Below the pieces are notes generated by a model, which saw only the letters and a program-made list of their open reading frames with translations, did not search any database and was not told the DNA's origin. Below are positions 1-64,000 of a stretch of 64,000 nucleotides of DNA, one piece after another. Made by a program: the position numbers and the translations under genes. Positions within the stretch are counted from its first letter, which is position 1, and each line of letters opens with the position of its first letter. This DNA comes from Bacteroidaceae bacterium (lineage in GTDB: Bacteria > Bacteroidota > Bacteroidia > Bacteroidales > Bacteroidaceae). The stretch covers positions 84,414 through 148,413 of the forward strand of contig JAFROT010000046.1 in NCBI GenBank assembly GCA_017429525.1. Direction: 5' to 3'.

Positions 1-1
1 G

Positions 2-319
2 TTGATGTGCCTGGTGTGCCTCCGTATTCGTCGGTTAGATACAGCCGAGCATCCCAATAATGGCCTCAAGGGTTTCCGCTGGCATTGGGCCATTCCGCTC
101 ATCTCGCTCTTCCTCGCGGCAGCTGATTTCGTCTATTTCTATGCCCTCAGCATCCCTGGTGCCCTCATCTCGGTCGTCTCGATGATTCGTCGTAGCAGCG
201 TTGTCGTCAGCTTCACGGTCGGTGCAATCATCTTCCGCGAGAAGAATCTGCGAGCCAAAGCCTTCGACCTCATCCTTGTGCTCCTCAGCATGGTGTTCCT
301 CTATCTCGGAAGTAAATAA
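2..319 (+). CDS. EamA/DMT-family transporter, C-terminal fragment
   Basis: Only the last ~105 residues are in the window; the reading frame is open to the left edge, so the true start lies upstream. The fragment is hydrophobic with at least three membrane segments. It contains the VSMIRRSSVVVSF stretch followed by FREKN and ends in a last helix, LILVLLSMVFLYLG, which is the usual end of an EamA (drug/metabolite transporter) half-domain. It would be an inner-membrane permease of unknown substrate. It is followed 11 bases later by an exported protein on the same strand. Family assignment is by recognition of the hydrophobic pattern; the substrate cannot be inferred. Confidence 0.72.
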   Translation: MMCLVCLRIRRLDTAEHPNNGLKGFRWHWAIPLISLFLAAADFVYFYALSIPGALISVVSMIRRSSVVVSFTVGAIIFREKNLRAKAFDLILVLLSMVFLYLGSK

Positions 320-330
320 GCAACTGGTAT

Positions 331-1281
331 ATGAAACGTCCTCTTCTCATAGCCATTACAGCAGGTCTGTTCCTGACAAGTTGCATCAACCCTCGCGCCA
401 TCGTGAGTGTTGATAAGGTGTTACCAGCCACCTCGGCAGAGCAAGTCGTTGTGTTCGAGCACGCTGATTCCTTGCCTGTCAAATGTGATACGGTTGGTCG
501 TCTCCGCTTGAAGGACTCAGGCTTTACCCTTCCTTCACGTGGCACCTATCCCTATGTTGTCTCCTATGCCAAGAAGAAAGCAGCAGAATGTGGTGCCAAT
601 GCACTCAACATCGACGAGCATAAGTTGCCGAAGATGGGCACGACCACCCATCAGGTCTGGGCTACGATGCTCTTGTTGCCTAATGCTCAGGAGTCTACAT
701 TCACTGCGTGGGCGCAGCAAGAGTCTAATCTCAATCGCGATGCTGCAATGGTAGGGCGTGTGCTCGAGGATCTCAGCCATGACTTTCGCCCGCATCACGC
801 TGTCAAGGTGAGCACAGGCCCAGCTTGGATCTATTCAGATATTTATACCTCAACAGGTGTCCAAAAGAACACGTTCGCCATGGATCTGATGGCTGAGTAT
901 GAGTACACATGGAAGTCGGGGTTAGGTGTTGGTGCTACGTTCTCGCATGCCTGGGGCTTTGTGGGCGACGACCGTCTGAAGCTTACCTATGCAGGCCCTT
1001 CTTTCGTATGTGCCTATCGCGAGGCTCATCACTGGGGGGCCGAGGTGGCGATTGGTATGGGCTATGCGCGTTATTCTGATGGCTATCGCTCAAGCAACGG
1101 CTTCGGTTTGTTGACCAAGCTTGGTGCAGAATATCTGTTCACGCGCCATTGGGGAATAGGGGCTGAGATGAATCTGATTACTACTACGTTCCGTAAGCCC
1201 GATGAGGTCGTACTGCCTAAGAACAGTTCCTTCGGTTTCAATCGTCTTGATCTTCTTATTGGCCTGCGTGCCTATTTCTAA
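331..1281 (+). CDS. Lipoprotein with C-terminal outer-membrane beta-barrel-like domain
   Basis: 316 residues. The start has a short signal peptide ending in a lipobox (FLTSC, Cys18). Residues ~40-130 form a soluble region with a YAKKKAAECGANAL segment, reminiscent of small lipoproteins that assist envelope assembly. From ~155 on the sequence shows alternating beta strands rich in Gly and aromatics (KVSTGPAWIYSDIY, GLGVGATFSHAWGF) and ends in LRAYF, the aromatic C-terminus of outer-membrane barrels. The C-terminal half resembles the next gene, so the two are probably related by duplication. The specific function is unknown. The pairing of a lipoprotein N-half with a barrel-like C-half is seen in the sequence; surface location is inferred. 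Confidence 0.6.
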   Translation: MKRPLLIAITAGLFLTSCINPRAIVSVDKVLPATSAEQVVVFEHADSLPVKCDTVGRLRLKDSGFTLPSRGTYPYVVSYAKKKAAECGANALNIDEHKLPKMGTTTHQVWATMLLLPNAQESTFTAWAQQESNLNRDAAMVGRVLEDLSHDFRPHHAVKVSTGPAWIYSDIYTSTGVQKNTFAMDLMAEYEYTWKSGLGVGATFSHAWGFVGDDRLKLTYAGPSFVCAYREAHHWGAEVAIGMGYARYSDGYRSSNGFGLLTKLGAEYLFTRHWGIGAEMNLITTTFRKPDEVVLPKNSSFGFNRLDLLIGLRAYF

Positions 1282-1316
1282 TCATGTTCTTCATAACCAT
1301 CAAATTCAGTTAGGCA

Positions 1317-1961
1317 ATGAAACGCATTCTCTTGATTATCTTCCTGCTGGGCCTATTCTTAGGCTCGACTTCCGTCTCGGCGCAGTCCGAAGGTGCCCAG
1401 TCGCGTAAGTCGTTCCCTTCGCGTTCTCAACTTGCTGATCAGCCGCATACCGTCTTCAAGGTGAGTGTCGGACCGGCCATGATGTTCTCGAAGATGTATG
1501 TCGGCGTTCCAGCTAAGACCTACAACCGTCGATGGGGATTCGATGTGATGGGCGACCTCCAGCACATCTGGAGCAAAGGATGGGGCTTCGGCGTGAACTA
1601 CGCTTTCAATCACACCTCTTTCGGGCAAGAAGGATTCTCGCTCCACTATGTGGGGCCCAGCGCAGTCTATGCACGTCGATTGGTAGGAGGGTTTGGCTTT
1701 GATGTGTCGCTCGGCCTCGGTTATGGCCGTTTTGTCGAGGAGACACATTACATCAAGTATAGGTCTGCCCTTGCCCGAGATGGCTTTGGCTCGATGTTGC
1801 AGGCTGGACTTGAATACCTGATAACAGAGAACCTCGGTGTCGGCGTCGAAGCCAACCTCCTGACAGTTCTCTGTAAGCAGAACGACATACAACTCCCCAA
1901 TGATGAGCATTTTGGCGTGCGCCGTTTCAATCTCCTTGCTGGCTTGCGCCTCTATTTCTAA
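1317..1961 (+). CDS. Outer-membrane beta-barrel protein, paralogue of the preceding C-terminal half
   Basis: 214 residues with a classical signal peptide (LLIIFLLGLFLGSTSVSAQ). The mature part starts at VFKVSVGPAMMFSKMYVG and parallels KVSTGPAWIYSDIYTS in the upstream protein; both share the GWGFGVNYAF / GLGVGATFSH and YVGPSAVYAR / YAGPSFVCAY blocks and end LRLYF / LRAYF. It is therefore a small 8-strand-type barrel candidate. It sits 35 bases after the upstream gene and 12 bases before the next, so the three probably form one transcript. No functional motif beyond the barrel pattern is visible. Confidence 0.65.
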   Translation: MKRILLIIFLLGLFLGSTSVSAQSEGAQSRKSFPSRSQLADQPHTVFKVSVGPAMMFSKMYVGVPAKTYNRRWGFDVMGDLQHIWSKGWGFGVNYAFNHTSFGQEGFSLHYVGPSAVYARRLVGGFGFDVSLGLGYGRFVEETHYIKYRSALARDGFGSMLQAGLEYLITENLGVGVEANLLTVLCKQNDIQLPNDEHFGVRRFNLLAGLRLYF

Positions 1962-1973
1962 GACAATACCTCT

Positions 1974-2636
1974 ATGAAGCGATTCCTTTTATTCAACTTT
2001 CTGCTCTCTCTCTTTATTAGTGGTGCTACAGCACAGCCCGCGATGCGGGATGTCTTCGCCGCCATGCCCGATTCTGTCCTCCCGTTGGTGACGAAGAACA
2101 ACCGTCTGGATTGCATTGACTTCATCGAGAACCACATGGAGGCCAAAGTGCGCAATGCCTTTGACGAATATGTGACGTTGGAGGCTCTGACAGCCGATTA
2201 TGCTCGCTTTCGCACCAGTCCTGTCGCTGTGATGGAGATGAAGCTGCTCGCGTTGTCCGATTCCGCTCGCGTGCTCTGCCTCGTCACGACAGCCGAGACA
2301 GGCGACACCGCCTCTGCCATCAGGCTCTGTGACTCCAACATCCGTTTCCTGCGCGAAGACTGGTCGGAGCTTGCAGCCGATAGCGCCATCACGTTCGCTG
2401 TGCCTGCTGTAGACCGGTTCATCGCCGGTGAGACGGCAGATAGTCTGAAGGCCGACTTTGAACAAGCGCTCAGTTCGCTGCGTAGCCTGCATCCTGTGCG
2501 AATGTCGCTCTCCGCAGACGAGTCTGCCCTCACCTTAACCCTCCAGACCGCTCTGCTCTCGAAGGAGGAACGAGGAGCTGTTGCCGGCCGGCTCCGTCCC
2601 CTCGTCCTTCGCTGGGTAAATGGCAAGTTTGAATGA
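1974..2636 (+). CDS. Exported DUF3256-like hypothetical protein
   Basis: 220 residues with a signal peptide (FLLFNFLLSLFISGATAQ). The mature protein is mixed alpha/beta, starting MRDVFAAMPDSVLPLVTKNNRLDCIDF and ending with PLVLRWVNGKFE. The opening 'FAAMPDS..P.L....R.DMIDF' pattern is that of a small periplasmic family common in Bacteroidales (I associate it with DUF3256), but this is recall rather than a search. It is the last gene of a three-gene same-strand run and is followed by a strong hairpin terminator. Function unknown. Confidence 0.6.
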   Translation: MKRFLLFNFLLSLFISGATAQPAMRDVFAAMPDSVLPLVTKNNRLDCIDFIENHMEAKVRNAFDEYVTLEALTADYARFRTSPVAVMEMKLLALSDSARVLCLVTTAETGDTASAIRLCDSNIRFLREDWSELAADSAITFAVPAVDRFIAGETADSLKADFEQALSSLRSLHPVRMSLSADESALTLTLQTALLSKEERGAVAGRLRPLVLRWVNGKFE

Positions 2637-2644
2637 GTTTGAAT

Positions 2645-2728
2645 GAACCTATGTTCGTCGGCCCACTAACCTATGTTCATCGCCTCACGAACCTATGTTC
2701 GTAGCCCGATGAACATAGGTTCTTTTTT
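2645..2728 (+). terminator. Terminator hairpin with two extra direct copies of its stem
   Basis: The stem GAACCTATGTTC (2689-2700) pairs perfectly with GAACATAGGTTC (2711-2722) across a 10-base loop and is followed by six T residues. Two further copies of the left arm lie upstream, at 2645-2656 (exact) and 2668-2678. This ends the three-gene run 331-2636. Confidence 0.85.
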
Positions 2729-2767
2729 ATCCCCACTTTTTCTGCGTTCTCAGGCCGTCACAATGCA

Positions 2768-2799
2768 AGAGGACTCCACCCTGTCGGGTGAAGTCCTCT
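2768..2799 (-). terminator. Hairpin downstream of rpmE2, probable terminator
   Basis: The sequences AGAGGACTCCACCC and GGGTGAAGTCCTCT form a long stem with a small loop, 32 bases past the L31 stop codon. There is no clear T run on the minus-strand exit side, so it may act as an RNA 3' stabiliser rather than an efficient intrinsic terminator. Confidence 0.6.
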
Positions 2800-2830
2800 G
2801 TGTGCGATTAAGCTGCAAGTGGCCTTGTGC

Positions 2831-3082
2831 TTACTTGCGGCTGCGAGCGTAGCGGCTCATGAACTTGTCGACGCGACCAGCGGTGTCGACCAGCTTGCTC
2901 TTACCCGTGTAGAAGGGGTGTGAGCTGGCTGAGATTTCGAGCTTCACTACGGGATATTCCTCGCCTTCGAATTCCACGGTCTCCGTGGTCTTGGCTGTGG
3001 AACGGCTCAGGAACATGTCGCCATTACTCATGTCCTTGAACACGACGGGGCGATAGTTGTCGGGATGGATACCTTGTTTCAT
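2831..3082 (-). CDS. rpmE2: 50S ribosomal protein L31 type B
   Basis: 83 residues starting [21 protein letters not shown], with [22 protein letters not shown] near the end. This is the type B form: the zinc-binding cysteines of classical L31 are absent (no Cys at all), consistent with the zinc-independent paralogue. It binds the large subunit near the central protuberance and forms the B1b bridge. It is monocistronic, with its own promoter at 3174-3205 and a leader carrying two matching hairpins (3103-3152). Identification is secure from length and motifs. Confidence 0.97.
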
Positions 3083-3102
3083 TGTTTTGTTTGAGTAGTT
3101 TT

Positions 3103-3152
3103 GCCGGGCTTGTGTACCGGCGGTGAATATTATGCTGGGCTTGTGTACCAGC
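3103..3152 (-). promoter_or_regulatory. L31 mRNA leader: two tandem hairpins with identical loops
   Basis: In RNA sense (minus strand) the leader has GCTGG-TACACAAGC-CCAGC (3152-3134) and GCCGG-TACACAAGC-CCGGC (3121-3103), 31 bases apart. The two 9-base loops are identical. The stems differ at one pair (T-A versus C-G), so both strands changed together and pairing is preserved. This suggests a selected RNA structure between the promoter and the start codon, possibly for L31 autoregulation. That function is inferred from position; L31 leaders are known in other phyla. Confidence 0.6.
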
Positions 3153-3173
3153 GTTATTTCGCTTTTTGCGGCG

Positions 3174-3205
3174 CAAAAGTACTGCTTTTCCCCGAAACTG
3201 CCAAA
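3174..3205 (-). promoter_or_regulatory. rpmE2 promoter (Bacteroidetes -33/-7)
   Basis: On the minus strand TTTG (3205-3202) is followed after 20 bases by TACTTTTG (3181-3174), matching the Bacteroidetes sigma-ABfr consensus TTTG-N19-22-TAnnTTTG. The predicted leader is about 85 bases. Confidence 0.75.
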
Positions 3206-3442
3206 CTTTCAGCCACTTTTCTTCATTCTGGCAACGTTATTCCCTTGATTGAGACGGGCCAGTTCAAGAAATGATTCCAAAAAGATATGCAAAAATTGTC
3301 TTATATCTTACTCTCGCAATGAGAAACAAGATATCTTTATCTGAATCTCCAGACGGTTCCGATAACTTAGGATTAACCTGCTTAGTTCTCAAGATGGTTG
3401 GGAAGGCGGCTGAAGGAGTTGATGCCGCCGATGAAGCAGAAT
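3206..3442. other. Intergenic stretch, no gene recognised
   Basis: With the rpmE2 leader and promoter this makes a 360-base gap. Beyond the rpmE2 -33 element no convincing ORF, RNA or repeat is visible; short open frames here have no recognisable features. Confidence 0.5.
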
Positions 3443-4066
3443 TTATTGGCTGATAGGTTGCTTCATCATCTTCTCCAGTTCCGAATCTGGTTTCTCGAAT
3501 ATTTCTTCAGGTTTATAGAATCGAGTTACCATCGTGGCAAACACTTTGTTGTTGAAAACGAACACAAAGTCATAGTAGCCCGGTTCCACCTCTTCGGGAT
3601 GAAGGTAGAAGGTGCCCCATTGTTCGCTTTCCTCAGCCTCAGGGTCTCGGTTCAGATCGAGAGCCTGAATGTAACCGAGCGTTTCGTCGTTCAGCGTGTT
3701 CTTCTGATAAAAGGCGTGGTCGGCTTTATGCTTGAAAACCATCACCTTGATACCAGTTCCCGCGCTTGCCTGAGGATGAAACTCTATCCACTCGTCCAGT
3801 TCAAACACCGAACGAATGCCTTCGGCGGCGTAAGGCTTATGGTTGAAATCTTCAGAGCCGCACCGGTTGCCGAATAGGCTCAAGCCTGTCATTACGGGCT
3901 TTTCCCCTTCTTTGAGATTTGCGAAATAGAGCTTGCCAAGAACCGTCGTGTCCTGAACCTGTGCGGCATCGGACGGGTTCATTGCATAAGCCTTTGCGCC
4001 ATTGGTGACGACGGCGGTCGAGAGCGCCACGAGCACTATGGTTAAGAATAGAGCAATCCTTTTCAT
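3443..4066 (-). CDS. Exported hypothetical protein
   Basis: 207 residues using the second in-frame ATG, which begins a proper signal peptide (MKRIALFLTIVLVALSTAVV...AYA); the ATG 11 codons upstream would add a charged stretch before it. The mature part has an ELDEWIEFHPQ segment, FYLHPEEVEPGYYDFVFVFN and VTRFYKPEEIFEKPDSEL, and looks like a single beta-rich domain. I do not recognise the family. There is no lipobox, so it is probably periplasmic or secreted. It stands alone between a large repeat-bearing gap on its 5' side and the rpmE2 promoter on its 3' side. Confidence 0.65.
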   Translation of the reverse strand: MKRIALFLTIVLVALSTAVVTNGAKAYAMNPSDAAQVQDTTVLGKLYFANLKEGEKPVMTGLSLFGNRCGSEDFNHKPYAAEGIRSVFELDEWIEFHPQASAGTGIKVMVFKHKADHAFYQKNTLNDETLGYIQALDLNRDPEAEESEQWGTFYLHPEEVEPGYYDFVFVFNNKVFATMVTRFYKPEEIFEKPDSELEKMMKQPISQ

Positions 4067-4346
4067 ATACCTTAATTCTGCAACACTATTATTCTTCATA
4101 TTGACGTATATTCCTGGGCAAAAATGGTTCCAAGGATATGGCCTTATCAGCTATTTCACTTGTCTCAGTGTTGCGATTAGGAAACAAGCAAAACTCTGAT
4201 AGGCAGGGCAAAGGTACGATGATTCTATGATAATCGCAATTTTTCGAACATTATTTTTCATATCTTGCTGTAAAATAACAAAAGTACGCGGAAACCTGCT
4301 GTCCCCAAGTATAATAGATTCATGAATTGCGTTTCTCGAAGACGCT

Positions 4347-4542
4347 GCGAACATTCGTTGAGTGAACTGCAATCATTCGTCGAGTGTTAACGATGTTTTC
4401 GTGCCACATACACCTTATGGTCGCTTTGGTTGTTCGGTCGCGACCGAACAACCTACACATATAGACGCATCGGGCTGCACGTATATATGTGTAAGGCTAT
4501 GCGTATATATGTAACGTGCTACACGTATAAATGTGCAGGCTG
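4347..4542. repeat. 22-bp periodic repeat array I, with central 26-bp palindrome
   Basis: Four contiguous 22-bp units occupy 4455-4476, 4477-4498, 4499-4520 and 4521-4542, sharing the core ACGTATATATGTGTAAGGC. Upstream, 4347-4368, 4369-4390 and 4391-4412 are more degenerate units (GCGAACATTCGTTGAGTG, GCAATCATTCGTCGAGTG) nearly in the same register. The same unit family recurs at 17069-17134 and 35677-35830. Confidence 0.8.
4428..4453. repeat. Perfect 26-bp palindrome
   Basis: The left arm GGTTGTTCGGTCG (4428-4440) and right arm CGACCGAACAACC (4441-4453) are exact reverse complements with no loop. It lies inside the 22-bp array and splits its degenerate and well-conserved parts. It could be a protein-binding operator or a cruciform-forming site. 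Confidence 0.85.
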
Positions 4543-4740
4543 ACACGAATGGTGGTGTCGGAGGGAGTGGCAATAATAGCAAAGGTGATAGGTTGTGCCT
4601 TCGAGATTGGAAATAATTACATTTGAATAGCGATAAAAAATACATTTTTACATAATACATTGCGAAAGTGACTGTAATATAAAAGATTAAGCTTGCTGAG
4701 AATTATGTATTTTGTATGTAAAATGCTATGTAAAAATGTA

Positions 4741-4792
4741 AAAAGAGCATGCAAGGAGCGTCTATTTCGGTAAAAATAGGCGCTCCTTGCAT
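4741..4792 (-). terminator. Terminator of the nucleic-acid locus operon
   Basis: The 19-base arms 4749-4767 and 4774-4792 (ATGCAAGGAGCG... / ...CGCTCCTTGCAT) pair with a single G-U and a 6-base loop. On the minus strand the hairpin is followed shortly by CTCTTTTTAC. It lies 44 bases past the nuclease stop codon. Confidence 0.85.
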
Positions 4793-4835
4793 ATTTGTTG
4801 GTGATAAATACTCGTTCAGGAGTGGTTGTGGGTAT

Positions 4836-5735
4836 TTACTGGAATCCCCAGGCGGTCTTGACGACTTGCGATTCCACTTGTCTCTCAATGTGGTCGGGCA
4901 GGTTACAGAAGAAGTCGATGTCGGTGAGGGCTTCCAACTGATCGATGCTGACGATGTAGGGCGACAGGTTTTTCTCGTCCTCATAGAAAGAGCGGTGCTG
5001 CATCCAGAAGCCGATGGCCTTGTAGCCACCGTTCGTGGCGTTCTTGTTTTTGCAGAGGATGGCCATGAAGAAGTACTTGGGCACGAGCAGCTGCAAGGCT
5101 GTTCCCCTGCGAGCATATTCCAGGATTTGGTCGTCCTTATCGATGGTGCCGCCTTTGACTACGTAGAGCGTGTCGCGGAAATCAGCTGTATTCCAGGAAC
5201 GTATCTTCATCTCGAGGTTGGCCCAGATGCCGCCGTTGAAGCTGTAGAGTTGCGGCTGCATGTTGGAGTAGAGGAAGGTCTGCCGGTTGGCTTCGAGCGA
5301 GTTCCAACGGTCGGCCGATGCGATGATGTGTCCGCGCGTGTAGCCCGAACCGCTGTAGTGACTACTTGTGGTGCGATACACCTCGGGGATGTCGTAGTCC
5401 TCCATGAAGTTGTCCTCACGCTTGATGTAGCCTCCGCTGTTCGTGTTGTCCCAACGGAATGCTGTCCAGCGCTGCGCTTTCTTTGCGAGGCTCCATTCTA
5501 TGCAGTAGTTGACCTGCCCCGAACTCAAACGCTTGACGAGAAACATATTCGCCACGCCCCCCGCCAGCTTCGGCATTTCCATCCGTCCGGCTTCGGGGTG
5601 CTCGGCTGTTTTGTTGGCATTGGTGTTGATGGTGAGTGGGTCTTTGTTGTCGTCGTCGTCCGACGAGCAGCCCCAGAAGCACAGCGGCAGGAATGTTACG
5701 AGCAGGAATAACGAGTGTAGTGTTTGTCTATACAT
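4836..5735 (-). CDS. DNA/RNA non-specific endonuclease, lipoprotein
   Basis: 299 residues when started at the ATG that opens a lipoprotein signal peptide (lipobox FWGC, Cys23); an upstream extension of the frame only overlaps the RAYT gene. Residues ~130-142 read GYTRGHIIASADR, the DRGH-type active site of the NUC1/Serratia nuclease family (catalytic His ~136; the usual Asp is Thr here). FLYSNMQPQ and IWANLE follow as the metal-binding and second helix motifs. It would cleave DNA and RNA at the cell surface. Its start overlaps the RAYT stop by 8 bases, and it is the last gene of the operon that begins with the TonB receptor. The Asp-to-Thr change is a visible oddity. Confidence 0.88.
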   Translation of the reverse strand: MYRQTLHSLFLLVTFLPLCFWGCSSDDDDNKDPLTINTNANKTAEHPEAGRMEMPKLAGGVANMFLVKRLSSGQVNYCIEWSLAKKAQRWTAFRWDNTNSGGYIKREDNFMEDYDIPEVYRTTSSHYSGSGYTRGHIIASADRWNSLEANRQTFLYSNMQPQLYSFNGGIWANLEMKIRSWNTADFRDTLYVVKGGTIDKDDQILEYARRGTALQLLVPKYFFMAILCKNKNATNGGYKAIGFWMQHRSFYEDEKNLSPYIVSIDQLEALTDIDFFCNLPDHIERQVESQVVKTAWGFQ

Positions 5736-6834
5736 ATTGTGATTCTTTTTGATGAGTATGGGTAATATCCCACGCCAGGGCATTAAGTACATTACATTCA
5801 TCACGGGAGACTTTTCGACGTTCGCTCCGATGAGGAAACGGAGAAAGAAGCAGCAGACGTCCCTCTGCCGTTGCATAGAAACGTTCACCTTTAGGCTTTG
5901 ACATCGGGTCGAGGCCATTGTCGAGAAGCACGATGAGTGGCAACTTGAGATCGAAGGCGGCTCGCATGATGGCTTTCTCGCCAGGAGAAATAGCAGGGGA
6001 GACCAGGACGGCTCCCTCCTGTGCAGACGCGAGGAGGCGTTGCTTCTCTTGTTCCAGCAATTCCGGGGCAATGCTTCTTGAAATGCGTACCTGCAGCAAC
6101 TGCTCAGCTTGCAGCAGCTGCTGATTTCCGACCAAGGAGCACTTGCGCCCGCAAATATCGACATCCGGCCGAACGGTCAGCAGGTCTGGATGGGCCCGTT
6201 TCATGGCAAGACGATAGGGATTGTCGGCGAGGTATGCTCGAAGTGTATCGAGTTGACCGGCGTGGAGGAGGATGCGGTCGTGGTAGCCGCGTTCAAAGAG
6301 GAAGCCGGCGTTGCCTGTGGACGTTGATGGTTGGGGAGGGGGTTGTTGGACGTGCTGTTGGGTGTGTTGCTGTATTACAGCAATTGAGTTTGGTTGCTGT
6401 GGTACAGCAACACACTCAACTGAGGATGAGAGGAGGCTGCGATAGGCTTTGTTGCAACCTTGCTTGAAGCCGAGGACGACTTTCCCCAGACCAACTTCCA
6501 GACGGCGTTCCACGAAGATGATTCCATGGATATGGTCTGGCATGAGTTGAAATCCCAGGACGGAAACCTCTGGATGATAGCGTGGGATATCCTTCCACGC
6601 CTTCGCCACGGCCTCACCGAGCGGCGTCGGGACAAGATGGGGCCACTCTGGAGTGCCTCGCTGTGCCGTGACATCTCCTTCCAATCGACCAAGCAACGGG
6701 CGCCGACCTTCCACCGCAATCGTAATCATGTAGATGCGACGCTCATGGTAGTCTTGGTCTACAGCTCGCCTCTTCATCGATGGCTGTGTCGGGCCAGCAT
6801 ATTTCTGCTGTTTAGCGTAGTCTTGGCGGTTCAT
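5728..6834 (-). CDS. RAYT-type HUH transposase (Y1_Tnp) fused to a DprA/SLOG-like C-terminal domain
   Basis: 368 residues from the ATG at 6834; ATG 6885 and a TTG at 6933 are alternatives but lie in a hairpin. Residues ~20-220 are an IS200/REP-associated tyrosine transposase domain: KRRAVDQDYHERRIYM, HUH motif MPDHIHG (His101, His103), and catalytic Tyr184 in ERGYHDRIL. A Gln/Pro-rich stretch (~139-170) interrupts this domain just before the Tyr. Residues ~222-357 resemble the SLOG/DprA nucleotide-binding fold: EGAVLVSPAISPGEKAIM, LPLIVLLDNG, then GRLLLLSPFP. HUH enzymes nick and rejoin single-stranded DNA at hairpins; DprA binds single-stranded DNA. The gene lies inside a nuclease/TonB operon and overlaps the nuclease start by 8 bases. 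The fusion is seen in sequence; its job is unknown. Confidence 0.8.
   Translation of the reverse strand: MNRQDYAKQQKYAGPTQPSMKRRAVDQDYHERRIYMITIAVEGRRPLLGRLEGDVTAQRGTPEWPHLVPTPLGEAVAKAWKDIPRYHPEVSVLGFQLMPDHIHGIIFVERRLEVGLGKVVLGFKQGCNKAYRSLLSSSVECVAVPQQPNSIAVIQQHTQQHVQQPPPQPSTSTGNAGFLFERGYHDRILLHAGQLDTLRAYLADNPYRLAMKRAHPDLLTVRPDVDICGRKCSLVGNQQLLQAEQLLQVRISRSIAPELLEQEKQRLLASAQEGAVLVSPAISPGEKAIMRAAFDLKLPLIVLLDNGLDPMSKPKGERFYATAEGRLLLLSPFPHRSERRKVSRDECNVLNALAWDITHTHQKESQYV
6363..6414. repeat. Nested inverted repeats inside the RAYT gene
   Basis: TGTGTTGCTGTA (6363-6374) and TACAGCAACACA (6403-6414) are exact complements. The core TTGCTGTA/TACAGCAA also recurs between them, so several alternative hairpins form. 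The DNA is in frame and encodes the Gln-rich linker of the RAYT protein, as if a REP-like sequence had inserted there. Confidence 0.7.
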
Positions 6835-6876
6835 GAAAGGCGATACAGCTCGCAGAGCACGGAATGGATGAAAAAG

Positions 6877-6929
6877 ATCCGTCATCTTTGCAGCTTTGTG
6901 TTCTCGCACGAGCTGCAATGATGACGGAT
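6877..6929. repeat. REP-like hairpin at the 5' end of the RAYT gene
   Basis: ATCCGTCATCTTTGCAGCT (6877-6895) pairs with AGCTGCAATGATGACGGAT (6911-6929) with one mismatch in 19 and a 15-base loop. RAYT transposases recognise such hairpins next to their own gene, so this is a candidate substrate. Confidence 0.65.
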
Positions 6930-6946
6930 GCAAAAGCAGTTAGTAA

Positions 6947-8998
6947 TTACTTCTTGGTGATGGTGAAGTCGTCAATGAGGAGGTCGGTGCCAGTGGTCTT
7001 CGAGTTCATGACGACGAGGCAGACGGTTGTCTTCGAGGAGAGTGTGAAGCTATATTTAACCTGTTGCCAGTCTTGGTCGATGTCATTGACATATTTGTTC
7101 TTTCCATCTTCACCTTTGTCATAGTTGTAGGTGATGCTTGAACCGACGGCGGCGTAGCCTGGGCAGAGGCTTGCAGCAGAGCTGGTTGCTGCTTTCGTCC
7201 AGAAGGCGCAGTCGTAGGTGCCGGCCTCAAGCTCCAGTTCCTTATAAGCCAAGCGCTTATTGCCGGAGGTGGAGCCTTTGACTATCACGGAATAGCTGCC
7301 GCCATGAGCATCTGTGCTCTGGGAGAGGGTAGCGTTGCTGGCAGTGGAAACACTCTTCCAACCTATGGGCTGATTGCCTTCCCACGTCTCGAAGTCACCA
7401 TTAGTGAAGTCGGCGAGAGAAGAGCCGCCGGGAGTGTCGCCACCACCACCTTCACCTCCTTCGAGGATCTGAACGTCGGCGTTCTTGATTTCGGGCGTTA
7501 CATTACCATCTTTGACGAACTTCATGAGCTGGCCAGTAATCTTCACTTTCATGCCAACCTTGAATGCGCTGACGCCTTCGGGGAGGTTAGCCCAATAAGC
7601 CTCAAAGACACGACCGCCATCCTGTGTGTCGGCCATCCAGAACGACTGCTGGTCGCGGCTGACATTGCCTATGACCTCGGTGATATAGCCAGAAACGGTG
7701 TAAGTCTCTGAAGATGTGGCTCCGTCGGCCAATGCGTTGGTCAGTTCTACGGCCTGTGCGCAGGTGACTTCGGTGCCGGTGGGTGCGGGCGTGTCGCCAC
7801 CACCTTCTTCAAGGATAATGACGGTTGCATTCTTGATTTCGGGTGTTACGTTGCCATCCTTGACGTACTTCATCAGTTGGCCAGTAATCTTAACCTTGCT
7901 TCCTTTCTTGAATGCGCTGACGCCCTCGGGGAGATTAGCCCAGTAGGCTTCAAAGACGCGGCCACCATCTTTCGTGTCGGCCATCCAGAATGTCTGTTGG
8001 TCGCGGCTTACGTTGCCTACGACTTCGGTGATGTAACCAGTGACGGTGTAGGTCTCAGTAGAAGTGGCGCCGTCGGCGAGTGCGTTCGTGAGTGTTACGG
8101 CTTCGGCACAGGTCACGGCGATACCTTCAGCCGGCGTCTCTTCACCACCTTCCTCCAGGATCTCAACAGTTGGGTTCTTGATTTCGGGCGTTACCTGACC
8201 TGTGTTCGTGTTGACGTACTTCATGAGTTGTCCGGTAATCTTCACCTTGCTGCCGACCTTGAATTCACTGACGCCTTCGGGGAGGTTAGCCCAGTAAGCT
8301 TCAAAGACACGGCCACCGTCCTTCGTGTCGGCCATCCAGAATGTCTGTTGGTCGCGGCTTACGTTGCCTACGACTTCGGTGATATAGCCGGTTATGGTAT
8401 AGGTTTCAGCCGATGTGCCACCATCAGCCAGAGCTTTAGTCAGCTCAACGGCTTCAGCACAGGTTACTTCGATGCCTTCTGCCGGCGTCTCGCCTCCGCT
8501 GCTGTTGATGGAATAGACATAGGCTTGTCCCTTTCCGACGGTTTCGGGTGTGTTGCCCCTGTAGTTTACGACTTTACCATAAACGATTACCTCGTCGCCA
8601 ACTTTGATTTGGTCGACAGACGTGAATCTCTTGTTGCCCGGTCCATAGACTTGGAAAGCGGTGAATGTGCTGGTGGGATTACCCTCGTCGTACATCGTGA
8701 AGGTCATGTTGCCATACTGGGATATGGTAGCGTCTGAGGTGCTGTTGGCAGCCACCTTTCCTTTGATGTAATAGGCCTGATCAGATTCCACATCAGCCTC
8801 CATCTCTCTGACGAGAGCAAGACAAGCGGCCACGTTGAACGGATCGTCGAGCGTGCCGCTGCCGGAGGGCTCTACTTCGATAGGTGTTTCGCCACCTTGA
8901 TCGGTCGGGATGTTGTAGGGCTCTGGCACGTCCTCACATGCTGTGAATGCTCCTACTGTGAGTGCTGCGCATAGCAGCAGTTTCCAATACTTTTTCAT
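6947..8998 (-). CDS. Lipoprotein with four OB-like units (three near-identical) and a C-terminal jelly-roll-like domain
   Basis: 683 residues from the ATG of MKKYWKLLLC (an in-frame ATG 7 codons upstream is possible). Lipobox AFTAC. Residues ~45-165 form a first OB-like unit (QAYYIKGKVAANS, VGDEVIVYGKVVNY). Three tandem ~116-residue units follow, each with VTCAEAVELT, YTVTGYITEVVGNVSRDQQ, FWMADTKDGGRVFEAYW, KVKITGQLMK and PEIKN. The last ~150 residues start FTNGDFETWEG and end LLIDDFTITKK, like a carbohydrate-binding or discoidin-type jelly roll. OB folds commonly bind nucleic acids or sugars. It lies between the RAYT gene and a DUF5689 lipoprotein in the TonB-receptor operon, so it may be a surface ligand-binding partner. 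That role is inferred. Confidence 0.75.
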   Translation of the reverse strand: MKKYWKLLLCAALTVGAFTACEDVPEPYNIPTDQGGETPIEVEPSGSGTLDDPFNVAACLALVREMEADVESDQAYYIKGKVAANSTSDATISQYGNMTFTMYDEGNPTSTFTAFQVYGPGNKRFTSVDQIKVGDEVIVYGKVVNYRGNTPETVGKGQAYVYSINSSGGETPAEGIEVTCAEAVELTKALADGGTSAETYTITGYITEVVGNVSRDQQTFWMADTKDGGRVFEAYWANLPEGVSEFKVGSKVKITGQLMKYVNTNTGQVTPEIKNPTVEILEEGGEETPAEGIAVTCAEAVTLTNALADGATSTETYTVTGYITEVVGNVSRDQQTFWMADTKDGGRVFEAYWANLPEGVSAFKKGSKVKITGQLMKYVKDGNVTPEIKNATVIILEEGGGDTPAPTGTEVTCAQAVELTNALADGATSSETYTVSGYITEVIGNVSRDQQSFWMADTQDGGRVFEAYWANLPEGVSAFKVGMKVKITGQLMKFVKDGNVTPEIKNADVQILEGGEGGGGDTPGGSSLADFTNGDFETWEGNQPIGWKSVSTASNATLSQSTDAHGGSYSVIVKGSTSGNKRLAYKELELEAGTYDCAFWTKAATSSAASLCPGYAAVGSSITYNYDKGEDGKNKYVNDIDQDWQQVKYSFTLSSKTTVCLVVMNSKTTGTDLLIDDFTITKK
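7440..8485. repeat. Three tandem ~350-bp coding repeats
   Basis: Units at about 8137-8485, 7789-8136 and 7440-7788 encode near-identical OB-like domains. Identity is high at DNA level as well, with long shared blocks around the GNVSRDQQ and ANLPEGVS codons, pointing to recent duplication or gene conversion. Copy number may vary between strains. Confidence 0.85.
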
Positions 8999-9043
8999 AA
9001 TATATGTCGTTTTTTTCAATTATCAATGATGAATGATGTTTTT

Positions 9044-9889
9044 TCAATTAGCCTTAATATCCTCTTCAGCTCGGATGAGAATCTGCCAGGTGTCGCGGAA
9101 GCGGGTGGCGATGCCGTAGAGCGTGACGGGCGTGGAGGGGATAACCCAAGATGCGAAGTCGGCATAGGTGCTGGTGCGAAGCAGCAGCTTGCTCATCGAC
9201 TGTCCGTTAATCGTGTGATGCACATAGCCGTTTGTGGAGCCGTTGTAGATTAGTGGCGTGCCAGCTTTGTACTCGGGTGCGATGGGGTAGCCGGGGTCGC
9301 CGATGGTGACGTTCTCGAGCTTTACGAGGTGTCCGCAGTAGCGGTCTATATCGGTCTGCGCTACCTTGAAGAAGTCGATGGTGTCAATCTGGCTGATGTC
9401 GTGAGAGGGAAGGATGCGTACGTGCTGTTCCCATTTCTCGGTTGACATACGTCCGATGCTGTTGTTGTACTCGTCGCCGAGCTGCGGCTGCTCGCCATAG
9501 CCTCCGATGCAGAGGTCCTTGAGGTCGATGAGAATCTGCTGGCCAACGCTGAGGAAGGGGAAGAGCCCAGTGCCGTTGATGCCTACTACGAGGGCTCCGG
9601 TGGCGTCCTGTACGATAATCTGTTTGTAGATATTGCCGCCGATGTCGTTGCCGATGACGGTGCATTTGAGTTGTGCCTCGTCTTCGATACGCTTGAACGA
9701 GCTTTTGTTGATGACATTGGCATACTTGTCTTTGAGGTCGGCGATGGTCACTTGCTTAGAGGCGTCCTCGGCAATCTTGTTGTTGCCGTATGGCGGGTTG
9801 GTCATATCGGGCGTGTCCCAGTCGCCATCGATGCAAGCGGTCAGAGACAGGGCTGCTATGATTGCCAGAAAAATATGTTTAGTTTTCAT
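9044..9889 (-). CDS. DUF5689-domain lipoprotein
   Basis: 281 residues with a lipoprotein signal (LIAALSLTAC variant; Cys19). The body matches my recollection of DUF5689: TIADLKDKY, KCTVIGNDIGGNIYKQIIVQD, ALVVGINGTGLF, GQQILIDLKDLCIGGYGEQPQLG, then a second OB-like half with LVKLENVTIGDPG and VTLYGIATRF. Such proteins accompany TonB-dependent receptors and secreted nucleases or phosphatases in Bacteroidetes. It is 48 bases downstream of the receptor and 45 bases upstream of the OB-repeat lipoprotein, all on one strand, so it is probably a surface subunit of the same uptake system. Confidence 0.85.
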   Translation of the reverse strand: MKTKHIFLAIIAALSLTACIDGDWDTPDMTNPPYGNNKIAEDASKQVTIADLKDKYANVINKSSFKRIEDEAQLKCTVIGNDIGGNIYKQIIVQDATGALVVGINGTGLFPFLSVGQQILIDLKDLCIGGYGEQPQLGDEYNNSIGRMSTEKWEQHVRILPSHDISQIDTIDFFKVAQTDIDRYCGHLVKLENVTIGDPGYPIAPEYKAGTPLIYNGSTNGYVHHTINGQSMSKLLLRTSTYADFASWVIPSTPVTLYGIATRFRDTWQILIRAEEDIKAN

Positions 9890-9937
9890 AATCTTAAGTA
9901 ACTTGTATTTTTAGCTTTTCATACTTGCACTTTTCAC

Positions 9938-12499
9938 TTAAAACCTGTAGTTCAGGTTGAGCATGAAGTTGAAGCCCTGCACGTAGTACTTCATCGGGTT
10001 CTTCTGGAAGTTGTAGGTGCGGATGGTGCTCTTCTCGCCCGTGGTCTGGTCGGTGGTGTAGCTGGAGCGGCTCTGCTCGAAGCCACCGCTGACGAACTTG
10101 CGGTTGTTCAGGATGTTGGTGAGCATCAGGTTGACGCTGAGCGGATGGTGAGCAACGCGGAACTGGTGGCCGATGCTGCCATCGAGCATGAAGCCTCCGT
10201 GACCCTTCGTCTGTTTGGGTACGATGAGCGATCCGTCGTTGTCGACAGCTCCCGAGCGGATGAGCGTGCTCTGGTAGCGCAGCGAAGGCGAGTAGGAGAG
10301 GTAGATGCGGTCGTAGTAGTTGCCTTTGAGGTTGAAGTACCAGCCCTTGACATTGTAGTTCAGGCCGATGCTCCCGACGGTGAGCGGGGTGCTGGCCTCG
10401 CGCATACCTTTATTATATAGAACGTCCTTGGTGACGGTGCCTTGCGTGGAGAGCAGGTAGCTGACGTCGGTGTTCTTCATGTACTTGGCATCAGACATCG
10501 AACCGATGAGGTCGAGGGTGAGGCCTGTAGCCACGTTGAAGCGGATGCCCAGTTCGACGCCGTAGAAGTTCTTCTCGACACCCGTCATGCTGACGTAGGT
10601 GAAAGAGTTGACATCGTCGTAGTAGTAGTTCTGCCATTCGTTCATGCGTGTGCCGTGGTTGAAGTAGGCGGTCAGGTTGGCTCGCATCCAACTGGTGGCG
10701 ACGGCATAACCGAGTTCGGCGCTGAACATGTGTTCCACCTTCAGGCCGTCGATGAAGTTGTTGTTCATCTCAGCAGCCTGGAAAGCCGATCCGCCGAAGG
10801 AACTGTAGGCCGTAGGTGCATACGTCATATAACCTACGCCGAAGCCGATGACATTACCCTTGCCGAGGTTGATGTTGGAGCCGACTTTGAAACCTCCGTC
10901 GAGGAAGCGTGCTGTGCCGCTCTTGCCATAGGAGTTGTCGGCGAAGAGACCGTTGCGCATCTTACCGTCGCGCCACATCTGTGTGCCACCGATTTTGGCA
11001 CTGATGAAGCTGTGGCTGATGCCGTAGTCGTAGACATACTGTGCCCATGCCGTAGCTTTCTGCACGACGATGTTGAAGTCGTAGCCGAAGCGGTCGCCCT
11101 TGGTGACGGTGCCATTGAAGTTGTTGAGGTCGTACTGCACGCGTGGGTCGCTGCCCGCATAGGTGCCAATGGCGTAGTTGTTGACGTTGTGGAGGTACTC
11201 AGCCCCCATCATGTCGTCGATGGTCTGGTAGTGCATACCCGTGTTGGATGCCAACTGCAAGCCACCTTGCAGCTTGGCGCGGTCGTTGATGGTCCAGTTG
11301 AGTGTCGAACCGAGGTTGATGGCCAACTGGTCATTGTGGCGTGCAGCAACGTAGTAGGCCGCATCGCCCTTGACGGCGTTCATCTGCTGGTTGGCGTAGT
11401 AGAGGCGGTCCCACTGGATCTGTCGGTTAGCCTTGGCAGCTGTCCAGTAGTCATAGCTCTCTTGCCAGGCGGCGAGGTCGTTGTTAGAACCGTCGGTGAG
11501 GCCCCAGACATCGTAGTTGTACGAGGGGAAGTTCTTCCAGTAGTCGGGCTTCGGGTTCTGCGAGTTGTTGTACTGCAGACGAGTGCCGCTGTACATGGCG
11601 TACTTGCCGTAGAGCGAAGTCGTCAGCTTCAGGCGGTCGTTGATGTCGAAATCCCAGGTCAGCAGGAGCGACGGCTCGAAGTTATGAACGACGCGCGAGT
11701 TGCGTTTCTTGCCGTCCTGATAGCCCCAGTTGGGGTTGTAGAGGTAGTTGTTGGCCAGCCAGTAAGCCTCGTCGGTTGAGGCTCCTTGCTGAGCGCGCTC
11801 CGTCGGGTTGCCCCAAGTGGCGATGTTCAGGCTGTGGCGTTCGCCCCATTTCTTCTGCAGGGAGAGGAAGTAGGCCAGCGAGTTGTAGAACGTGCCTTCG
11901 ACGGCTGCCGTCTCGGTGTTCGCCCAGCGATAGCCCACGGTTCCGAAGAACGCCAGACCGCGCTCGTTGAGTCCAGTGCCGAAGGTGTACATGGCACGGG
12001 CCGTGTAGTTGCGGTTGAGCGCTGAGAGCGTCACCTTGTGGCCCGCCGCGTAGTTGCTGGCTCTGAAGTTGTAGTTGTTAGAGCCGCCGAGAGCAGCCAT
12101 GCTGAAGGTGTTGCTCTCGAATGGCGAGGCGTAGTCGATGCCGCGTGTGGCGTCGTTCATGCCGCCAATAGTCGAGTAGCTGAAGCGTCCGTTCTCTGCC
12201 GAGTTGACGTTGACACCATTCATGTAGATGTCGTTGTACTTCTGGTCCAATGCACGGAACTTGAAGCGCATCGGACTGAAGAGGTAGCCCACATTACTCG
12301 TGTACATGTTCGTGCTGGAGTTGATCTGGATGACGTCCTGCGTCACGTCGGCATCATCGTCCAGCTGCGATTCGGTAAAAATGAACGAGTTGGCCTCGTC
12401 CTTAATTGCCTTTTCCGTCTCGCTTGTTGTTGGCTCTTGTGCCCAACCTTGCATGGCAAGAAGGAGCAATACAGCTGAAGGTAAAAGTCTTTTTCTCAT
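9938..12499 (-). CDS. TonB-dependent outer-membrane receptor
   Basis: 853 residues from MRKRLLPSAVLLLLAMQGWAQ, a clean signal peptide; an ATG 11 codons upstream would spoil it. The usual Bacteroidetes N-terminal carboxypeptidase-like domain is missing. The mature protein opens with an acidic stretch and a plug domain (FKFRALDQKYNDIYMNGV), followed by a long 22-strand-type barrel of alternating aromatic strands ending FNFMLNLNYRF. It would import a ligand across the outer membrane using TonB energy. It is the first gene of the minus-strand operon with DUF5689, OB-repeat lipoprotein, RAYT and nuclease, and is divergent from a secreted EEP nuclease. Nucleic-acid fragments are the inferred cargo; no SusD partner is present. 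Confidence 0.9.
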   Translation of the reverse strand: MRKRLLPSAVLLLLAMQGWAQEPTTSETEKAIKDEANSFIFTESQLDDDADVTQDVIQINSSTNMYTSNVGYLFSPMRFKFRALDQKYNDIYMNGVNVNSAENGRFSYSTIGGMNDATRGIDYASPFESNTFSMAALGGSNNYNFRASNYAAGHKVTLSALNRNYTARAMYTFGTGLNERGLAFFGTVGYRWANTETAAVEGTFYNSLAYFLSLQKKWGERHSLNIATWGNPTERAQQGASTDEAYWLANNYLYNPNWGYQDGKKRNSRVVHNFEPSLLLTWDFDINDRLKLTTSLYGKYAMYSGTRLQYNNSQNPKPDYWKNFPSYNYDVWGLTDGSNNDLAAWQESYDYWTAAKANRQIQWDRLYYANQQMNAVKGDAAYYVAARHNDQLAINLGSTLNWTINDRAKLQGGLQLASNTGMHYQTIDDMMGAEYLHNVNNYAIGTYAGSDPRVQYDLNNFNGTVTKGDRFGYDFNIVVQKATAWAQYVYDYGISHSFISAKIGGTQMWRDGKMRNGLFADNSYGKSGTARFLDGGFKVGSNINLGKGNVIGFGVGYMTYAPTAYSSFGGSAFQAAEMNNNFIDGLKVEHMFSAELGYAVATSWMRANLTAYFNHGTRMNEWQNYYYDDVNSFTYVSMTGVEKNFYGVELGIRFNVATGLTLDLIGSMSDAKYMKNTDVSYLLSTQGTVTKDVLYNKGMREASTPLTVGSIGLNYNVKGWYFNLKGNYYDRIYLSYSPSLRYQSTLIRSGAVDNDGSLIVPKQTKGHGGFMLDGSIGHQFRVAHHPLSVNLMLTNILNNRKFVSGGFEQSRSSYTTDQTTGEKSTIRTYNFQKNPMKYYVQGFNFMLNLNYRF

Positions 12500-12540
12500 T
12501 GGTAAAGTTACGAAAAGATGTATTTTCGCCACAAAGAAAG

Positions 12541-12567
12541 CAAAAATAATCCGTATGTAGAAACAAA
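12541..12567 (-). promoter_or_regulatory. Probable promoter of the TonB-receptor operon
   Basis: On the minus strand TATTTTTG (12548-12541) matches the -7 element. The nearest TTTG (12567-12564) is only 15 bases upstream, shorter than ideal, so the -33 part is uncertain. Confidence 0.45.
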
Positions 12568-12606
12568 TACCTCTTTTTTTTCTTTTTCGTGAAAAAAAGA
12601 TTTCTT

Positions 12607-12640
12607 TTTGTGGTTCATAATATAAAAAGAATTATCTTTG
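12607..12640 (+). promoter_or_regulatory. Promoter of the EEP nuclease gene
   Basis: TTTG (12607-12610) lies 22 bases upstream of TATCTTTG (12633-12640). The start codon is 44 bases further on. It is divergent from the TonB-receptor operon promoter, so the two arms of the locus share one 185-base control region. Confidence 0.7.
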
Positions 12641-12684
12641 CACCCTGAACAGCATAGTGAACCATCAAAATCTTAGATTGTAAT

Positions 12685-13722
12685 ATGCGTAAATCACTTT
12701 ACCTCGTGGCGTGTCTGGCTATGCTCAGTCTGACCGCACTGGCCCAGAATGGGCGCGTCGGGATGTATGCTATCGGCTTCTACAACCTGGAAAATCTGTT
12801 TGATACTCAACATGATGAGAATAAGAACGACTATGAGTATCTTCCCGATGGTGCCAACAAATGGACTGAAATGAAGTATCAGCACAAGCTGAAGAATATG
12901 GCTCAGGTGCTTGGCGAGATGGGTACCGACCGTATCCGCACCGGTTGCGCCATCATAGGCGTCAGCGAGGTGGAGAACGCACGTTGCCTCAGAGATCTCT
13001 GCGTCCAGGGAGCACTCGGCCGCCGCGGTTTCAAGTTCTGCCACATCGAGGGCCCCGACAATCGAGGCGTCGACTGCGGCCTGCTCTACAATCCTCAGTT
13101 CTTCAAGCCTGCTAAGGTGTGGCTGCAACCCTACGTGTTGAAGGAGCGCGGTGCTCGCCCCACTCGTGGCTTCCTCACCGTGCAAGGCACCCTCGGTGGC
13201 GACAGCATCACGGTCATCGTTTGCCACTGGCCCAGCCGTTTCAGCGGCGCACCTGCCCGCAACTGGGCTGGTGAACAGGTCAAGGCCGAGAAGGACAGCA
13301 TCCTGAGAGCCAATCGACGCATGAAGGTCCTCGTGATGGGCGATATGAACGACGATCCATTCAGTCCCTCGATGGCACGCTATCTCGGCGCTCGCCGTAA
13401 GATGGCTGACGTCAAGGCCGTGACGGATATGTATAATCCCTGGTGGCAGATCCTGCTCGACGGCAAGGGCACCCTCCGCTACGATGGCAAATGGAACCTC
13501 TTCGATCAGATTGTCATGACGCAGAATTGCATCTCGGGCGTTGCTTCCAAGAACTACTCATCGCTCACCTTCTATAAGGCTGAGATTTTCAAGCGTGACT
13601 ACCTGCTCCAAGATAGTGGCAAATATAAGGGTAATCCCAAACGCACCCACGCAAGTGGCGTATGGATGGACGGCTATAGCGACCACTTGCCCGTCGTCAC
13701 CTATTTTGTGCGCACCCTTTGA
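12685..13722 (+). CDS. Secreted endonuclease/exonuclease/phosphatase (EEP) family protein
   Basis: 345 residues with a signal peptide (YLVACLAMLSLTALAQ). All the EEP superfamily motifs are visible: FYNLENLFD (~32-40), GVSEVEN (~95, metal-binding Glu), CHWPSR (~178), VLVMGDMNDDP (~216, catalytic Asp and Asn) and the terminal YSDHLPVV (~335, general-base Asp-His). The family hydrolyses phosphodiester or phosphomonoester bonds in nucleic acids or lipids. It is exported and divergent from the TonB-receptor operon that ends in a second, unrelated nuclease. This supports a shared role in breaking down extracellular nucleic acid. Substrate is inferred. Confidence 0.88.
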   Translation: MRKSLYLVACLAMLSLTALAQNGRVGMYAIGFYNLENLFDTQHDENKNDYEYLPDGANKWTEMKYQHKLKNMAQVLGEMGTDRIRTGCAIIGVSEVENARCLRDLCVQGALGRRGFKFCHIEGPDNRGVDCGLLYNPQFFKPAKVWLQPYVLKERGARPTRGFLTVQGTLGGDSITVIVCHWPSRFSGAPARNWAGEQVKAEKDSILRANRRMKVLVMGDMNDDPFSPSMARYLGARRKMADVKAVTDMYNPWWQILLDGKGTLRYDGKWNLFDQIVMTQNCISGVASKNYSSLTFYKAEIFKRDYLLQDSGKYKGNPKRTHASGVWMDGYSDHLPVVTYFVRTL

Positions 13723-13811
13723 TTGCCACGTCGGCGTAGCAAAACGCAGCTATCGTTGGCGTTGAACGTTTAAAAAACGTTGCAATATAATGTTGATTCG
13801 TTTTTTTTGCT

Positions 13812-13819
13812 TATCTTTG
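13812..13819 (+). promoter_or_regulatory. fba promoter -7 element
   Basis: TATCTTTG matches the -7 consensus and is followed by CACGCC, giving a leader of about 65 bases. A TTG at 13792-13794 could be the -33 with a 17-base spacer, which is short. Confidence 0.6.
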
Positions 13820-13891
13820 CACGCCAGAAAGAAGAATGATACTTTAATAAATCTTTTTTGTAAATAGTAAATCGTTAAATCGTAAATCTTT

Positions 13892-14890
13892 ATGACAAGT
13901 TACAAAGAACTGGGTCTTGTTAACACCCGCGAAATGTTCAAGAAGGCTGTCGCTGGCGGCTATGCCATCCCTGCCTTCAACTTCAACACCCTCGAGCAGA
14001 TGCAGGCTATCGTTCAGGCTGCTGTCGAGACTAAGTCTCCCGTTATCATGCAGGTCAGCAAGGGTGCTCGCAACTATGCTAACGGCACCATCCTGCGTTA
14101 TATGGCACAGGGCGCTGTAGAGTATGCCAAGGAGCTTGGCTGCCCGAATCCTCAGATTGTCCTTCACCTCGACCACGGTGACAGCTTCGAACTCTGCAAG
14201 GAGTGCATCGACAATGGCTTCTCCAGCGTCATGTTCGACGGCTCCGCTCTTCCTTATGAGGAGAATATCCGCATCACCAAGCAGGTCGTTGAGTATGCTC
14301 ACGCACACGACGTAACTGTTGAGGCTGAACTCGGTGTGCTCGCCGGCGTTGAGGACGAGGTCGCTTCAGAGGTTAGCCACTACACGAAGCCCGAAGAGGT
14401 AATCGACTTCTCGACCCGCAGCGGTTGCGACAGCCTCGCTATCTCCATCGGCACCAGCCACGGCGCTTACAAGTTCAAGCCCGAACAGTGCACACGCGAC
14501 CCGAAGACCGGCAAGCTCGTGCCTCCTCCCCTTGCATTCGATATCCTGCACCAGATCGAGGAGAAGCTCCCCGGCTTCCCCATCGTGCTCCACGGCTCCA
14601 GCTCCGTGCCTCAGGACGAGGTCGACACCATCAACCAGTATGGTGGTAAGCTGCCCGATGCAGTAGGTATCCCCGAGGAGCAGCTGCGCGAGGCCAGCAA
14701 GAGCGCTGTCTGCAAGATCAACATTGACTCCGACAGCCGTCTGGCCATGACCGCTGCCATCCGTAAGTATCTCGCTGAGCACCCCGACCACTTCGATCCC
14801 CGTCAGTATCTGAAGCCCGCTCGCGAGAACATGAAGAAGATGTACATCCACAAGATTGTGGACGTGCTCGGCAGCAACGACAAGCTGTAA
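13892..14890 (+). CDS. fba: Class II fructose-1,6-bisphosphate aldolase
   Basis: 332 residues. It catalyses the reversible cleavage of fructose-1,6-bisphosphate to DHAP and glyceraldehyde-3-phosphate with a divalent metal, in glycolysis and gluconeogenesis in the cytoplasm. Diagnostic stretches are AIPAFNFNTLEQMQA, VLHLDHGDSFELCKECI (metal ligands His and the catalytic Asp), VEAELGVLAGVEDE, SIGTSHGAYKFKP and PIVLHGSSSVP. Length is as expected for the Bacteroidales form. Strong codon bias toward C-ending codons suggests high expression. It is monocistronic, with its own promoter and a strong terminator at 14914-14950. Confidence 0.97.
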   Translation: MTSYKELGLVNTREMFKKAVAGGYAIPAFNFNTLEQMQAIVQAAVETKSPVIMQVSKGARNYANGTILRYMAQGAVEYAKELGCPNPQIVLHLDHGDSFELCKECIDNGFSSVMFDGSALPYEENIRITKQVVEYAHAHDVTVEAELGVLAGVEDEVASEVSHYTKPEEVIDFSTRSGCDSLAISIGTSHGAYKFKPEQCTRDPKTGKLVPPPLAFDILHQIEEKLPGFPIVLHGSSSVPQDEVDTINQYGGKLPDAVGIPEEQLREASKSAVCKINIDSDSRLAMTAAIRKYLAEHPDHFDPRQYLKPARENMKKMYIHKIVDVLGSNDKL

Positions 14891-14913
14891 TCCATCTGAT
14901 TCGTTATCCCTAT

Positions 14914-14950
14914 AAATCCCCGCTTGCTATGTTGGAGGCGGGGATTTTTT
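14914..14950 (+). terminator. fba intrinsic terminator
   Basis: AAATCCCCGC pairs with GCGGGGATTT (10 bp perfect) and runs into a T tract ending TTTTTTC. The apparent ATG at 14929 of the next reading frame lies in its loop, which argues for the later start at 14962. Confidence 0.9.
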
Positions 14951-14961
14951 CTTTCCGCCGC

Positions 14962-15648
14962 ATGAAGCATTTCGCCATACTCTTCTTCCCCGTTGCAGCA
15001 ATGGTAGGCTATTTTGCCACCGATGTTTTTCTCCTGCGCTCGCTCACGACGCTGTCGTGCATGGTCATCTCCCTGATTATTGGCCTGCGACGTCCAGCGC
15101 TGAAGGCTGTCGGCTGGGTGGCAGCCGCCTTCGCCCTCTCCTTTGCTGGCGACTACGTCCTCGGCCATTGGGGGGCGTCGTTCGAGGGCTTCGTCGGTGG
15201 GGTAGGGCTGTTCCTGCTGGCGCACCTCGGTTACGTCATCTACAGTCTTCGCTGTGGCCGTTTGCAGTGGTGGTTGCTGGCGTTGCTCGTGGTCGTCTTT
15301 GGCGTCTATTTTGCGTTGTTGCTCCGCCCGGCCATTGGCGATGCTGTCACCCGCGTTGCCGTGCTTGCCTACATCCTCGTCTCTTGTCTTTCCATGGCCG
15401 CAGCGGTGGGACTGGGCCGCCCTTCGGTCGACTACGACCGGCTGGCTCGTTGGCTCTATATAGCAGGTGTCGCCAGCCTCCTCTTCTCCGACCTGCTGAT
15501 CGCCCAGAAGCGTTTCCTGCACGATGGCACCCTTTATACTCTCATGATGCCCACCTACTTCCTGTCGCAAATCCTTGTCACGGCGGCACTAATCCGTCTG
15601 CGTTGTTGGTTAAAAGGTGGGAAGAAAGGGCAAATGTTAGGGCATTAA
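14962..15648 (+). CDS. YhhN/TMEM86-family membrane protein (lysoplasmalogenase-like)
   Basis: 228 residues from ATG 14962; the earlier ATG at 14929 is inside the fba terminator. There are about eight transmembrane segments. YhhN family signatures are visible: FALSFAGDYVLGH (Asp in the membrane), GLFLLAHLGYVIY and SLLFSDLLIAQKRF. Characterised animal members hydrolyse the vinyl-ether bond of lysoplasmalogen; the bacterial role is unclear. No promoter was recognised between the terminator and the start. Confidence 0.8.
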   Translation: MKHFAILFFPVAAMVGYFATDVFLLRSLTTLSCMVISLIIGLRRPALKAVGWVAAAFALSFAGDYVLGHWGASFEGFVGGVGLFLLAHLGYVIYSLRCGRLQWWLLALLVVVFGVYFALLLRPAIGDAVTRVAVLAYILVSCLSMAAAVGLGRPSVDYDRLARWLYIAGVASLLFSDLLIAQKRFLHDGTLYTLMMPTYFLSQILVTAALIRLRCWLKGGKKGQMLGH

Positions 15649-15692
15649 GAAAAATTTTTGTTGTTTTCCTGCTTTTTGTAGTTTTATTTGCT

Positions 15693-15700
15693 TACCTTTG
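15693..15700 (+). promoter_or_regulatory. -7 element upstream of the GT2 gene
   Basis: TACCTTTG followed by CAGCC fits the -7 consensus, 57 bases before the start codon. The -33 element is not clear. Confidence 0.5.
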
Positions 15701-15757
15701 CAGCCGCTTTGCGCCAGTGTGTGCAAAACGACCATATAATTACTCATTCGCAACGAC

Positions 15758-16558
15758 ATGCAAGAACTTGTCTCTATCATCATGCCTTCCTATAATTCGG
15801 CCTCCTATATCGGTCGGAGCATAGAGAGTATAATGACTCAGACTTACACCAACTGGGAATTGCTGATTACCGACGATTGCTCGACCGACGGTACTCAGGA
15901 TATCTTGCATGCCTATGCCATGCGCGATTCCCGCATCCGTGTCCTGCAGATGACGGAGAACAAAGGCCCCGGCTATGCTCGCAACTACTCCATCGAGATG
16001 GCACAAGGCCGTTACATCGCCTTCTGCGATAGCGACGACTGTTGGTTGCCCATGAAGCTCGAACGCCAGATTGCCCTCATGCAGAAGCGGCGCTGTGCCC
16101 TCTCCTTCACGTCCTATTTCACCTGCGATGAGAAGGGCAAGGTCAATGGTCTCGTCATGGCTCCCAAGCAGTTGACGCTCTCCGAACTCAAGCACGACAA
16201 TAAGATCGGTTGCCTCACGGCGATGTATGACACGCAGATATGCGGCAAACACAAGATGCCTACCATCCGCAAGCGTCAGGACTGGGCCCTTTTCCTCAGC
16301 ATCATGAAGGACCATCCTATTGCCTATGGCATCCAAGTACCTATGGCCGTATATCGGGTACGTGATTTCTCCGTCTCACGCTCCAAGTTCGGCCTTATCA
16401 AGTACAACGCACAAGTCTACCGCGACGTCTTCGACTATTCCACCCTCCACTCCTACGCTTACCTCTTCGGCATCTTTATGCCCACCTATCTGTCGAAGCA
16501 GGTGCAAAACCTCATCAACAACCAACGCTACAAGCAGCTTTGGAGCGAGATGAAGTAG
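15758..16558 (+). CDS. Family 2 glycosyltransferase
   Basis: 266 residues, GT-A fold. It opens with VSIIMPSYNSASYIGRSIESI, followed by WELLITDDCSTDGT (nucleotide-binding Asp), NKGPGYARN, FCDSDDCW (the DxD-type metal motif) and KRQDWALFL, typical of sugar transferases such as those adding residues to capsule or LPS repeats. It is cytoplasmic, acting on lipid-linked or nucleotide sugars at the membrane face. It stands alone on the plus strand upstream of the polysaccharide cluster. Donor and acceptor cannot be read from sequence. Confidence 0.9.
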   Translation: MQELVSIIMPSYNSASYIGRSIESIMTQTYTNWELLITDDCSTDGTQDILHAYAMRDSRIRVLQMTENKGPGYARNYSIEMAQGRYIAFCDSDDCWLPMKLERQIALMQKRRCALSFTSYFTCDEKGKVNGLVMAPKQLTLSELKHDNKIGCLTAMYDTQICGKHKMPTIRKRQDWALFLSIMKDHPIAYGIQVPMAVYRVRDFSVSRSKFGLIKYNAQVYRDVFDYSTLHSYAYLFGIFMPTYLSKQVQNLINNQRYKQLWSEMK

Positions 16559-16775
16559 ATTCGTTGCGAATGGTCTCATGCGGAATGATGCCTATTCCTT
16601 ATTCGTAACTTCATTCAAGTTGAGAACGTGATGCCGTAAGCCGCGATGCTTTGGTCCACGCTGGATTCGCATACACTTGAAATCGAATCGCTCAATTTTT
16701 TCTATGAAGATAGCCTCTGCTTCCACTATTTGAGCAAAATTGGTGGTTAAGGGATTGTGGTTGTGCGGATTACGC

Positions 16776-16805
16776 AAGTGGAGGATGGCCGCGTAGCCTC
16801 CACTT
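16776..16805. repeat. GTGGAGG/CCTCCAC inverted repeat
   Basis: AAGTGGAGG (16776-16784) and CCTCCACTT (16797-16805) pair exactly. The same motif pair recurs within 100 bases (GTGGAGG around 16871, CCTCCACTT around 16890-16898), so several hairpins are possible. Confidence 0.6.
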
Positions 16806-17068
16806 TGCTTTCACTAATGGATGATAAACGTGGAGAGCGTATCCGCTTTGACGCCTTGCATGGAGGCTGAGTGGAGGTAAAATGAACAGCCTCCACTTGT
16901 GTAATGTCTTATATGTCAATTTAATAGGTGGCGTTTTCAGGCAATAAGTGGAAGCAGGGCTAAAGTTCATATATATTTTTCTCCTAATTGAATTCAGGAT
17001 GTGATGCCGAAAGCTTTCGGTCTTCCCAATATTGGCAAAACCTTGTATCATCGTTGGTACTGCCCTAT

Positions 17069-17134
17069 TCGACTATACGCGTAGGCCTGCGCGAATATAT
17101 GTGTAGGTCTTTTCGTATATACGTGCTCAATGGT
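17069..17134. repeat. 22-bp periodic repeat array II
   Basis: Three contiguous 22-bp units (17069-17090, 17091-17112, 17113-17134). The middle one begins GCGAATATATGTGTAGG and is almost the same as units of array III. It lies 65-130 bases upstream of the -7 element of the alginate-lyase-like gene. Confidence 0.75.
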
Positions 17135-17198
17135 GCCTCATTTATTGGTTCATCTCAAAAAAATTGCAGTTCTCGATGTCGATATCCACAAAAAGTCG

Positions 17199-17206
17199 TA
17201 CCTTTG
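17199..17206 (+). promoter_or_regulatory. -7 element upstream of the alginate-lyase-like gene
   Basis: TACCTTTG matches the -7 consensus; the start codon follows 17 bases later. No good -33 was found at the expected distance. Confidence 0.5.
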
Positions 17207-17223
17207 CAAAAAAGTAAGATGAA

Positions 17224-18324
17224 ATGAAATCGAAGTCTTTATTGCACTTCTTGTTCTGCCTATGTCTTGCTACACAGGCTGTTCAAGCTAAGCCAGTCAC
17301 TTATCTGTGGGATTATGAGGAGCTGAAGGCGTTGAAGGCTCAACCTCAATCCAGCGAATATCAAAATATCATCGCATCGGCCAATCGTGTGCTGAAAACC
17401 GTTCCTGTGGCCGTCACTCAGAAGACAAAATGCATTTCGGGTGATCCTCATAATTTCGAGAGTTTGTCCATCTATTGGTGGCCAGACCCTCAGAATCCCA
17501 ATGGGCCATACATCTGCAAGGATGGTTATTTCAATCCCGAATACAAGGAATATGATTATGAGCGGTTATTAGTTCTCACCGAGAATTTACGTGATGTAGG
17601 AAAGGCTTTCTTCCTGACGGGGGCGGGGCAATACTACGACTATTTCTGTCGACAGCTGGACGTCTGGTTTATCAATAAGGACACTCGTATGTACCCTGAT
17701 TTTGAATATAGTCAATTCATCCCAGGTAGGAATGGTAATCAAGGTAATCCGGGTGGGATGACAGATGCTTATAATTTTATTACCATAATGGAGGGTATTC
17801 GCCTTGTTGATTCCGTCAAAAGCATTGGACGGAAGCGAAGGAAGGCTATGAATGCTTGGTTTGGCTCATTTGCCAGTTGGATGCAAACCAGTGATTTAGG
17901 TATTGCTGTGTCACATTTTAAGAATGGTCATTGCATTTCGTATGATCTTATTCTTTATAATATGCTGATTGCCTCAGGAAACAAGTCTGGCTGTAAGGCT
18001 TTGCAGGAGTCTTTCTTCTCATCGCGTATCGCATCGCAGATCAATGAGGAAGATGGGCGCATCCCAGAGGCATTGGTCCGCACGAGGGCTTTCTTTTACT
18101 CGTTGCATAATTTGCGACGGATGTTAGACTTCTGCTATATAGCAAAGTCAGAAGACTGCGAGATTCCTCCGCACAGTCTTGCTCTCATAGGGAAGGGATT
18201 TCAATACCTTATGTCATTTCACGGCAAGCGCGACTTATTCCCTTATCAGGAACTTGATGATTGGCATGCCCTTCAGCAGCAACTTTCCGCTCAGTATGCT
18301 CGTTATCAGCAACTGCTGAAGTAG
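17224..18324 (+). CDS. Secreted alginate-lyase-superfamily protein
   Basis: 366 residues with a signal peptide (FLFCLCLATQAVQA). Features of the alginate_lyase (PF05426, PL5-like alpha/alpha toroid) family are visible: CISGDPHNFESLSIYWWPDP, a Trp-rich substrate loop, RNGNQGNPGGMTDAYNF, and an alpha-helical body with VSHFKNGHCISYDL (candidate catalytic His) and PEALVRTRAFFYS. It would cleave uronic-acid-containing polysaccharide outside the cytoplasm. It is convergent with, and only 17 bases from, the last gene of the capsule operon. It may trim or turn over the polysaccharide made there, or use a dietary one. The choice is inference. Confidence 0.8.
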   Translation: MKSKSLLHFLFCLCLATQAVQAKPVTYLWDYEELKALKAQPQSSEYQNIIASANRVLKTVPVAVTQKTKCISGDPHNFESLSIYWWPDPQNPNGPYICKDGYFNPEYKEYDYERLLVLTENLRDVGKAFFLTGAGQYYDYFCRQLDVWFINKDTRMYPDFEYSQFIPGRNGNQGNPGGMTDAYNFITIMEGIRLVDSVKSIGRKRRKAMNAWFGSFASWMQTSDLGIAVSHFKNGHCISYDLILYNMLIASGNKSGCKALQESFFSSRIASQINEEDGRIPEALVRTRAFFYSLHNLRRMLDFCYIAKSEDCEIPPHSLALIGKGFQYLMSFHGKRDLFPYQELDDWHALQQQLSAQYARYQQLLK

Positions 18325-18341
18325 GCCATGACAATGAATTG

Positions 18342-19265
18342 TCAGGAATGTTTCCTTTTATCAAATTCTCCATAGGAGTCAGTATTGAAGAATCGTCCCA
18401 AGTCGTAGTCAAAGCTATCAGGATGAAATCTACTATATCCACTCCAAGGATAGAAAGTCATTTCTCCGAAGTAGATCTTACCTTGGATGTTATATAAGTC
18501 TACTCTGACAAAAGGGAAGCCTTGGGCAAGTTTTTCAGCAATGTCAATCATTTCCTTGATATTAGTGGGTAGTGCAGGTTCTGTGCCTGCTGGAAATGTG
18601 GGATGGTCGCTTTCTTTGTTGGGCATAAATTGTAGGAGTTCATCCCAAAAGCCTCTGTGATGGTTTGAGTAACGTCCCTTGTCAATCCAAAGGAAACGGA
18701 AGTGGCCATTGTAGCAAAGAAATTTATAGTCGTCAATAGACCCATCGGGATTGTCGGGATCAATCAGAAGCCTTTCCACAATGACTTTGCTTTGTTTGGC
18801 GCCTTTGTAAGCCCATTCGCGTGAAATAATGTAGTAGCGTTTATTTCGCCAGCTGTTGACTTGCTGGACAGCTTGGTTGACATCCAACTTTGTCTTGTCT
18901 CGGCATATGAGTACGTTGTCGCCACTCCCGCCGTCTGTTGTCTTGATAACAAACTGATCGGGAAGGGCATTGAAATCTATAGCGTCAGCTGTGTCGCACA
19001 CCTGATATAGGGCGTTTAGATAAACATCTGTCCCCAATTTCTGTTCAACATAGTTCCGAACATCATATTTATCCACGCACTGTGTCATCTCCGGATTTCG
19101 GTAGAAGGCTTTGTAATGCTGTATTTTTTCCGAGAAGCGTTCAGGTGCATTCCAGTGCATACGGAGTCCAGTCCGTATCCGATACTGTACGCTCAGCATG
19201 TACACGTCGGGTACAAATCTTAGTAGATTAGCAATCTTATATAAGCATTGACGTTTTAAATTCAT
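18342..19265 (-). CDS. TupA-like ATP-grasp protein of polysaccharide synthesis
   Basis: 307 residues. It shows the TupA-like ATPgrasp pattern: LNAPERFSEKIQHYK-type start (here WNAPERFSEKIQHYKAFYR), CVDKYDVRNYVEQKLG, FVIKTTDGGSGDNVLIC (ATP-binding Lys and Gly loop), VIVERLL, DYKFLCYNGHF, and VRVDLYNIQGKIYFGEMTFYP with the metal-binding Asp, Glu and Thr. Family members attach amino-acid or similar groups to surface polymers, or act as atypical glycosyl-modifying enzymes in capsule loci. It overlaps the upstream GT4 gene by 4 bases (ATGA type) and is the last gene of the operon. Confidence 0.85.
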   Translation of the reverse strand: MNLKRQCLYKIANLLRFVPDVYMLSVQYRIRTGLRMHWNAPERFSEKIQHYKAFYRNPEMTQCVDKYDVRNYVEQKLGTDVYLNALYQVCDTADAIDFNALPDQFVIKTTDGGSGDNVLICRDKTKLDVNQAVQQVNSWRNKRYYIISREWAYKGAKQSKVIVERLLIDPDNPDGSIDDYKFLCYNGHFRFLWIDKGRYSNHHRGFWDELLQFMPNKESDHPTFPAGTEPALPTNIKEMIDIAEKLAQGFPFVRVDLYNIQGKIYFGEMTFYPWSGYSRFHPDSFDYDLGRFFNTDSYGEFDKRKHS

Positions 19266-20404
19266 AGGGTTGTGTCGTTATTTCTATATACTTGAAGGGT
19301 GAGTTTCCCAATCTGTTCCCATCCATAATATTTCTGAACTCGGTCCCAACCTTCTTGGTCCCGTTTTATGGAAGCTATCTCATCTGGATGGTTAACCAGA
19401 TAGATTAACATTTCTCTTAACTGTTGCTCATTCTCAGGGTCTATGCTCCAGCCAATTCTTGAGATGGCCAAGGGCTCTGTTAATCCTCCGATATTTGTCA
19501 CCAATAATGGAATCTTTTCCGTGATAGCGGTCAGCATAGCACCACTTTGTGAGATCTGTCTGTAAGGAAGCAGATAAACGTCAGTATGTGTCAATAGATA
19601 ATATAGTTCTTCGTTGGAGATGCGTCGGTTCTGTAATACGACGTTCTCATAAACTTGCAATGAAGAAAAGTCCACGTTGAGACACTTTCCAGCAATTATC
19701 AACAAGCAGCCAGGATTCTGATTTAGTTCAGGTGTAGTGGCCCAGACTTTGGCCAGAAGATCTGCTCCCTTATAGGTCGTCTGGAATCCGAGAGAAGAGA
19801 ATACTAATCGGTTGTGCAGAGGATAGAGCCTCTGGAAATCACCTGTTTCATTCTTGAGTTTTTCTGTATCAACATTCACTTTAAGCAGGCCGTGAGGTAT
19901 CACGATGACTTTCTCTGGTGGTAGATCAAAGAGTTCGAGCAGTTCACGTCGGCTGTTCTTTGAATGGGTAATAATTCTATCCATCAGAGGATAGATGAGA
20001 CGGTAGAGCTTGACATAACGTGTACCTGTGTCTAACGGTAGCACGTTGTGGGCTGTGAGAATCAGGCGAGTGTGGGTTAGCCAGGAAACAATTTGATAGA
20101 AACAAAGGTCGAACGTCTGGAGTCGGAGCCACTGTATATGAATGGCTTCAGGCTTCATGCGGAGTATGAAAAAGAAAATTTTTAAATAACTCTTGATGTA
20201 GCTGAGTCCTTTTTGCAGATTGTTTTTTTTCTTGTTATAGGAAAAAATAGGAATGGATGTCACATGTGCTCCTATCGGTTTATAATCATATAATGTGCTG
20301 CAGAAATAGACAATGTCGGCATCAATGTTCGACAACAAATTATAATCGTATGCAGAGAGGTTCGCATACGATTCTGGGTCAATATAGAAGTACCTGTTAC
20401 TCAT
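19262..20404 (-). CDS. Family 4 (GT-B) glycosyltransferase
   Basis: 380 residues. The N-terminal half contains IHIQWLRLQTFDL and LILTAHNVLPLD. The C-terminal half has VIVIPHGLL, LVFSSLGFQTTYKG, a CLLIIAGK sheet strand, and YLLPYRQISQSGAMLTAI followed by LLVTNIGGLTE, the nucleotide-sugar-binding region of GT4. It is predicted to add a sugar to the lipid-linked repeat unit on the cytoplasmic face. It overlaps both neighbours by 4 bases, suggesting translational coupling. The transferred sugar is unknown. Confidence 0.9.
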   Translation of the reverse strand: MSNRYFYIDPESYANLSAYDYNLLSNIDADIVYFCSTLYDYKPIGAHVTSIPIFSYNKKKNNLQKGLSYIKSYLKIFFFILRMKPEAIHIQWLRLQTFDLCFYQIVSWLTHTRLILTAHNVLPLDTGTRYVKLYRLIYPLMDRIITHSKNSRRELLELFDLPPEKVIVIPHGLLKVNVDTEKLKNETGDFQRLYPLHNRLVFSSLGFQTTYKGADLLAKVWATTPELNQNPGCLLIIAGKCLNVDFSSLQVYENVVLQNRRISNEELYYLLTHTDVYLLPYRQISQSGAMLTAITEKIPLLVTNIGGLTEPLAISRIGWSIDPENEQQLREMLIYLVNHPDEIASIKRDQEGWDRVQKYYGWEQIGKLTLQVYRNNDTTL

Positions 20405-21558
20405 GATGAAAAGTCCTTTATAGCTCCTTTTAGTGCATCAATAAAACCATGCCCAAATCTCAAATCAGGCTCCATATAGTTCCCTTCAGCCCATTCATTC
20501 CATGAGCGAAGAATAACAATACGATGGTCTGGCTGTTTCTCCTTGACGACGTTTAGTGCTTGTTCAACATGGTGGCGGAAGGCTTCAGGCGTTGCATTGA
20601 CGTAGATGCCTTCGCTCTTTCCCGTTCTTGCTGTACGATCCCATTGTGGCATGACAATTGGGAATACATTCTCCCAAGCGTCTTCTGGGGCAAAGAAATG
20701 CTGCACCACTTTCGGGTAGTCCCACCTTGAGGCTGGCAGAAAGGGACAATATTTGTGTAAAAGTTTTAGGAATATTTTGCGGTATTTGCCTAAGTAGAGC
20801 ATTTCACCGCGTGGCTTGCCGTTGGAGATGATACCGTTGAATCCCAAGTCAAGGAAAGGCTGATAAACGTTAGCGCTGCTGTTCAGGTTGGGAAGTACCC
20901 GTTCTATGCTGCCGTTCTCTCTTCTGCGGATGGTGCTCGTATTGTTGGTCTGAGCTGCAAAATATACGCCAGGAAGTCCGTTGGCTACTGCCAAGTCCTG
21001 CCAGAGACTCATGAAACGGGTCACATCTGCAAATTTGTAGGGATCATATATTACGAAAAGCGGCTTGCCGTCCACGGTTATGTAGCGGTGGTCGCGAAAT
21101 GCGGGAAGAACGTAGTCAAAATGGGCCTTATAGTCTTCTTCGCCTGGATATTCCTGCTTGGCTATCATTCGGTTGCTGCCACCTTTCTGCCAGGTTCCTG
21201 TTGTCCAGTCATGATTGGCCCAAGCCAGACAGAACGGAAAGTCGGGCTTGCCGCTTTTCAGCACTTCCTCAAACGGCCGTTCCAGCAACATCTTGCCATT
21301 GCCAAACCAATAGTGCCAATAACAAAATCCCTCTATCCCTGCTTCACGTGCCAGTGCAGCCTGCTGCTCGCGCACTTCAGGCAGACGGAGGTCGTAGAAG
21401 CCTAGATCGGCAGGAATACGCGGTTGGTAGTGGCCTCTGAAAAGGGGACGTGCCTGAGCGACATTCGTCCATTCCGTAAAGCCCGGTCCCCACGCGGCAT
21501 CATTTTCGGGGATAGGGTGAAATTGTGGAAGATAATATGCTATTATTCTTACTTTCAT
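20401..21558 (-). CDS. WbsX-like / GH99-like glycan protein
   Basis: 385 residues from the ATG of MKVRIIAYYLPQFHPIPEND; upstream frame extension overlaps the wzy gene. WbsX family marks are clear: YYLPQFHPIPEN, GPGFTEWTNVAQARPLF, YQPRIPADLGFYDLR, GFCYWHYWFGNG, FPFCLAWANHDWT and a final ILRSWNEWAEGNYMEPD. These proteins share the GH99 TIM-barrel core and occur in O-antigen and capsule clusters, where they are usually described as glycosyltransferase WbsX. Whether it transfers or hydrolyses here is not settled. It is in the same operon as Wzy and GT4. Confidence 0.9.
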   Translation of the reverse strand: MKVRIIAYYLPQFHPIPENDAAWGPGFTEWTNVAQARPLFRGHYQPRIPADLGFYDLRLPEVREQQAALAREAGIEGFCYWHYWFGNGKMLLERPFEEVLKSGKPDFPFCLAWANHDWTTGTWQKGGSNRMIAKQEYPGEEDYKAHFDYVLPAFRDHRYITVDGKPLFVIYDPYKFADVTRFMSLWQDLAVANGLPGVYFAAQTNNTSTIRRRENGSIERVLPNLNSSANVYQPFLDLGFNGIISNGKPRGEMLYLGKYRKIFLKLLHKYCPFLPASRWDYPKVVQHFFAPEDAWENVFPIVMPQWDRTARTGKSEGIYVNATPEAFRHHVEQALNVVKEKQPDHRIVILRSWNEWAEGNYMEPDLRFGHGFIDALKGAIKDFSS

Positions 21559-21572
21559 TGTTTTGAAGTATT

Positions 21573-22877
21573 TTATTGATGCAGCGAGAGTGGAAACTTT
21601 TCCAAAAGACTTTTGTGGAGTCGTAAGTAAATATATAGTCCTGTGAAAACAATGATGCGCAAGTTTCCACCTAAATCGGAGTAAGCAAACAGATACATTC
21701 CACCTTGCATACAGATGCAAATTACAAAATAGACGAGAAGAAGATTATGGAGGGATATACTATCCTCATAGTCTTCTTTAGGATAGATCTGATTGAGAAC
21801 CCACAGATTGAAGACTAGGAAGATGATAACGGCCAGAATGGGGCCGAAGTCTAAGCAGAAATCTCCGACAAAGGTGACGAAATAGTAATCATCGATTTCC
21901 AGATTTCGGTATTTTAGACGCCGTTCCACGAAGTTCTTGGGCGTAGAAGGGTCTATAGCACGCTTCACTAGATTGATGGTGCGGTCGCCGTATCGGATTC
22001 CGCCAGCGTCTAATGCAAAATTATTGAAGTAGATATTCTCTTGTCCGATATACCAGCTGATATATCCAGAGATGCCAGCATTGGTCTCGCCGAAGCGGCT
22101 GACGGTGATTGCTGCGACAGGCAGCACCATGGCAATAAAAGCCACTATCCCAGCAAGGCGAACAACTCTGCGAATACCCTTCGAAAGGAAATGTTTGAAA
22201 AAGAAGTATGCCGCAATGATGGTGAGCATGGCAAGGATGACACCTCCGCGTTGGCCATGCATGATGGGTATCATCGCTCCAACGAATGTCGTGAATAACA
22301 AGGCTAGTATGAGCGGCCATTTCTTATTTTCTCGAGTAAGAAAATAGAAAGTAAAGAAAACAGCCACGTCATAGCAAGCATTGAACAAAATTGAAGGGAT
22401 ATTTGTTATTTTTGACCCAGTATCACCCGACTCGTCCAATTGTTCCAGATAGGCATCGTGACCAGCATCGACATCGGTGAATAGCCTGACAAATCCGTCA
22501 GAGAAGTTTGAAATGATATCGGGCAGAATAAGCAGAGAACAGGCAAAAATAAACCAACAGAAGGGAACGATGATTCGGGTGTTAGGGTCTTCTATTTCTT
22601 TGGCTGGATGGAAATGCAGATGGATGACAGGCGATAGCGCGAGCATCAACATCAAATACAGGTAGATGAATGGAAATAGGTGTAAGGGTTTGTATTGCCA
22701 ATTGAAAAGATCATTGTTCAGGGAAATAATGGAGATAGCGGCGTATGCTACATAAGAACCTATGATGGCACTGCCAGCGTCCAATTCATGGTTGCGCCAA
22801 TGATACCATACAAACGTAAGTAGCCATGCCAGAAAGTACAGCACCATGAGAATGTTATCGGACACTATAGTAGTCAT
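21573..22877 (-). CDS. wzy: O-antigen/oligosaccharide repeat-unit polymerase (Wzy-like)
   Basis: 434 residues with about 10-12 transmembrane helices and a large periplasmic loop, the typical architecture of Wzy, which joins lipid-linked repeat units in the periplasm. Visible parts are LMLALSPVIHLHFHPAKE, HGQRGGVILAMLTIIAAYFFF and AGISGYISWYIGQENIYFNNFALD. It lies directly between the flippase (4-base overlap) and WbsX, which strengthens the call, since Wzy sequences themselves are poorly conserved. Confidence 0.8.
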   Translation of the reverse strand: MTTIVSDNILMVLYFLAWLLTFVWYHWRNHELDAGSAIIGSYVAYAAISIISLNNDLFNWQYKPLHLFPFIYLYLMLMLALSPVIHLHFHPAKEIEDPNTRIIVPFCWFIFACSLLILPDIISNFSDGFVRLFTDVDAGHDAYLEQLDESGDTGSKITNIPSILFNACYDVAVFFTFYFLTRENKKWPLILALLFTTFVGAMIPIMHGQRGGVILAMLTIIAAYFFFKHFLSKGIRRVVRLAGIVAFIAMVLPVAAITVSRFGETNAGISGYISWYIGQENIYFNNFALDAGGIRYGDRTINLVKRAIDPSTPKNFVERRLKYRNLEIDDYYFVTFVGDFCLDFGPILAVIIFLVFNLWVLNQIYPKEDYEDSISLHNLLLVYFVICICMQGGMYLFAYSDLGGNLRIIVFTGLYIYLRLHKSLLEKFPLSLHQ

Positions 22878-24430
22878 TTCTTCAGGATGGGTGTGAAGGT
22901 TTGCAGAAGGTAAGTGCGTTCACTATTATTAATGAGGATGTAATATGCAATCAAGCAGAGCAACATGGAGGGAATAGTAAACAAGACTATCAAGCGGAGA
23001 ATGGGAGAAGCTATGGATATGTGGAAGATGAATGCCGTGAAGGCATCTATGAGAGTTAATAACAGCAAAGGGCATACAAAAGAGAAGAGATAACGACGGT
23101 AGGAGAATGAACTATAGGAATGATGTAGACACATAAGCCGAGAGACTTGGGCCACAAGGATGACTCCAATCATGGAAGCCAAGGCTAACCACGAAGGCAT
23201 TCCGAACTTGAAGAAAACATAGGAGAAGGGTAGGCAAAGAAGGGTGATACTCTCAGCGGTGAGATGATATGCTTTCACTTTCCCCATGGCATACATGACG
23301 ATGGTAATGGGATGATGCAAAGACAAGAATATGGTATAAATAATAATCAGTCGAGCAAATAATAAGATTTCTGGGTTGACCTCTTCGAGCCATAAGTTCA
23401 AAACCGTGTCCATCTCGAAGATAAGCGGAACGGAGATGACTAGAAGAATGAATGCAAGGAACTTGTTGGCAAAGTAAAATAGGCGATTGGTGAAATCCAA
23501 ATCGTTACTAGCGTAAGAACGAATCATTGCTGGTCGGAATGCTAATACAACGCTATTGCATAATGAATTGAAGGCGTGGTTAATTTGCAGGGCGATGGCA
23601 AAGGCTGCTGTTGTGGCAGAACCGAAGAACATATAGAGCAAAACCGTGTTCCCTTGTGATAGGAAAATGCCCGACAACGAGCCTAAAAAGGTCCATCCAG
23701 AGAAGGAAATAAGTTGCTTGTACATGGAAGTTTCGGTAACTTTGGTGTAGGAACACTCTGGATAGTAGCGAAGACCGTATATAACATATGCAAGCATGTT
23801 GATGATGGAAATAGCCAAGAGACCACCACCATAGAAGATCAGGTGATCTCCCTTGGTATAAAGGATGAGGAAGGCTACTAGGAGCCTTAACAGACATTCA
23901 CCAGTCGAGATAAGTGCGTACACGCCCATATCCTCATTAGCCATTACTGCAGCAATAAATGGTATCTGAAGAAGGGTGCAGACAAAAGAGAAGCAGGAAA
24001 ACTCATAAATGAAGAGAACTGCCGTCATGCGGTCTGCAGGGATATTGAGCTTGAAAGAGATAAACCAGAGTCCGATACTCTCCAAAAGTAAAAGGGAAAA
24101 CAGAGATAATCCGACATTGATATTTACGCTGGCGGAAAATATTTTCTTCATATCTGTTAGGTCTCCTTTCCCCGATACAAAAGAAAAGAAACGCTGAGTC
24201 GCGATGGCAAGAACGCTGTTCAGACAACTAAGAGAGGTCACCACACCAGCCACGGCATTGAAAGTACCATAGTCATCCTTGCCCAGTCCTTGAAGAAGCA
24301 GTCTGACGATGTACAGGTTTATGACCATCAAAACAAACATCCTCAAGAACAATAAGACCGTATTCTTTGCAATACGGCCAGATTGGCGGTGCTGCCCTTT
24401 GTCCTCAATGCTGCCTGTTATCGTCTTCAT
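22874..24430 (-). CDS. wzx: Oligosaccharide flippase (Wzx/MOP superfamily)
   Basis: 518 residues with 12-14 hydrophobic segments. The N-terminus (AKNTVLLFLRMFVLMVINLY, QGLGKDDYGTFNAVAGVV) is the usual start of the polysaccharide-transporter branch of the MOP superfamily. It would flip undecaprenyl-linked repeat units across the inner membrane. It overlaps the polymerase by 4 bases and is 4 bases after the chain-length regulator, so the three assembly genes are tightly packed. Confidence 0.88.
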   Translation of the reverse strand: MKTITGSIEDKGQHRQSGRIAKNTVLLFLRMFVLMVINLYIVRLLLQGLGKDDYGTFNAVAGVVTSLSCLNSVLAIATQRFFSFVSGKGDLTDMKKIFSASVNINVGLSLFSLLLLESIGLWFISFKLNIPADRMTAVLFIYEFSCFSFVCTLLQIPFIAAVMANEDMGVYALISTGECLLRLLVAFLILYTKGDHLIFYGGGLLAISIINMLAYVIYGLRYYPECSYTKVTETSMYKQLISFSGWTFLGSLSGIFLSQGNTVLLYMFFGSATTAAFAIALQINHAFNSLCNSVVLAFRPAMIRSYASNDLDFTNRLFYFANKFLAFILLVISVPLIFEMDTVLNLWLEEVNPEILLFARLIIIYTIFLSLHHPITIVMYAMGKVKAYHLTAESITLLCLPFSYVFFKFGMPSWLALASMIGVILVAQVSRLMCLHHSYSSFSYRRYLFSFVCPLLLLTLIDAFTAFIFHISIASPILRLIVLFTIPSMLLCLIAYYILINNSERTYLLQTFTPILKK

Positions 24431-24434
24431 GAAT

Positions 24435-25514
24435 CTATGCTTCGGAATGCGGCAATAGAATATCCCTCAATATATAGATGGATGTGCCGATAAAAGTCAG
24501 AAATAGCATTGCAGCCACGAAAATCATGCGCTTAGGGCCTGCAGGTTTTACGGGAACAATGGCACTCTTGAGCGTGGTGAAAGCAGGTGTCTTCTCTTGA
24601 ACCTTGGCTCTAGCGCCTTGGAGCTGGGTGCTCATGGCTGTGTAGGTCTGGAATTTCAATTGCATGTCATTCTCCAACTCATCGCGGTGTGAGAGGTATG
24701 CCTGAAGAATGGAATTTCGATTGGCATCACAGAAACGACTATATTCACGTACAGACTCTTCGTATTCTTTCTTTGATTCGACTGCTAATTGTTCGTAATA
24801 TGCTAAGTCTAATCGTGCTTTGCTCGTGCGGTAATCCGTGATGAACGTTTGCAGGCGATTCTTAACGGAGTCAGCCATGACGGCGCTGACTACAGCATTC
24901 TGATCGGTAACGACTATGCTCACCACGTCCGTTTTCTTGTCGACTGAGCATTGGATGCATCCTTTGACGCCCTCAACGAGTGAGAAATCATCATACGAGA
25001 GGTGGAACGGATCCAACTTGCTGGCTTCACCAGCTGCCATCTCAGATGCTTTCTTGGGCTTGATCCATCGTTTTATAGTGCGGAATACGATTTTGAAAGG
25101 TTCAGTCAGCCAATTCTTTTTTTGGTGCTTTGACATGTAGGTGTAGTAGTCGGTATGCAGGATCTCACCATCTTCAGTTGGCACGTCTAACTTAATGTTG
25201 AATAGGCTGACGATGAATTGTGGTGACTCGAAGAGGTCGGGGTAGAGCATGGGATAAATGGCATCGCCCGAACCCTCACCCAGATTGAATCCGAAGGAGG
25301 ATGCCAAGTTGGCTAGCGTTCCTCCTGTCACTTCGCCTGCTGATTCAGGAGCCAGCATAACTTCGCTGGTGTAGTAGCGAGGTTGAGGAAGAATCCAGAT
25401 ACACGACAGGACAAAAGCGATAGGGAGTGTCTTCCAGAAGAGCTTTCTACGCTTCCAGATTTCGGAGAAAACTTTCCGATAGTCTACTCCTATGACTTGA
25501 TGACGTTCTTCCAT
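24435..25514 (-). CDS. wzz: Chain-length determinant protein (Wzz/PCP family)
   Basis: 359 residues with one membrane helix near the N-terminus (TLPIAFVLSCIWILPQP), a long periplasmic region with predicted coiled coil (around YEQLAVESKKEYEESVREYSR) and a second helix near the C-terminus preceded by the Pro-rich KPAGPKRMI. That is the Wzz/PCP layout, setting polymer length. No cytoplasmic tyrosine-kinase domain is attached, and no BY-kinase gene is adjacent. It is 1 base from the Wza-like gene upstream. Confidence 0.9.
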   Translation of the reverse strand: MEERHQVIGVDYRKVFSEIWKRRKLFWKTLPIAFVLSCIWILPQPRYYTSEVMLAPESAGEVTGGTLANLASSFGFNLGEGSGDAIYPMLYPDLFESPQFIVSLFNIKLDVPTEDGEILHTDYYTYMSKHQKKNWLTEPFKIVFRTIKRWIKPKKASEMAAGEASKLDPFHLSYDDFSLVEGVKGCIQCSVDKKTDVVSIVVTDQNAVVSAVMADSVKNRLQTFITDYRTSKARLDLAYYEQLAVESKKEYEESVREYSRFCDANRNSILQAYLSHRDELENDMQLKFQTYTAMSTQLQGARAKVQEKTPAFTTLKSAIVPVKPAGPKRMIFVAAMLFLTFIGTSIYILRDILLPHSEA

Positions 25515-25515
25515 A

Positions 25516-28062
25516 CTACTTCAGGTTGTTGATGAGTGAGATAATCATGGATGAGATACTGATGGTGGACGTACCGAGGATCATAATCTCGGCTGTCGAG
25601 AGGCCTTCGCGCTTAGGCTTCGTCGGGATGACAATCTCGCAACCAGGTTCGATGTGGTTGCCTCGTTCGTGGCGACCAAGCTGTTCGGTAGAACCATTCA
25701 TGTAGACCGCATAGATATGCTTCTTGCTGGCCTTGTTGCTGTAACCACCAGCACGCTTGATGTAATAGCTGAGGCTTGCACCCTTCTTGTAGTTCATGGA
25801 GATGGGGTACATGACCTCACCAGAGATCTTGACCGTTCCAGAATACAAGGGAACTGTTATTTGGTCGTTCTTACGGAGTACGACATCATGGATGCTTCCT
25901 GGATTCTCCAAAGCCTCTTCGAGGTTGATGGCTACGTTGTAAGTGTTGCCGAGATTCAGCTTCATCTCGAGCAGAGAGTCGGCACGCGCGAGGTTGTAGC
26001 TCTTGTCTTTGTCCATACTCTCTTCATAGAGGGCAATCTGTGACGTACGCATGGCACTTTCGCGCTGGTCACGTTCCTCTTTTGTCATCTCACGTACGAG
26101 CCTCGTTCCCTTGGCATAGGCAAATTCGGTGAGGCCGCCAGCCATCTTGATGAGGTCACTCAGGCGGAACTCACGGCTCGTCATGGCATATTCGCCTTCG
26201 AAGTTGACGGCACCGCTGATCTTGACGTTCTGCTGCTCTTGATAGACAGGGCTTTTGCGCACCTGCACTTCGTCGAAAGGTTGAAGCGTGAAGATGGTGT
26301 CCTCGACAATAAAACCATTGGCCAGCGTGAAGCTGTAGGATTCGCCTAAGCGCATGTCTGCATTATCGGCGTCTGGGTTATAAATACGGCGGAACACGTC
26401 GACCTTCGCGTTGGAAGCTGCGCGGGTGAGACCGCCTGCCTGCAGGATGAGGTCTTTGACTGTTGTATTGTCGGCATATTCGTATGTTCCGGGGAAATTG
26501 ACTTCGCCATTGATGCGGAGGGTCTGTTCGCCACGCATATCAATTTTGGAGGGGATGAAGAGCACATCGTTCTTCTTCAGTGGGACATCGGTGCTGCTGC
26601 CACTCATGATGCCTTGAATGTCTATGGACACCATTTCCTTAGTCAGGTCGTCTTTCTCGCGGTGCATGACTGCACGCTCGGTGAAGGCATCTTCGCGCAG
26701 ACCGTCGCAGGCCTTGAGGAGGTCACGCACGGTGTTGATATTTCCACCTAACTGGAACATACCAGCGTGCATGACAGCGCCACGGACTTCTACCATATTG
26801 GAGAAACGTGGAATCACGGAGTCTACATACAGGGAATCGCCATCGGCGAGCGTGAAACCGTTCATGTCGAATTCCTCGATGCTATGGATGGAGTACTCCT
26901 CGCCTTTCTTACGGATAAGGCGTACGTTCTTGGTGTAAGCGTCGCCTGAAAAACCACCGGCATACTCAAGCACTTGCTGAACGCTCTCGGTGGAACGCAT
27001 CTCATAGAACATCGGGCGCTTCACTTTACCGCGGACCTCGACCAGGCATTCGTAAGGACCTACGATGATGACATCGTTGTCTTGTAGGCGGATGTCGCCT
27101 TTGGAGTTGCCGTGTAGTAGATAGTCATAGACATCGATGCGCGAAATGACGCGCCCACCGCGATAGACTTTGATGTCGCGCAACGTACCGACATCGCTGA
27201 TGCCGCCAGCTGCATAGAGGGCATTGAAGGCTGATGCGAGGCTGGGCAGGGTATAGGTGCCTGGCATGACCACCTCACCCATCACTTGCACGATGATACT
27301 GCGTGTCTCGCCCACGCTGAGGCTGACGCTGCAGTCGCTGTAGTATTGCCCAAGGCGCGAGCGCAGACGGCTCTCGGCTTCGCTGACGGATAGGCCTGAT
27401 AGCTTGACTGGACCGACGCCCTCAATGGTGATGGTGCCGTCGGGAGAGATGGTTCCTTCGAAGGTTTCCTGCGATGCCCCCCAGACATCGATGATGATGG
27501 CATCGCCGGCACCGAGGCGGTAGTTGGCAGGTGTTGCCATGTTCATGTTGGGCTCGAACGAAAGGTATTTCTGATTGAAGATGTTGCGTCCGAACACCTG
27601 CTGGTCCTTAGGCACCTGCTGGGCATAGTAGTCGAGCGAGTCGAGGTCGAAGTAGTCGGATTCCTCTTCGATTTCCTCCATCTGTTTCGTACGGTCCTTG
27701 TAGCGCCATTCATCCTCTTCGCGTTTAGAACGGACCATGAAGCCCTGCTGCTTCTGGCGTTCGTCGCGGTCTACTTCGCGACGGGTGCGCAGTCGGCTGT
27801 CAGTCTTCTTCTCGTTCTTGCCCGTCAGGTCGGTGGCTCCGAGTTGCTTTTGCTCCGCTTCGACTTTCTTGCGGACACGGCGCAACTGCTCGACAGTAAC
27901 GCCACGCTGCACCAAGTTGCGGATGATGACCTGCTGGTCAGTCCCTTTCTCTTTCTCCTGAAGGATATACTGAACGAGCTGGTTGTCAGTCATGGATTGC
28001 GCGTACGCGCGCGTACCAAATGTTAATAAGGAAAAGACCAATAAGAGGGCTATTCTTTTCAT
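25516..28062 (-). CDS. wza: Polysaccharide export outer-membrane protein (Wza-like, multiple SLBB domains)
   Basis: 848 residues with a signal peptide (ALLLVFSLLTFGTRAYA). The N-terminus carries the Bacteroidetes-type helical extension (DNQLVQYILQEKEKGTDQQ), then a Poly_export domain (NYRLGAGDAIIIDVWGAS) and a series of SLBB repeats (for example VMGEVVMPGTYTLPSLAS, VRGAVMHAGMFQLGGN, INGEVNFPGTYEYADN, ISGAVNFEGEYAMTSREF, ISGEVMYPISMNYKKG). A C-terminal hydrophobic end follows. It would form the outer-membrane export channel. It is much longer than E. coli Wza (about 380 residues) because of the extra SLBB units, which is normal for this phylum. Confidence 0.93.
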   Translation of the reverse strand: MKRIALLLVFSLLTFGTRAYAQSMTDNQLVQYILQEKEKGTDQQVIIRNLVQRGVTVEQLRRVRKKVEAEQKQLGATDLTGKNEKKTDSRLRTRREVDRDERQKQQGFMVRSKREEDEWRYKDRTKQMEEIEEESDYFDLDSLDYYAQQVPKDQQVFGRNIFNQKYLSFEPNMNMATPANYRLGAGDAIIIDVWGASQETFEGTISPDGTITIEGVGPVKLSGLSVSEAESRLRSRLGQYYSDCSVSLSVGETRSIIVQVMGEVVMPGTYTLPSLASAFNALYAAGGISDVGTLRDIKVYRGGRVISRIDVYDYLLHGNSKGDIRLQDNDVIIVGPYECLVEVRGKVKRPMFYEMRSTESVQQVLEYAGGFSGDAYTKNVRLIRKKGEEYSIHSIEEFDMNGFTLADGDSLYVDSVIPRFSNMVEVRGAVMHAGMFQLGGNINTVRDLLKACDGLREDAFTERAVMHREKDDLTKEMVSIDIQGIMSGSSTDVPLKKNDVLFIPSKIDMRGEQTLRINGEVNFPGTYEYADNTTVKDLILQAGGLTRAASNAKVDVFRRIYNPDADNADMRLGESYSFTLANGFIVEDTIFTLQPFDEVQVRKSPVYQEQQNVKISGAVNFEGEYAMTSREFRLSDLIKMAGGLTEFAYAKGTRLVREMTKEERDQRESAMRTSQIALYEESMDKDKSYNLARADSLLEMKLNLGNTYNVAINLEEALENPGSIHDVVLRKNDQITVPLYSGTVKISGEVMYPISMNYKKGASLSYYIKRAGGYSNKASKKHIYAVYMNGSTEQLGRHERGNHIEPGCEIVIPTKPKREGLSTAEIMILGTSTISISSMIISLINNLK

Positions 28063-28098
28063 ATTGCTAAAGAGGACTATGTTTCAGTAATAATAGGG

Positions 28099-28734
28099 TT
28101 AGAATTTCTTGCCGAAGAACATGAACTTGGCCGTGATGAACATGATCTTGAGGTCGAGCCACAAGGAGCGCTTCTGCAGGTAGTCAAGGTCCATCTGCAG
28201 ACGGATGAGCATCTTCTCCATCGTGTCGGTGTAGCCATTGTAGAGGGTGGCTAAGGAGGTTGTGCCCGGTCGCATCTGGTAGATGTATTGATAATCGCTG
28301 TTCTGCTCCATAATCTTGTCGATGAAGTATTTGCGCTCGGGGCGAGGCCCAACGAAACTCATATCGCCGCGAAGGACGTTGAACAGTTGTGGGAGTTCGT
28401 CGAGGTGATGCTCGCGCAGGAACTTGCCTACAGGGGTCAGTCGGTTATCGCATTTCTGCGCAAGCTGGGGAGTGCCGTTGCTCTCAGATTCCACCACCAT
28501 CGTTCGGAACTTCAGGATGTCAAAAGGCTTGCCATGGTAGCCAATGCGTTCTTGCCTGAAGATGGTCGGGCCGTCGGCTTGCAGCTTGAGCTTGATGTAT
28601 ACAATCAGAAAAACAGGGGACAACACGATAATCCCGATGAGCGCTGCAACGATATCGAATAATCGTTTGACGAAGCGTTCAGCCGAGTTCATGCCGTCTG
28701 TTATCGTTCTATCCAGAGTGGCTTGTTGGATCAT
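28099..28734 (-). CDS. Undecaprenyl-phosphate sugar phosphotransferase (initiating enzyme)
   Basis: 211 residues, the short catalytic form without the N-terminal four-helix bundle. Signatures are KRLFDIVAALIGIIVLSPVF (single membrane helix), FRQERIGYHGKPFDILKFRTM, the DELPQLFNVLRGDMSFVGPRPE catalytic block (positions ~112-134; quoted here only by family) and RPGTTSLATL. It transfers a sugar-1-phosphate to undecaprenyl phosphate, starting repeat-unit synthesis at the cytoplasmic membrane. It is the first gene of the minus-strand cluster and is divergent from tmRNA. A start at the Met 14 codons further in is also possible. Confidence 0.92.
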   Translation of the reverse strand: MIQQATLDRTITDGMNSAERFVKRLFDIVAALIGIIVLSPVFLIVYIKLKLQADGPTIFRQERIGYHGKPFDILKFRTMVVESESNGTPQLAQKCDNRLTPVGKFLREHHLDELPQLFNVLRGDMSFVGPRPERKYFIDKIMEQNSDYQYIYQMRPGTTSLATLYNGYTDTMEKMLIRLQMDLDYLQKRSLWLDLKIMFITAKFMFFGKKF

Positions 28735-28871
28735 ATGTTAAAATGCGTTTGCATGGGCAGGTTATATATTAAGAACTTTATTTCGCCTTTTTTATTGTAT
28801 GAAATAGCAAAAAAATGCAAAGAAATTGCAAAACATACACACATCCGCGGTCAACTCTCAACAATTTTCCA

Positions 28872-28879
28872 TATCTTTG
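28872..28879 (+). promoter_or_regulatory. tmRNA promoter -7 element
   Basis: TATCTTTG lies 28 bases before the predicted tmRNA 5' end and fits the -7 consensus. A TTTG was not found at the expected -33 distance. Confidence 0.5.
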
Positions 28880-28906
28880 CCGCCGCTAACACGTAAAGAT
28901 GCGTCT

Positions 28907-29302
28907 GGGGCTGACATGGATTTGACAGCAGGACGAGGTGTTGCGTAAGCACGCAGAGGGTCGCTGATCGCCCTCTTTAATCTATGGTCTCCAACAATTA
29001 TCTGGCGAAAACACTTACGCTCTCGCTGCTTGATTGAAGTATAGTAGATCAGCTTATCTCGGCACCAGGTGCTGAGACGGGACATCGCTCAGAGGCTGCG
29101 CCCCAAAGCGCTCTGATTCAGCGGTGCAGCTAAATTGGGGATAGCCGGAGGTGGCCTCGCGCCGACGGTGACATTCTTAGAGGATAAGGTGCGGGTTGGT
29201 GGCCCAGGTCTTGCTCGCACTCGAAAACTTCAGGCTGGGATAAGCGTGTAGAAAGCGCAGGATTTCCCTGTTTGGACGAGGGTTCAATTCCCTCCAGCTC
29301 CA
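28907..29302 (+). ncRNA. ssrA: tmRNA (transfer-messenger RNA)
   Basis: The 5' end GGGGCTGACATGGATTTGAC and 3' end GGTTCAATTCCCTCCAGCTCC form the alanyl acceptor stem (GGGGCTG with CAGCTCC) and T arm (GAGGG-TTCAATT-CCCTC). The tag frame at 29004-29033 reads GGC GAA AAC ACT TAC GCT CTC GCT GCT TGA, i.e. GENTYALAA then stop, ending in the expected ALAA degron. It rescues stalled ribosomes and marks the nascent peptide for proteolysis. CCA is not encoded; the base after the discriminator A is followed by CTT. The exact 5' and 3' ends are predicted from pairing. Confidence 0.95.
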
Positions 29303-29614
29303 CTTAAAGGGTGGACCTTTCGGGCCTTTCACCCTCGTGAGGGTTCTTCAGACTCGCTACGCTCGTAGAAGCGAGCAAGCTCGAGCGCAATTCCTTCCAG
29401 CTCCACTTAGAGGTGTGGATCTTTTGGGTCTTTCACCCTCGTGAGGGTTCTTCAGACTCGCTACGCTCGTAGAAGCGAGCAAGCTCGAGCGCAATTCCCT
29501 CCAGCTCCACTTAGAGGAGTGGATCTTTCGGGCCTTTCACCCTCGTGAGGGTTCTTCAGACTCGCTACGCTCGTAGAAGCGAGCAAGCTCGAGCGCAATT
29601 CCCTCCAGTTCCAC
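29285..29614 (+). repeat. Three tandem ~104-bp repeats re-creating the tmRNA 3' end
   Basis: The core CAATTCCCTCCAGCTCCAC occurs at 29285 (tmRNA itself), 29388 (one mismatch), 29492 (exact) and 29596 (one mismatch), with spacings of 103, 104 and 104 bases. Each interval contains CACCCTCGTGAGGGTTCTTC and GACTCGCTACGCTCGTAGAA, followed by GCGAGCAAGCTCGAGCGC. Only the 3' half of the T arm and the acceptor strand are copied; the 5' T-stem strand (GAGGG) is replaced by GAGCG in all three. Confidence 0.9.
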
Positions 29615-29626
29615 ATTCCCATTTTA

Positions 29627-29659
29627 TAGTCCGTTGAAGATCAGCGGGCTATTTTTTTT
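29627..29659 (+). terminator. Terminator downstream of the tmRNA repeats
   Basis: TAGTCCGTTGA (29627-29637) pairs with TCAGCGGGCTA (29641-29651), including two G-U pairs, over a 3-base loop, followed by eight T residues. It is the first convincing terminator after tmRNA, so the tandem repeats are probably transcribed in the tmRNA precursor. Confidence 0.8.
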
Positions 29660-29723
29660 GCTCGTATCTTTCATTTCGGATATTAATATTTGTTATTTCT
29701 GTCGTTTTTTAACGAAAATGGAG

Positions 29724-29731
29724 TAATTTTG
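29724..29731 (+). promoter_or_regulatory. -7 element upstream of the thioesterase gene
   Basis: TAATTTTG followed by TCCCC, 8 bases before the ATG at 29740, so the leader is very short. Confidence 0.45.
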
Positions 29732-29739
29732 TCCCCAAT

Positions 29740-30207
29740 ATGAAGAAGATTATAAATCCTTGGCGTTATCGCCCTGAATACAACTGCTTTGGCTGTTGTC
29801 CAGAGAATCCCATTGGACTTCATATGGAGTTTTATGAGGATGGTGATTATATCGTGAGTACGTGGCATCCCGAAAAGAACTATCAGGGATGGGTGAATAC
29901 GCTGCACGGTGGCATCCTCAGTACGCTGATTGATGAGGTCTGCGGATGGGTGGTTACTCGTAAGCTTCAGACGAGTGGCTATACCGTTCAGCTTAATGTG
30001 AAGTTCAAGAAAGCTATTCTGACAACAGAACCAGAGTTGACCGTTAGGGCAAAAGTCTCAAAGCAGGTGAGGAATCTTGTCTATATCAATGCAGAGATTA
30101 CCAATTCCAAAGGTGAACTCTGTAACGAGGGAGAGGCTGTTTACTTCTTGATGAATCAAGAGAAAGCAAAGGAAATGGGATTTTTGCATTGCGATGTGGA
30201 GGAATGA
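29740..30207 (+). CDS. PaaI-family hotdog thioesterase
   Basis: 155 residues. The Cys-rich start (YNCFGCCPENPIGLHMEF) and the hotdog helix motif VNTLHGGILSTLIDEVCGW, with its His-Gly-Gly and the catalytic acidic residue, are those of PaaI/YbgC-like acyl-CoA thioesterases. The beta sheet follows (VQLNVKFKKAI, LTVRAKVSKQ). It would hydrolyse acyl-CoA thioesters in the cytoplasm; the acyl group is unknown. Its stop overlaps the start of the next small gene (ATGA), so the two are translationally coupled. Confidence 0.88.
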   Translation: MKKIINPWRYRPEYNCFGCCPENPIGLHMEFYEDGDYIVSTWHPEKNYQGWVNTLHGGILSTLIDEVCGWVVTRKLQTSGYTVQLNVKFKKAILTTEPELTVRAKVSKQVRNLVYINAEITNSKGELCNEGEAVYFLMNQEKAKEMGFLHCDVEE

Positions 30208-30479
30208 GAAAGTTCAGTACTTGGAATAAGCTCAAGACATGGCTGCAGTCGCTGTCATTCCGTACTGGTGTGATCGTGTTGCTCTGCTGCATCCCCTTTT
30301 ATATTCTTTCGTTTGCTCAAATGTTGCTCCCTATTAGTACTGCGGCAAAAGGGGTATTATGGACAATCTTGTTTGGATTGGCTAAGACTTTTCAGTATGG
30401 CGGTCTTACTATCCTTGGAGTTGAGGGCTACAATCGGTTGAAAGGTTGGATTAAACGGAGGAAAGGCGAGGGGGGATGA
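30204..30479 (+). CDS. Small membrane protein coupled to the thioesterase
   Basis: 91 residues from the ATG at 30204, which overlaps the thioesterase TGA and is preceded by GGAGGA; an in-frame ATG at 30189 is the alternative. Two transmembrane helices are visible (GVIVLLCCIPFYILSFAQML and GVLWTILFGLAKTFQYGGL), with a basic C-terminal tail (RLKGWIKRRKGEGG) that puts that end in the cytoplasm. No family recognised. The coupling with a thioesterase suggests a lipid-related or membrane-tethering role, which is inference only. Confidence 0.65.
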   Translation: MRKFSTWNKLKTWLQSLSFRTGVIVLLCCIPFYILSFAQMLLPISTAAKGVLWTILFGLAKTFQYGGLTILGVEGYNRLKGWIKRRKGEGG

Positions 30480-30500
30480 TGTGAAGCGATTGTAAATTCA

Positions 30501-30617
30501 CTGAAGTTTCGGATGTGATACCGTAGGCAAGCCAGCCATTTCAATAGCTGGCTTGCCTTATCACGCCCCGCTGAGGCTTTAGCTCACAGCGGATTAGTAT
30601 CACATCCGAAACTTCAG
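30501..30617. repeat. 117-bp palindromic element (MITE/BIME-like)
   Basis: The outer arms CTGAAGTTTCGGATGTGATAC (30501-30521) and its exact complement (30597-30617) enclose an inner hairpin GGCAAGCCAGC (30526-30536) / GCTGGCTTGCC (30547-30557). A region with GCTGAGGCTTTAGCTCACAGC follows the inner hairpin. The 5' part shares the core GTGATRCCGWARGC with 16628 and 17000. It lies between convergent genes and could double as a bidirectional terminator. Confidence 0.8.
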
Positions 30618-30621
30618 CAAA

Positions 30622-31416
30622 TCAAATTACCCCGAAATGCTGGAGGGCATTGAGGATTCCATCGTCATCAACTGAGGTCGTGACGAAGTCAGCCTGCTCT
30701 TTTAGTGCTTCAAGAGCGTTGCCCATTGCGATGCCAATGCCTGCCTGCAGGATCATTGAAGTGTCATTACCTCCGTCTCCAAAGGCAATTGTGTGGTTGG
30801 GGTCAAACCCCTCATGACGTGCAATGGAAAGTATCCCCTTGCCTTTGTCGGCGCCATTCGCTGTGATATCGGTAAACTCTGGATGCCAACGTCCAGATAC
30901 GCACTGTGGCATACGAGCCAACAGTCCTGCTTCGTAGTCTGCAGGAAAGAATGGCGTCAGCTGGAGGATGTCCTGCTTCAGCACGACTTCTAATGGAGAG
31001 GCTTCGTCGAACTCTCTGACCGCAAGCATCTGTCGGAAGATGCGATTCACGTCGCCGGTGGGATCGAGTACGGCTACGTCCTTTCTGCCTACAACAATTA
31101 GGCTGTATCCTTTCTCCTTCGCGTCTTCCACGCAAGTCATCACATCCTGACTGGGGATAGGTTGGCAGCATACCATTTCATCGCCCACATAGCATAGCGC
31201 ACCGTTGGTGGTAATGTAGCCGTCAATCAGATGCTCTATGGCGCTGAGGTTGGTGATGATGACAGGCGGTCGTCCGGTGGCAATATAGATTCGTGAGCCA
31301 TTGGCCTTGGCCTGCGTCAAAGCCTGAATGGTTGATGACGGAATCTCATGAGTACGGAAACTCACGAGCGTGCCGTCAATATCAAAGAACAAAGCATATT
31401 TCTGTTTCATGTTCAT
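30622..31416 (-). CDS. Cof-type HAD-superfamily sugar phosphatase
   Basis: 264 residues. HAD motif I is FFDIDGTLVSF (nucleophile and acid Asp), motif II ATGRPP, the Lys of motif III lies in the ANGADKGKGI region, and motif IV is AFGDGGNDTSMILQAG followed by GIAMGNALEALKEQADFVT, the hallmark end of the Cof/IIB subfamily. These enzymes dephosphorylate sugar phosphates and related metabolites in the cytoplasm. It is convergent with the small membrane protein and 16 bases from the next minus-strand gene. Confidence 0.92.
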   Translation of the reverse strand: MNMKQKYALFFDIDGTLVSFRTHEIPSSTIQALTQAKANGSRIYIATGRPPVIITNLSAIEHLIDGYITTNGALCYVGDEMVCCQPIPSQDVMTCVEDAKEKGYSLIVVGRKDVAVLDPTGDVNRIFRQMLAVREFDEASPLEVVLKQDILQLTPFFPADYEAGLLARMPQCVSGRWHPEFTDITANGADKGKGILSIARHEGFDPNHTIAFGDGGNDTSMILQAGIGIAMGNALEALKEQADFVTTSVDDDGILNALQHFGVI

Positions 31417-31432
31417 GCCTCAACGGGAGCGG

Positions 31433-31978
31433 TCAGAAGTTAACCCTACGTTCAGGCGCCGAGAAAGAGCAGAAACGCGCTGTTGCATTGGTGATGTAGA
31501 GGACGGCCATATTGTCGTCGTCGGCCTTGTACATCGATTTCAATCCCTCGTTGCGGTTCAGGAATTCTTCCTTCACGCTGAGTGTCTCATCGTTGACGAG
31601 TGTCCCGCTGAGTCGCATCCACTCGCTGCCCGAGGCTTTCAGTGCGCAGATTTCAAACTTGCCGTTGGCCGCCATCTGCTTGTAGACGTCCTTGACCTTG
31701 CCCGTCATGATGTAGAGGCGTCCTCCGATAATCTCCGATACTCCAAAGGGACGCACGTGAGGCTGGTCGCCGTCGGCCGTTGCAATGAAGAACGCTCCAC
31801 ATTCTTTCAGATAAGCTTGAACCTCTTCCATGTTGGCTTGTCTCGTCTCATTGCTGATGGTGTCGGCAGCGACTTCTGTAGTAGCCTGAATTTCATCCGC
31901 TCCAGCCTCTGCAGGCTTGTTTTGTGTGCAAGCCGTCGCCAGGAGCAACAAGGCGAAAGCATAATACATCTTTTTCAT
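31433..31978 (-). CDS. PPOX-like (pyridoxamine 5'-phosphate oxidase fold) lipoprotein
   Basis: 181 residues from the ATG that opens a lipoprotein signal (AFALLLLATAC, Cys17); upstream frame extension has no signal. After a ~35-residue linker the domain starts MEEVQAYLKECGAFFIATADGDQPHVRPFG, the flavin-binding split-barrel pattern, with RLYIMTGKVKDVYKQMAANGKFEICAL and WMRLSGTLVNDE. Family members are usually cytoplasmic FMN or F420 proteins; an exported lipidated form is unusual. It ends FCSFSAPERRVNF. Possible redox or cofactor-binding role; not demonstrated. Confidence 0.8.
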   Translation of the reverse strand: MKKMYYAFALLLLATACTQNKPAEAGADEIQATTEVAADTISNETRQANMEEVQAYLKECGAFFIATADGDQPHVRPFGVSEIIGGRLYIMTGKVKDVYKQMAANGKFEICALKASGSEWMRLSGTLVNDETLSVKEEFLNRNEGLKSMYKADDDNMAVLYITNATARFCSFSAPERRVNF

Positions 31979-32125
31979 TGTAATCTTGCTATTATTGGTT
32001 ATGTAAGTTGTTTCTTGGCAGCAAAAATAGTGAAAAGCTGGCAAATATACGGCTTTTGCAGCTCAGAATTATATTGTCGGCCGTGTTTTTCAGAAGATTT
32101 TCACCTTACATTCGATACTTATTGC

Positions 32126-32133
32126 TACTTTTG
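32126..32133 (+). promoter_or_regulatory. -7 element for the 32157 gene
   Basis: TACTTTTG followed by CGCCGG, 23 bases before the start codon; fits the -7 consensus. Confidence 0.5.
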
Positions 32134-32156
32134 CGCCGGAATGATTAAGTTAACAG

Positions 32157-32834
32157 ATGAATAGACGCGTCATCATCATTATAGCGGCCTTGCTGGCTTT
32201 CGCGAGTAAAGGTTTTGCCGTGACCATCGAGTCGACGGCCAACTTGAAAGTGTTCTTCCCAGAGTACACAAGGATAGATCTGGTCTGCGGTCAGATGCCA
32301 AGGACGTCCCAGAAGGATGTCGTATTCTGTTGTGAGGCCGCTTTCACGGGTGAACTGCTGGAAGAGTTCAAACACACAAACATAGCCGACAACCACATCT
32401 GCAGCGGAGAGATGAAAAAAGGCTACCGCTGCAAGGCCAATACTGGCGGGTTCGTCTGGGGGAACGGGAAATGGAAGTTCATGCGGAAAGCTGATTATCC
32501 GACTTCTGCAAACGGATGGACTATGGGCTTTTGCCAGCTGCTGATTGTAAAGGACGGCACGGCACGGCCTATCGGCACAAGGATGAAGGAGAGGAGAAAC
32601 ATCTACAGAGCGTTGTGCGAGAAGAACGGAAAACTCTGTATCATCGAGTCCAAGAGGTTCATGACATACGCGTTCTTCGTCAAATGTCTGACAGCGTATA
32701 AAGTCACCCACGCTCTCTATCTGGATATGGGCAGCGGCTGGAATCATGCTTGGTATCGAGACAAAGAGCGAATCGTCGAGCTGCATCCGAAGACTCATCA
32801 CTATTGTACGAACTGGATTACCTTTTACAGGTAG
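32157..32834 (+). CDS. Exported hypothetical protein, possibly phosphodiester-glycosidase-like
   Basis: 225 residues with a signal peptide (VIIIIAALLAFASKGFA). Cysteine-rich for an exported protein. The second half runs GWTMGFCQLLIVKDGTARPIG, CEKNGKLCIIESKRFMTYAFFVKCL and THALYLDMGSGWNHAWYRD. This resembles the ending of NAGPA-type phosphodiester glycosidases, where a conserved 'AL.LDGG.S' block follows a 'G.....A..L' helix. The Gly-Gly is replaced by Met-Gly here, so the assignment is tentative. No neighbours suggest a pathway. Confidence 0.5.
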   Translation: MNRRVIIIIAALLAFASKGFAVTIESTANLKVFFPEYTRIDLVCGQMPRTSQKDVVFCCEAAFTGELLEEFKHTNIADNHICSGEMKKGYRCKANTGGFVWGNGKWKFMRKADYPTSANGWTMGFCQLLIVKDGTARPIGTRMKERRNIYRALCEKNGKLCIIESKRFMTYAFFVKCLTAYKVTHALYLDMGSGWNHAWYRDKERIVELHPKTHHYCTNWITFYR

Positions 32835-33071
32835 ACAGGGTCAAGCCCCTTCCTCTTATATGTTTTCGCGTAAAAAATGCGTCACTCCGTCACTCGATGC
32901 TGAAAGCCAGTGGATTATGGGTGACGGATTCGGTGATTGAAGGGTGATTTAGTGATTCATTTTGCCTCAAAAATAAGGGGCGACACCAAAATCGACTATA
33001 TTCCGACAGGGTATGCGCTATTGAGCATGCTGCTGCTTGTTCATCGCCAGCTAATCGCTCACAGCACGAAT

Positions 33072-33203
33072 TGGGCTTTCCCACCAGTCGGGAAACTGCT
33101 AACCTCTGTATGCAGTCGGTTTTCCAACCGGTTGGAAAACTGATGACACTCGTATATAATCGGTTTTCCAACCAGTTGGAAAACTGTTAGGCTATGGTCT
33201 GAA
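33072..33203. repeat. Three tandem 44-bp palindrome-bearing repeats
   Basis: Units lie at 33072-33115, 33116-33159 and 33160-33203. Units two and three start TCGGTTTTCCAACC and contain a TTTTCCAACC/GGTTGGAAAA inverted repeat (perfect 20-bp palindrome at 33120-33139; one mismatch in unit three). The first unit is divergent (CTTTCCCACC/GTCGGGAAA). The unit length is exactly twice 22, the period of the other arrays, and CTCGTATATAA recalls their core. Confidence 0.8.
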
Positions 33204-33391
33204 GGTTCGGGCCTACGTGTCGCTCTGGATAAGGCGTCGATGTGTCCCTGAACGAGTAAAAGGTGCTGTTTTAGCGTCACTATGTGTCAACAGGGATATT
33301 CTTGCCTTTACGATTTATCGCTGACGACTTACGTGTTTATTCGTCGGTGGCGTTGCGTCGCGCTTGCCTTAAAGAATAATTAACTTTATTC

Positions 33392-33424
33392 TTTTGTGGG
33401 TTTGGGCTAATTGTTATACTTTTG
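33392..33424 (+). promoter_or_regulatory. Promoter upstream of the M18 aminopeptidase
   Basis: TTTTG (33392-33396), 20-base spacer, TACTTTTG (33417-33424): a near-ideal Bacteroidetes promoter. The start codon is about 155 bases downstream of the predicted initiation site. Confidence 0.7.
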
Positions 33425-33586
33425 CTCCCGCTAATCTCATTGTGAGGTTATTTCATTTAGGGCGCAGAGGCGTGGGGGCGCTGGACTGTCTGTTCACTCT
33501 GTGACTTTTCTGACTAATCATGAATAGCAAACTGATTCCATTGGAACTGAATCGTTAATTGATAAATTGATAAAAAGTAAATAATT

Positions 33587-34885
33587 ATGATTGACCGTTT
33601 ATTGGATTTCCTGAATGCATCGCCCGTCAACTTCTTAGCCGTTCGCCAAATCACGAAGGCTCTGGAGCAAGGCGGTTACAGGCGCTTGGATCCTACAGAA
33701 CCCATCGGCGTCCTGCAAGCTGGCGATAAGTTTTATGTGACGAAGAATGATTCGTCGGTCTATGCTTTCCAGATAGGGCAGAGGCCATTGGCAGATGTAG
33801 GCTTCCACATTATCTGTGCGCATTGCGACTCGCCTACGTTCCGCATTAAGCCGAATGCTGAGATGACGTGTGAGGGCGGCATCGTCAAGTTGAATACCGA
33901 AGTCTATGGCGGCCCCATCATGTCGACTTGGTTCGATCGGCCACTGACGATAGCTGGGCGCGTCATCCTACGTGGCGAGAACGCCATGCACCCACGCACG
34001 CGCTTGCTTCATATTCAGCGCCCACTCTTGCAAATCAGTAACTTGGCTATACATTTTAATCGTCAGGTGAATGACGGTGTCAAGCTGAGCAAGCAGAAGG
34101 ACGTGCTGCCTATCTTGGGCATAATCAACAGCGAATTGGAACGGGGTAATCTGCTCATGAATGTGATCTGCGAAGAGCTCAGCAAAACGGAACAAGTCAC
34201 AGCAGACGACATCCTCGACTTCGACCTCTATCTCGCGGATGCCACGCCGGCCTGCACTTTCGGCGTGCATGACGAACTCATCTCGTCGGGCCGTCTTGAC
34301 GATCTCTCGATGTGCTATGCCGGGGTGGAGGCGTTGCTGGCCTCGCCCGTCGGCGAGCGTACGCAGGTGTTGGCCATCTTCGACAATGAAGAGACGGGCT
34401 CACAGACGAAGCAAGGTGCAGGCAGTCCGTTCCTTGCCTCCCTGCTCAAGCGCGTCGCGTGGCAGCAAAGCCAGAGCGAAGAGGCTTTCTATCAAGCTGT
34501 TGAACGCGCTTTCATGGTATCGGCCGACAATGCTCACGCCTGGCATCCCAACTACAGCGAGAAATATGACCCGACCAACCATCCTGTCTTGGGCGGCGGT
34601 CCTGTAATCAAGTTCAACGCGGCTCAGAAGTATGCCAGCGATGCCGTCTCTGCCGCCGTCTTTTCCGAGGTGTGCCGCAAGGCTGGTGTGCCTTGTCAGC
34701 GCTTCGTCAATCATAGTGATGTAGCGGGCGGCAGCACGTTGGGCAATATTCTGGCATCGTCGCTGCCACTCCGTGGCGTAGATATGGGCAATCCCATCCT
34801 GGCTATGCACAGCTGCCGCGAGACCGGTAGCGTGGCCGACCACGAATATTGTGTGCGTGCATTCACTCAGTTCTATGCAGAGTGA
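33587..34885 (+). CDS. apeB: M18 family aminopeptidase
   Basis: 432 residues. Metal and active-site motifs of the M18 aspartyl-aminopeptidase family are in place: HIICAHCDSPTFRIKP (His ligand), DNEETGSQTKQGAGSPF (Glu-Glu catalytic/ligand pair), MVSADNAHAWHPNY (Asp ligand), KYDPTNHPVLGGGPVIK and a late AMHSCRETGS (His ligand). It removes N-terminal residues from peptides in the cytoplasm as a large oligomer. The gene symbol follows common database practice for bacterial M18 and is less certain than the family. Confidence 0.93.
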   Translation: MIDRLLDFLNASPVNFLAVRQITKALEQGGYRRLDPTEPIGVLQAGDKFYVTKNDSSVYAFQIGQRPLADVGFHIICAHCDSPTFRIKPNAEMTCEGGIVKLNTEVYGGPIMSTWFDRPLTIAGRVILRGENAMHPRTRLLHIQRPLLQISNLAIHFNRQVNDGVKLSKQKDVLPILGIINSELERGNLLMNVICEELSKTEQVTADDILDFDLYLADATPACTFGVHDELISSGRLDDLSMCYAGVEALLASPVGERTQVLAIFDNEETGSQTKQGAGSPFLASLLKRVAWQQSQSEEAFYQAVERAFMVSADNAHAWHPNYSEKYDPTNHPVLGGGPVIKFNAAQKYASDAVSAAVFSEVCRKAGVPCQRFVNHSDVAGGSTLGNILASSLPLRGVDMGNPILAMHSCRETGSVADHEYCVRAFTQFYAE

Positions 34886-34941
34886 TTGATTGTCTTTCAT
34901 GTACGCTAAACCATTCATAAAATCCAACTTGAGTAGAAACA

Positions 34942-35472
34942 ATGAAGAAAGTCTTATGGCTTGTCGCAGTGCTGCTTGTAGCGGTACTGATGACGCAAAC
35001 CGTTCCCGATAAGTCGGCCCACAAGGCTGCTATGATGAAAGCCGTGAAGGAATACGTCGACGAAGAGGCCGGCAACCGCGGCCTGAACGATAACATCCTC
35101 ACGGACATTGGCAAAGGGGTCATCAACAAAACAATTGAGACGGCCTTGAGTGCCAAGCTGAAGGTGAAAAACTACTATCTGTGGAACACCACCTACGTGC
35201 GCATCAAGGGGGAAGAGCAACTTTTGTCGGTTGGACTCTTTGGGCATGTGTTCACCTTCGATAAGGAGATGCTGCGCGAGAAACTGGAGGAAGCGCTCCG
35301 CGAGAAGGAGGAAGCAACCAACGAGAAAGCCGAAGCGCGCCAGAGTGCTCGCGAACTGAAGAAACTCCAGCGTGCGGAGAAGAAACGACTGCGCCAGTTG
35401 CGACGCGAGGAACGCCGTAAGGAGCGTGCCGCCCGTCGCCAAGCTCGTCGTGAGGCCCGTGAGAACGGGTGA
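34942..35472 (+). CDS. DUF4359-like membrane-anchored protein with Arg/Glu-rich tail
   Basis: 176 residues with an N-terminal hydrophobic segment (VLWLVAVLLVAVLMTQTVPD), which is a signal anchor or signal peptide. Residues ~20-115 (KAVKEYVDEEAGN to VGLFGHVFTF) look like DUF4359. From ~118 onward the chain is one long charged helix (KLEEALREKEEATNEKAEAR, then Arg/Lys-rich KRLRQLRREERRKERAARR), probably a coiled coil with a very basic tip. Function unknown. The basic tail could contact nucleic acid or the membrane; that is inference. Confidence 0.65.
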   Translation: MKKVLWLVAVLLVAVLMTQTVPDKSAHKAAMMKAVKEYVDEEAGNRGLNDNILTDIGKGVINKTIETALSAKLKVKNYYLWNTTYVRIKGEEQLLSVGLFGHVFTFDKEMLREKLEEALREKEEATNEKAEARQSARELKKLQRAEKKRLRQLRREERRKERAARRQARREARENG

Positions 35473-35632
35473 CGAGAACATGCTGATTGTGCCTGCCTCG
35501 CGACGAGAAGGCAAAGGCGCAGATCGCCCTATGGTTAAGACGGCTTGGGCAGACATGCTGGCGCTCGCAAGCGTACATTGGAGTCTGAGCGCCTAATCGC
35601 GAAAGTCAGTTCGTACAGACAATCTTATCGTA

Positions 35633-35688
35633 ACGTATATTCGCAGAAGGTGGACCACCATGGTGATTCACCTTCTGCGAATATACGT
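35633..35688. repeat. 56-bp inverted repeat leading into 22-bp array III
   Basis: ACGTATATTCGCAGAAGGTG (35633-35652) and CACCTTCTGCGAATATACGT (35669-35688) are exact complements over 20 bases, with a 16-base loop that itself contains CACCATGGTG. The right arm is the first part of array III. It may act as a terminator for either convergent gene or as a structural boundary of the array. Confidence 0.85.
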
Positions 35689-35830
35689 GAGGAGCGTTGC
35701 GAATATATGTGTAAGCCGTAGCGACTGTACGTGTAGGGCTTAGCGAATATACGTGTAGAGCTCAACGACTGCACGTGTAAGGCGTTGCGAATATACGCTC
35801 ATGTCGTTGCCGCTATTCGCTTACACGTTT
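35677..35830. repeat. 22-bp periodic repeat array III (seven units)
   Basis: Seven contiguous units begin at 35677, 35699, 35721, 35743, 35765, 35787 and 35809. Each is exactly 22 bp with no spacer. The common part is GCGAATATACGTGTA followed by AGGC or similar; units three and five carry GACTGTACGTG or GACTGCACGTG. It is the same family as arrays I and II and in the same strand orientation. Confidence 0.9.
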
Positions 35831-35846
35831 GAGAACCTATATCTGC

Positions 35847-37493
35847 CTACTTGCCAAGGATAAGGTTGACGAGAGTCGTGACATCAGCTATCGTGATGCT
35901 GCTGTCGCTGTTGATGTCGGCTGCGTTATAGATATCAGTGGCCTTGCCGAGGATGATGTTCACAAGGGCGGTCACGTCGGCAATCGTGACTGCTCCGTCG
36001 CCGTTGACATCGCCATGGAGGAATGAACGACAATTGAGGATAATGGGTGCCGTTTCTGTGCCGACAACAGAGCCGCTGGCAAAGGTTACGTCGCGACTGA
36101 CTGAAAGGACTGTGATGGGTCGCTCATTCTCGAGGTCGAATGCTTTGAAGGTGACTTCGGCGGCATCTGTCGTGTTGCTATAGATGCGTAGATAGTTGTC
36201 CATAGCGACGCCCACACATTCATCGCCGATGAAGGCACCGATGGCGTAACCGCTTAGGTCTTCCACCTGTACGTCATCCAGTTTCAGCCCGACGTAGGTG
36301 GTCATGTCGTGCTGGAAATCACCATAGTAGAATTTCCAGGGCGCATAGTTGATCATGAGCGAACCTCCATTTCTGATGACCTGCGTGTCGGAGTGGAACT
36401 GATTGCTTAGCGAGCCGTAGGAGTAGATTTCTATATCGCCATAGTTGTGGATGAGGTCCTTGTCGGCACTGATGGCGCGTATCTTCGTCTCCTCGCCTGT
36501 AGTTGCATCGATGAGGTTGTTGGCGTGGATGTAGAAGGTGCAGTTGGTGCTGTCGACGGTGATTGTGCCGCCATCGTAGACGCCCGTCGATGCGCCAATC
36601 ACTTTGTTCTTGCACTTGATGCCCTTGGAGCCGTCGCCGGCTATGTTGACCTTAATCTCGCCTCCATGGAGGTAGGCTGCGTAGTTGGCGCGAATGGCCT
36701 CGGCGTCGGTGCCGTTGACCGTGATGTTGATCGTTCCGCCTGCCATGTTGAAGATGCTGTCGCACTTCAGGCCTGTTCCCTCGAGTGCATCGACGGTGGC
36801 ATTGATGACACCTCCCTTGATATTCATGCGCCCATAGTCGTCACTGTCGATGGCGTCGCTACCCACGTTCTCGATATTGACGATGCCGCCGCTCATCTGA
36901 AAGAAGTTGTTTTCGAAATCTCCATCACCTTTACCGCAGTGTATGCCGTCTTTGATGGCTCCAAGGATGTGAATTGTGCCAGTGGTCTTTTTAAGTTGTA
37001 GGTATTCTTTGGCATAGATGGCATGCTTGCTGTTACCTATGACCATGAGCGTGCCGCCACCTTCAAACTCGGGATGTCCTTTAAAGTAAATGGCACCATC
37101 GTGTGAACCATTGTTGCCGTCAGCAATCATATTGGAAGTACCGTCATCGAGGACGACGGCGCAACGCTTGCCGCATACGATGTTGATAGCAGCGCCAGTT
37201 GGATTAATCAGCGTCAGCCCGGCCAGTTCGAGGGTTAGCTTGTAGGAACCGCTGAGGGTAAACGAACCTGCTGTGGAGGCTCCAGAGAGCTTATAGATGT
37301 ATTCCTCTGAGGTGGTTTTGGAGTACACAATAACATGGGCACCGTTTACGGCAAAGGTGACATCTGCTGTCTCAGGCTTGTTGACCGTAGCGGTCGAACC
37401 GTTGTAGATGATTTCGATAATGTCGCCTTCAGTAGCCATCGCTGCGAGTTGGCTGGCAGCGACAAGAAGGACGGATAGGAAGAAGCGTTTCAT
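35847..37493 (-). CDS. Secreted carbohydrate-binding-domain protein (Cthe_2159-like) with dockerin
   Basis: 548 residues with a signal peptide (FFLSVLLVAASQLAAMA). Residues ~90-400 are a right-handed beta-helix-like stretch with repeated GG.I.I patterns (GGTLMVIGNSKHAIYAKEYL, GGIVNIENVGSDAIDSDDYG, GGTINITVNGTDAEAIRANY), matching the Cthe_2159 calcium-binding, polygalacturonate-binding family. The C-terminus (about 490-548) has two dockerin-type calcium loops, DVNGDGAVTIADVTALVN and DINSDSSITIADVTTLVN, each ending IILGK or LILGK. It probably binds pectin-like glycans at the surface and docks to a cohesin partner; no cohesin is in the window. It lies 57 bases downstream of the giant CotH protein, same strand. 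Confidence 0.82.
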   Translation of the reverse strand: MKRFFLSVLLVAASQLAAMATEGDIIEIIYNGSTATVNKPETADVTFAVNGAHVIVYSKTTSEEYIYKLSGASTAGSFTLSGSYKLTLELAGLTLINPTGAAINIVCGKRCAVVLDDGTSNMIADGNNGSHDGAIYFKGHPEFEGGGTLMVIGNSKHAIYAKEYLQLKKTTGTIHILGAIKDGIHCGKGDGDFENNFFQMSGGIVNIENVGSDAIDSDDYGRMNIKGGVINATVDALEGTGLKCDSIFNMAGGTINITVNGTDAEAIRANYAAYLHGGEIKVNIAGDGSKGIKCKNKVIGASTGVYDGGTITVDSTNCTFYIHANNLIDATTGEETKIRAISADKDLIHNYGDIEIYSYGSLSNQFHSDTQVIRNGGSLMINYAPWKFYYGDFQHDMTTYVGLKLDDVQVEDLSGYAIGAFIGDECVGVAMDNYLRIYSNTTDAAEVTFKAFDLENERPITVLSVSRDVTFASGSVVGTETAPIILNCRSFLHGDVNGDGAVTIADVTALVNIILGKATDIYNAADINSDSSITIADVTTLVNLILGK

Positions 37494-37550
37494 TCTATTC
37501 TTTTGTGAGTTTATGAGTTCTTGAGTTTATCGGTTCTTGAGCGTTTGTGC

Positions 37551-40500
37551 TTATTTCACCATCATCTTATGGTATTGCCCGTTGGCTGTCCGCTGGATAT
37601 AGATGCCGCGGCGCAACAGCTTGCTGTCCGTTCCGAGGAACTGCCCATTGAGGTTGTAAATGCCTGCGAGTCTTGCGTAATGGACATCGGCAGTAGGCAT
37701 CACGACTTCTGTTGGCATGGCCGTCGCGAGCGTAAATGCGTAAGGACGCGTACGCGTGCCGAGAACGTCGGGGCTGAAGGCGATGGACTGCTCAATGTCG
37801 AATGAGCTGCCCGTCTCGTCGTAGGCCTTGAACGTAAGTGCCTCTCCACCTTGACCATAGACCGTCAGGTAGTGCTTGCCATCGATGATTTCGCTGACGC
37901 CTCGACATTCGCCATCTGCGTAGGCTGCAATCGTCATTGCGCCATTGTTATCGGTGCCATCAATTTGTCCGATGATTGCCATGATGTTGGGGTAGGCATG
38001 GCGGTTGGGGGCCGTGAGTTCTGATGCGTTTCCAGTAGCTGAATCATCGGACGCTCTCGTAGGTGAGGGCGTATGTTTTGCTTTGGGATGACGCAGACGG
38101 ACGTTTGAAGCAGCGGGTGCGAACCGAAGTGCTTTGGTCGTCGAAGAGCGGTAGAGATAGCCTTTACCGGGTGTCAACGAGCTGAGCGTTCCTACCCAGC
38201 CTTCGGCGTCGCTATACTCAGCGAATCCGCTCTGACCTATGATGACGTCGCCCTCATCGATCTTGGAATTGCCAAAAGCGGCGTCAAGTGTCTGGGCGCC
38301 TGAGAGCGGATAGCCCATCCAGTTCCATCCGGGATGCAGGGTTACAGGAGCCGCGGTTGCGGGCCGCTGTCCCGTGAAGGTATAAGTATGGGCCTCGCTC
38401 ATGTCTACCTTATAGAGCGCCCCTGACGTCAGGCGCTTCAGCAAGCCTCGCATCTGATGGCTATCGCTGCTGTAGTAAGCCTCCAACGTCTGGCTGAGGA
38501 TGCGGTCAGCATAGTTCTCAAAGTCGTTGACGGCAATCGCATTCGTGAGTGGGTGCGAGATCCAGTTCCAACCTTCTGCAAGGTCAAGGGTGAAGGTGGC
38601 GTTGGTCAGATCCATGATACCCTCGTCCTCACCGATGAGCGCGTCGTAGGAATGTAGGGCGTTGGTCTTCTCGATGGTCGGGCGGTTCATCAGATAGAAT
38701 GAATTAGCGCCGTCGGGATAACGGCCTACGCTTTGGTCGCCATTGTGCTGGTCGTAGACGAGCGCGTCAGCGAAATTCTTGAGCGTGGGATGTTCTTCGA
38801 AGAAGGCGGCATTAGCCTCAACAAAAGCGGTCGATGAACTCACGAGAGCCCTCTGCTTGTTGATGTTGCCGAGTTTGAAATTGGCGTGCAGTTGAGTGAT
38901 AGGCTCCAATTTATCAGCCCATAAGATGAGGTGCCCATGGGCGGGAACGAGCGTATTCATCACCGTTCCTGAGGGTATCTGGTATTTGAGCGGGTCGTCG
39001 AGGTCATCGCTCACGAATAGGCCTGCGGCGTCAAGATCGGTGTCGGTGGTGTTGTAAAGTTCTATCCAGTCGTTCTTCTTGTAGTAGTCACCAATGAAGA
39101 TGGCATTGCCGGCGCTGACTTCATTCACTTTGATCGGTGTGGCGAGGTCGGCCAACAGGTCATCGTCAGCGAGACGTTCGTAGGTAGCTGTGAGCGTTGC
39201 GTTGTGTGAGCCGAGCGTCGTAACGTCCAGAGTCGCTTCAGTTGAGATCATCGGAGCCTGATCATAGACCTTCCGCTCGAGCTTCGCCGTCCAATAGATA
39301 TCCGATGAAGTGGCAGAAGTGTTGTGGACCTCGACGGTGAGCACGTTCTCGCCTTCATGGAGCTGGTCGTTAGGGATGACAATGGTGGCTGTGCCTGCTG
39401 TCGAGCCTACGTAGGTGGTGGAGTAGCTGGCGTAGGATGGCGTTCCGCTCATGAGGTAACGTCCGACCTCAACGCCATTGACGTAGGCAACGAAACCATC
39501 GTCGACGTAATAGGTCAGTTCATAACGTTCATCGCCTTGAGGTTGTGCATCAAGATTGAAAGTCTTGCGGAAATAATACGTTGGCCGCTTCTGACTGGAG
39601 TCGGAGCCGTAGTCGAGGACGGTGGTATAATCGCTGCTTCCGTTGATGCCTACGTTGCCGTAGCCAAAGGGCGCTTGCGCTTCTTGCCAAGCGACGTCGT
39701 TGGCGCCATCCAGCCAAGCGGTACCGTCAAGTGATCCTTGATCGTAGTACTGCCATGTCGATGAGGTGTCGAAAATGACATCGCTTGAGAACAGACTCGT
39801 ATCGGCTCCTTCCATGAGCCAACCCTTGAAGCGGTAACCGGCCGGAATGGTGGCTTTGAGCGTTGCCGGAGCAAAGAGTGTGCCGCTGAACTTGTTCAAG
39901 GGAATCTCTTCTTGATTCAGCCAGAGAGAACCGCCATCGATGTTGCTTCTGATCGTGAGCGTGTAGGCATCTTCACTGCTGAGCCCCAGATAATTGCTCA
40001 TATTCGTGATGCGGCTGGAGCGCTGTTCGCTGTTTGTGACGAGATTGATGGTTGATGCATTTCTGCTCTCTAATTCGCTGGCGTTACCCTCAAATGCAAT
40101 GGCCTTGTACATCTCGTCCTTCAGGGCATTGGCAATCTCGGTGCAACGCTCAGGGTCGAACACGCTTCCGTTGACGATGCAGAATGCGTCGACGAAGCGA
40201 CGCTTGAAAGGCTCATAGCTGAGCATGTTCAAGAAGATGTCAATGAGGAAATTCTTTCCCGTGTCATAACGGCTGTCGTACAGCTTGTTGCTGAGCGATC
40301 CCAGCATTGATGTCGAACTGAAAGCTGCATCGAGATCCATCATGATGAGGTGGAACTTGCCATCCTGGCGCGAACGGTAGCCCTTGGCATTATTGCTGTT
40401 GGTAATCCAGTCCGAGCTGCCGATATAACATTCAGCAGCCATGTAATTGCAGTATTCATCGATGTCCACTATTTCGCAAATGTCGGCGTAGATGGCATCG

Positions 40501-43436
40501 TTGGTCGGGTCGTCGGCCAATTGCTGGGCGAGCGTCATCCACCGACGGAACATGGTGTCGTCGCCAGTCTTCTGCTCATAGCCCTTTGAGCCATTGAGCT
40601 CGAACTGGTCCATCTCGTCGGTATCAATGCCATAGTTGCTATATCCATGATTCTTATTATTGGGCTCGCGGATATTGAACATGAACATGTATTGACCATT
40701 AATGAAGATGTGAGCTGGTTGCGCGGCCTGACAATCGACATTGAATCCGCTCTTCAGCACCATCTCGTGAATGGCCGCGTCCTTGTGGCGAGCTACGTTC
40801 TCGTTGCCGCCATTGCGCACTTGTAACGTCTTATTCTTGATGTAGGGCTTGTCCTCGAAGAAAGGGTAGGGGAAGAAATTCTGTCCGAGGTAGTATTTAC
40901 CGCCCTTGAGACGGAACGAACTGGCGGGACTGAAGTGACGGCTCCATCCGCCACAGACCTCGAAGTCACATTCTTGGCTCAGCGCCATGAGGAATGAGCC
41001 GCCATCTTCTTCGTCGGGCACGAGGTATTCGAAGTTCACGGGGCGGTCCCACGAGCGGTTCTTGTTGCTGAACGATTTGTTGTTGCCCGACGTGCCATTA
41101 GTGCCGTCCACGTATGCACCGATGGTGTCATCGTAGAGGTTGGCGGGATCAGTGACGATGGAGATGATGGGCAGGTAGTAGTCGCGATCTTTATAGATGT
41201 ACGTGCGTGTGACGACTCCACTCGGCAGGAACCCGTCTTTGAATAGCCGGAAACGTAGTGTCGTCGTAGCGCCGCCGATGTGGAAAATCCCATCCGTGCT
41301 TGTGAAACCGTTGTCAAGCGTTGGCGTTGAGCCGTCGGTGGTGTAGCGGAGCTGGGCACCGGCGGGAATCGTCACTTGCACATCGAAGTCGGAAGTGAAG
41401 ACCGTAGCGTCGCGATCCACGACAGGCATTCCCAGTTGTGTCTGGGCGAAGGTGCTGCCTTCATTCGTGGCTTCAGGCGTAGGAGTGCCTGTCCATTGCC
41501 AGTCGCCGGTGCCGTCTGTTGTGCGCGCATAGCTACAGCGCTGTATGCCCGCAGGATAATTCTGTTGTACGGAAAAGCTACCTTCGTCGTCACTGAGCGT
41601 GATCGTACCGCCTTCCCACTGCAGCTTGAAGTTCACTTGCTTGTAGGCCTCGCTGCTTTGAGCTTTACCTGTGTCGTAATGGTCAAACCATAGGTTCTTG
41701 TAATGATGCGGTTCGAGGATGCCCATGTTATCGGGCAGTTGGCAACTATTGCCCAGATGGTCGCTCACGACGAGGTTGCTCAGGCTGATGCTATTGTCCG
41801 TAGGGTTGTACAGTTCAATCCACCCGCCATAATTCATGGATGGGTCAATGAACTGGTCGATGTTGGCGACTTGTATCTCGTTGATGACGAGGAGTTCGGG
41901 ATGGCTGTCTTCGACGGTGATGGAAGCCGTGGCGGTGAGCGAAGCCCCAACGGCATGGGCAGTGATGATGGCAGTGCCAATGTTCTTGGCCGTGACGAGC
42001 CCGTATGCGTCTACCGTAGCTACCGTCTCGTCAGAGGAGCTCCACCATGCATGGGCATAAAGGTCTGAATCAGCCTCCACTTGCGCGATGAGCTGTAATG
42101 TCTGTCCTTCAACGAGGTGAGCCGTCGTAGGTGTCACGCTGATGGCTGACGCTGTGCTATGCCCTGCTCCTTGGTAGGTGAGCTTTACGTTGTCAATGGC
42201 CATCCAATTGGCCGTCGTAGACGCAAGTGTTTGCAAGCCTATGGTCATCGTGCCGCCGACACAATAGCATGTCAGGCTGAAATGCTCGGGGAGCTTATTT
42301 CCCGTCGCAATAGGAGTCGTGTAGAGAACCTGGCTGTTGGCGAACAGTTCTACGCCGCTCACGACCTCGCCAGTAGCCTGGTTGCAAGCGATGGCATCCA
42401 CCTCGAGGGTGTAGATACCATCGGCCAGGCCCGTCAACGTCTGACTGATGCTGCCAATGCCGAGGGTGCCTCCGCTAGGCAGCCAGGCCTCGGCGAACTG
42501 TGACATCCAGACGTCGCCATTGCTGTAGCTGGCACCCTGATAGCCTTTGTTCTGTGCATTAGGCGTATTTACCGTCCAACCATTCACGTTGCCATTGAAT
42601 GAGGGGTTGGTGATCGAGCTGGTAAGGTCTATTGACGAACCTGTTCCTTGTGCTTCATCGATGAGTAGTTGCAGATTCAGATAAGCCGAGTTCAATTCTT
42701 GAAGTGTGCTCGTCTCGTCGTTATATACAATGCCTCCATCGGTGGTGCTTACTCCTAATTCAGTGGCTTTCAGCAATGCATTGTAAAGTGCCTGGCGTGC
42801 TTCATACATCGGCAGGTCGTCTGCAAGCATATATTGCCAGTCGATACAGTAGCCTTCCTCGGATGTTGGCGAAAGCAGGAACAGTCCAAGGTTTGTGCCT
42901 AAGGGATTGTTGTTGTTATCTACGTCGGAATTGGTTGGCGACCAGCCGATGCAATAGCCGGGGTAAGTATCAGCCCAATTATTATCGCTGGAAATCACGA
43001 TACGGAATGCCCCATCGGCTTGCTCTTCAAGACGCCAATAGGTTGATTCTATAGGATTTGAGGAGACGCCATGATCCGTATAGATGTCAATACCTGTTTC
43101 GGCTGCGAACAGGAGATGGTCGCCTCCGGCTTCAGAGGAGTATAGCTGGTGGCGCTGTCCATCGCTCAGCACTTCATAGGCTAAGGCACTGTTCGGATTG
43201 GCGGTCAAGGCGGCATGAGTCCCCCAAGTCGTACCTCTTGTGAGGAACTGTTCCCTGCCGACATTGTAAAGGTAAACTTCCTGATTCGTGGGAGGCAGAC
43301 CGGAACGAAGCGAATAAGTAGGTGCGACCCAAGCTTGTTGTGCAGACGTGGTAGCACAAAGCGAAGGGGCAGACAACATAAAAAGAGAAATGCACACATA
43401 GAGAAAAGTGCGGCATCGAGACGAATGAAGGAGCAT
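37551..43436 (-). CDS. Giant secreted LTD/CotH protein with type 9 secretion-like tail
   Basis: 1961 residues from the ATG before LLHSSRCRTFLYVCISLFML (a start 7 codons earlier, at 43457, is also possible). Approximate order: ricin/lectin-like start (~45-210); jelly-roll-like (~285-430); Big_2 Ig-like (VTPTTAHLVEGQTLQLIA, ~440); lamin-tail domain LLVINEIQVANIDQF (~525); chitobiase-like RYTTDGSTPTL (~710); CotH kinase fold (~790-1150) with FEVCGGWSRHF, NGQYMFMFNIREPN and IMMDLDAAFS; second lamin-tail VNEVSAGNAIFIGDYY (~1480). Next come two WNWISHPL/WNWMGYPL repeats and a sorting-domain-like end (LLRRGIYIQRTANGQ...). CotH proteins can be atypical kinases. Substrate unknown. A paralogue lies immediately upstream. 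Confidence 0.8.
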   Translation of the reverse strand: MLLHSSRCRTFLYVCISLFMLSAPSLCATTSAQQAWVAPTYSLRSGLPPTNQEVYLYNVGREQFLTRGTTWGTHAALTANPNSALAYEVLSDGQRHQLYSSEAGGDHLLFAAETGIDIYTDHGVSSNPIESTYWRLEEQADGAFRIVISSDNNWADTYPGYCIGWSPTNSDVDNNNNPLGTNLGLFLLSPTSEEGYCIDWQYMLADDLPMYEARQALYNALLKATELGVSTTDGGIVYNDETSTLQELNSAYLNLQLLIDEAQGTGSSIDLTSSITNPSFNGNVNGWTVNTPNAQNKGYQGASYSNGDVWMSQFAEAWLPSGGTLGIGSISQTLTGLADGIYTLEVDAIACNQATGEVVSGVELFANSQVLYTTPIATGNKLPEHFSLTCYCVGGTMTIGLQTLASTTANWMAIDNVKLTYQGAGHSTASAISVTPTTAHLVEGQTLQLIAQVEADSDLYAHAWWSSSDETVATVDAYGLVTAKNIGTAIITAHAVGASLTATASITVEDSHPELLVINEIQVANIDQFIDPSMNYGGWIELYNPTDNSISLSNLVVSDHLGNSCQLPDNMGILEPHHYKNLWFDHYDTGKAQSSEAYKQVNFKLQWEGGTITLSDDEGSFSVQQNYPAGIQRCSYARTTDGTGDWQWTGTPTPEATNEGSTFAQTQLGMPVVDRDATVFTSDFDVQVTIPAGAQLRYTTDGSTPTLDNGFTSTDGIFHIGGATTTLRFRLFKDGFLPSGVVTRTYIYKDRDYYLPIISIVTDPANLYDDTIGAYVDGTNGTSGNNKSFSNKNRSWDRPVNFEYLVPDEEDGGSFLMALSQECDFEVCGGWSRHFSPASSFRLKGGKYYLGQNFFPYPFFEDKPYIKNKTLQVRNGGNENVARHKDAAIHEMVLKSGFNVDCQAAQPAHIFINGQYMFMFNIREPNNKNHGYSNYGIDTDEMDQFELNGSKGYEQKTGDDTMFRRWMTLAQQLADDPTNDAIYADICEIVDIDEYCNYMAAECYIGSSDWITNSNNAKGYRSRQDGKFHLIMMDLDAAFSSTSMLGSLSNKLYDSRYDTGKNFLIDIFLNMLSYEPFKRRFVDAFCIVNGSVFDPERCTEIANALKDEMYKAIAFEGNASELESRNASTINLVTNSEQRSSRITNMSNYLGLSSEDAYTLTIRSNIDGGSLWLNQEEIPLNKFSGTLFAPATLKATIPAGYRFKGWLMEGADTSLFSSDVIFDTSSTWQYYDQGSLDGTAWLDGANDVAWQEAQAPFGYGNVGINGSSDYTTVLDYGSDSSQKRPTYYFRKTFNLDAQPQGDERYELTYYVDDGFVAYVNGVEVGRYLMSGTPSYASYSTTYVGSTAGTATIVIPNDQLHEGENVLTVEVHNTSATSSDIYWTAKLERKVYDQAPMISTEATLDVTTLGSHNATLTATYERLADDDLLADLATPIKVNEVSAGNAIFIGDYYKKNDWIELYNTTDTDLDAAGLFVSDDLDDPLKYQIPSGTVMNTLVPAHGHLILWADKLEPITQLHANFKLGNINKQRALVSSSTAFVEANAAFFEEHPTLKNFADALVYDQHNGDQSVGRYPDGANSFYLMNRPTIEKTNALHSYDALIGEDEGIMDLTNATFTLDLAEGWNWISHPLTNAIAVNDFENYADRILSQTLEAYYSSDSHQMRGLLKRLTSGALYKVDMSEAHTYTFTGQRPATAAPVTLHPGWNWMGYPLSGAQTLDAAFGNSKIDEGDVIIGQSGFAEYSDAEGWVGTLSSLTPGKGYLYRSSTTKALRFAPAASNVRLRHPKAKHTPSPTRASDDSATGNASELTAPNRHAYPNIMAIIGQIDGTDNNGAMTIAAYADGECRGVSEIIDGKHYLTVYGQGGEALTFKAYDETGSSFDIEQSIAFSPDVLGTRTRPYAFTLATAMPTEVVMPTADVHYARLAGIYNLNGQFLGTDSKLLRRGIYIQRTANGQYHKMMVK

Positions 43437-43501
43437 ATTTTGAAGATCGTTGAACACTGTAAAGCGGTAGCGATAGTTTTCTATTTCAGATTTTTGCGGC
43501 G

Positions 43502-43509
43502 CAAAGATA
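43502..43509 (-). promoter_or_regulatory. -7 element for the giant LTD/CotH gene
   Basis: On the minus strand TATCTTTG (43509-43502) followed by CGCCGCAAAA fits the -7 consensus, about 65 bases before the ATG at 43436. Confidence 0.55.
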
Positions 43510-43679
43510 CAAAAAATATTGTATGTACTACACTTTTTCTATATTTTTATATCGAAAAAGCGAAGCAATCGTATAAAAGCAGCATACCTGTTAACAAAAA
43601 GGAAATCAGGAAGCGATAAAAAAATGTTAGGAAAGAAAACTATACGAACTATCTCTTTCGAAAGAATAGCAGACAGCAA

Positions 43680-46600
43680 TCAACGTATGGTAACCTTACG
43701 GCTGGTTCCGTTGCTGAAGCGCAGGATGTAAAGACCAGGACGCAGATTAGCTGCCGAGTTGGCCATCAACTGGCCACTTGTGCTATAGACGGCAATGACG
43801 CTGGCTGAGTCGGAGCTATTGTAGAAGGTTGAAGAGTCTGAATCCTTTGGGGTGTCAAAGGCCATATCGTTGATGCCGGTCAACGCTTGCTCGTAACCTT
43901 GATCGTGATAGAGCAGTTCGTCTGTGGTAAGGCATGTGTTGGCCCGTTCGATTGTAGGACGCGACATGCAATAAATGTTGTTGGTGCCGTCAGGGAAACG
44001 CCCTACGCTTTGATTACCAGCATGAGTGTCATAGGTAATGACATCAACAAAGCTTGATGCGAGGGCTGGATGAGCATTGAAGAAATCAGCATTAGTCGCG
44101 ACGAAGTCTTCGGTGGAGGAAATGGTGACGGCTTGACGATCGGTATTAGCGAGCTTGAAGGGCACATGGAGTTGCGTGAGGGGTGTGAGTTTGTCAGCCC
44201 ATACGATGAGGTGGCCTCGTGGAGGGATGATGGTGCTGCTGACGTTGGCATAAGCGGGCGAGAGCTGGTAGGACAATGGGTTGCCGAGTTGGTCGCTGAT
44301 GGCTAGACCACTGACGTCGAGAGGGCTGTCGGTGGTGTTGTAGAGCTCAATCCAGTCGTTTCGTTTGAAATAATCGCCCACGAAAACGTTGTTGCCTGCG
44401 CTCACCTCATTGATGCGAATGGGGAAGGCGAGGCTGTCGGCAAGCTGTTCGTCGGGTATACGTTCGAAATGTGCTGTCAGGGTGTATGTGGCAGCGCTGC
44501 CCAGTTCGCTGAGGCTGATGACTTGGGATGTAGAAAACGGTCTGCTGAAAGAGCGTGTCAGGGTCGCTCCCCAGAAGATATCGGACGAGCCCGCGCTGGA
44601 GTTGTGCACCTCGACGGCGATGACGTTTTGCCCTGTATGTAGGAGCTCGTTGGGGATGCTCACGGCTGTGGAGTAGGCTTGATTACCCTCGTAGGTCGTG
44701 GCATAGGTGCTATAGGTCGGTGCGCCTTCGGGCATGTGATAGCGGGTGAGCTCTGTGCCATTGACATAGATGATGCAACCGTCGTCAACGTAGTAAGTGA
44801 GAAGAAAGGACTCTGCAGCCGTCGGTGCCGTAGCGAGGTTGAAAGTTTTGCGGAAATAATAGGTAGGCCGTTTCTGGCTGGCGACAGAACCATAGTCCAG
44901 TACGGTCGTATAATCGGCTGCTCCGGCAGTGGTGCCAACGGTGCCATAACCGAATGGAGCAGGGGCTTCATCCCATGTCGTGGTTGAAAAGTTATTGGCG
45001 TTCCATGCACGGCCGTCAAGAGATCCCTTGTCGTACACGTCCCAAGACGAGTTGAATGCAATAAGCGTTTGGTTCTCGGTCTGTGCATCGCTGCTCCATC
45101 CCGTGAAACGATAGCCAATGGGTGCCGTGACTGACAGTTGTGCCGGCGCGAACAGCGTGCCGTCGAAGTAGCCTGTTGGTACGTGCAGCTGATTGATTTG
45201 GAAAGTAGCGCCCTCAGCATCGCTGGTGAGGCGGATGGCGTAGCCTTGCTGGAGGCGGAAATAGTTGCGAAGCGTGGAGAGGCGTGCTGAGCGGTCGCTG
45301 CTGCTACTGATACGGCTGATGAGGCCGTTGGCTGAGCTCCATGGCGAGCGCCCTTCCATGGCGAGCGCTCCTTCGGTAGCAGATGCCAGCTGACGGATGA
45401 TCTCTGTGCAGCGCTGTGGCTCGAAGACGCTGCCTGCAACGATGCAATAAGCATCGATGAAACGGCGCTTGAAATCCTCGTTCCTGAGCATGCAAAGGAA
45501 AATGTCAATGAGGAAATTGCGACCCGTGTCGTAGCGAGAGTCACTGAGGCGACTGGATAGCTGGCTAAGCATCGTACTGGAACCGAAGGCCGAGTCGAGG
45601 TCCATCATGACGAGGTGGAAACGTCCGTCGTCGCGCCGTGCACGGAAGCCTTTGACGTTATTGCTGTTCGTGAGCCAGTCCGTACTGCCGAGGTAACATT
45701 CGGCTGCCATATAGTTGCAGTACTCGTCGATATCTATGAGCTGGCAGATCTCCTCGTAGATGGTGTTGTCCGTAGGCTTGGATGACAATTGTCGTGCGAG
45801 TGTCATCCAGCGACGGAAGACCGTGTCGTCGCCAGCTTTCTGCTCGTAGCCTACTACCGCATTGATCTCGAACTGGTCGACGCTGTCCTTGTCGATGCCA
45901 TAGTTGGAGTAAGCCAGATTGCGGTTGCTGGGCTCTCGAGCGTTGAGCATAAGCTGGTAGGCTCCATTGAAGAAGACGTGAGCAGGTTGCACAGCCTCGC
46001 AGTCGACATAGAATCCGCTGCGAATGACGCATTGCTGGATGGCGGCGTCGATGATGCGGCACTGCCAGTCGTTGCCTCCGTTGCGCAACTGTATGGCCTT
46101 ATGCCTAAGATGGGGCTTGTCATTGGGGAAGAAGTCGTAGGGCAGATAGTTATTACCTTCGTACTGCTTGGCGGCTTTCAGGCGGAAGGAGGCGTGAGTG
46201 AAGAAATGACGGCTCCAACCGCCACAGACTTCGAAGTCGGTTTCTTGATTGACGACAGGATGATAGCCTGTCTGTGGATCCCGAACAAGATATTCGAAGT
46301 TGACAGGGCGCTCCCATGCACGGTTCTTGTTGCTCATGCTCTTGTTGTTGCCCGATATTCCGTTGTTGCCATCGACGTAAACACCGATACGCGGGTCGTA
46401 GAGGTTGTCGGGGGCAGTGACAACAGAGACGATAGGTAGGTAGTAGTCGCGGTCGCCATAGATAAATGTTCGGGTGACGACTGGGCTGGGCAGGTAACCC
46501 TTGCGGAAGAGACGGAAGCGATAGACGATATTCTTTGCCGAAATGGCAAAGCGCCCGGTCGTGCTGCGTATTCCGTTGGTTAGGGTGGGGGTGGAACCAT

Positions 46601-47306
46601 CGGTGGTGTAGTAGAGATCGGCACCTTCAGGAATGACGACGCGGAAAGACAGCGCATCGGCGTAGACCGTAGAGCTGATGCTCACGGTAGGCGGCTCCAG
46701 TTGCGTTGCAGCAAACGTGGATCCGTCATTCGATGCCTCGGGTGTAGGTGTGCTGGTGAAGGCCCACTCGCTGCCACCATCGATTGTGCGAGCATAGCTG
46801 GCACGTGAGATAGCAGGTGGATAGGACTGCTCGGCTACGAGCTTGCCATAGGCGTCGTAGAGGTAGATGGTACCACCCTCATTGTTGAGCTTGAAGGGTA
46901 CTTGTTTGTAGGCGTTGGCACTGTAGCTGTTGTCGCCCGATTTAGCGTAATGATCAAACCAGATGACGCGGTAGCTGTGAGGCCTGACGGAACCCATGGT
47001 AGAAGGAAAGCGCCACTTCTTTGGTTCAGCGGGATTGTCGCTGATGTACATTCGCGTCAGATAGAGAACAGTGTCGGTAGGGTTGTAGAGTTCAATCCAT
47101 CCGCCGTAGTTGAAAGACGGATCGATAAACTGGTCGATGTTGGCCACTTGGATCTCATTGATGATGAGGTCATCGACAGTGGCAGCTCTCAATGGCATAC
47201 AAACGAATAGCGCGGCAAGAATGAGTCCTTGCTTGATGCTGTTGATGTCGCGGGACGATGGCCATTGCGACTTCCGTTTGATGCTATATAATGAGCTGTT
47301 GACCAT
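43680..47306 (-). CDS. Secreted LTD/CotH protein, shorter paralogue with type 9 secretion-like tail
   Basis: 1208 residues; signal region about 20-42 (QGLILAALFVCMPLRAATV). It repeats the core of the downstream giant: lamin-tail INEIQVANIDQFIDPSFNYG (~50), chitobiase-like YYTTDGSTPTL, CotH fold with FEVCGGWSRHF, NGAYQLMLNAREPSN and VMMDLDSAFGSS, and a second lamin-tail INEVSAGNNVFVGDYF. The C-terminal sorting-like domain reads VIAVYSTSGQLMAN, GLYILRFSNGTSRKVTIR. It lacks the ~470-residue N-terminal adhesion region and the WNW repeats of its paralogue. Tandem duplication followed by domain gain or loss is the simplest explanation. Lamin-tail domains often accompany secreted nucleases or cell-surface hydrolases; CotH may phosphorylate surface protein or glycan. 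Confidence 0.8.
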   Translation of the reverse strand: MVNSSLYSIKRKSQWPSSRDINSIKQGLILAALFVCMPLRAATVDDLIINEIQVANIDQFIDPSFNYGGWIELYNPTDTVLYLTRMYISDNPAEPKKWRFPSTMGSVRPHSYRVIWFDHYAKSGDNSYSANAYKQVPFKLNNEGGTIYLYDAYGKLVAEQSYPPAISRASYARTIDGGSEWAFTSTPTPEASNDGSTFAATQLEPPTVSISSTVYADALSFRVVIPEGADLYYTTDGSTPTLTNGIRSTTGRFAISAKNIVYRFRLFRKGYLPSPVVTRTFIYGDRDYYLPIVSVVTAPDNLYDPRIGVYVDGNNGISGNNKSMSNKNRAWERPVNFEYLVRDPQTGYHPVVNQETDFEVCGGWSRHFFTHASFRLKAAKQYEGNNYLPYDFFPNDKPHLRHKAIQLRNGGNDWQCRIIDAAIQQCVIRSGFYVDCEAVQPAHVFFNGAYQLMLNAREPSNRNLAYSNYGIDKDSVDQFEINAVVGYEQKAGDDTVFRRWMTLARQLSSKPTDNTIYEEICQLIDIDEYCNYMAAECYLGSTDWLTNSNNVKGFRARRDDGRFHLVMMDLDSAFGSSTMLSQLSSRLSDSRYDTGRNFLIDIFLCMLRNEDFKRRFIDAYCIVAGSVFEPQRCTEIIRQLASATEGALAMEGRSPWSSANGLISRISSSSDRSARLSTLRNYFRLQQGYAIRLTSDAEGATFQINQLHVPTGYFDGTLFAPAQLSVTAPIGYRFTGWSSDAQTENQTLIAFNSSWDVYDKGSLDGRAWNANNFSTTTWDEAPAPFGYGTVGTTAGAADYTTVLDYGSVASQKRPTYYFRKTFNLATAPTAAESFLLTYYVDDGCIIYVNGTELTRYHMPEGAPTYSTYATTYEGNQAYSTAVSIPNELLHTGQNVIAVEVHNSSAGSSDIFWGATLTRSFSRPFSTSQVISLSELGSAATYTLTAHFERIPDEQLADSLAFPIRINEVSAGNNVFVGDYFKRNDWIELYNTTDSPLDVSGLAISDQLGNPLSYQLSPAYANVSSTIIPPRGHLIVWADKLTPLTQLHVPFKLANTDRQAVTISSTEDFVATNADFFNAHPALASSFVDVITYDTHAGNQSVGRFPDGTNNIYCMSRPTIERANTCLTTDELLYHDQGYEQALTGINDMAFDTPKDSDSSTFYNSSDSASVIAVYSTSGQLMANSAANLRPGLYILRFSNGTSRKVTIR

Positions 47307-47346
47307 AGATTTGCCAACAAACCTTTAATACGTTTCCTCAAAGGCG

Positions 47347-48474
47347 CTATTTGATTTCCTTCACGCTACCTGTATGTTGGTGCAGACGAACTGTGGTCTC
47401 GAGTTTCTTGTTGAACAGCGCATCTGAGAGGACTTCGGTAGTACCCATTTGCGCCACGGCAACGTCGGTGTTGACCAACGTTTGCTCGGCCATCGTGATG
47501 GCGACAGCACAGCGTGCAGGCTGGTTGACGTAGAGCCCCTGCTCCATCTTCGCCTTGCGTTTGGCGGCATCGGGGTCATCTTGCGTGGCGGGCAGATTGC
47601 CGAGGGGGCGAACGGATATCCAGACGGGTTCGCCGCTGAGGTCGTCGGCATCCACGAGGCCGAGTCGGCGTGAGAAGCGACAGAGCAGTTGGCGTGCGCC
47701 GTTATCGGTGGCGGTGCTTGGCTCGTAGTCGAATGTGAAGACCTCTGTGCTGGTGAGCTGTTGTCCTTTGAAGAGAGATTCTAAGGCTGCAGTTTGAGCA
47801 TCGAGGTTATCGAGCATCAGCTTGAGTTGAGCTCCGTCCTTGGGCGTATTGTCGGCTTCGCCACGGATGAGGGCATTGCGGCTGTCGCGAATGTCGTAGA
47901 TCTCTTCGGCCGTGAGCTGGGCCATCTTGGCTGTGCTTCCAGCGGCGAGGATATCGTGGGTCATGAAGTCACGGCCGTTGACGGGACGTGGAGCGGGTAC
48001 GGCCTTGGGCAGTTCGGGCAGGGGCTCGGGCGATGCTTCGGTGTTGACGCTCAGCAGGAGACCGTCGTCGGTGAGACTGACGAGGGGCGCTGATGTCTTG
48101 GCACGTAGTTTGATGCTATAAGCCTTGGTGGAGTCGGGCACGCCAACAGGGATAAGCGAAAGGCTCTTCAACGTCCATGTCGTAGAACTGACGGTCGGCA
48201 CATCGGGCTGACGCAGGTAGCGGTCCGCGTAGGCGGCAAACTCCCCGGGGACGGTCGTTGTCTTGTCGGCCACAACTACAATCTTGAACACCGTCTTGGG
48301 CAGGAAATAGTTGACGCCCTCTATGGTCACGCCAGGACGGAACTCCGTCACCTCGGTCTGTGCGCAGATGGGCGAGCAGCATAAAGCAGCACAAAAGAGA
48401 AGGGAAAATGCCCCGACGGATACCCGTCGGGTGCTGTGATGTAGGCTGCCGATGTGGAATGATAGCTGTTTCAT
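47347..48474 (-). CDS. DUF4831 family exported protein
   Basis: 375 residues from the ATG of MKQLSFHIGSLHHSTRR; the longer frame upstream runs antisense through adk. A signal peptide (FSLLFCAALCCSPICAQ) precedes TEVTEFRPGVTIEGVNYFLPKTVFKIVV and PGEFAAYADRYL, which match DUF4831 as I know it from Bacteroidales; the repeated TAEEIYDIRDSRNALIRGEAD helix also fits. Function unknown. It starts 10 bases after the adk stop, so adk and this gene may be cotranscribed. Confidence 0.8.
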   Translation of the reverse strand: MKQLSFHIGSLHHSTRRVSVGAFSLLFCAALCCSPICAQTEVTEFRPGVTIEGVNYFLPKTVFKIVVVADKTTTVPGEFAAYADRYLRQPDVPTVSSTTWTLKSLSLIPVGVPDSTKAYSIKLRAKTSAPLVSLTDDGLLLSVNTEASPEPLPELPKAVPAPRPVNGRDFMTHDILAAGSTAKMAQLTAEEIYDIRDSRNALIRGEADNTPKDGAQLKLMLDNLDAQTAALESLFKGQQLTSTEVFTFDYEPSTATDNGARQLLCRFSRRLGLVDADDLSGEPVWISVRPLGNLPATQDDPDAAKRKAKMEQGLYVNQPARCAVAITMAEQTLVNTDVAVAQMGTTEVLSDALFNKKLETTVRLHQHTGSVKEIK

Positions 48475-48484
48475 GACCAGCGTG

Positions 48485-49066
48485 TTATGCGTTTTGTTTC
48501 TCAATTTCCTTAAAGATGGCATCGAGCATACCTTCCTTGGTCTTGCAGATAGACCAATCAAAGGTGTGGCGAATGCCTTCGTCGGCAAACCAGCGCGAGA
48601 GCGGTTCGGTCTGTGCGTGGTAGACGGCGAAGCGCTTGCGGATGGTCTCTTCGTTGTCATCAGCACGACCCTCGAGCTTGGCGCGGCGCAAGAGGCGCTC
48701 CATGAGAACGTCCTCGCCGACGATGAGTTCAATCATCATGCCAAGGTCGTGTCCGCGCTGTGCAAGCATCGTTTTGAGTGCTTCTGCTTGGGCAATTGTA
48801 CGGGGGAAACCGTCAAATATGACGCCCTGTCCGGCAGGCATCGAATCGTACTTGCTGGCGAGGATGTCGATCATCAGCTCATCAGGGATAAGTTGTCCAT
48901 TGTCGATGTAGCCTTGGGCTATACGGCCGAGTTCGGTGCCGTTCTTGATTTCTGCACGCAGGACGTCGCCTGTGCTGATGTGTCCCATTCCGTAGCGCGA
49001 TGCTATCTCAGCGCTGTAGGTGCCCTTGCCAGAACCAGGAGCACCAAAGATGATAATGTTCTTCAT
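48485..49066 (-). CDS. adk: Adenylate kinase
   Basis: 193 residues. The P-loop GAPGSGKGTYSAEIA, the NMP-binding region HISTGDVLRAEI, FDGFPRTIAQAEAL and RLLRRAKLEGRADDN are all present. It converts ATP + AMP to 2 ADP in the cytoplasm. It is the short type with a brief LID and no zinc-binding cysteines, as in many Bacteroidetes. It is 33 bases downstream of hpt on the same strand, so the two purine genes are probably one operon. Confidence 0.96.
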   Translation of the reverse strand: MKNIIIFGAPGSGKGTYSAEIASRYGMGHISTGDVLRAEIKNGTELGRIAQGYIDNGQLIPDELMIDILASKYDSMPAGQGVIFDGFPRTIAQAEALKTMLAQRGHDLGMMIELIVGEDVLMERLLRRAKLEGRADDNEETIRKRFAVYHAQTEPLSRWFADEGIRHTFDWSICKTKEGMLDAIFKEIEKQNA

Positions 49067-49099
49067 TCTTGTTTTATTTTAATTGTTTTATTCCTTTTT

Positions 49100-49633
49100 T
49101 CAGCAAAGGGTGTAGATGTCCTTTGTGTTGCGCCCGAATCCATCGTAGTCAAGTCCATAACCGACAATGAAATCATTTGGAATCTCGAGGCAGCAATAGT
49201 GGATGGGCACTTTCACGCGCAGCGCATCGGGCTTGACCAGGAGCGAACAGACGGAGATGCTGGCGGGATTGTGCTTTTCGAGCGTCTCAATCATGTGTGC
49301 CATGGAGAGCCCCGAGTCGATGATATCCTCAACGATGATGACGTCACGCCCTGTAATGTCGTGAGCCAGACCGATGACTTCGCGAATCTCGCCTGTCGTC
49401 TGCGTACCTTGGTAGCTGGCAAGCTTGACGAAACTCACTTCACATGGGATCTGGACTTCGCGCAGCAGATCGGCTGCGAAGATAAAAGCCCCGTTGAGTA
49501 CGGGCAGGAACAATGGCTCGCGGTCTTTGAAATCGCGTGTTATTTCAGCTGCCACACGGCACACTTGCTCGTGAATCTTAGCCGCAGGAATGCTAATGGC
49601 GAAGGACTTGTCCTTGACTTGGATTTTATTCAT
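49100..49633 (-). CDS. hpt: Hypoxanthine phosphoribosyltransferase
   Basis: 177 residues from the ATG of MNKIQVKDKSF; longer frame starts lie over the promoter. The PRPP-binding motif VIIVEDIIDSGLSM and the flexible loop SYQGTQTTGEI are present, as is the DFIVGYGLDYDGFGR purine-binding end. It salvages hypoxanthine and guanine to IMP and GMP using PRPP. First gene of the hpt-adk-DUF4831 run; it has its own promoter, back to back with that of nnrDE. Confidence 0.94.
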   Translation of the reverse strand: MNKIQVKDKSFAISIPAAKIHEQVCRVAAEITRDFKDREPLFLPVLNGAFIFAADLLREVQIPCEVSFVKLASYQGTQTTGEIREVIGLAHDITGRDVIIVEDIIDSGLSMAHMIETLEKHNPASISVCSLLVKPDALRVKVPIHYCCLEIPNDFIVGYGLDYDGFGRNTKDIYTLC

Positions 49634-49672
49634 TTTTGATTCAAATAAGTCGTTGCTTAGTCTTTGACGATG

Positions 49673-49680
49673 CAAAAGTA
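49673..49680 (-). promoter_or_regulatory. hpt promoter -7 element
   Basis: On the minus strand TACTTTTG (49680-49673), with a TTG about 21 bases upstream (complement of CAA at 49702-49704). It overlaps the divergent nnrDE promoter region. Confidence 0.6.
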
Positions 49681-49689
49681 GGCAATTTA

Positions 49690-49721
49690 TTTTGTTTTTC
49701 GCAATCAAAAGCGTATTTTTG
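49690..49721 (+). promoter_or_regulatory. nnrDE promoter
   Basis: TTTTG (49690-49694), 19-base spacer, TATTTTTG (49714-49721), then GCAG; start codon 25 bases on. Divergent from hpt. Confidence 0.65.
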
Positions 49722-49746
49722 CAGCAAATTTCAAGTTTTATAGCTA

Positions 49747-51261
49747 ATGAAGATACTCACAGGCGGTCAATTTCATGAATTGGACCTCTATACAATCGAA
49801 AACGAGCCCGTCGAAAGCATCGATCTGATGGAGCGTGCCAGTCGTGCCGTGACTACGGCATTGTTGGAGGCTTTTCCTGATGCTGATCGCCGTGTGCTGG
49901 TATTTGCGGGTCCTGGAGGCAATGGTGGCGATGGCCTGGCCGTGGCTCGGATGTTGGCAGAGGCGGGGCGTAAGGTGATGGCCTTTTTGTTCAACGTGCG
50001 TGGACATTTGAGCGATGACTGTAGCATCAATCGTGAGCGGTTGCTCGGAGTGGACGGCGTTGAGCTGACGGAGGTGACTACGGAATTGGTGTTTCCCGAA
50101 CTGACGGCAGACGATATTGTCGTGGATGCCCTCTTCGGCACGGGGTTGAGTCGTCCACTTTCGGGTGGGTTTGCGATGGTGGTACGTCGCTTGAACCAGT
50201 CGCGTGCGACGGTCGTGAGCATTGACGTACCTTCGGGACTGATGTGTGAAGACAACAGCTACAATGACACGCAGGCGATTGTTCAGGCATCATTGACGCT
50301 GAGTATTGAGCTGCCCAAACTCTCTTTCCTGTTTGCCGAGAATGCACGCTTCGTCGGTGATTTCAGACTCTTGCCTATCGGCTTGAGTGCAAGGGGATTG
50401 GAAAGTCTGAAGACTCCTTTCTGGCTGACGGAAGAGACCGAGATGCACGGGCTGAAGCGGCGCCGTCCGCGATTCGCTCACAAGGGGACTATGGGGCATG
50501 CCCTTCTGGTCGTTGGCTCGCGCGGCATGGCGGGCGCTGCCATCTTAGCTACGCGTGCTGCCCTGCGTAGTGGCGCAGGCAAGGTGACGGTTCACGTCCC
50601 GCACGACTGTCTGAACCTCTTGCAAGTGACTGTGCCCGAGGCCATCGTGCAGATGGATGCCGACTCCGATGTGATCAGTGCAGCCATTGACACCACCAAC
50701 TTCCAAGCTGTAGGCATTGGTCCAGGGGTAGGGCGTAGCCGCTATACGGCAATGGCACTGCACGCTTACCTTTCGGCGCAGTCGTCACCAATGGTCGTTG
50801 ATGCTGATGCGCTGAACATCTTGTCCGAGAATCCAGAATGGATGGAGCTGCTGCCGTCCGACAGCATCCTGACTCCGCATCCGCGTGAATTGGAAGGCCT
50901 CGTGGGGCACTGCGCTAACTCTTTCGAACGAATGAATCGCGCACGTGATCTGGCGACGAAATATCATGTGTTTGTGGTTGTGAAAGGGCATTACAGCCAG
51001 ATTTGCACCCCCACTGGCGATGTACTTTTCAACCCGACGGGCAATCCAGGAATGGCAACGGCTGGCTCTGGCGATGTACTCACGGGCATGCTCACCGGGC
51101 TACTCGCTCAGGGCTATCTGCCAGCTGAGGCCGTACAGTTGGGTATCTATCTCCACGGCTTGGCCGGTGACTTGGCAGCTGATGCCTTAGGCGAAGAGTC
51201 GGTCATGGCATCAGATATCATCGCTTATCTGCCAGCAGCGTTTAAAGCACTGAAAGCGTGA
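49747..51261 (+). CDS. nnrDE: Bifunctional NAD(P)H-hydrate epimerase/dehydratase
   Basis: 504 residues. The N-terminal ~215 residues are the YjeF_N epimerase (IDLMERASRAVTTAL, VLVFAGPGGNGGDGLAVARM, VVDALFGTGLSRPL, VSIDVPSGL). The C-terminal ~280 are the ribokinase-like ADP-dependent dehydratase (RRRPRFAHKGTMGHALLVVGS, LTPHPRELEGLVG, VVVKGHYSQI, and GNPGMATAGSGDVLTGML with the catalytic Asp in GSGD). Together they repair hydrated NAD(P)H. The two-domain length is standard. obg follows 41 bases later, same strand. Confidence 0.95.
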   Translation: MKILTGGQFHELDLYTIENEPVESIDLMERASRAVTTALLEAFPDADRRVLVFAGPGGNGGDGLAVARMLAEAGRKVMAFLFNVRGHLSDDCSINRERLLGVDGVELTEVTTELVFPELTADDIVVDALFGTGLSRPLSGGFAMVVRRLNQSRATVVSIDVPSGLMCEDNSYNDTQAIVQASLTLSIELPKLSFLFAENARFVGDFRLLPIGLSARGLESLKTPFWLTEETEMHGLKRRRPRFAHKGTMGHALLVVGSRGMAGAAILATRAALRSGAGKVTVHVPHDCLNLLQVTVPEAIVQMDADSDVISAAIDTTNFQAVGIGPGVGRSRYTAMALHAYLSAQSSPMVVDADALNILSENPEWMELLPSDSILTPHPRELEGLVGHCANSFERMNRARDLATKYHVFVVVKGHYSQICTPTGDVLFNPTGNPGMATAGSGDVLTGMLTGLLAQGYLPAEAVQLGIYLHGLAGDLAADALGEESVMASDIIAYLPAAFKALKA

Positions 51262-51302
51262 TGCCGCCGCTGACGAGTGCATCACTTTAATTTAGAAAGA
51301 CA

Positions 51303-52457
51303 ATGGAAACCAACTTCATAGATTATGTAAAAATCGTCTGCCGCTCAGGAAAGGGCGGACGTGGGTCGGCTCACATGCACCGAGCCAAATATGTGCCGAA
51401 TGGTGGTCCTGACGGCGGCGACGGCGGTCGTGGCGGTCATGTCTTCCTGCGTGGCAATCGCAACTATTGGACCCTATTGCACCTGCGCTATGAGCGGCAT
51501 GTCTTTGCCACGCATGGCGGTAATGGTGGGCGCAACGGCTCACACGGAGCCGATGGCACCGATCGGTATATTGATGTGCCTTGTGGCACTGTCGTTTACG
51601 ATGCTGAAACAGGTCGTTTCCTCTGCGATGTGACGGAGGACGGGCAGACGGTGATGCTCCTCAAGGGCGGTCGTGGCGGATTGGGCAACAAGCACTTTGC
51701 CACCTCCACCAATCAGGCGCCTCGCTATGCTCAGCCCGGCGAGCCGATGCAGGAACTCACGGTTATCATGGAGCTGAAGATGCTGGCTGATGTCGGCCTT
51801 GTCGGCTTCCCTAATGCCGGCAAGAGCACGCTCGTGAATGCCATCAGTTCGGCCAAACCGAAGATTGCGGGCTATCCGTTCACTACGCTCGATCCTTCGG
51901 TGGGAGTGGTCAGCTACCGCGACAACCGTTCCTTCGTGATAGCCGACATTCCCGGGATTATCGAAGGAGCCAGCGAAGGCAAGGGACTTGGCCTGCGCTT
52001 CCTGCGCCACATCGAGCGTAATGCCTTGTTGCTCTTCATGATACCAGGCGACACGGACGACATCCGTCATGACTATGAAGTGTTGTTGGGCGAACTGACG
52101 ACGTACAATCCTGAGTTGCTGAACAAACAGCGTGTGCTGGCTATCACAAAGAGCGACCTGCTCGATGACGAACTCATGGATATGTTGCGTGCCGACTTGC
52201 CTACTGATCTTCCGACGATTTTCATCTCCGCAGTCACGGGCTATGGCATCACCGAACTGAAGGACCTGCTCTGGCAGCAGCTCGATACGGCCGAACGCCA
52301 GCAGTTGCATAGTTCCAGCATCGTCCATCGCGACAAGGATCTCAGCTTCCTCCAGGATGAGCTGGTGGCCGAGGGTGAGGACCTTGTCATCCTTGATGCT
52401 GAGGATATTGAGGACGATGACGATTTGGAAATCATTGATTTCGAGGACGAGGAATAA
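51303..52457 (+). CDS. obg: Obg family GTPase
   Basis: 384 residues. The Gly-rich Obg fold occupies ~1-160 ([49 protein letters not shown]). The G domain follows: [15 protein letters not shown] (G1), PFTTLDP (G2 region), [18 protein letters not shown] (G3), TKSD (G4), SAVTGYG (G5). The tail is strongly acidic ([20 protein letters not shown]). It acts in 50S subunit assembly and stress control. The terminator-like hairpin at 52615-52648 is shared with the convergent RNase G gene. Confidence 0.96.
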
Positions 52458-52514
52458 TCGTCTGCGTCTCAAAGTACAGATGCGTGCAGGTCGTCTTTTT
52501 GTTTTATCCTGATA

Positions 52515-52562
52515 AGTCCTCGATTTTATCAGGAAAAATTTGTGTTTTTATCCTGATAAGTT
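52515..52562. repeat. Short TATCCTGATAAG / TTTATCAGGA repeats
   Basis: TTTATCCTGATAAG occurs twice (around 52503 and 52548), with the inverted form TTTTATCAGGAAAAA between them. Any pair can form a hairpin in this 235-base convergent gap. Confidence 0.55.
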
Positions 52563-52614
52563 TGTTGCCTTGCTATCAAGCGTCTATTCACGATTGAGGG
52601 AAGCTTAAAAACAT

Positions 52615-52648
52615 CAGCCCGCCAGACTCTGCGTGAGTCGGCGGGCTG
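52615..52648. terminator. Bidirectional terminator hairpin between obg and RNase G genes
   Basis: CAGCCCGCC (52615-52623) and GGCGGGCTG (52640-52648) pair, with inner GACTC/GAGTC extending the stem around a 5-base loop. T-rich sequence flanks one side only (minus-strand exit has TTTTTAAGC), so it may serve RNase G best. Confidence 0.75.
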
Positions 52649-52692
52649 TTGGTTGATGTCTTACGCTCGAATGGTGGCGTAAAGCGGATGGG

Positions 52693-54267
52693 TCACTTCA
52701 TTTCTTCCTCGTCTTTCATGTCGATTTCTTCGCCCTTCGGGGTGTAGAACTCATATTGGAGGAAAGCGAGGCGTTGGTTGGGTAGGATGCGGACGCCTAA
52801 TCCGTATTTCATTTGCCAACGACGTTTCAGGGAGATGAAACCTTGGTTGATGTAGGCTGCCACGTAGGGGTGTACGTGGAGAACGAACGAGCGAATGTTC
52901 AAGTGGTTGACAAGTCGGTCTATTTTCTCTTCGAGCACATCGGTGAAGAGGAAACTCGATTTGATTGTGCCTTTGCCGAGGCAGGTGGGACAAGTCTCGT
53001 CAACGCGCACTTCCATGACGGGACGCACACGCTGGCGCGTAATTTGCATAAGGCCGAACTTGCTCAACGGCAAGATGTTATGGCGCGCGCGATCACGCTT
53101 CATGTTGTCGCACATGCGCTCGTAGAGCTTCTGTCGGTCTTCGGCTACAGCCATGTCAATAAAGTCAACGACGATAATACCGCCCATATCACGCAGTCGC
53201 AGCTGGCGTGCCAGTTCGTCGGCAGCGCCCAGGTTGACTTCGAGTGCATTAGCTTCCTGGCCATCAGGGTTCTTGGCCCGGTTGCCACTATTGACGTCGA
53301 CGACGTGGAGGGCTTCGGTGTGCTCGATAATCAAGTAGGCGCCGTGCTTGTAGCTGACGGTCTTGCCGAAAGACGTCTTAATCTGTCGCGTCACGTCGAA
53401 ATTGTCGAAAATAGGCAGCTTGCCTTTGTACAATTTGACAATTTCGGTCATTTCTGGCGCAATCAGTTTGACGTAGTCGTGTACTTCGTCGAACACAATG
53501 GGATCGTTGATGTAGATGTTCTCGTAGGTGGGGTTGAACAGATCGCGCAGAAGGGCAACCGTTCGGCTCGTCTCCTCGTAGCATAGTGCAGGCAGTTCCT
53601 TGGCACGGTGTGCCTTCTGGATTGCATCTTCCCATCGCTTGAGCAGAACCATCAGCTCGGCATCAAGCTCAGCTACGCGCTTGCCTTCAGCCACCGTCCT
53701 GACGATGACGCCGAAGTTCTTGGGCTTGATGCTTTGTATGAGTTGTTTCAGGCGTGCTCGCTCGGCGCTCGACTTGATCTTCGACGAGACGCTGACTTTA
53801 TCCGTGAACGGGATCAGCACAAGGAAGCGTCCGGGGAAGGTAATCTCGCAGGTCAGGCGGGGCCCCTTCGTCGAGATTGGCTCTTTTACAATCTGCACGA
53901 GCAGTTCCTGTCCGGGCTGCAGGATGTTCTGTACGCTACCTTCCTTGGGCAGTTCGGGTTGTATGGAAGCCTTCGAGATGGGGAAGAGGTTGCGTTTGTC
54001 GCTGCCTACTTGCTTGAGGTACTTGGCAAATGAATTGAATTGTGGACCGAGGTCCAGGTAGTGGAGAAAAGCGTCACGCTCATGTCCTACGTTGACGAAG
54101 CACGCATTGAGCCCAGGCATGAGCTTACGAACGCGTGCGTAGTAGATGTTGCCGACGTTGAAACTCGCCTGCTGCTCCTCTTCCTGGTATTCCACGAGGC
54201 GCTTGTCCTCGGTGAGCGCTATGGCGATTTTCTTCGGTTGAACATCAACGATTACTTCACAGGTCAT
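52693..54267 (-). CDS. rng: Ribonuclease E/G family endoribonuclease
   Basis: 524 residues, RNase G size. An S1 RNA-binding domain lies at ~35-125 (GNIYYARVRKLMPGLNACFVNVG), then the 5' sensor and DNase-I-like catalytic domain (VVDVNSGN, GGIIVVDFIDMA with the metal-binding Asp residues), the zinc-link CPTCLGKG and the small domain. It cleaves single-stranded 5'-monophosphorylated RNA in rRNA maturation and mRNA decay. It is convergent with obg. No degradosome scaffold tail is present. Confidence 0.95.
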   Translation of the reverse strand: MTCEVIVDVQPKKIAIALTEDKRLVEYQEEEQQASFNVGNIYYARVRKLMPGLNACFVNVGHERDAFLHYLDLGPQFNSFAKYLKQVGSDKRNLFPISKASIQPELPKEGSVQNILQPGQELLVQIVKEPISTKGPRLTCEITFPGRFLVLIPFTDKVSVSSKIKSSAERARLKQLIQSIKPKNFGVIVRTVAEGKRVAELDAELMVLLKRWEDAIQKAHRAKELPALCYEETSRTVALLRDLFNPTYENIYINDPIVFDEVHDYVKLIAPEMTEIVKLYKGKLPIFDNFDVTRQIKTSFGKTVSYKHGAYLIIEHTEALHVVDVNSGNRAKNPDGQEANALEVNLGAADELARQLRLRDMGGIIVVDFIDMAVAEDRQKLYERMCDNMKRDRARHNILPLSKFGLMQITRQRVRPVMEVRVDETCPTCLGKGTIKSSFLFTDVLEEKIDRLVNHLNIRSFVLHVHPYVAAYINQGFISLKRRWQMKYGLGVRILPNQRLAFLQYEFYTPKGEEIDMKDEEEMK

Positions 54268-54307
54268 GAGTGTTTCTTTCGATTTACAGTTTTCAATTTC
54301 ACTAAAG

Positions 54308-54347
54308 AACTTGTCAACTTGTCAACTTATCAACTTGTCAACTTGTT
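54308..54347. repeat. Five 8-bp tandem repeats (AACTTGTC)
   Basis: Units start at 54308, 54316, 54324 (AACTTATC), 54332 and 54340 (AACTTGTT). They lie between the RNase G start and the terminator of the HU operon, so on the minus strand they would be in the RNase G leader. Confidence 0.8.
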
Positions 54348-54350
54348 CTT

Positions 54351-54400
54351 AAAAACAAGGAACAAATCGACCCAGAGCAGGGGAGCGGTTTGTTCCTCGT
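54351..54400 (-). terminator. Terminator of the HU/bS22-like transcript
   Basis: On the minus strand ACGAGGAACAAA (54400-54389) pairs with TTTGTTCCTTGT (54366-54355) with one G-U, across a 22-base loop, and exits into TTTTTAAG. Confidence 0.75.
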
Positions 54401-54445
54401 TGTGACTCACTAAGTCTGAGGGACTAAGAGTCGAACAGAGCACGT

Positions 54446-54535
54446 TTATTTGCTCTTATGTCTGTTCTTTCTCAGTCTCTTCTTACGCTTGTGAGTAGAC
54501 ATCTTATGTCTTTTCTTCTTCTTTCCGCTTGGCAT
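54446..54535 (-). CDS. 29-residue bS22-like (AURKAIP1/COX24 domain) ribosomal protein
   Basis: The frame reads MPSGKKKKRHKMSTHKRKKR then LRKNRHKSK and stops. This tiny, extremely basic pattern (KKRHKMSTHKRKKRLRK) matches the AURKAIP1/COX24 (DUF1713) family, which includes mitochondrial mS38 and mycobacterial bS22 on the small subunit. It would bind 16S rRNA. It is 56 bases downstream of HU and before that operon's terminator, so it is probably cotranscribed. Too short for most gene finders. Identity by pattern, not search. Confidence 0.82.
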   Translation of the reverse strand: MPSGKKKKRHKMSTHKRKKRLRKNRHKSK

Positions 54536-54591
54536 AGCTTATTGGAGTTTAAATGATGAATAGTGAATGGATTCGTAATGAATATTTTCTT

Positions 54592-54864
54592 TTACTTGAC
54601 TGCATCGAAGAACACCTTGGCGGGCTTGAAAGCCGGGATGTTGTGCTCGGGGATGATCATCGTGGTGTTCTGGGTGATATTGCGGGCAGTCTTCTGAGCG
54701 CGCTTCTTGAGGATGAAGCTACCGAAGCCGCGGAGATAAACGTTGTTATCGGTGGCCAGAGCGCCCTTTACTTGATCCATGAATGCCTCTACAACGGTGA
54801 GGGCGGTTGTCTTGTCGATGCCAGTCTGCTTGGAGATGAGGCTTACGATGTCTTGTTTTGTCAT
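54592..54864 (-). CDS. hup: HU-family DNA-binding protein
   Basis: 90 residues, standard HU length. MTKQDIVSLISKQTGIDKTTALTVVEAFM is the dimerising helix pair and VYLRGFGSFILKKR is the signature turn. The flexible arm runs ARNITQNTTMIIPEHNIPAFKP with the intercalating Pro region (IPEHNIPAFKP). It bends and compacts DNA non-specifically. A -7 element on the minus strand is at 54950-54943 (TACCTTTG). Confidence 0.95.
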   Translation of the reverse strand: MTKQDIVSLISKQTGIDKTTALTVVEAFMDQVKGALATDNNVYLRGFGSFILKKRAQKTARNITQNTTMIIPEHNIPAFKPAKVFFDAVK

Positions 54865-54942
54865 TTTAATAGATGATTAAATGATTATGTTTTTAATGAG
54901 CTTTGATGCCTTGTTGTAATGTGTTTTTGCTGTTTCGGCTTG

Positions 54943-54950
54943 CAAAGGTA
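54943..54950 (-). promoter_or_regulatory. hup promoter -7 element
   Basis: Minus-strand TACCTTTG followed by CAAGCC; ~80 bases before the start codon. No clear -33 at the usual distance. Confidence 0.5.
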
Positions 54951-55018
54951 GGAACTTTCAAGCAGTTACGGAAATCTTTCGGCTTTTTTTTGCAAAAAAA
55001 AATGATTAATAGTCTCAA

Positions 55019-55053
55019 TTTTGTCAATGAAGCGCGTTTTTTGATTATATTTG
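55019..55053 (+). promoter_or_regulatory. mutY promoter giving a probably leaderless mRNA
   Basis: TTTTG (55019-55023), 22-base spacer, TATATTTG (55046-55053). The ATG is at 55058, only 4 bases beyond the -7 element, so transcription would start at or beside the start codon. Confidence 0.65.
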
Positions 55054-55057
55054 CACC

Positions 55058-56059
55058 ATGATTAGCACATTTACAACCGCTTTACTCGAATGGTTTGCAC
55101 ATTACGGACGTGAGTTGCCGTGGCGACAGACGCGTGACCCGTATGCGATATGGCTCAGTGAGGTGATTCTTCAGCAGACGCGTATCCAGCAGGGGCGCGA
55201 CTACTGGGCACGCTTCATGCAGCGATTTCCTACGGTAGAGCTTCTGGCTGCTGCTTCCGAGGACGAGGTGCTGCGCTTGTGGCAGGGGCTGGGCTACTAC
55301 AGCCGTGCGCGCAACCTGCATAAAGCCGCTCAGCAGGTTGTGGCCATGGGCGCGTTCCCGTCGACGCTCGAAGGCATCCGCTCTTTGCAGGGCGTTGGCG
55401 ACTATACGGCAGCCGCCGTCGCCTCGATTGCCTTCGACGTTGATGCTGCAGCTGTTGATGGTAATGTCTATCGTGTGCTGTCGCGTTACTACGGTGTGGC
55501 GACGCCTATTAATACGCCCCAGGGCAAGCGTGATTTCACGCAACTGGCTTCTTCACTGCTGCCTGCCGGGAAAGCTGGCACCTTCAACCAGGCGCTGATG
55601 GATTTCGGTGCGATTCAGTGTACGCCGCGCTCGCCGCGCTGCGTGATCTGCCCGCTCGTGGAGACCTGCGAGGCTGTCCGGTCGGGGCGGGTAGGGGAGT
55701 TGCCCGTGAAGCGGCCTAAGACGAAGGTCCAAGAGCGCCGTCTCGCGTATATATATATAAGGTATAAGGGAAAAGTCGCCATTCATCGCCGTGGACCTGG
55801 CGATATATGGCAGGGCTTGTGGGAGCCTCTGCTGATGGAGGGCGATGCTCAGTTCGATACCGCTCAGCCCATGGTGCTATTGGCCAAGGACGTGCGGCAC
55901 GTGTTGACGCACCGCATCCTGTTGGCCGACTTCTATCTCGTGGAAGCAAAAGAAAAGCCCTCTCTTCCAGAGGACTATCAGTGGATAGATGAGTCCGAGT
56001 TGGACCGCTATGCCAAGCCTCGGCTCGTGGAGCGTCTGTTGGAACGGCTGCCCGACTGA
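55058..56059 (+). CDS. mutY: A/G-specific adenine DNA glycosylase
   Basis: 333 residues. Catalytic Glu in WLSEVILQQTRI, helix-hairpin-helix LQGVGDYTAAAV, catalytic Asp in AAVDGNVYRVLSR, and the [4Fe-4S] cluster ligands CTPRSPRCVICPLVETC (Cys-X6-Cys-X2-Cys-X5-Cys). The C-terminal NUDIX-like 8-oxoG-recognition domain starts near 230 (IYIRYKGKVAIHRRG). It removes adenine opposite 8-oxoguanine. The N-terminal residues needed for the fold begin at this ATG, so a later start is unlikely despite the missing leader. Confidence 0.96.
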   Translation: MISTFTTALLEWFAHYGRELPWRQTRDPYAIWLSEVILQQTRIQQGRDYWARFMQRFPTVELLAAASEDEVLRLWQGLGYYSRARNLHKAAQQVVAMGAFPSTLEGIRSLQGVGDYTAAAVASIAFDVDAAAVDGNVYRVLSRYYGVATPINTPQGKRDFTQLASSLLPAGKAGTFNQALMDFGAIQCTPRSPRCVICPLVETCEAVRSGRVGELPVKRPKTKVQERRLAYIYIRYKGKVAIHRRGPGDIWQGLWEPLLMEGDAQFDTAQPMVLLAKDVRHVLTHRILLADFYLVEAKEKPSLPEDYQWIDESELDRYAKPRLVERLLERLPD

Positions 56060-56141
56060 GGTCCTGCCGTTCTCTTTTTTCTCGGGAATATTCTTCCAGG
56101 AACCCAGCTTGTGAGCGATGACGGAAGCGCATTCGTTGCGG

Positions 56142-57485
56142 TCAGCCTTCGCTCTTTCCTTCTTTGCCTACGATGACTTTGATCTTGACGATGCGGCGTT
56201 CGTCCATCTCCATAATCTCGAACGTGAAGTTCTCGTAGGTCAGCCGTTCATGCAGTTGCGGGAACTCGCCTTTCAGTTCGAGCACCAATCCGGCCAGCGT
56301 ATCGGCGTCGCCTGCGGCGTTGTCGAAGGTCTCGTCGTCCAGTTGCAGAATCTTCCTGACGTCAGAGAGCAGAGTCTTAGCTTCAAAGACATACGTATTC
56401 TGGTTGAGGCGCGTGTATGAGCGCTCGTCCTCGTCGTATTCATCGTTGATTTCGCCTACGATTTCTTCGATGATATCCTCCATCGTCACCAGTCCGCTCG
56501 TGCCTCCGAACTCGTCGACGACGATGGCAATGTGAACCTTCTGAGCCTGGAAATCGCGCAGGAGGTCGTCAATCATCTTGGTCTCGGGGACGAAGGTGGC
56601 AGGGCGTACCAGCGTCTGCCAGCGGAAGGATGCGGGCTTGTTGAGGTGAGGCAGCAGGTCTTTGATGTAGAGGATGCCCGTGATATGGTCCTCAGTACCC
56701 GAGTAGACGGGAATGCGCGAGTAGTTGTTCTCGACAATGCATTTGATGACTTCGGGGAAGGGCGTCTTCACGTCCAGGTCGACCATATCCACGCGTGGTG
56801 TCATCACTTCGCGGGCCATCTCGCCGCCGAATCGAATGATGCCTTTCAGCATCTGTTGCTCGTCGGCAATCTCCTGCTTATCGGTCAGTTCGAGGGCTTG
56901 CTCCAGATCGTCGACCGACAGCTGTTGGTTGGATTTAATGTGGTTCGTGACGCGTCCCGACTTCAGCAGCAACCAGCTCACGGGCCACCACAACTTGATC
57001 AACAACGAATAGGCAGGGGCGCACATCCGCGCCATAGCCAGCGGCTTCTGGGCTGACGCAATCTTAGGCATCACCTCGCCGAAGAGCAACAGCAGGAACG
57101 TCAGCAGCACCGTCATGAACAGGAATTCAAGCACCGTGTTCGTGCCGAACGAGACCACGGGACGCGGACCGCCCAGGAAGAAGTAGTTGAGCAGCATGAT
57201 AATCGCCACGTTCACGAAGTTGTTCGAGCACAGGATGGTAGACAGCAGGCGCTCTGAGTCGTCCAGCAGGCGCAGGATGCGGCTGTCTGTCGATGTGCGC
57301 CGTTCCTCGAGTTCGGCCATGTCAGCAGGCGAGAGCGAGAAGAATGCGATTTCGCTGCCGCTCACGAAAGCTGAGCACATCAGCAAGACAAGCGCAAGCC
57401 CTAACGCAATGAGGGCTCCCGTAGAGGGCGTCTGAAAGTAGATATCGGAAAAGAAGGCGGTAAAGCCAGATAAAAAAGAGTCCAT
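56142..57485 (-). CDS. gldE: GldE-like CNNM/CBS-domain membrane protein
   Basis: 447 residues. DUF21/CNNM membrane domain at ~15-200 (four hydrophobic stretches, FVSGSEIAFFSLSPAD, LLLLFGEVMPKIASAQKP), paired CBS domains ~220-345 (EVMTPRVDMVDLD, YSRIPVYSGTEDHITGILYIKDL) and a CorC_HlyC C-terminal domain (GTSGLVTMEDIIEEIVGEI). In Bacteroidetes the orthologue beside mutY and ssb is named GldE, first linked to gliding; in non-gliding members it is more likely an ion-transport or Mg-efflux type protein. It lies 28 bases downstream of ssb. Confidence 0.88.
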   Translation of the reverse strand: MDSFLSGFTAFFSDIYFQTPSTGALIALGLALVLLMCSAFVSGSEIAFFSLSPADMAELEERRTSTDSRILRLLDDSERLLSTILCSNNFVNVAIIMLLNYFFLGGPRPVVSFGTNTVLEFLFMTVLLTFLLLLFGEVMPKIASAQKPLAMARMCAPAYSLLIKLWWPVSWLLLKSGRVTNHIKSNQQLSVDDLEQALELTDKQEIADEQQMLKGIIRFGGEMAREVMTPRVDMVDLDVKTPFPEVIKCIVENNYSRIPVYSGTEDHITGILYIKDLLPHLNKPASFRWQTLVRPATFVPETKMIDDLLRDFQAQKVHIAIVVDEFGGTSGLVTMEDIIEEIVGEINDEYDEDERSYTRLNQNTYVFEAKTLLSDVRKILQLDDETFDNAAGDADTLAGLVLELKGEFPQLHERLTYENFTFEIMEMDERRIVKIKVIVGKEGKSEG

Positions 57486-57513
57486 TCAGGGGTCTTGTGA
57501 GGAGGGGGCGATG

Positions 57514-57879
57514 TTATGGGATGTTGGGCTGCTCGTTGCCTTTGGCACTGCCCATCAACTTCAGGTCATCGGCCCAGATTTCAGTGATATAACGTGTGAT
57601 ACCTTGTTTGTCTTCGTAAGAACGGCTTGAGATCTTGCCTTCAACATAAATCATGTCTCCCTTGTGGACGTATTTCTCGACCGTCTCAGCCAGTTTGCGC
57701 CAGAAGATGATGTTATGCCACTCCGTGCGTTCGGGCACTTCGGTGCCGTTCTGCAGTTTGTAGGCGCGTTCGCTGGTGGCCAGTCGTACTTGAGCTACGC
57801 AAACGCCCTGGTCGACGTAGCGCACTTCAGGCTCCTTGCCGACGTGTCCTAACAAGATGACTTTATTGATGCTTGCCAT
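57514..57879 (-). CDS. ssb: Single-stranded DNA-binding protein (short form)
   Basis: 121 residues from ASINKVILLGHVGKEPEVRY; the upstream ATG adds a segment that is not SSB-like. The OB fold is complete: VRLATSERA, WHNIIFWRKLAETVEKYVHKGDMIYVEGKI, and YEDKQGITRYITEIWAD. The usual linker and acidic C-terminal tip that recruits repair partners is missing: the chain ends MGSAKGNEQPNIP. It is short compared with ~150-180 residues for main housekeeping SSBs. It could be the second, specialised SSB of the genome. It is cotranscribed with gldE. Confidence 0.9.
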   Translation of the reverse strand: MASINKVILLGHVGKEPEVRYVDQGVCVAQVRLATSERAYKLQNGTEVPERTEWHNIIFWRKLAETVEKYVHKGDMIYVEGKISSRSYEDKQGITRYITEIWADDLKLMGSAKGNEQPNIP

Positions 57880-58008
57880 AGTCTGTTGTCGCTCTTTGAA
57901 TTTTCGTGCAAAGTTACACATTATTTATGATTTAGTCATTCTAATTGACGAAATATTTTGTTTTTTTCTTGTTTTCGGACATAAAAGTGCAAATCTAAGG
58001 GCCGATTA

Positions 58009-58040
58009 TTTTGCCCGAGGCTCAAAAAACGTTACTTTTG
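58009..58040 (+). promoter_or_regulatory. Promoter upstream of the Na/Pi cotransporter gene
   Basis: TTTTG (58009-58013), 19-base spacer, TACTTTTG (58033-58040), then CAGAC; leader of about 115 bases to the ATG at 58162. Confidence 0.7.
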
Positions 58041-58161
58041 CAGACAACTTTGTGCTCGAGCCCTTCATTGACGTGACTTCCAGCATGACTCCGTCCCGAC
58101 GGACGATATTCACTACCCATCCCGGAATGTACTAATTTCTCTCATTAATTCTTCTCCTTTT

Positions 58162-59901
58162 ATGTCCATAATGATCATTTTCAAGTTGCTCGGCTCGCTC
58201 GCTCTGCTTATGTTCGGTATGAAGGCAATGAGTGAGGCGCTGCAAAAGATGGCAGGTCCGCAACTTCGCCACGTACTCGGAGCGATGACCACCAACCGTT
58301 TCACCGGCGCCCTCACCGGTATGTTTATCACCGCCGCCGTGCAGTCGTCGACAGCTACTACGTTGATGACCGTTTCGTTTGTCAACGCGGGTCTGCTCAC
58401 CCTCATGCAAGCCATCTCTGTCATTATGGGCGCCCACATCGGTACGACGGTCACGGCTTGGATCATGTCGCTCGGTATGGGCTTCAACATCACGGACTTT
58501 GTCTTTCCTGCATTCTTCGTCGGTATCATCCTCATCTATATGAAGAAGCGCCGCATCGTTGGCGATTTCCTCTTTGGCGTGGCCTTCCTCTTCCTGGGCT
58601 TGGGAACGCTCAAGGAGACAGGCTTCGCGCTCGTTCAGGATCCCGATGCGAATGTCGCCATCAGCGAGTTCTTCAAGAACTTCAATGAGCCGACGTTCTT
58701 CAATTCCTTGTTCTTCCTGCTGATGGGCACCGTGCTCACGCTCTGCGTGCAGTCGTCGGCTGCCATTATGGCCATCACGATGATGCTCTGCTCGACTGGC
58801 GTTCTCCATATTGACCAGGGTATCATGCTCGTGCTCGGCGAGAACATCGGCACCACCATCACGTCCAACATCGTCGCGCTGAGTGCCAACACGCAGGCCC
58901 GCCGCGCAGCCTTCGCCCACATGACAATCAACGTCTTGGGCGTCTTGTGGTGCTTGATCCTGCTGAAGCCTTTCTTCGCGTTGGTCTGCAATATCGCTGG
59001 CTTCGATTCCTCGATGACGGCTGACCAGCCTAACTTCGCCATCAAGGCTTCCGTGGCCCTCGCTACCTTCCACTCGGCCTTCAACATCACCAATACCTTG
59101 CTCCAGATCTGGTTCATTCCTTATATTGAGCGCTTCGTCTGCTGGGTCATTAAGCCTAAGAAGGTCGACGAGGAAGAGGATTTCCGTCTGCACTTCATCA
59201 CTTCGGGCATCATGAAGACCCCCGAGCTCTCCGTCCTCGAGGCTCACAAGGAGATCGAATCCTTCTCAGAGCGTATGCAGCGCATGTACGGCATGGTGCG
59301 CGAGTTGCTCACCCTCTCGGCCACGGCCACGGGCAAGAAGAAAGGCAATCAGGAGACGGAATTCAACAAACTCTTCTCGCGCATCGAGAAGTACGAGTGC
59401 ATCTCCGATAACATGGAGCTGGAGATTGCCAACTACCTCGATCAGGTCAGCGATGCTCACCTCTCCGACGAGACCAAGGCCAAGATTCGTGCCATGCTGC
59501 GCGAGATATCCGAGTTGGAGAGTATCGGCGACAGCTGCTACAATATGGCTCGCACCATCAGCCGCAAGTATCAGGGCAAGGAGGACCATTTCAATGAGTC
59601 GCAGTACGCCCACCTACATCAGATGATGGAACTCACCAACAACTCGCTAACGCTCATGAACCAGCTGATGACGGGCCGCAAGGAGGCTTTCGACGTCAAC
59701 CGCACGTTCAACACCGAGAACGAGATCAACAACTACCGCAACCAGCTCAAGCAGCAGAACATCATCGACGTCAACAACCACGAGTACACTTACGCCGTCG
59801 GTACGATCTACATGGATCTGGTCAACGAGTGCGAGAAACTGGGCGACTACGTAGTGAATGTCGTCGAAGCTCGCATGGGCACGCGTCAGCGCGAAGCCTA
59901 A
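58162..59901 (+). CDS. Na/Pi cotransporter (NptA-like) with PhoU-type C-terminal domain
   Basis: 579 residues. The membrane half carries two inverted repeats, each with the QSS motif: AVQSSTATTLMTVSFVNAG and CVQSSAAIMAITMML, the substrate-binding signature of the Na/Pi family. GENIGTTITSNIVALSAN and GAHIGTTVTAWIM belong to the same repeats. Residues ~370-575 are a helical PhoU-like cytoplasmic domain (LEIANYLDQVSDAHLS, ISELESIGDSCYNMAR, and VNECEKLGDYVVNVVEAR). It imports phosphate with sodium; the PhoU part probably regulates it. It ends with a strong terminator at 59908. Confidence 0.92.
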   Translation: MSIMIIFKLLGSLALLMFGMKAMSEALQKMAGPQLRHVLGAMTTNRFTGALTGMFITAAVQSSTATTLMTVSFVNAGLLTLMQAISVIMGAHIGTTVTAWIMSLGMGFNITDFVFPAFFVGIILIYMKKRRIVGDFLFGVAFLFLGLGTLKETGFALVQDPDANVAISEFFKNFNEPTFFNSLFFLLMGTVLTLCVQSSAAIMAITMMLCSTGVLHIDQGIMLVLGENIGTTITSNIVALSANTQARRAAFAHMTINVLGVLWCLILLKPFFALVCNIAGFDSSMTADQPNFAIKASVALATFHSAFNITNTLLQIWFIPYIERFVCWVIKPKKVDEEEDFRLHFITSGIMKTPELSVLEAHKEIESFSERMQRMYGMVRELLTLSATATGKKKGNQETEFNKLFSRIEKYECISDNMELEIANYLDQVSDAHLSDETKAKIRAMLREISELESIGDSCYNMARTISRKYQGKEDHFNESQYAHLHQMMELTNNSLTLMNQLMTGRKEAFDVNRTFNTENEINNYRNQLKQQNIIDVNNHEYTYAVGTIYMDLVNECEKLGDYVVNVVEARMGTRQREA

Positions 59902-59907
59902 TTATCA

Positions 59908-59940
59908 GTTGAGTCCCTACTCCGGGACTCAACTTTTTTT
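59908..59940 (+). terminator. Terminator of the Na/Pi cotransporter gene
   Basis: GTTGAGTCCC (59908-59917) pairs with GGGACTCAAC (59924-59933), 6-base loop, followed by seven T residues. Confidence 0.9.
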
Positions 59941-60002
59941 CTCCTTTGGGATTGTCGTTCCCGGCATCCAGCGCCTCGCGCGCTTTCTTAGCAAAATAAT
60001 TC

Positions 60003-61823
60003 ATGGCACGAACACTTTCCACTCTCCTCAAGCAGGTGGGCCGCTATCGGGTGGCCTCCCTGCTTACGCCTTTATGGACGGCTACTGAAGTTGTCCTCGA
60101 TGTGCTCATTCCTTATATCACGGCCTCGCTGATTGATAAGGGGTTGATGGGCGGCAACATTCAGGAAGTTTATCGTTACGGCGCGCTCATGCTGCTGATG
60201 GCCTTTTTGTCGCTGGCCTTTGGCATCTTGGCCGGGCGCAGCTCGGCCCTCGCCTCGACGGGCTTTGCCGCCAATCTGCGGAAGGCCATGTACCGGAACA
60301 TCCAGACCTTTTCGTTTGCCGACATCGACCGTTTCTCCACGTCGGGCCTCGTCACGCGAATGACTACGGACGTCAACAGCCTGCAGAACGCCTACGGACA
60401 GATCCTCCGCGTCACCGTCCGCGCACCTTTCCGTCTGGTCCTCTCCATCGTGATGTGCCTGGTCATTGATGCCCGCCTGAGCGTCATCTTCATCACGGCG
60501 ATGCTGATTCTCTCGTTCTCGCTCTATCAGATCATCAGTCGCGTAGCACGCCTCTTCAAGCAGGTCTTCGTGCAGTACGATGCTGTCAACCAGAGCGTTC
60601 AGGAGAACGTGGCAGCCGTTCGTGTCGTGAAAGCGTTCGTTCGTGAGGGACATGAGAACGAGAAGTTCTCCAAGGCCGTAGAAGGGCTTTATCGACTGTA
60701 CGTGCGCGCGGAGAGTCTGATGGCGCTCAACCATCCCATCATGAATATGGTGGTCTATGGCTGTATCATCGCCCTCTCGTGGTGGGGCGCCCACTTCATC
60801 GTCGGCGGTACGCTGACGACGGGCGAACTGACGTCGCTCTTCACCTACGTCATGTCCATCCTGCAGTCGTTGATGATGCTCTCGATGATCTTCGTCATGC
60901 TCACGCAGAGCGCAGCCAGTGCCGAGCGTGTGGCGGCCGTCATCGAGGCCGAGTCCAGCATCCGCAACCCTGAACATCCGCTCATGCAAGTCCAGGATGG
61001 CGCCGTCGAGTTCCGCAACGTCCGCTTCGACTATGGCGGTCAGCCGGCCGACGTCCATGCCCTGAACCCCATTGCAGCCCTGTTGCCGCCGGTGCCCAAG
61101 CATAAGCGGTCGGCGCTTTATAACGTGTCGTTCGCCATCGCGAGCGGCGAGACCGTCGGCGTTATCGGCGGCACGGGTAGTGGTAAGTCTACGCTCGTCA
61201 ACCTCGTCAGCCGTCTCTACGACGTCAGTCAGGGACAGGTGCTGGTGGGCGGTCACGATGTCCGCGAGTACGACCTGACTACGCTTCGTGATGCCGTGGC
61301 CGTGGTCCTGCAGCAGAACACGCTCTTCTCCGGATCCATCCTCGACAACCTGCGTTGGGGACGCTCCGATGCTACGCTCGAGGAGTGTCGCGAAGCCTGC
61401 CGCATTGCCGCTGCCGACGATTTCATCATGCAGATGCCCGAGGGCTACAATACGCGTATCGAGCAGGGCGGAACCAATGTCTCGGGCGGACAGAAGCAGC
61501 GCCTCTGCATCGCTCGCGCATTGTTGAAGCGGCCGCGTGTGCTCGTCCTCGACGACAGCACCTCGGCCTGCGACACGGCCACGGATGCTGCCATCCGCCG
61601 CGGCCTGCGCACCGCCCTGCCGGGCACGACCAAGATGATCATCGCCCAGCGCATCCTCAGCGTGCGCGACTGCGACCGCATCGTCGTCATGGAGAACGGA
61701 CAGGTCGTCGCCTTCGACACCCACGAACGCCTCTTGCAGTCGTGCCAACCCTATCGCGAGATTTATGACATCCAGACCGAGGGCACCGGTGATTTTGATG
61801 CTCAGAAAGGAGGTTCCTTATGA
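60003..61823 (+). CDS. ABC exporter half-transporter, degenerate-site subunit
   Basis: 606 residues: six-helix membrane domain (~15-320) then an ATPase domain. Walker A is GGTGSGKSTLVN, Q-loop VVLQQNTLFS, signature NVSGGQKQR. The catalytic Glu after Walker B is Asp (VLVLDDSTSAC) and the switch His is Gln (MIIAQRILSV). That is the pattern of the non-hydrolysing site in heterodimeric exporters such as TM287/288 and BmrCD. A short extra loop (LPPVPKHKR) precedes the ATPase core. Its stop overlaps the start of its partner (ATGA). Cargo (drug, lipid or peptide) unknown. Confidence 0.92.
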   Translation: MARTLSTLLKQVGRYRVASLLTPLWTATEVVLDVLIPYITASLIDKGLMGGNIQEVYRYGALMLLMAFLSLAFGILAGRSSALASTGFAANLRKAMYRNIQTFSFADIDRFSTSGLVTRMTTDVNSLQNAYGQILRVTVRAPFRLVLSIVMCLVIDARLSVIFITAMLILSFSLYQIISRVARLFKQVFVQYDAVNQSVQENVAAVRVVKAFVREGHENEKFSKAVEGLYRLYVRAESLMALNHPIMNMVVYGCIIALSWWGAHFIVGGTLTTGELTSLFTYVMSILQSLMMLSMIFVMLTQSAASAERVAAVIEAESSIRNPEHPLMQVQDGAVEFRNVRFDYGGQPADVHALNPIAALLPPVPKHKRSALYNVSFAIASGETVGVIGGTGSGKSTLVNLVSRLYDVSQGQVLVGGHDVREYDLTTLRDAVAVVLQQNTLFSGSILDNLRWGRSDATLEECREACRIAAADDFIMQMPEGYNTRIEQGGTNVSGGQKQRLCIARALLKRPRVLVLDDSTSACDTATDAAIRRGLRTALPGTTKMIIAQRILSVRDCDRIVVMENGQVVAFDTHERLLQSCQPYREIYDIQTEGTGDFDAQKGGSL

Positions 61824-63655
61824 GACAGCCTTCATTCGGAGGACCACGCGCTCCTCACGGACAGGCGGGCTTCCAGCGGACGACCCGCGAACAGCGCGCC
61901 ACGCTCTTGCGTCTGCTGCGCTACGTCCTGGCCAACTACAAAGGCACCATTCTGATGGTGCTCGTCTGCATCGTCGTCTCCAGCCTGACGTCGCTCGCCT
62001 CGACTCTGTTCACGCGCACGCTCATCGACGACTATATCATCCCGCTCACCGAGGCCGCTAACCCCGCCTACGCCTCGCTGGCGCAGGCCCTGTTCCGCCT
62101 CGGTCTCGTCTTGGCCCTGGGCGTCGTCTGTTCCTACACTTACAACCGCCTGATGATCAAGGTCAGTCAGGGCACGCAGTTGCGGCTGCGCCGTTCGCTG
62201 TTCGAGCACATGCAGTCGCTTCCGCTCAACTACTTCGACACGCATGCCCACGGCGACACGATGTCCGTCTACACCAACGATGTCGACTCGCTCCGTCAGG
62301 CCATCAGCAGTTCGCTCACGCAGGTCTTCAATTCGCTCATCACGATTGTCGTCACCTTCACCTCGATGATTGTCCTCAGCGTTCCCTTGACCCTCGTCTC
62401 CATCCTGCTCTCCATTCTGATGATGTACGTGACCACCAAGCTCGGTGCCGTCTCGCGTCGCTATTTCCGTCAGCAGCAGGAGAGTCTGGCGCGCGTCAAC
62501 GCCTTCATCGAGGAGATGGTCTCGGGGCAGAAGGTTGTCAAGGTGTTCTGCCACGAGGACGAGGCCATCAGCGGCTTCGAGCAGATCAACGAGCAGCTGC
62601 GGTCGAGCGCCAGTTCGGCCAACCGCATTGCCAACATCGTCATGCCCATCAATGGCAACCTGGGCAACTTGGGCTACGTCCTCATCGCCGTCATCGGCGC
62701 TGCCATCGCCCTACACCCCAACTTTCAACTTTCAACTTTCAACTTCCAGCTCTCCCTCGGCACGTTGGTCAGCTTCCTCACCCTCAACAAGCATTTCACG
62801 CAGCCCATCAGTCACGTCTCCCAGCAGATCAACAGCGTCCTCAATGCCTCCGTGGGTGCCGACCGCATCTTCGCTCTGATGGATGCTGAACCGGAGGTGG
62901 ACGAGGGAACCGTTGAGCTCACGCATCCCGAGGGCGACGTCGATTTCCGCCACGTCGACTTCGGCTATTCCGCCGAGAAGCAGGTCCTGTTCGACATCAA
63001 CATCAACACCTCCCCCGGGCAGAAGATTGCCTTCGTCGGCGGAACGGGTGCTGGCAAGACGACCATCATCAACCTCATCAACCGCTTCTACGAGATTCAG
63101 AAGGGGCAGATCCTCTTCGACGGAATACCCGTCTCGGACATTCAGAAGAGCAGCCTTCGCCGTTCCCTTGGCATGGTGCTGCAAGAGACGCACCTGTTCA
63201 CGGGCACCGTCCTCGACAACATCCGCTACGGCTGCCTCTCGGCTACCGACGAGGAATGTCGCGAGGCCGCACGCCTCGTGGGTGCCGACGACCTGATTCG
63301 CCGTCTCGCCAATGGGTATGAGACTGTCCTTACCGGCGATGGCGGTAACCTCAGCGCCGGCGAGCGCCAGCTCATCGCCATCGCACGCGCTGCCGTGGCC
63401 GACCCGCCCGTGCTCATCCTCGATGAGGCAACCTCCAACATCGACACCCGCACCGAGGTCTACGTGCAGCAGGGCATGGACCGCCTCATGCAGGGCCGCA
63501 CCACCTTCGTCATCGCCCACCGCCTCTCCACCGTGCGCGGCGCCGACCAGATTATCGTCCTCGAGCACGGCCGCATCATCGAGCATGGCACACACGAAGA
63601 GCTGATAGCAGCCCAAGGCAAATACTATCAGCTCTATACGGGCAATGAACTATAA
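61820..63655 (+). CDS. ABC exporter half-transporter, canonical-site subunit
   Basis: 611 residues: membrane domain then ATPase with intact Walker A GGTGAGKTTIIN, signature NLSAGERQL, Walker B LILDEATSNID with the catalytic Glu, and switch His in VIAHRLSTV. It partners the preceding degenerate subunit. An odd NFQLSTFNFQLS stretch in the loop before the last membrane helix comes from a 7-bp tandem repeat (62719-62746). The AAAGGAGG at 61806-61813 before the ATG is a textbook Shine-Dalgarno match but is also the coding end of the partner. Confidence 0.92.
   Translation: MRQPSFGGPRAPHGQAGFQRTTREQRATLLRLLRYVLANYKGTILMVLVCIVVSSLTSLASTLFTRTLIDDYIIPLTEAANPAYASLAQALFRLGLVLALGVVCSYTYNRLMIKVSQGTQLRLRRSLFEHMQSLPLNYFDTHAHGDTMSVYTNDVDSLRQAISSSLTQVFNSLITIVVTFTSMIVLSVPLTLVSILLSILMMYVTTKLGAVSRRYFRQQQESLARVNAFIEEMVSGQKVVKVFCHEDEAISGFEQINEQLRSSASSANRIANIVMPINGNLGNLGYVLIAVIGAAIALHPNFQLSTFNFQLSLGTLVSFLTLNKHFTQPISHVSQQINSVLNASVGADRIFALMDAEPEVDEGTVELTHPEGDVDFRHVDFGYSAEKQVLFDININTSPGQKIAFVGGTGAGKTTIINLINRFYEIQKGQILFDGIPVSDIQKSSLRRSLGMVLQETHLFTGTVLDNIRYGCLSATDEECREAARLVGADDLIRRLANGYETVLTGDGGNLSAGERQLIAIARAAVADPPVLILDEATSNIDTRTEVYVQQGMDRLMQGRTTFVIAHRLSTVRGADQIIVLEHGRIIEHGTHEELIAAQGKYYQLYTGNEL
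62719..62746. repeat. In-frame 7-bp tandem repeat (CAACTTT) inside the ABC gene
   Basis: Units at 62719, 62726, 62733 and a variant (CAACTTC) at 62740. Because 3 x 7 is 21 the reading frame survives. It encodes part of an extra loop of about 12 residues. Confidence 0.85.
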
Positions 63656-63710
63656 GGAATTAAAAAGAGATGGCCCTATGTGCGGAGAACGAAGTCCCAT
63701 AGGGAAAGTG

Positions 63711-63773
63711 GAGAATGGACAATGGAGAATGGAAAATGGACAATGGAGAATGAGCGATGGAAAATGGACAATG
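63711..63773. repeat. Nine 7-bp tandem units (GAnAATG)
   Basis: Units GAGAATG, GACAATG, GAGAATG, GAAAATG, GACAATG, GAGAATG, AGCGATG, GAAAATG and GACAATG run without gaps. It has the same 7-bp period as the insertion inside the upstream ABC gene, 970 bases away. Confidence 0.85.
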
Positions 63774-63804
63774 GGATAGCCCTGTAAGGGCGTAGGAATT
63801 TAGG

Positions 63805-63842
63805 CAGGGGTGGAGCGAACGTAGTGAGCGGGAACCCCTGCT
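63805..63842. repeat. GC-rich hairpin downstream of the ABC operon
   Basis: GCAGGGGT (63803-63810 region) pairs with ACCCCTGC (63833-63841 region) around GGAGCGAACGTAGTGAGCGG. There is no T run, so it is a possible RNA stabiliser or part of a dispersed repeat. A smaller CCCTATG/CATAGGG pair precedes it at 63674-63704. Confidence 0.5.
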
Positions 63843-64000
63843 CCAAGGTATCAGGACAGACGAGTGCCGCTTCCTATGATTTTCTGCAAACAAATTTAGT
63901 TAATATTCTTTAATGGTGTTGTGGTATAGCTATTTCCGATCCTCTGCGTCCTGATGGCCTCATGGTCATGTTCATAATCCATGTCATTTTGGACGAGAGA

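Follow-up and report, generated by a model that had tools for sequence, protein, structure and literature searches.

The locus described here lies in a window of 64,000 nucleotides from a Bacteroidaceae bacterium (contig JAFROT010000046.1), and its central feature is a gene that combines a RAYT-like transposase half with a C-terminal half resembling DprA/SLOG proteins (Table 1). The product is probably a single-strand DNA-cutting enzyme joined to a DNA-holding domain, as judged from its sequence. An in-frame TTG upstream of the open reading frame gives an alternative length of 401 aa. The gene sits between two others that we take, from their sequences, to encode an OB-fold/DUF5689-like lipoprotein and a nuclease, and a further neighbor is presumably a TonB gene. 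The stop of the transposase gene and the start of the nuclease gene overlap by 8 nt (5728-5735, ATGTATAG). A counterpart of the terminator-like inverted repeat that follows the lipoprotein gene is visible at L283, a site without the transposase.

Table 1. Features of the transposase gene and its surroundings, in window coordinates.
Feature	Position	Strand	Basis or remark
Nuclease gene, start overlapping the transposase stop	4836..5735	minus	ORF list and sequence
RAYT-like protein (HUH motif, one Tyr) whose C-terminal half is DprA/SLOG-like	5728..6834	minus	368 aa plus stop
Putative DprA/SLOG-like domain, residues 222-360	5755..6171	minus	Profile comparisons and negative control
Y motif Y201-L-A-D-N205-P206, with the catalytic Tyr and with N205 as presumed third metal ligand	6217..6234	minus	Invariant in both alignments
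Two REP-like hairpins in inverted orientation (REPIN-like), in frame within the linker between HUH and Tyr	6357..6420		Stems 6366-6384 and 6393-6411
HUH motif M98-P-D-H101-I-H103	6526..6543	minus	H101 and H103 invariant in both alignments
Terminator-like inverted repeat (I3) after the OB-fold lipoprotein gene	6877..6929		19-nt arms, 95% complementary

A preliminary description of this locus, made from the letters alone, reported a complete HUH site and a catalytic Tyr in the N-terminal half, and the alignments bear this out. H101, H103, Y201, N205 and P206 are invariant both among 28 sequences (alignment A2) and among 75 (alignment A5), and D100 of the DHxH motif is invariant in the latter. 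The residue that matches the family signature is Y201 and not the Tyr of GYHD. The roles assigned to the Tyr and Asn of Y-L-A-D-N-P are taken from the accessible portion of Quentin et al. 2018 (PMC6006769), which gives Y---NP as the signature of class 2 (TnpA-REP). The NCBIfam model REP_Tyr_transpos matches the transposase at 1.1e-6 with 28.6 bits, which is below its cut-off of 80, and Pfam Y1_Tnp scores 12.8 against a cut-off of 23. By model score, the transposase is a divergent relative of REP_Tyr_transpos and not a member of that model.

The same description likened the C-terminal half to SLOG/DprA proteins, and the profile check matched this proposal, weakly when a single sequence served as the query and better with an alignment. 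The pattern on which the comparison had been based is present and highly conserved, with a mean column identity of 64% (80 sequences) versus 35% for the full-length alignment (75 sequences). The single window domain retrieved no family from Pfam and no DprA from the PDB, and it matched PsyrA at 0.012 in PADLOC. The Pfam model DNA_processg_A matched one of 21 family members, at 0.082, and was outscored by an unrelated Pfam family in one of the 21. When the C-terminal alignment was searched against the PDB, three Helicobacter pylori DprA sequences came out on top (E 0.021-0.023; next best 0.27). Profile A4, built from 80 sequences and run against 296 genomes of the phylum, matched, in addition to the seven copies of the genome under study, a protein of 675 aa that contains two DprA regions (E 3.4e-9) and is PsyrA according to PADLOC, and it also matched a true DprA (E 2.9e-5); its match in G063 is a short frame with stops. 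A comparison by hhalign with 20 DprA sequences of the phylum yielded 91 collinear columns (probability 51%, E 1.5e-4), and a nuclease alignment used as the negative control in the profile-profile comparison reached a probability of 0.1%. DprA or PsyrA, aligned in one register, is the end point of three separate profile routes.

The likeness to DprA and PsyrA consists of G(N/D)xxLL, a first strand with a basic (S/T)R(R) loop behind it, a GAVLVS strand and a second strand, PLIvL..G, in the same order, and the PDB alignment with DprA runs from the first of these motifs through the strand and loop to GAVLVS. DprA continues with the strands VVES...GGAMITA...VFAVPG, whereas the window domain, which is fused behind a nuclease, ends before them and has no winged helix; the alignment reaches DprA column 123 of 208 and no further, at which point the transposase protein also ends. 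S252-R253 aligns with GTRR of H. pylori DprA, and the family consensus SRR (R253 followed by S254 in the window) falls on both Arg residues of that motif. According to the part of PMC4489622 available, an R48A/R49A double mutant of H. pylori DprA binds single-stranded DNA (ssDNA) about 50-fold less well; the chain positions printed in the PDB alignment fit the R48/R49 numbering for one of the three H. pylori chains. We consider it very likely, on the strength of the profile matches, that the C-terminal half is a truncated SLOG-like domain and not a complete DprA.

A scan of genome contigs with profile A3 yielded 491 relatives, and both halves are present in one open reading frame in all of the best 80, which were fetched (80/80; the L040 and L075 loci are truncated by contig ends). 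Most of the taxon labels of these 80 loci are Bacteroidales or families of that order, and four relatives are labeled otherwise: Verrucomicrobia (two), Lentisphaerae and Kiritimatiellia. The transposase is matched in 36 of 61 genomes of the genus. In a sample of 296 genomes of the phylum, the majority of them complete, profile A4 has a match in four, and only the genome under study holds the fusion; therefore, the fusion is common in the genus and rare in the phylum sample. The earlier suggestion that the fusion is widespread agrees with the counts for the genus and for the 80 fetched relatives. Searches of openly licensed PMC papers turned up none whose title or abstract describes a RAYT or SLOG fusion of this kind, and as far as that literature shows, the fusion is a new domain architecture for the RAYT family.

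The HUH-Tyr linker of the window gene encodes, within its reading frame, hairpins with stems of 7-8 bp and loops of 3 nt, and the two form an inverted pair with 27-nt arms that are 89% complementary. The strand carrying the pair folds at -23 kcal/mol (z -6.9, 0/200 shuffles). At up to three mismatches, the hairpin has four matches in the window versus 0.22 expected, two of which are the in-gene pair. Among 107 distinct genes (three of 110 were left out for want of both motifs), a hairpin with a perfectly paired stem of 8 bp or more and a loop of 3 nt is found in the linker of 46, compared with a mean of 0.62 and a maximum of 3 for codon-shuffled sequences, and the linkers of the other 61 are without one. 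Hairpins precede the HUH motif in 7 of the 107 genes versus 0.59 when shuffled, and they occur in the C-terminal part of two versus 0.99. The reading frame is the same in 53 of 57 linker hairpins, typically giving VAxxxQ. REPs between the HUH and Y motifs are a reported feature of TnpA-REP subclass 2.4 (PMC6006769, in part), so their presence in this linker is not new; the novelty relative to that subclass lies in the stems, in the head and in the fused domain.

Comparison with the accessible text of PMC6006769 places the window family close to the class 2 RAYT/TnpA-REP proteins, with which it shares the HUH and Y---NP motifs, a low identity between copies in one genome, a low copy number, and REP-like hairpins near or in the gene. 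It differs from them in that the head of its REPs is GTNNNGTNTG rather than a GT[AG]G foot, in that no W precedes the Y motif of the window transposase, and in its DprA/SLOG-like tail; the term 'dpra' is absent from that text. Subclass 2.4, which includes members from Bacteroidetes, has in common with the window family a variable insertion between HUH and Y that contains in-frame REPs. That subclass is characterized in the same text by NH[IFV]H, WQ and YIxNNP, with a median length of 194 aa and no listed distal domain, whereas the window family has DHxH, no W, Y[LIV]xDNP, a length of about 370 aa, and the C-terminal domain in 80/80. Filing the family in subclass 2.4 was rejected because the motifs and the C-terminal domain differ.

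Identical stems are found in transposase linkers, at intergenic sites and in other coding places. The window stem TTGCTGTNNNACAGCAA occurs 10 times in its own genome (control 0) and at 22 sites in the 61 genus genomes (control 2). In the same 61 genomes, the stem TTGCGAC has 42 sites in 17 genomes and TTGCGTT has 18 sites in 7 genomes, each with a control of 0. A fourth stem, CTGCGGC, has 10 sites (control 0) only in G000 and G042, both of which have this stem in a transposase gene. Every genome with TTGCGAC outside transposase genes has the transposase (16/16), compared with 20 of the 45 others (Fisher 3.6e-5), and for the four stems pooled the corresponding figures are 20/24 and 16/37 (p 0.0018). 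Taken singly, the window stem (5/6 genomes, p 0.20), CTGCGGC (2/2, p 0.34) and TTGCGTT (2/5, p 0.91) are not significantly associated with transposase presence. The head GTNNNGTNTG stands on one side of the window, TTGCGAC and TTGCGTT stems, with 80-100% agreement per fixed position; the CTGCGGC stem does not have this common head. The motif used to orient each site, by best match, had been derived from these sites themselves, and no shuffled control accompanies the figure. In the flanks of the 80 relatives (634 kb), generic hairpins number 28 versus 10.2 after shuffling.

For some stems, copies outside transposase genes lie in signal peptides, which were recognized by an ATG within 28 codons, a basic residue and a hydrophobic stretch. 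Under this rule, signal peptides contain 12 of 18 window-type sites in the 61 genus genomes, 8 of 36 TTGCGAC sites, 1 of 13 TTGCGTT sites and none of the 5 CTGCGGC sites. Two of these, L191 (TTGCGAC) and L169 (TTGCGTT), were dropped by hand because their peptides are unlike signal peptides, which leaves 7 of 36 and 0 of 13. The background from random places in the same loci is 904/16,981, or 5.3%, and binomial comparison with it gives 6.8e-12 for the window type and 0.0025 for TTGCGAC, values that count orthologues recurring among the sites. By eye, the 12 window-type signal-peptide sites represent nine gene families, and in the genome under study 5 of the 8 window-type sites outside the transposase gene are in signal peptides. 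A Pfam check of 10 of the 19 accepted proteins returned exported-type families throughout, namely SusD (two), GH88, GH32, GH3 (two), outer membrane efflux protein, Omp28, DUF4960 and DUF4964/DUF5127. Translation differs by stem: the window stem reads CCCITAT or IAVSQQ, and TTGCGAC reads VATxSQ. The 28 generic hairpins in the 634-kb flanks include none within a signal peptide. At a density of about ten window-type sites per 3.3 Mb, a total of 634 kb should contain few, yet this result still limits generality. The organisms with hairpin copies in the export-signal parts of other genes are related gut and rumen bacteria.

Two sets of orthologues were followed across genomes. The GH88-type glycosidase gene (query from L132) is present in 73 of 121 genus genomes, and among 30 loci fetched, 11 have a signal-peptide hairpin in the same place with 7 or 8 of 8 pairs and with the stems GTTGCTGT, GTTGCGAC, GCTGCAAC and GTTGTGGT. 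Covariation was assessed in 15 of the 30, chosen for signal-peptide DNA resembling the hairpin type, with the other 15 outside the count. In this chosen set, 90.8% of the cells for the 8 pairs are paired (slid controls 21-68%), and 20 cells are changed on both sides (0/500 shuffles). Two of the five covariation measures are not clearly above shuffles, namely pairs with changes on both sides (31/500) and pair types (467/500). Orthologues that are 94-96% identical over the first 154 mature residues, such as L250 and L252, have unrelated signal peptides, and these are without the hairpin. In our reading of the GH88-type pattern, signal-peptide cores have been replaced, and different REPs are among the replacements. 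For the second set (query L120; 59 of 121 genomes, 30 loci fetched), the window hairpin was found in the signal peptide of only two orthologues, those of the genome under study and G041. The signal peptide of L335, from this set, forms an 8-bp hairpin of unrelated sequence, which is a warning that chance stems can arise in Ala/Val codons.

Our main reading, to which we assign a probability of roughly 0.6, is that the gene encodes a RAYT/TnpA-REP-type ssDNA nuclease fused to a truncated DprA/SLOG domain, and that this protein recognizes and spreads its own REP hairpins with a tail that holds ssDNA. We infer the recognition and movement of the hairpins by the transposase, as well as the function of the C-terminal half. 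The published text available for the two components describes an E. coli TnpA-REP that cuts single-stranded REP DNA beside the hairpin (PMC8266576) and a DprA that binds ssDNA and loads RecA (PMC4489622). In this reading, the HUH-Tyr half would bind a folded REP hairpin in exposed single-stranded DNA, cut beside it and rejoin the strands, and the DprA-like half would hold the single-stranded flank or pass it to host recombination. The substrates would be a family of REP-like hairpins with the head GTNNNGTNTG on one side, a 7-9 bp stem that varies by family, and a 3-nt loop. One hairpin of this family resides in frame in the transposase gene itself, in the flexible HUH-Tyr linker. Copies elsewhere would be kept where the peptide they encode is tolerated or of use, notably within the hydrophobic cores of signal peptides.

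An ordinary IS200/IS605-type insertion sequence might be suspected from the HUH motif with one Tyr, from the PDB profile matches of the full-length alignment, which are IS200/IS605-group transposases (E 0.023-0.12), from the seven copies in the genome under study (the window gene and six paralogues), and from patchy presence at one orthologous site. However, the paralogues are only 36-47% identical to the window protein, compared with a mean of 99.4% for IS200 transposases (PMC6006769, Table 1, as far as accessible), the motif is Y---NP and not Y---Q, and the gene abuts its neighbors, so that the nuclease side leaves no space for the ends of an element. We regard this reading as highly unlikely and rejected it on the divergence of the copies. 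The preliminary description had raised a functional tie to DNA uptake as one of two alternatives, and a module for uptake or processing together with the nuclease and TonB genes would suit the operon position and the 8-nt overlap. In four close relatives (L038-L041) the nuclease gene likewise follows directly downstream, and L058 and L064 have a transposase relative in a homologous operon on the opposite strand. Against such a module, homologues of any of four window neighbors (nuclease, DUF5689, TonB and second nuclease) occur in the flanks of 10/80 relatives only (up to 5 kb, shorter in some), and 239 of the 394 genes neighboring the 80 loci have no homologue among the other neighbors. The window nuclease is present in 49 of 61 genus genomes. 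Among 30 of its loci fetched, 29 were assessable upstream (the contig of L290 starts inside the nuclease gene), and the transposase lies upstream in four of these (the genome under study, G002, G017 and G028) and not in the other 25. Seven nucleases of 68-85% identity have no transposase upstream, and in three of them 93-213 bp separate the end of the OB-fold gene from the nuclease match. The presence of the transposase at so few nuclease loci, and its absence at seven close ones, makes it an optional passenger of the operon. The link to the nuclease and TonB genes is thus local, and the uptake module, which we consider very improbable, was rejected on the placement of the relatives. The alternative raised in the same description, hairpin-directed editing, fared better: it is favored over uptake because the gene carries REP-like hairpins with dispersed copies, which the transposase would mobilize. 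Finally, the C-terminal half might adopt another Rossmann-like or an unrelated fold. The weak single-sequence scores, the hhalign probability of 51% and the missing terminal strands are in keeping with this, but three profile routes lead to DprA or PsyrA in one register with a clean negative control, and we consider a fold other than SLOG quite unlikely.

For the signal-peptide copies, it is tempting to speculate that the fusion inserts hairpin cassettes, in frame, into segments that encode signal peptides, making them mobile signal-peptide cores. The speculation draws on orthologous exported enzymes whose mature parts are 94-96% identical but whose signal peptides are unrelated, some being encoded at one position by REP hairpins with different stems. 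We offer this only tentatively, as a possibility with the odds against it. If true, the system would reshape the export signals of polysaccharide-utilization proteins. It is also possible, though unlikely, that the signal-peptide hairpins are RNA structures selected for roles in translation or mRNA decay, independent of the transposase, and that their likeness to the in-gene hairpins reflects a shared regulatory ancestry. The glycosidase hairpin does stay paired as its sequence changes, and the L335 hairpin in an unrelated set is consistent with selection on structure. However, identical stems in transposase linkers, intergenic sites and other coding places, the conserved head on one side outside the stem, and the hairpin-free signal peptides of orthologues with nearly identical mature parts all argue against RNA structures of this kind.

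RAYTs are transposases that have been domesticated, and how they serve the host is an open question. Where such a protein has a recombination-mediator-like domain, an in-frame hairpin and hairpin copies in signal peptides, it offers a concrete candidate role, namely single-strand editing that alters protein export. If this is true, usefulness of the encoded peptide would be one way for a selfish palindrome to be retained. For the hairpin within the transposase gene, candidate roles include self-recognition, control of its own mRNA, or the part of a passenger.

Searches of openly licensed PMC papers turned up none that, by title or abstract, places a REP family in signal peptides. REPs in coding genes and the Rickettsia palindromic elements (Di Nocera et al. 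2013, PMC3733652) are likewise palindromic repeats in frame; the accessible text of that report highlights DNA repair genes and leaves signal peptides unmentioned. The closest case that these searches turned up is a Yersinia locus, where, as here, a signal peptide derives in part from a small repeat. As described in the portion of the source available, it differs in showing no link to a REP transposase, in being one locus, and in the size of its element, which is 168 bp.

In the neighbour-gene comparison, a homologous nuclease/DUF5689/TonB operon in two loci (L058 and L064) contains a relative of the transposase gene. Because these relatives are opposite in strand within the homologous operon, the arrangement suggests separate arrivals at similar places. 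Four further loci (L054, L061, L072, and L102) have a relative directly flanked on both sides by genes that are homologous among these loci by the same comparison, and which, by their look, we take to be putative type I restriction-modification subunit genes.

Repeats are also present near the transposase gene in the window, as revealed by a repeat search.

Repeats in the window near the transposase gene
Feature	Position	Placement	Details
Inverted repeat, terminator-like	4749-4792	3' of the nuclease gene	arms 19 nt, 95% complementary; spacing 6 nt
Unit of ~300 nt, 3 tandem copies	7453-8451	inside the OB-fold lipoprotein gene adjoining the transposase gene	copies 100, 81, and 70% alike

One relative (L078) carries five near-identical hairpins (GCTGCGGC) as an array of in-frame repeats within the linker between the HUH and Tyr motifs of a single transposase gene.

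Comparison of orthologues of the GH88-type enzyme gene revealed that the 5' ends of four (L252, L253, L255, and L257) encode KLLFIIYHLLFIISA-type signal peptides in place of the hairpin type. The corresponding coding stretch is AT-rich and repeat-like, and another repeat may serve as a signal-peptide module. Another orthologue (L254) has a distinct palindrome in its signal peptide (TCCTCCCC, loop cttg, GGGGAGGA).

A locus matched by the C-terminal-domain profile A4 in the phylum genome scan (L240) encodes a 675-aa protein carrying two DprA regions, which matches PsyrA of PADLOC at 1.1e-149.
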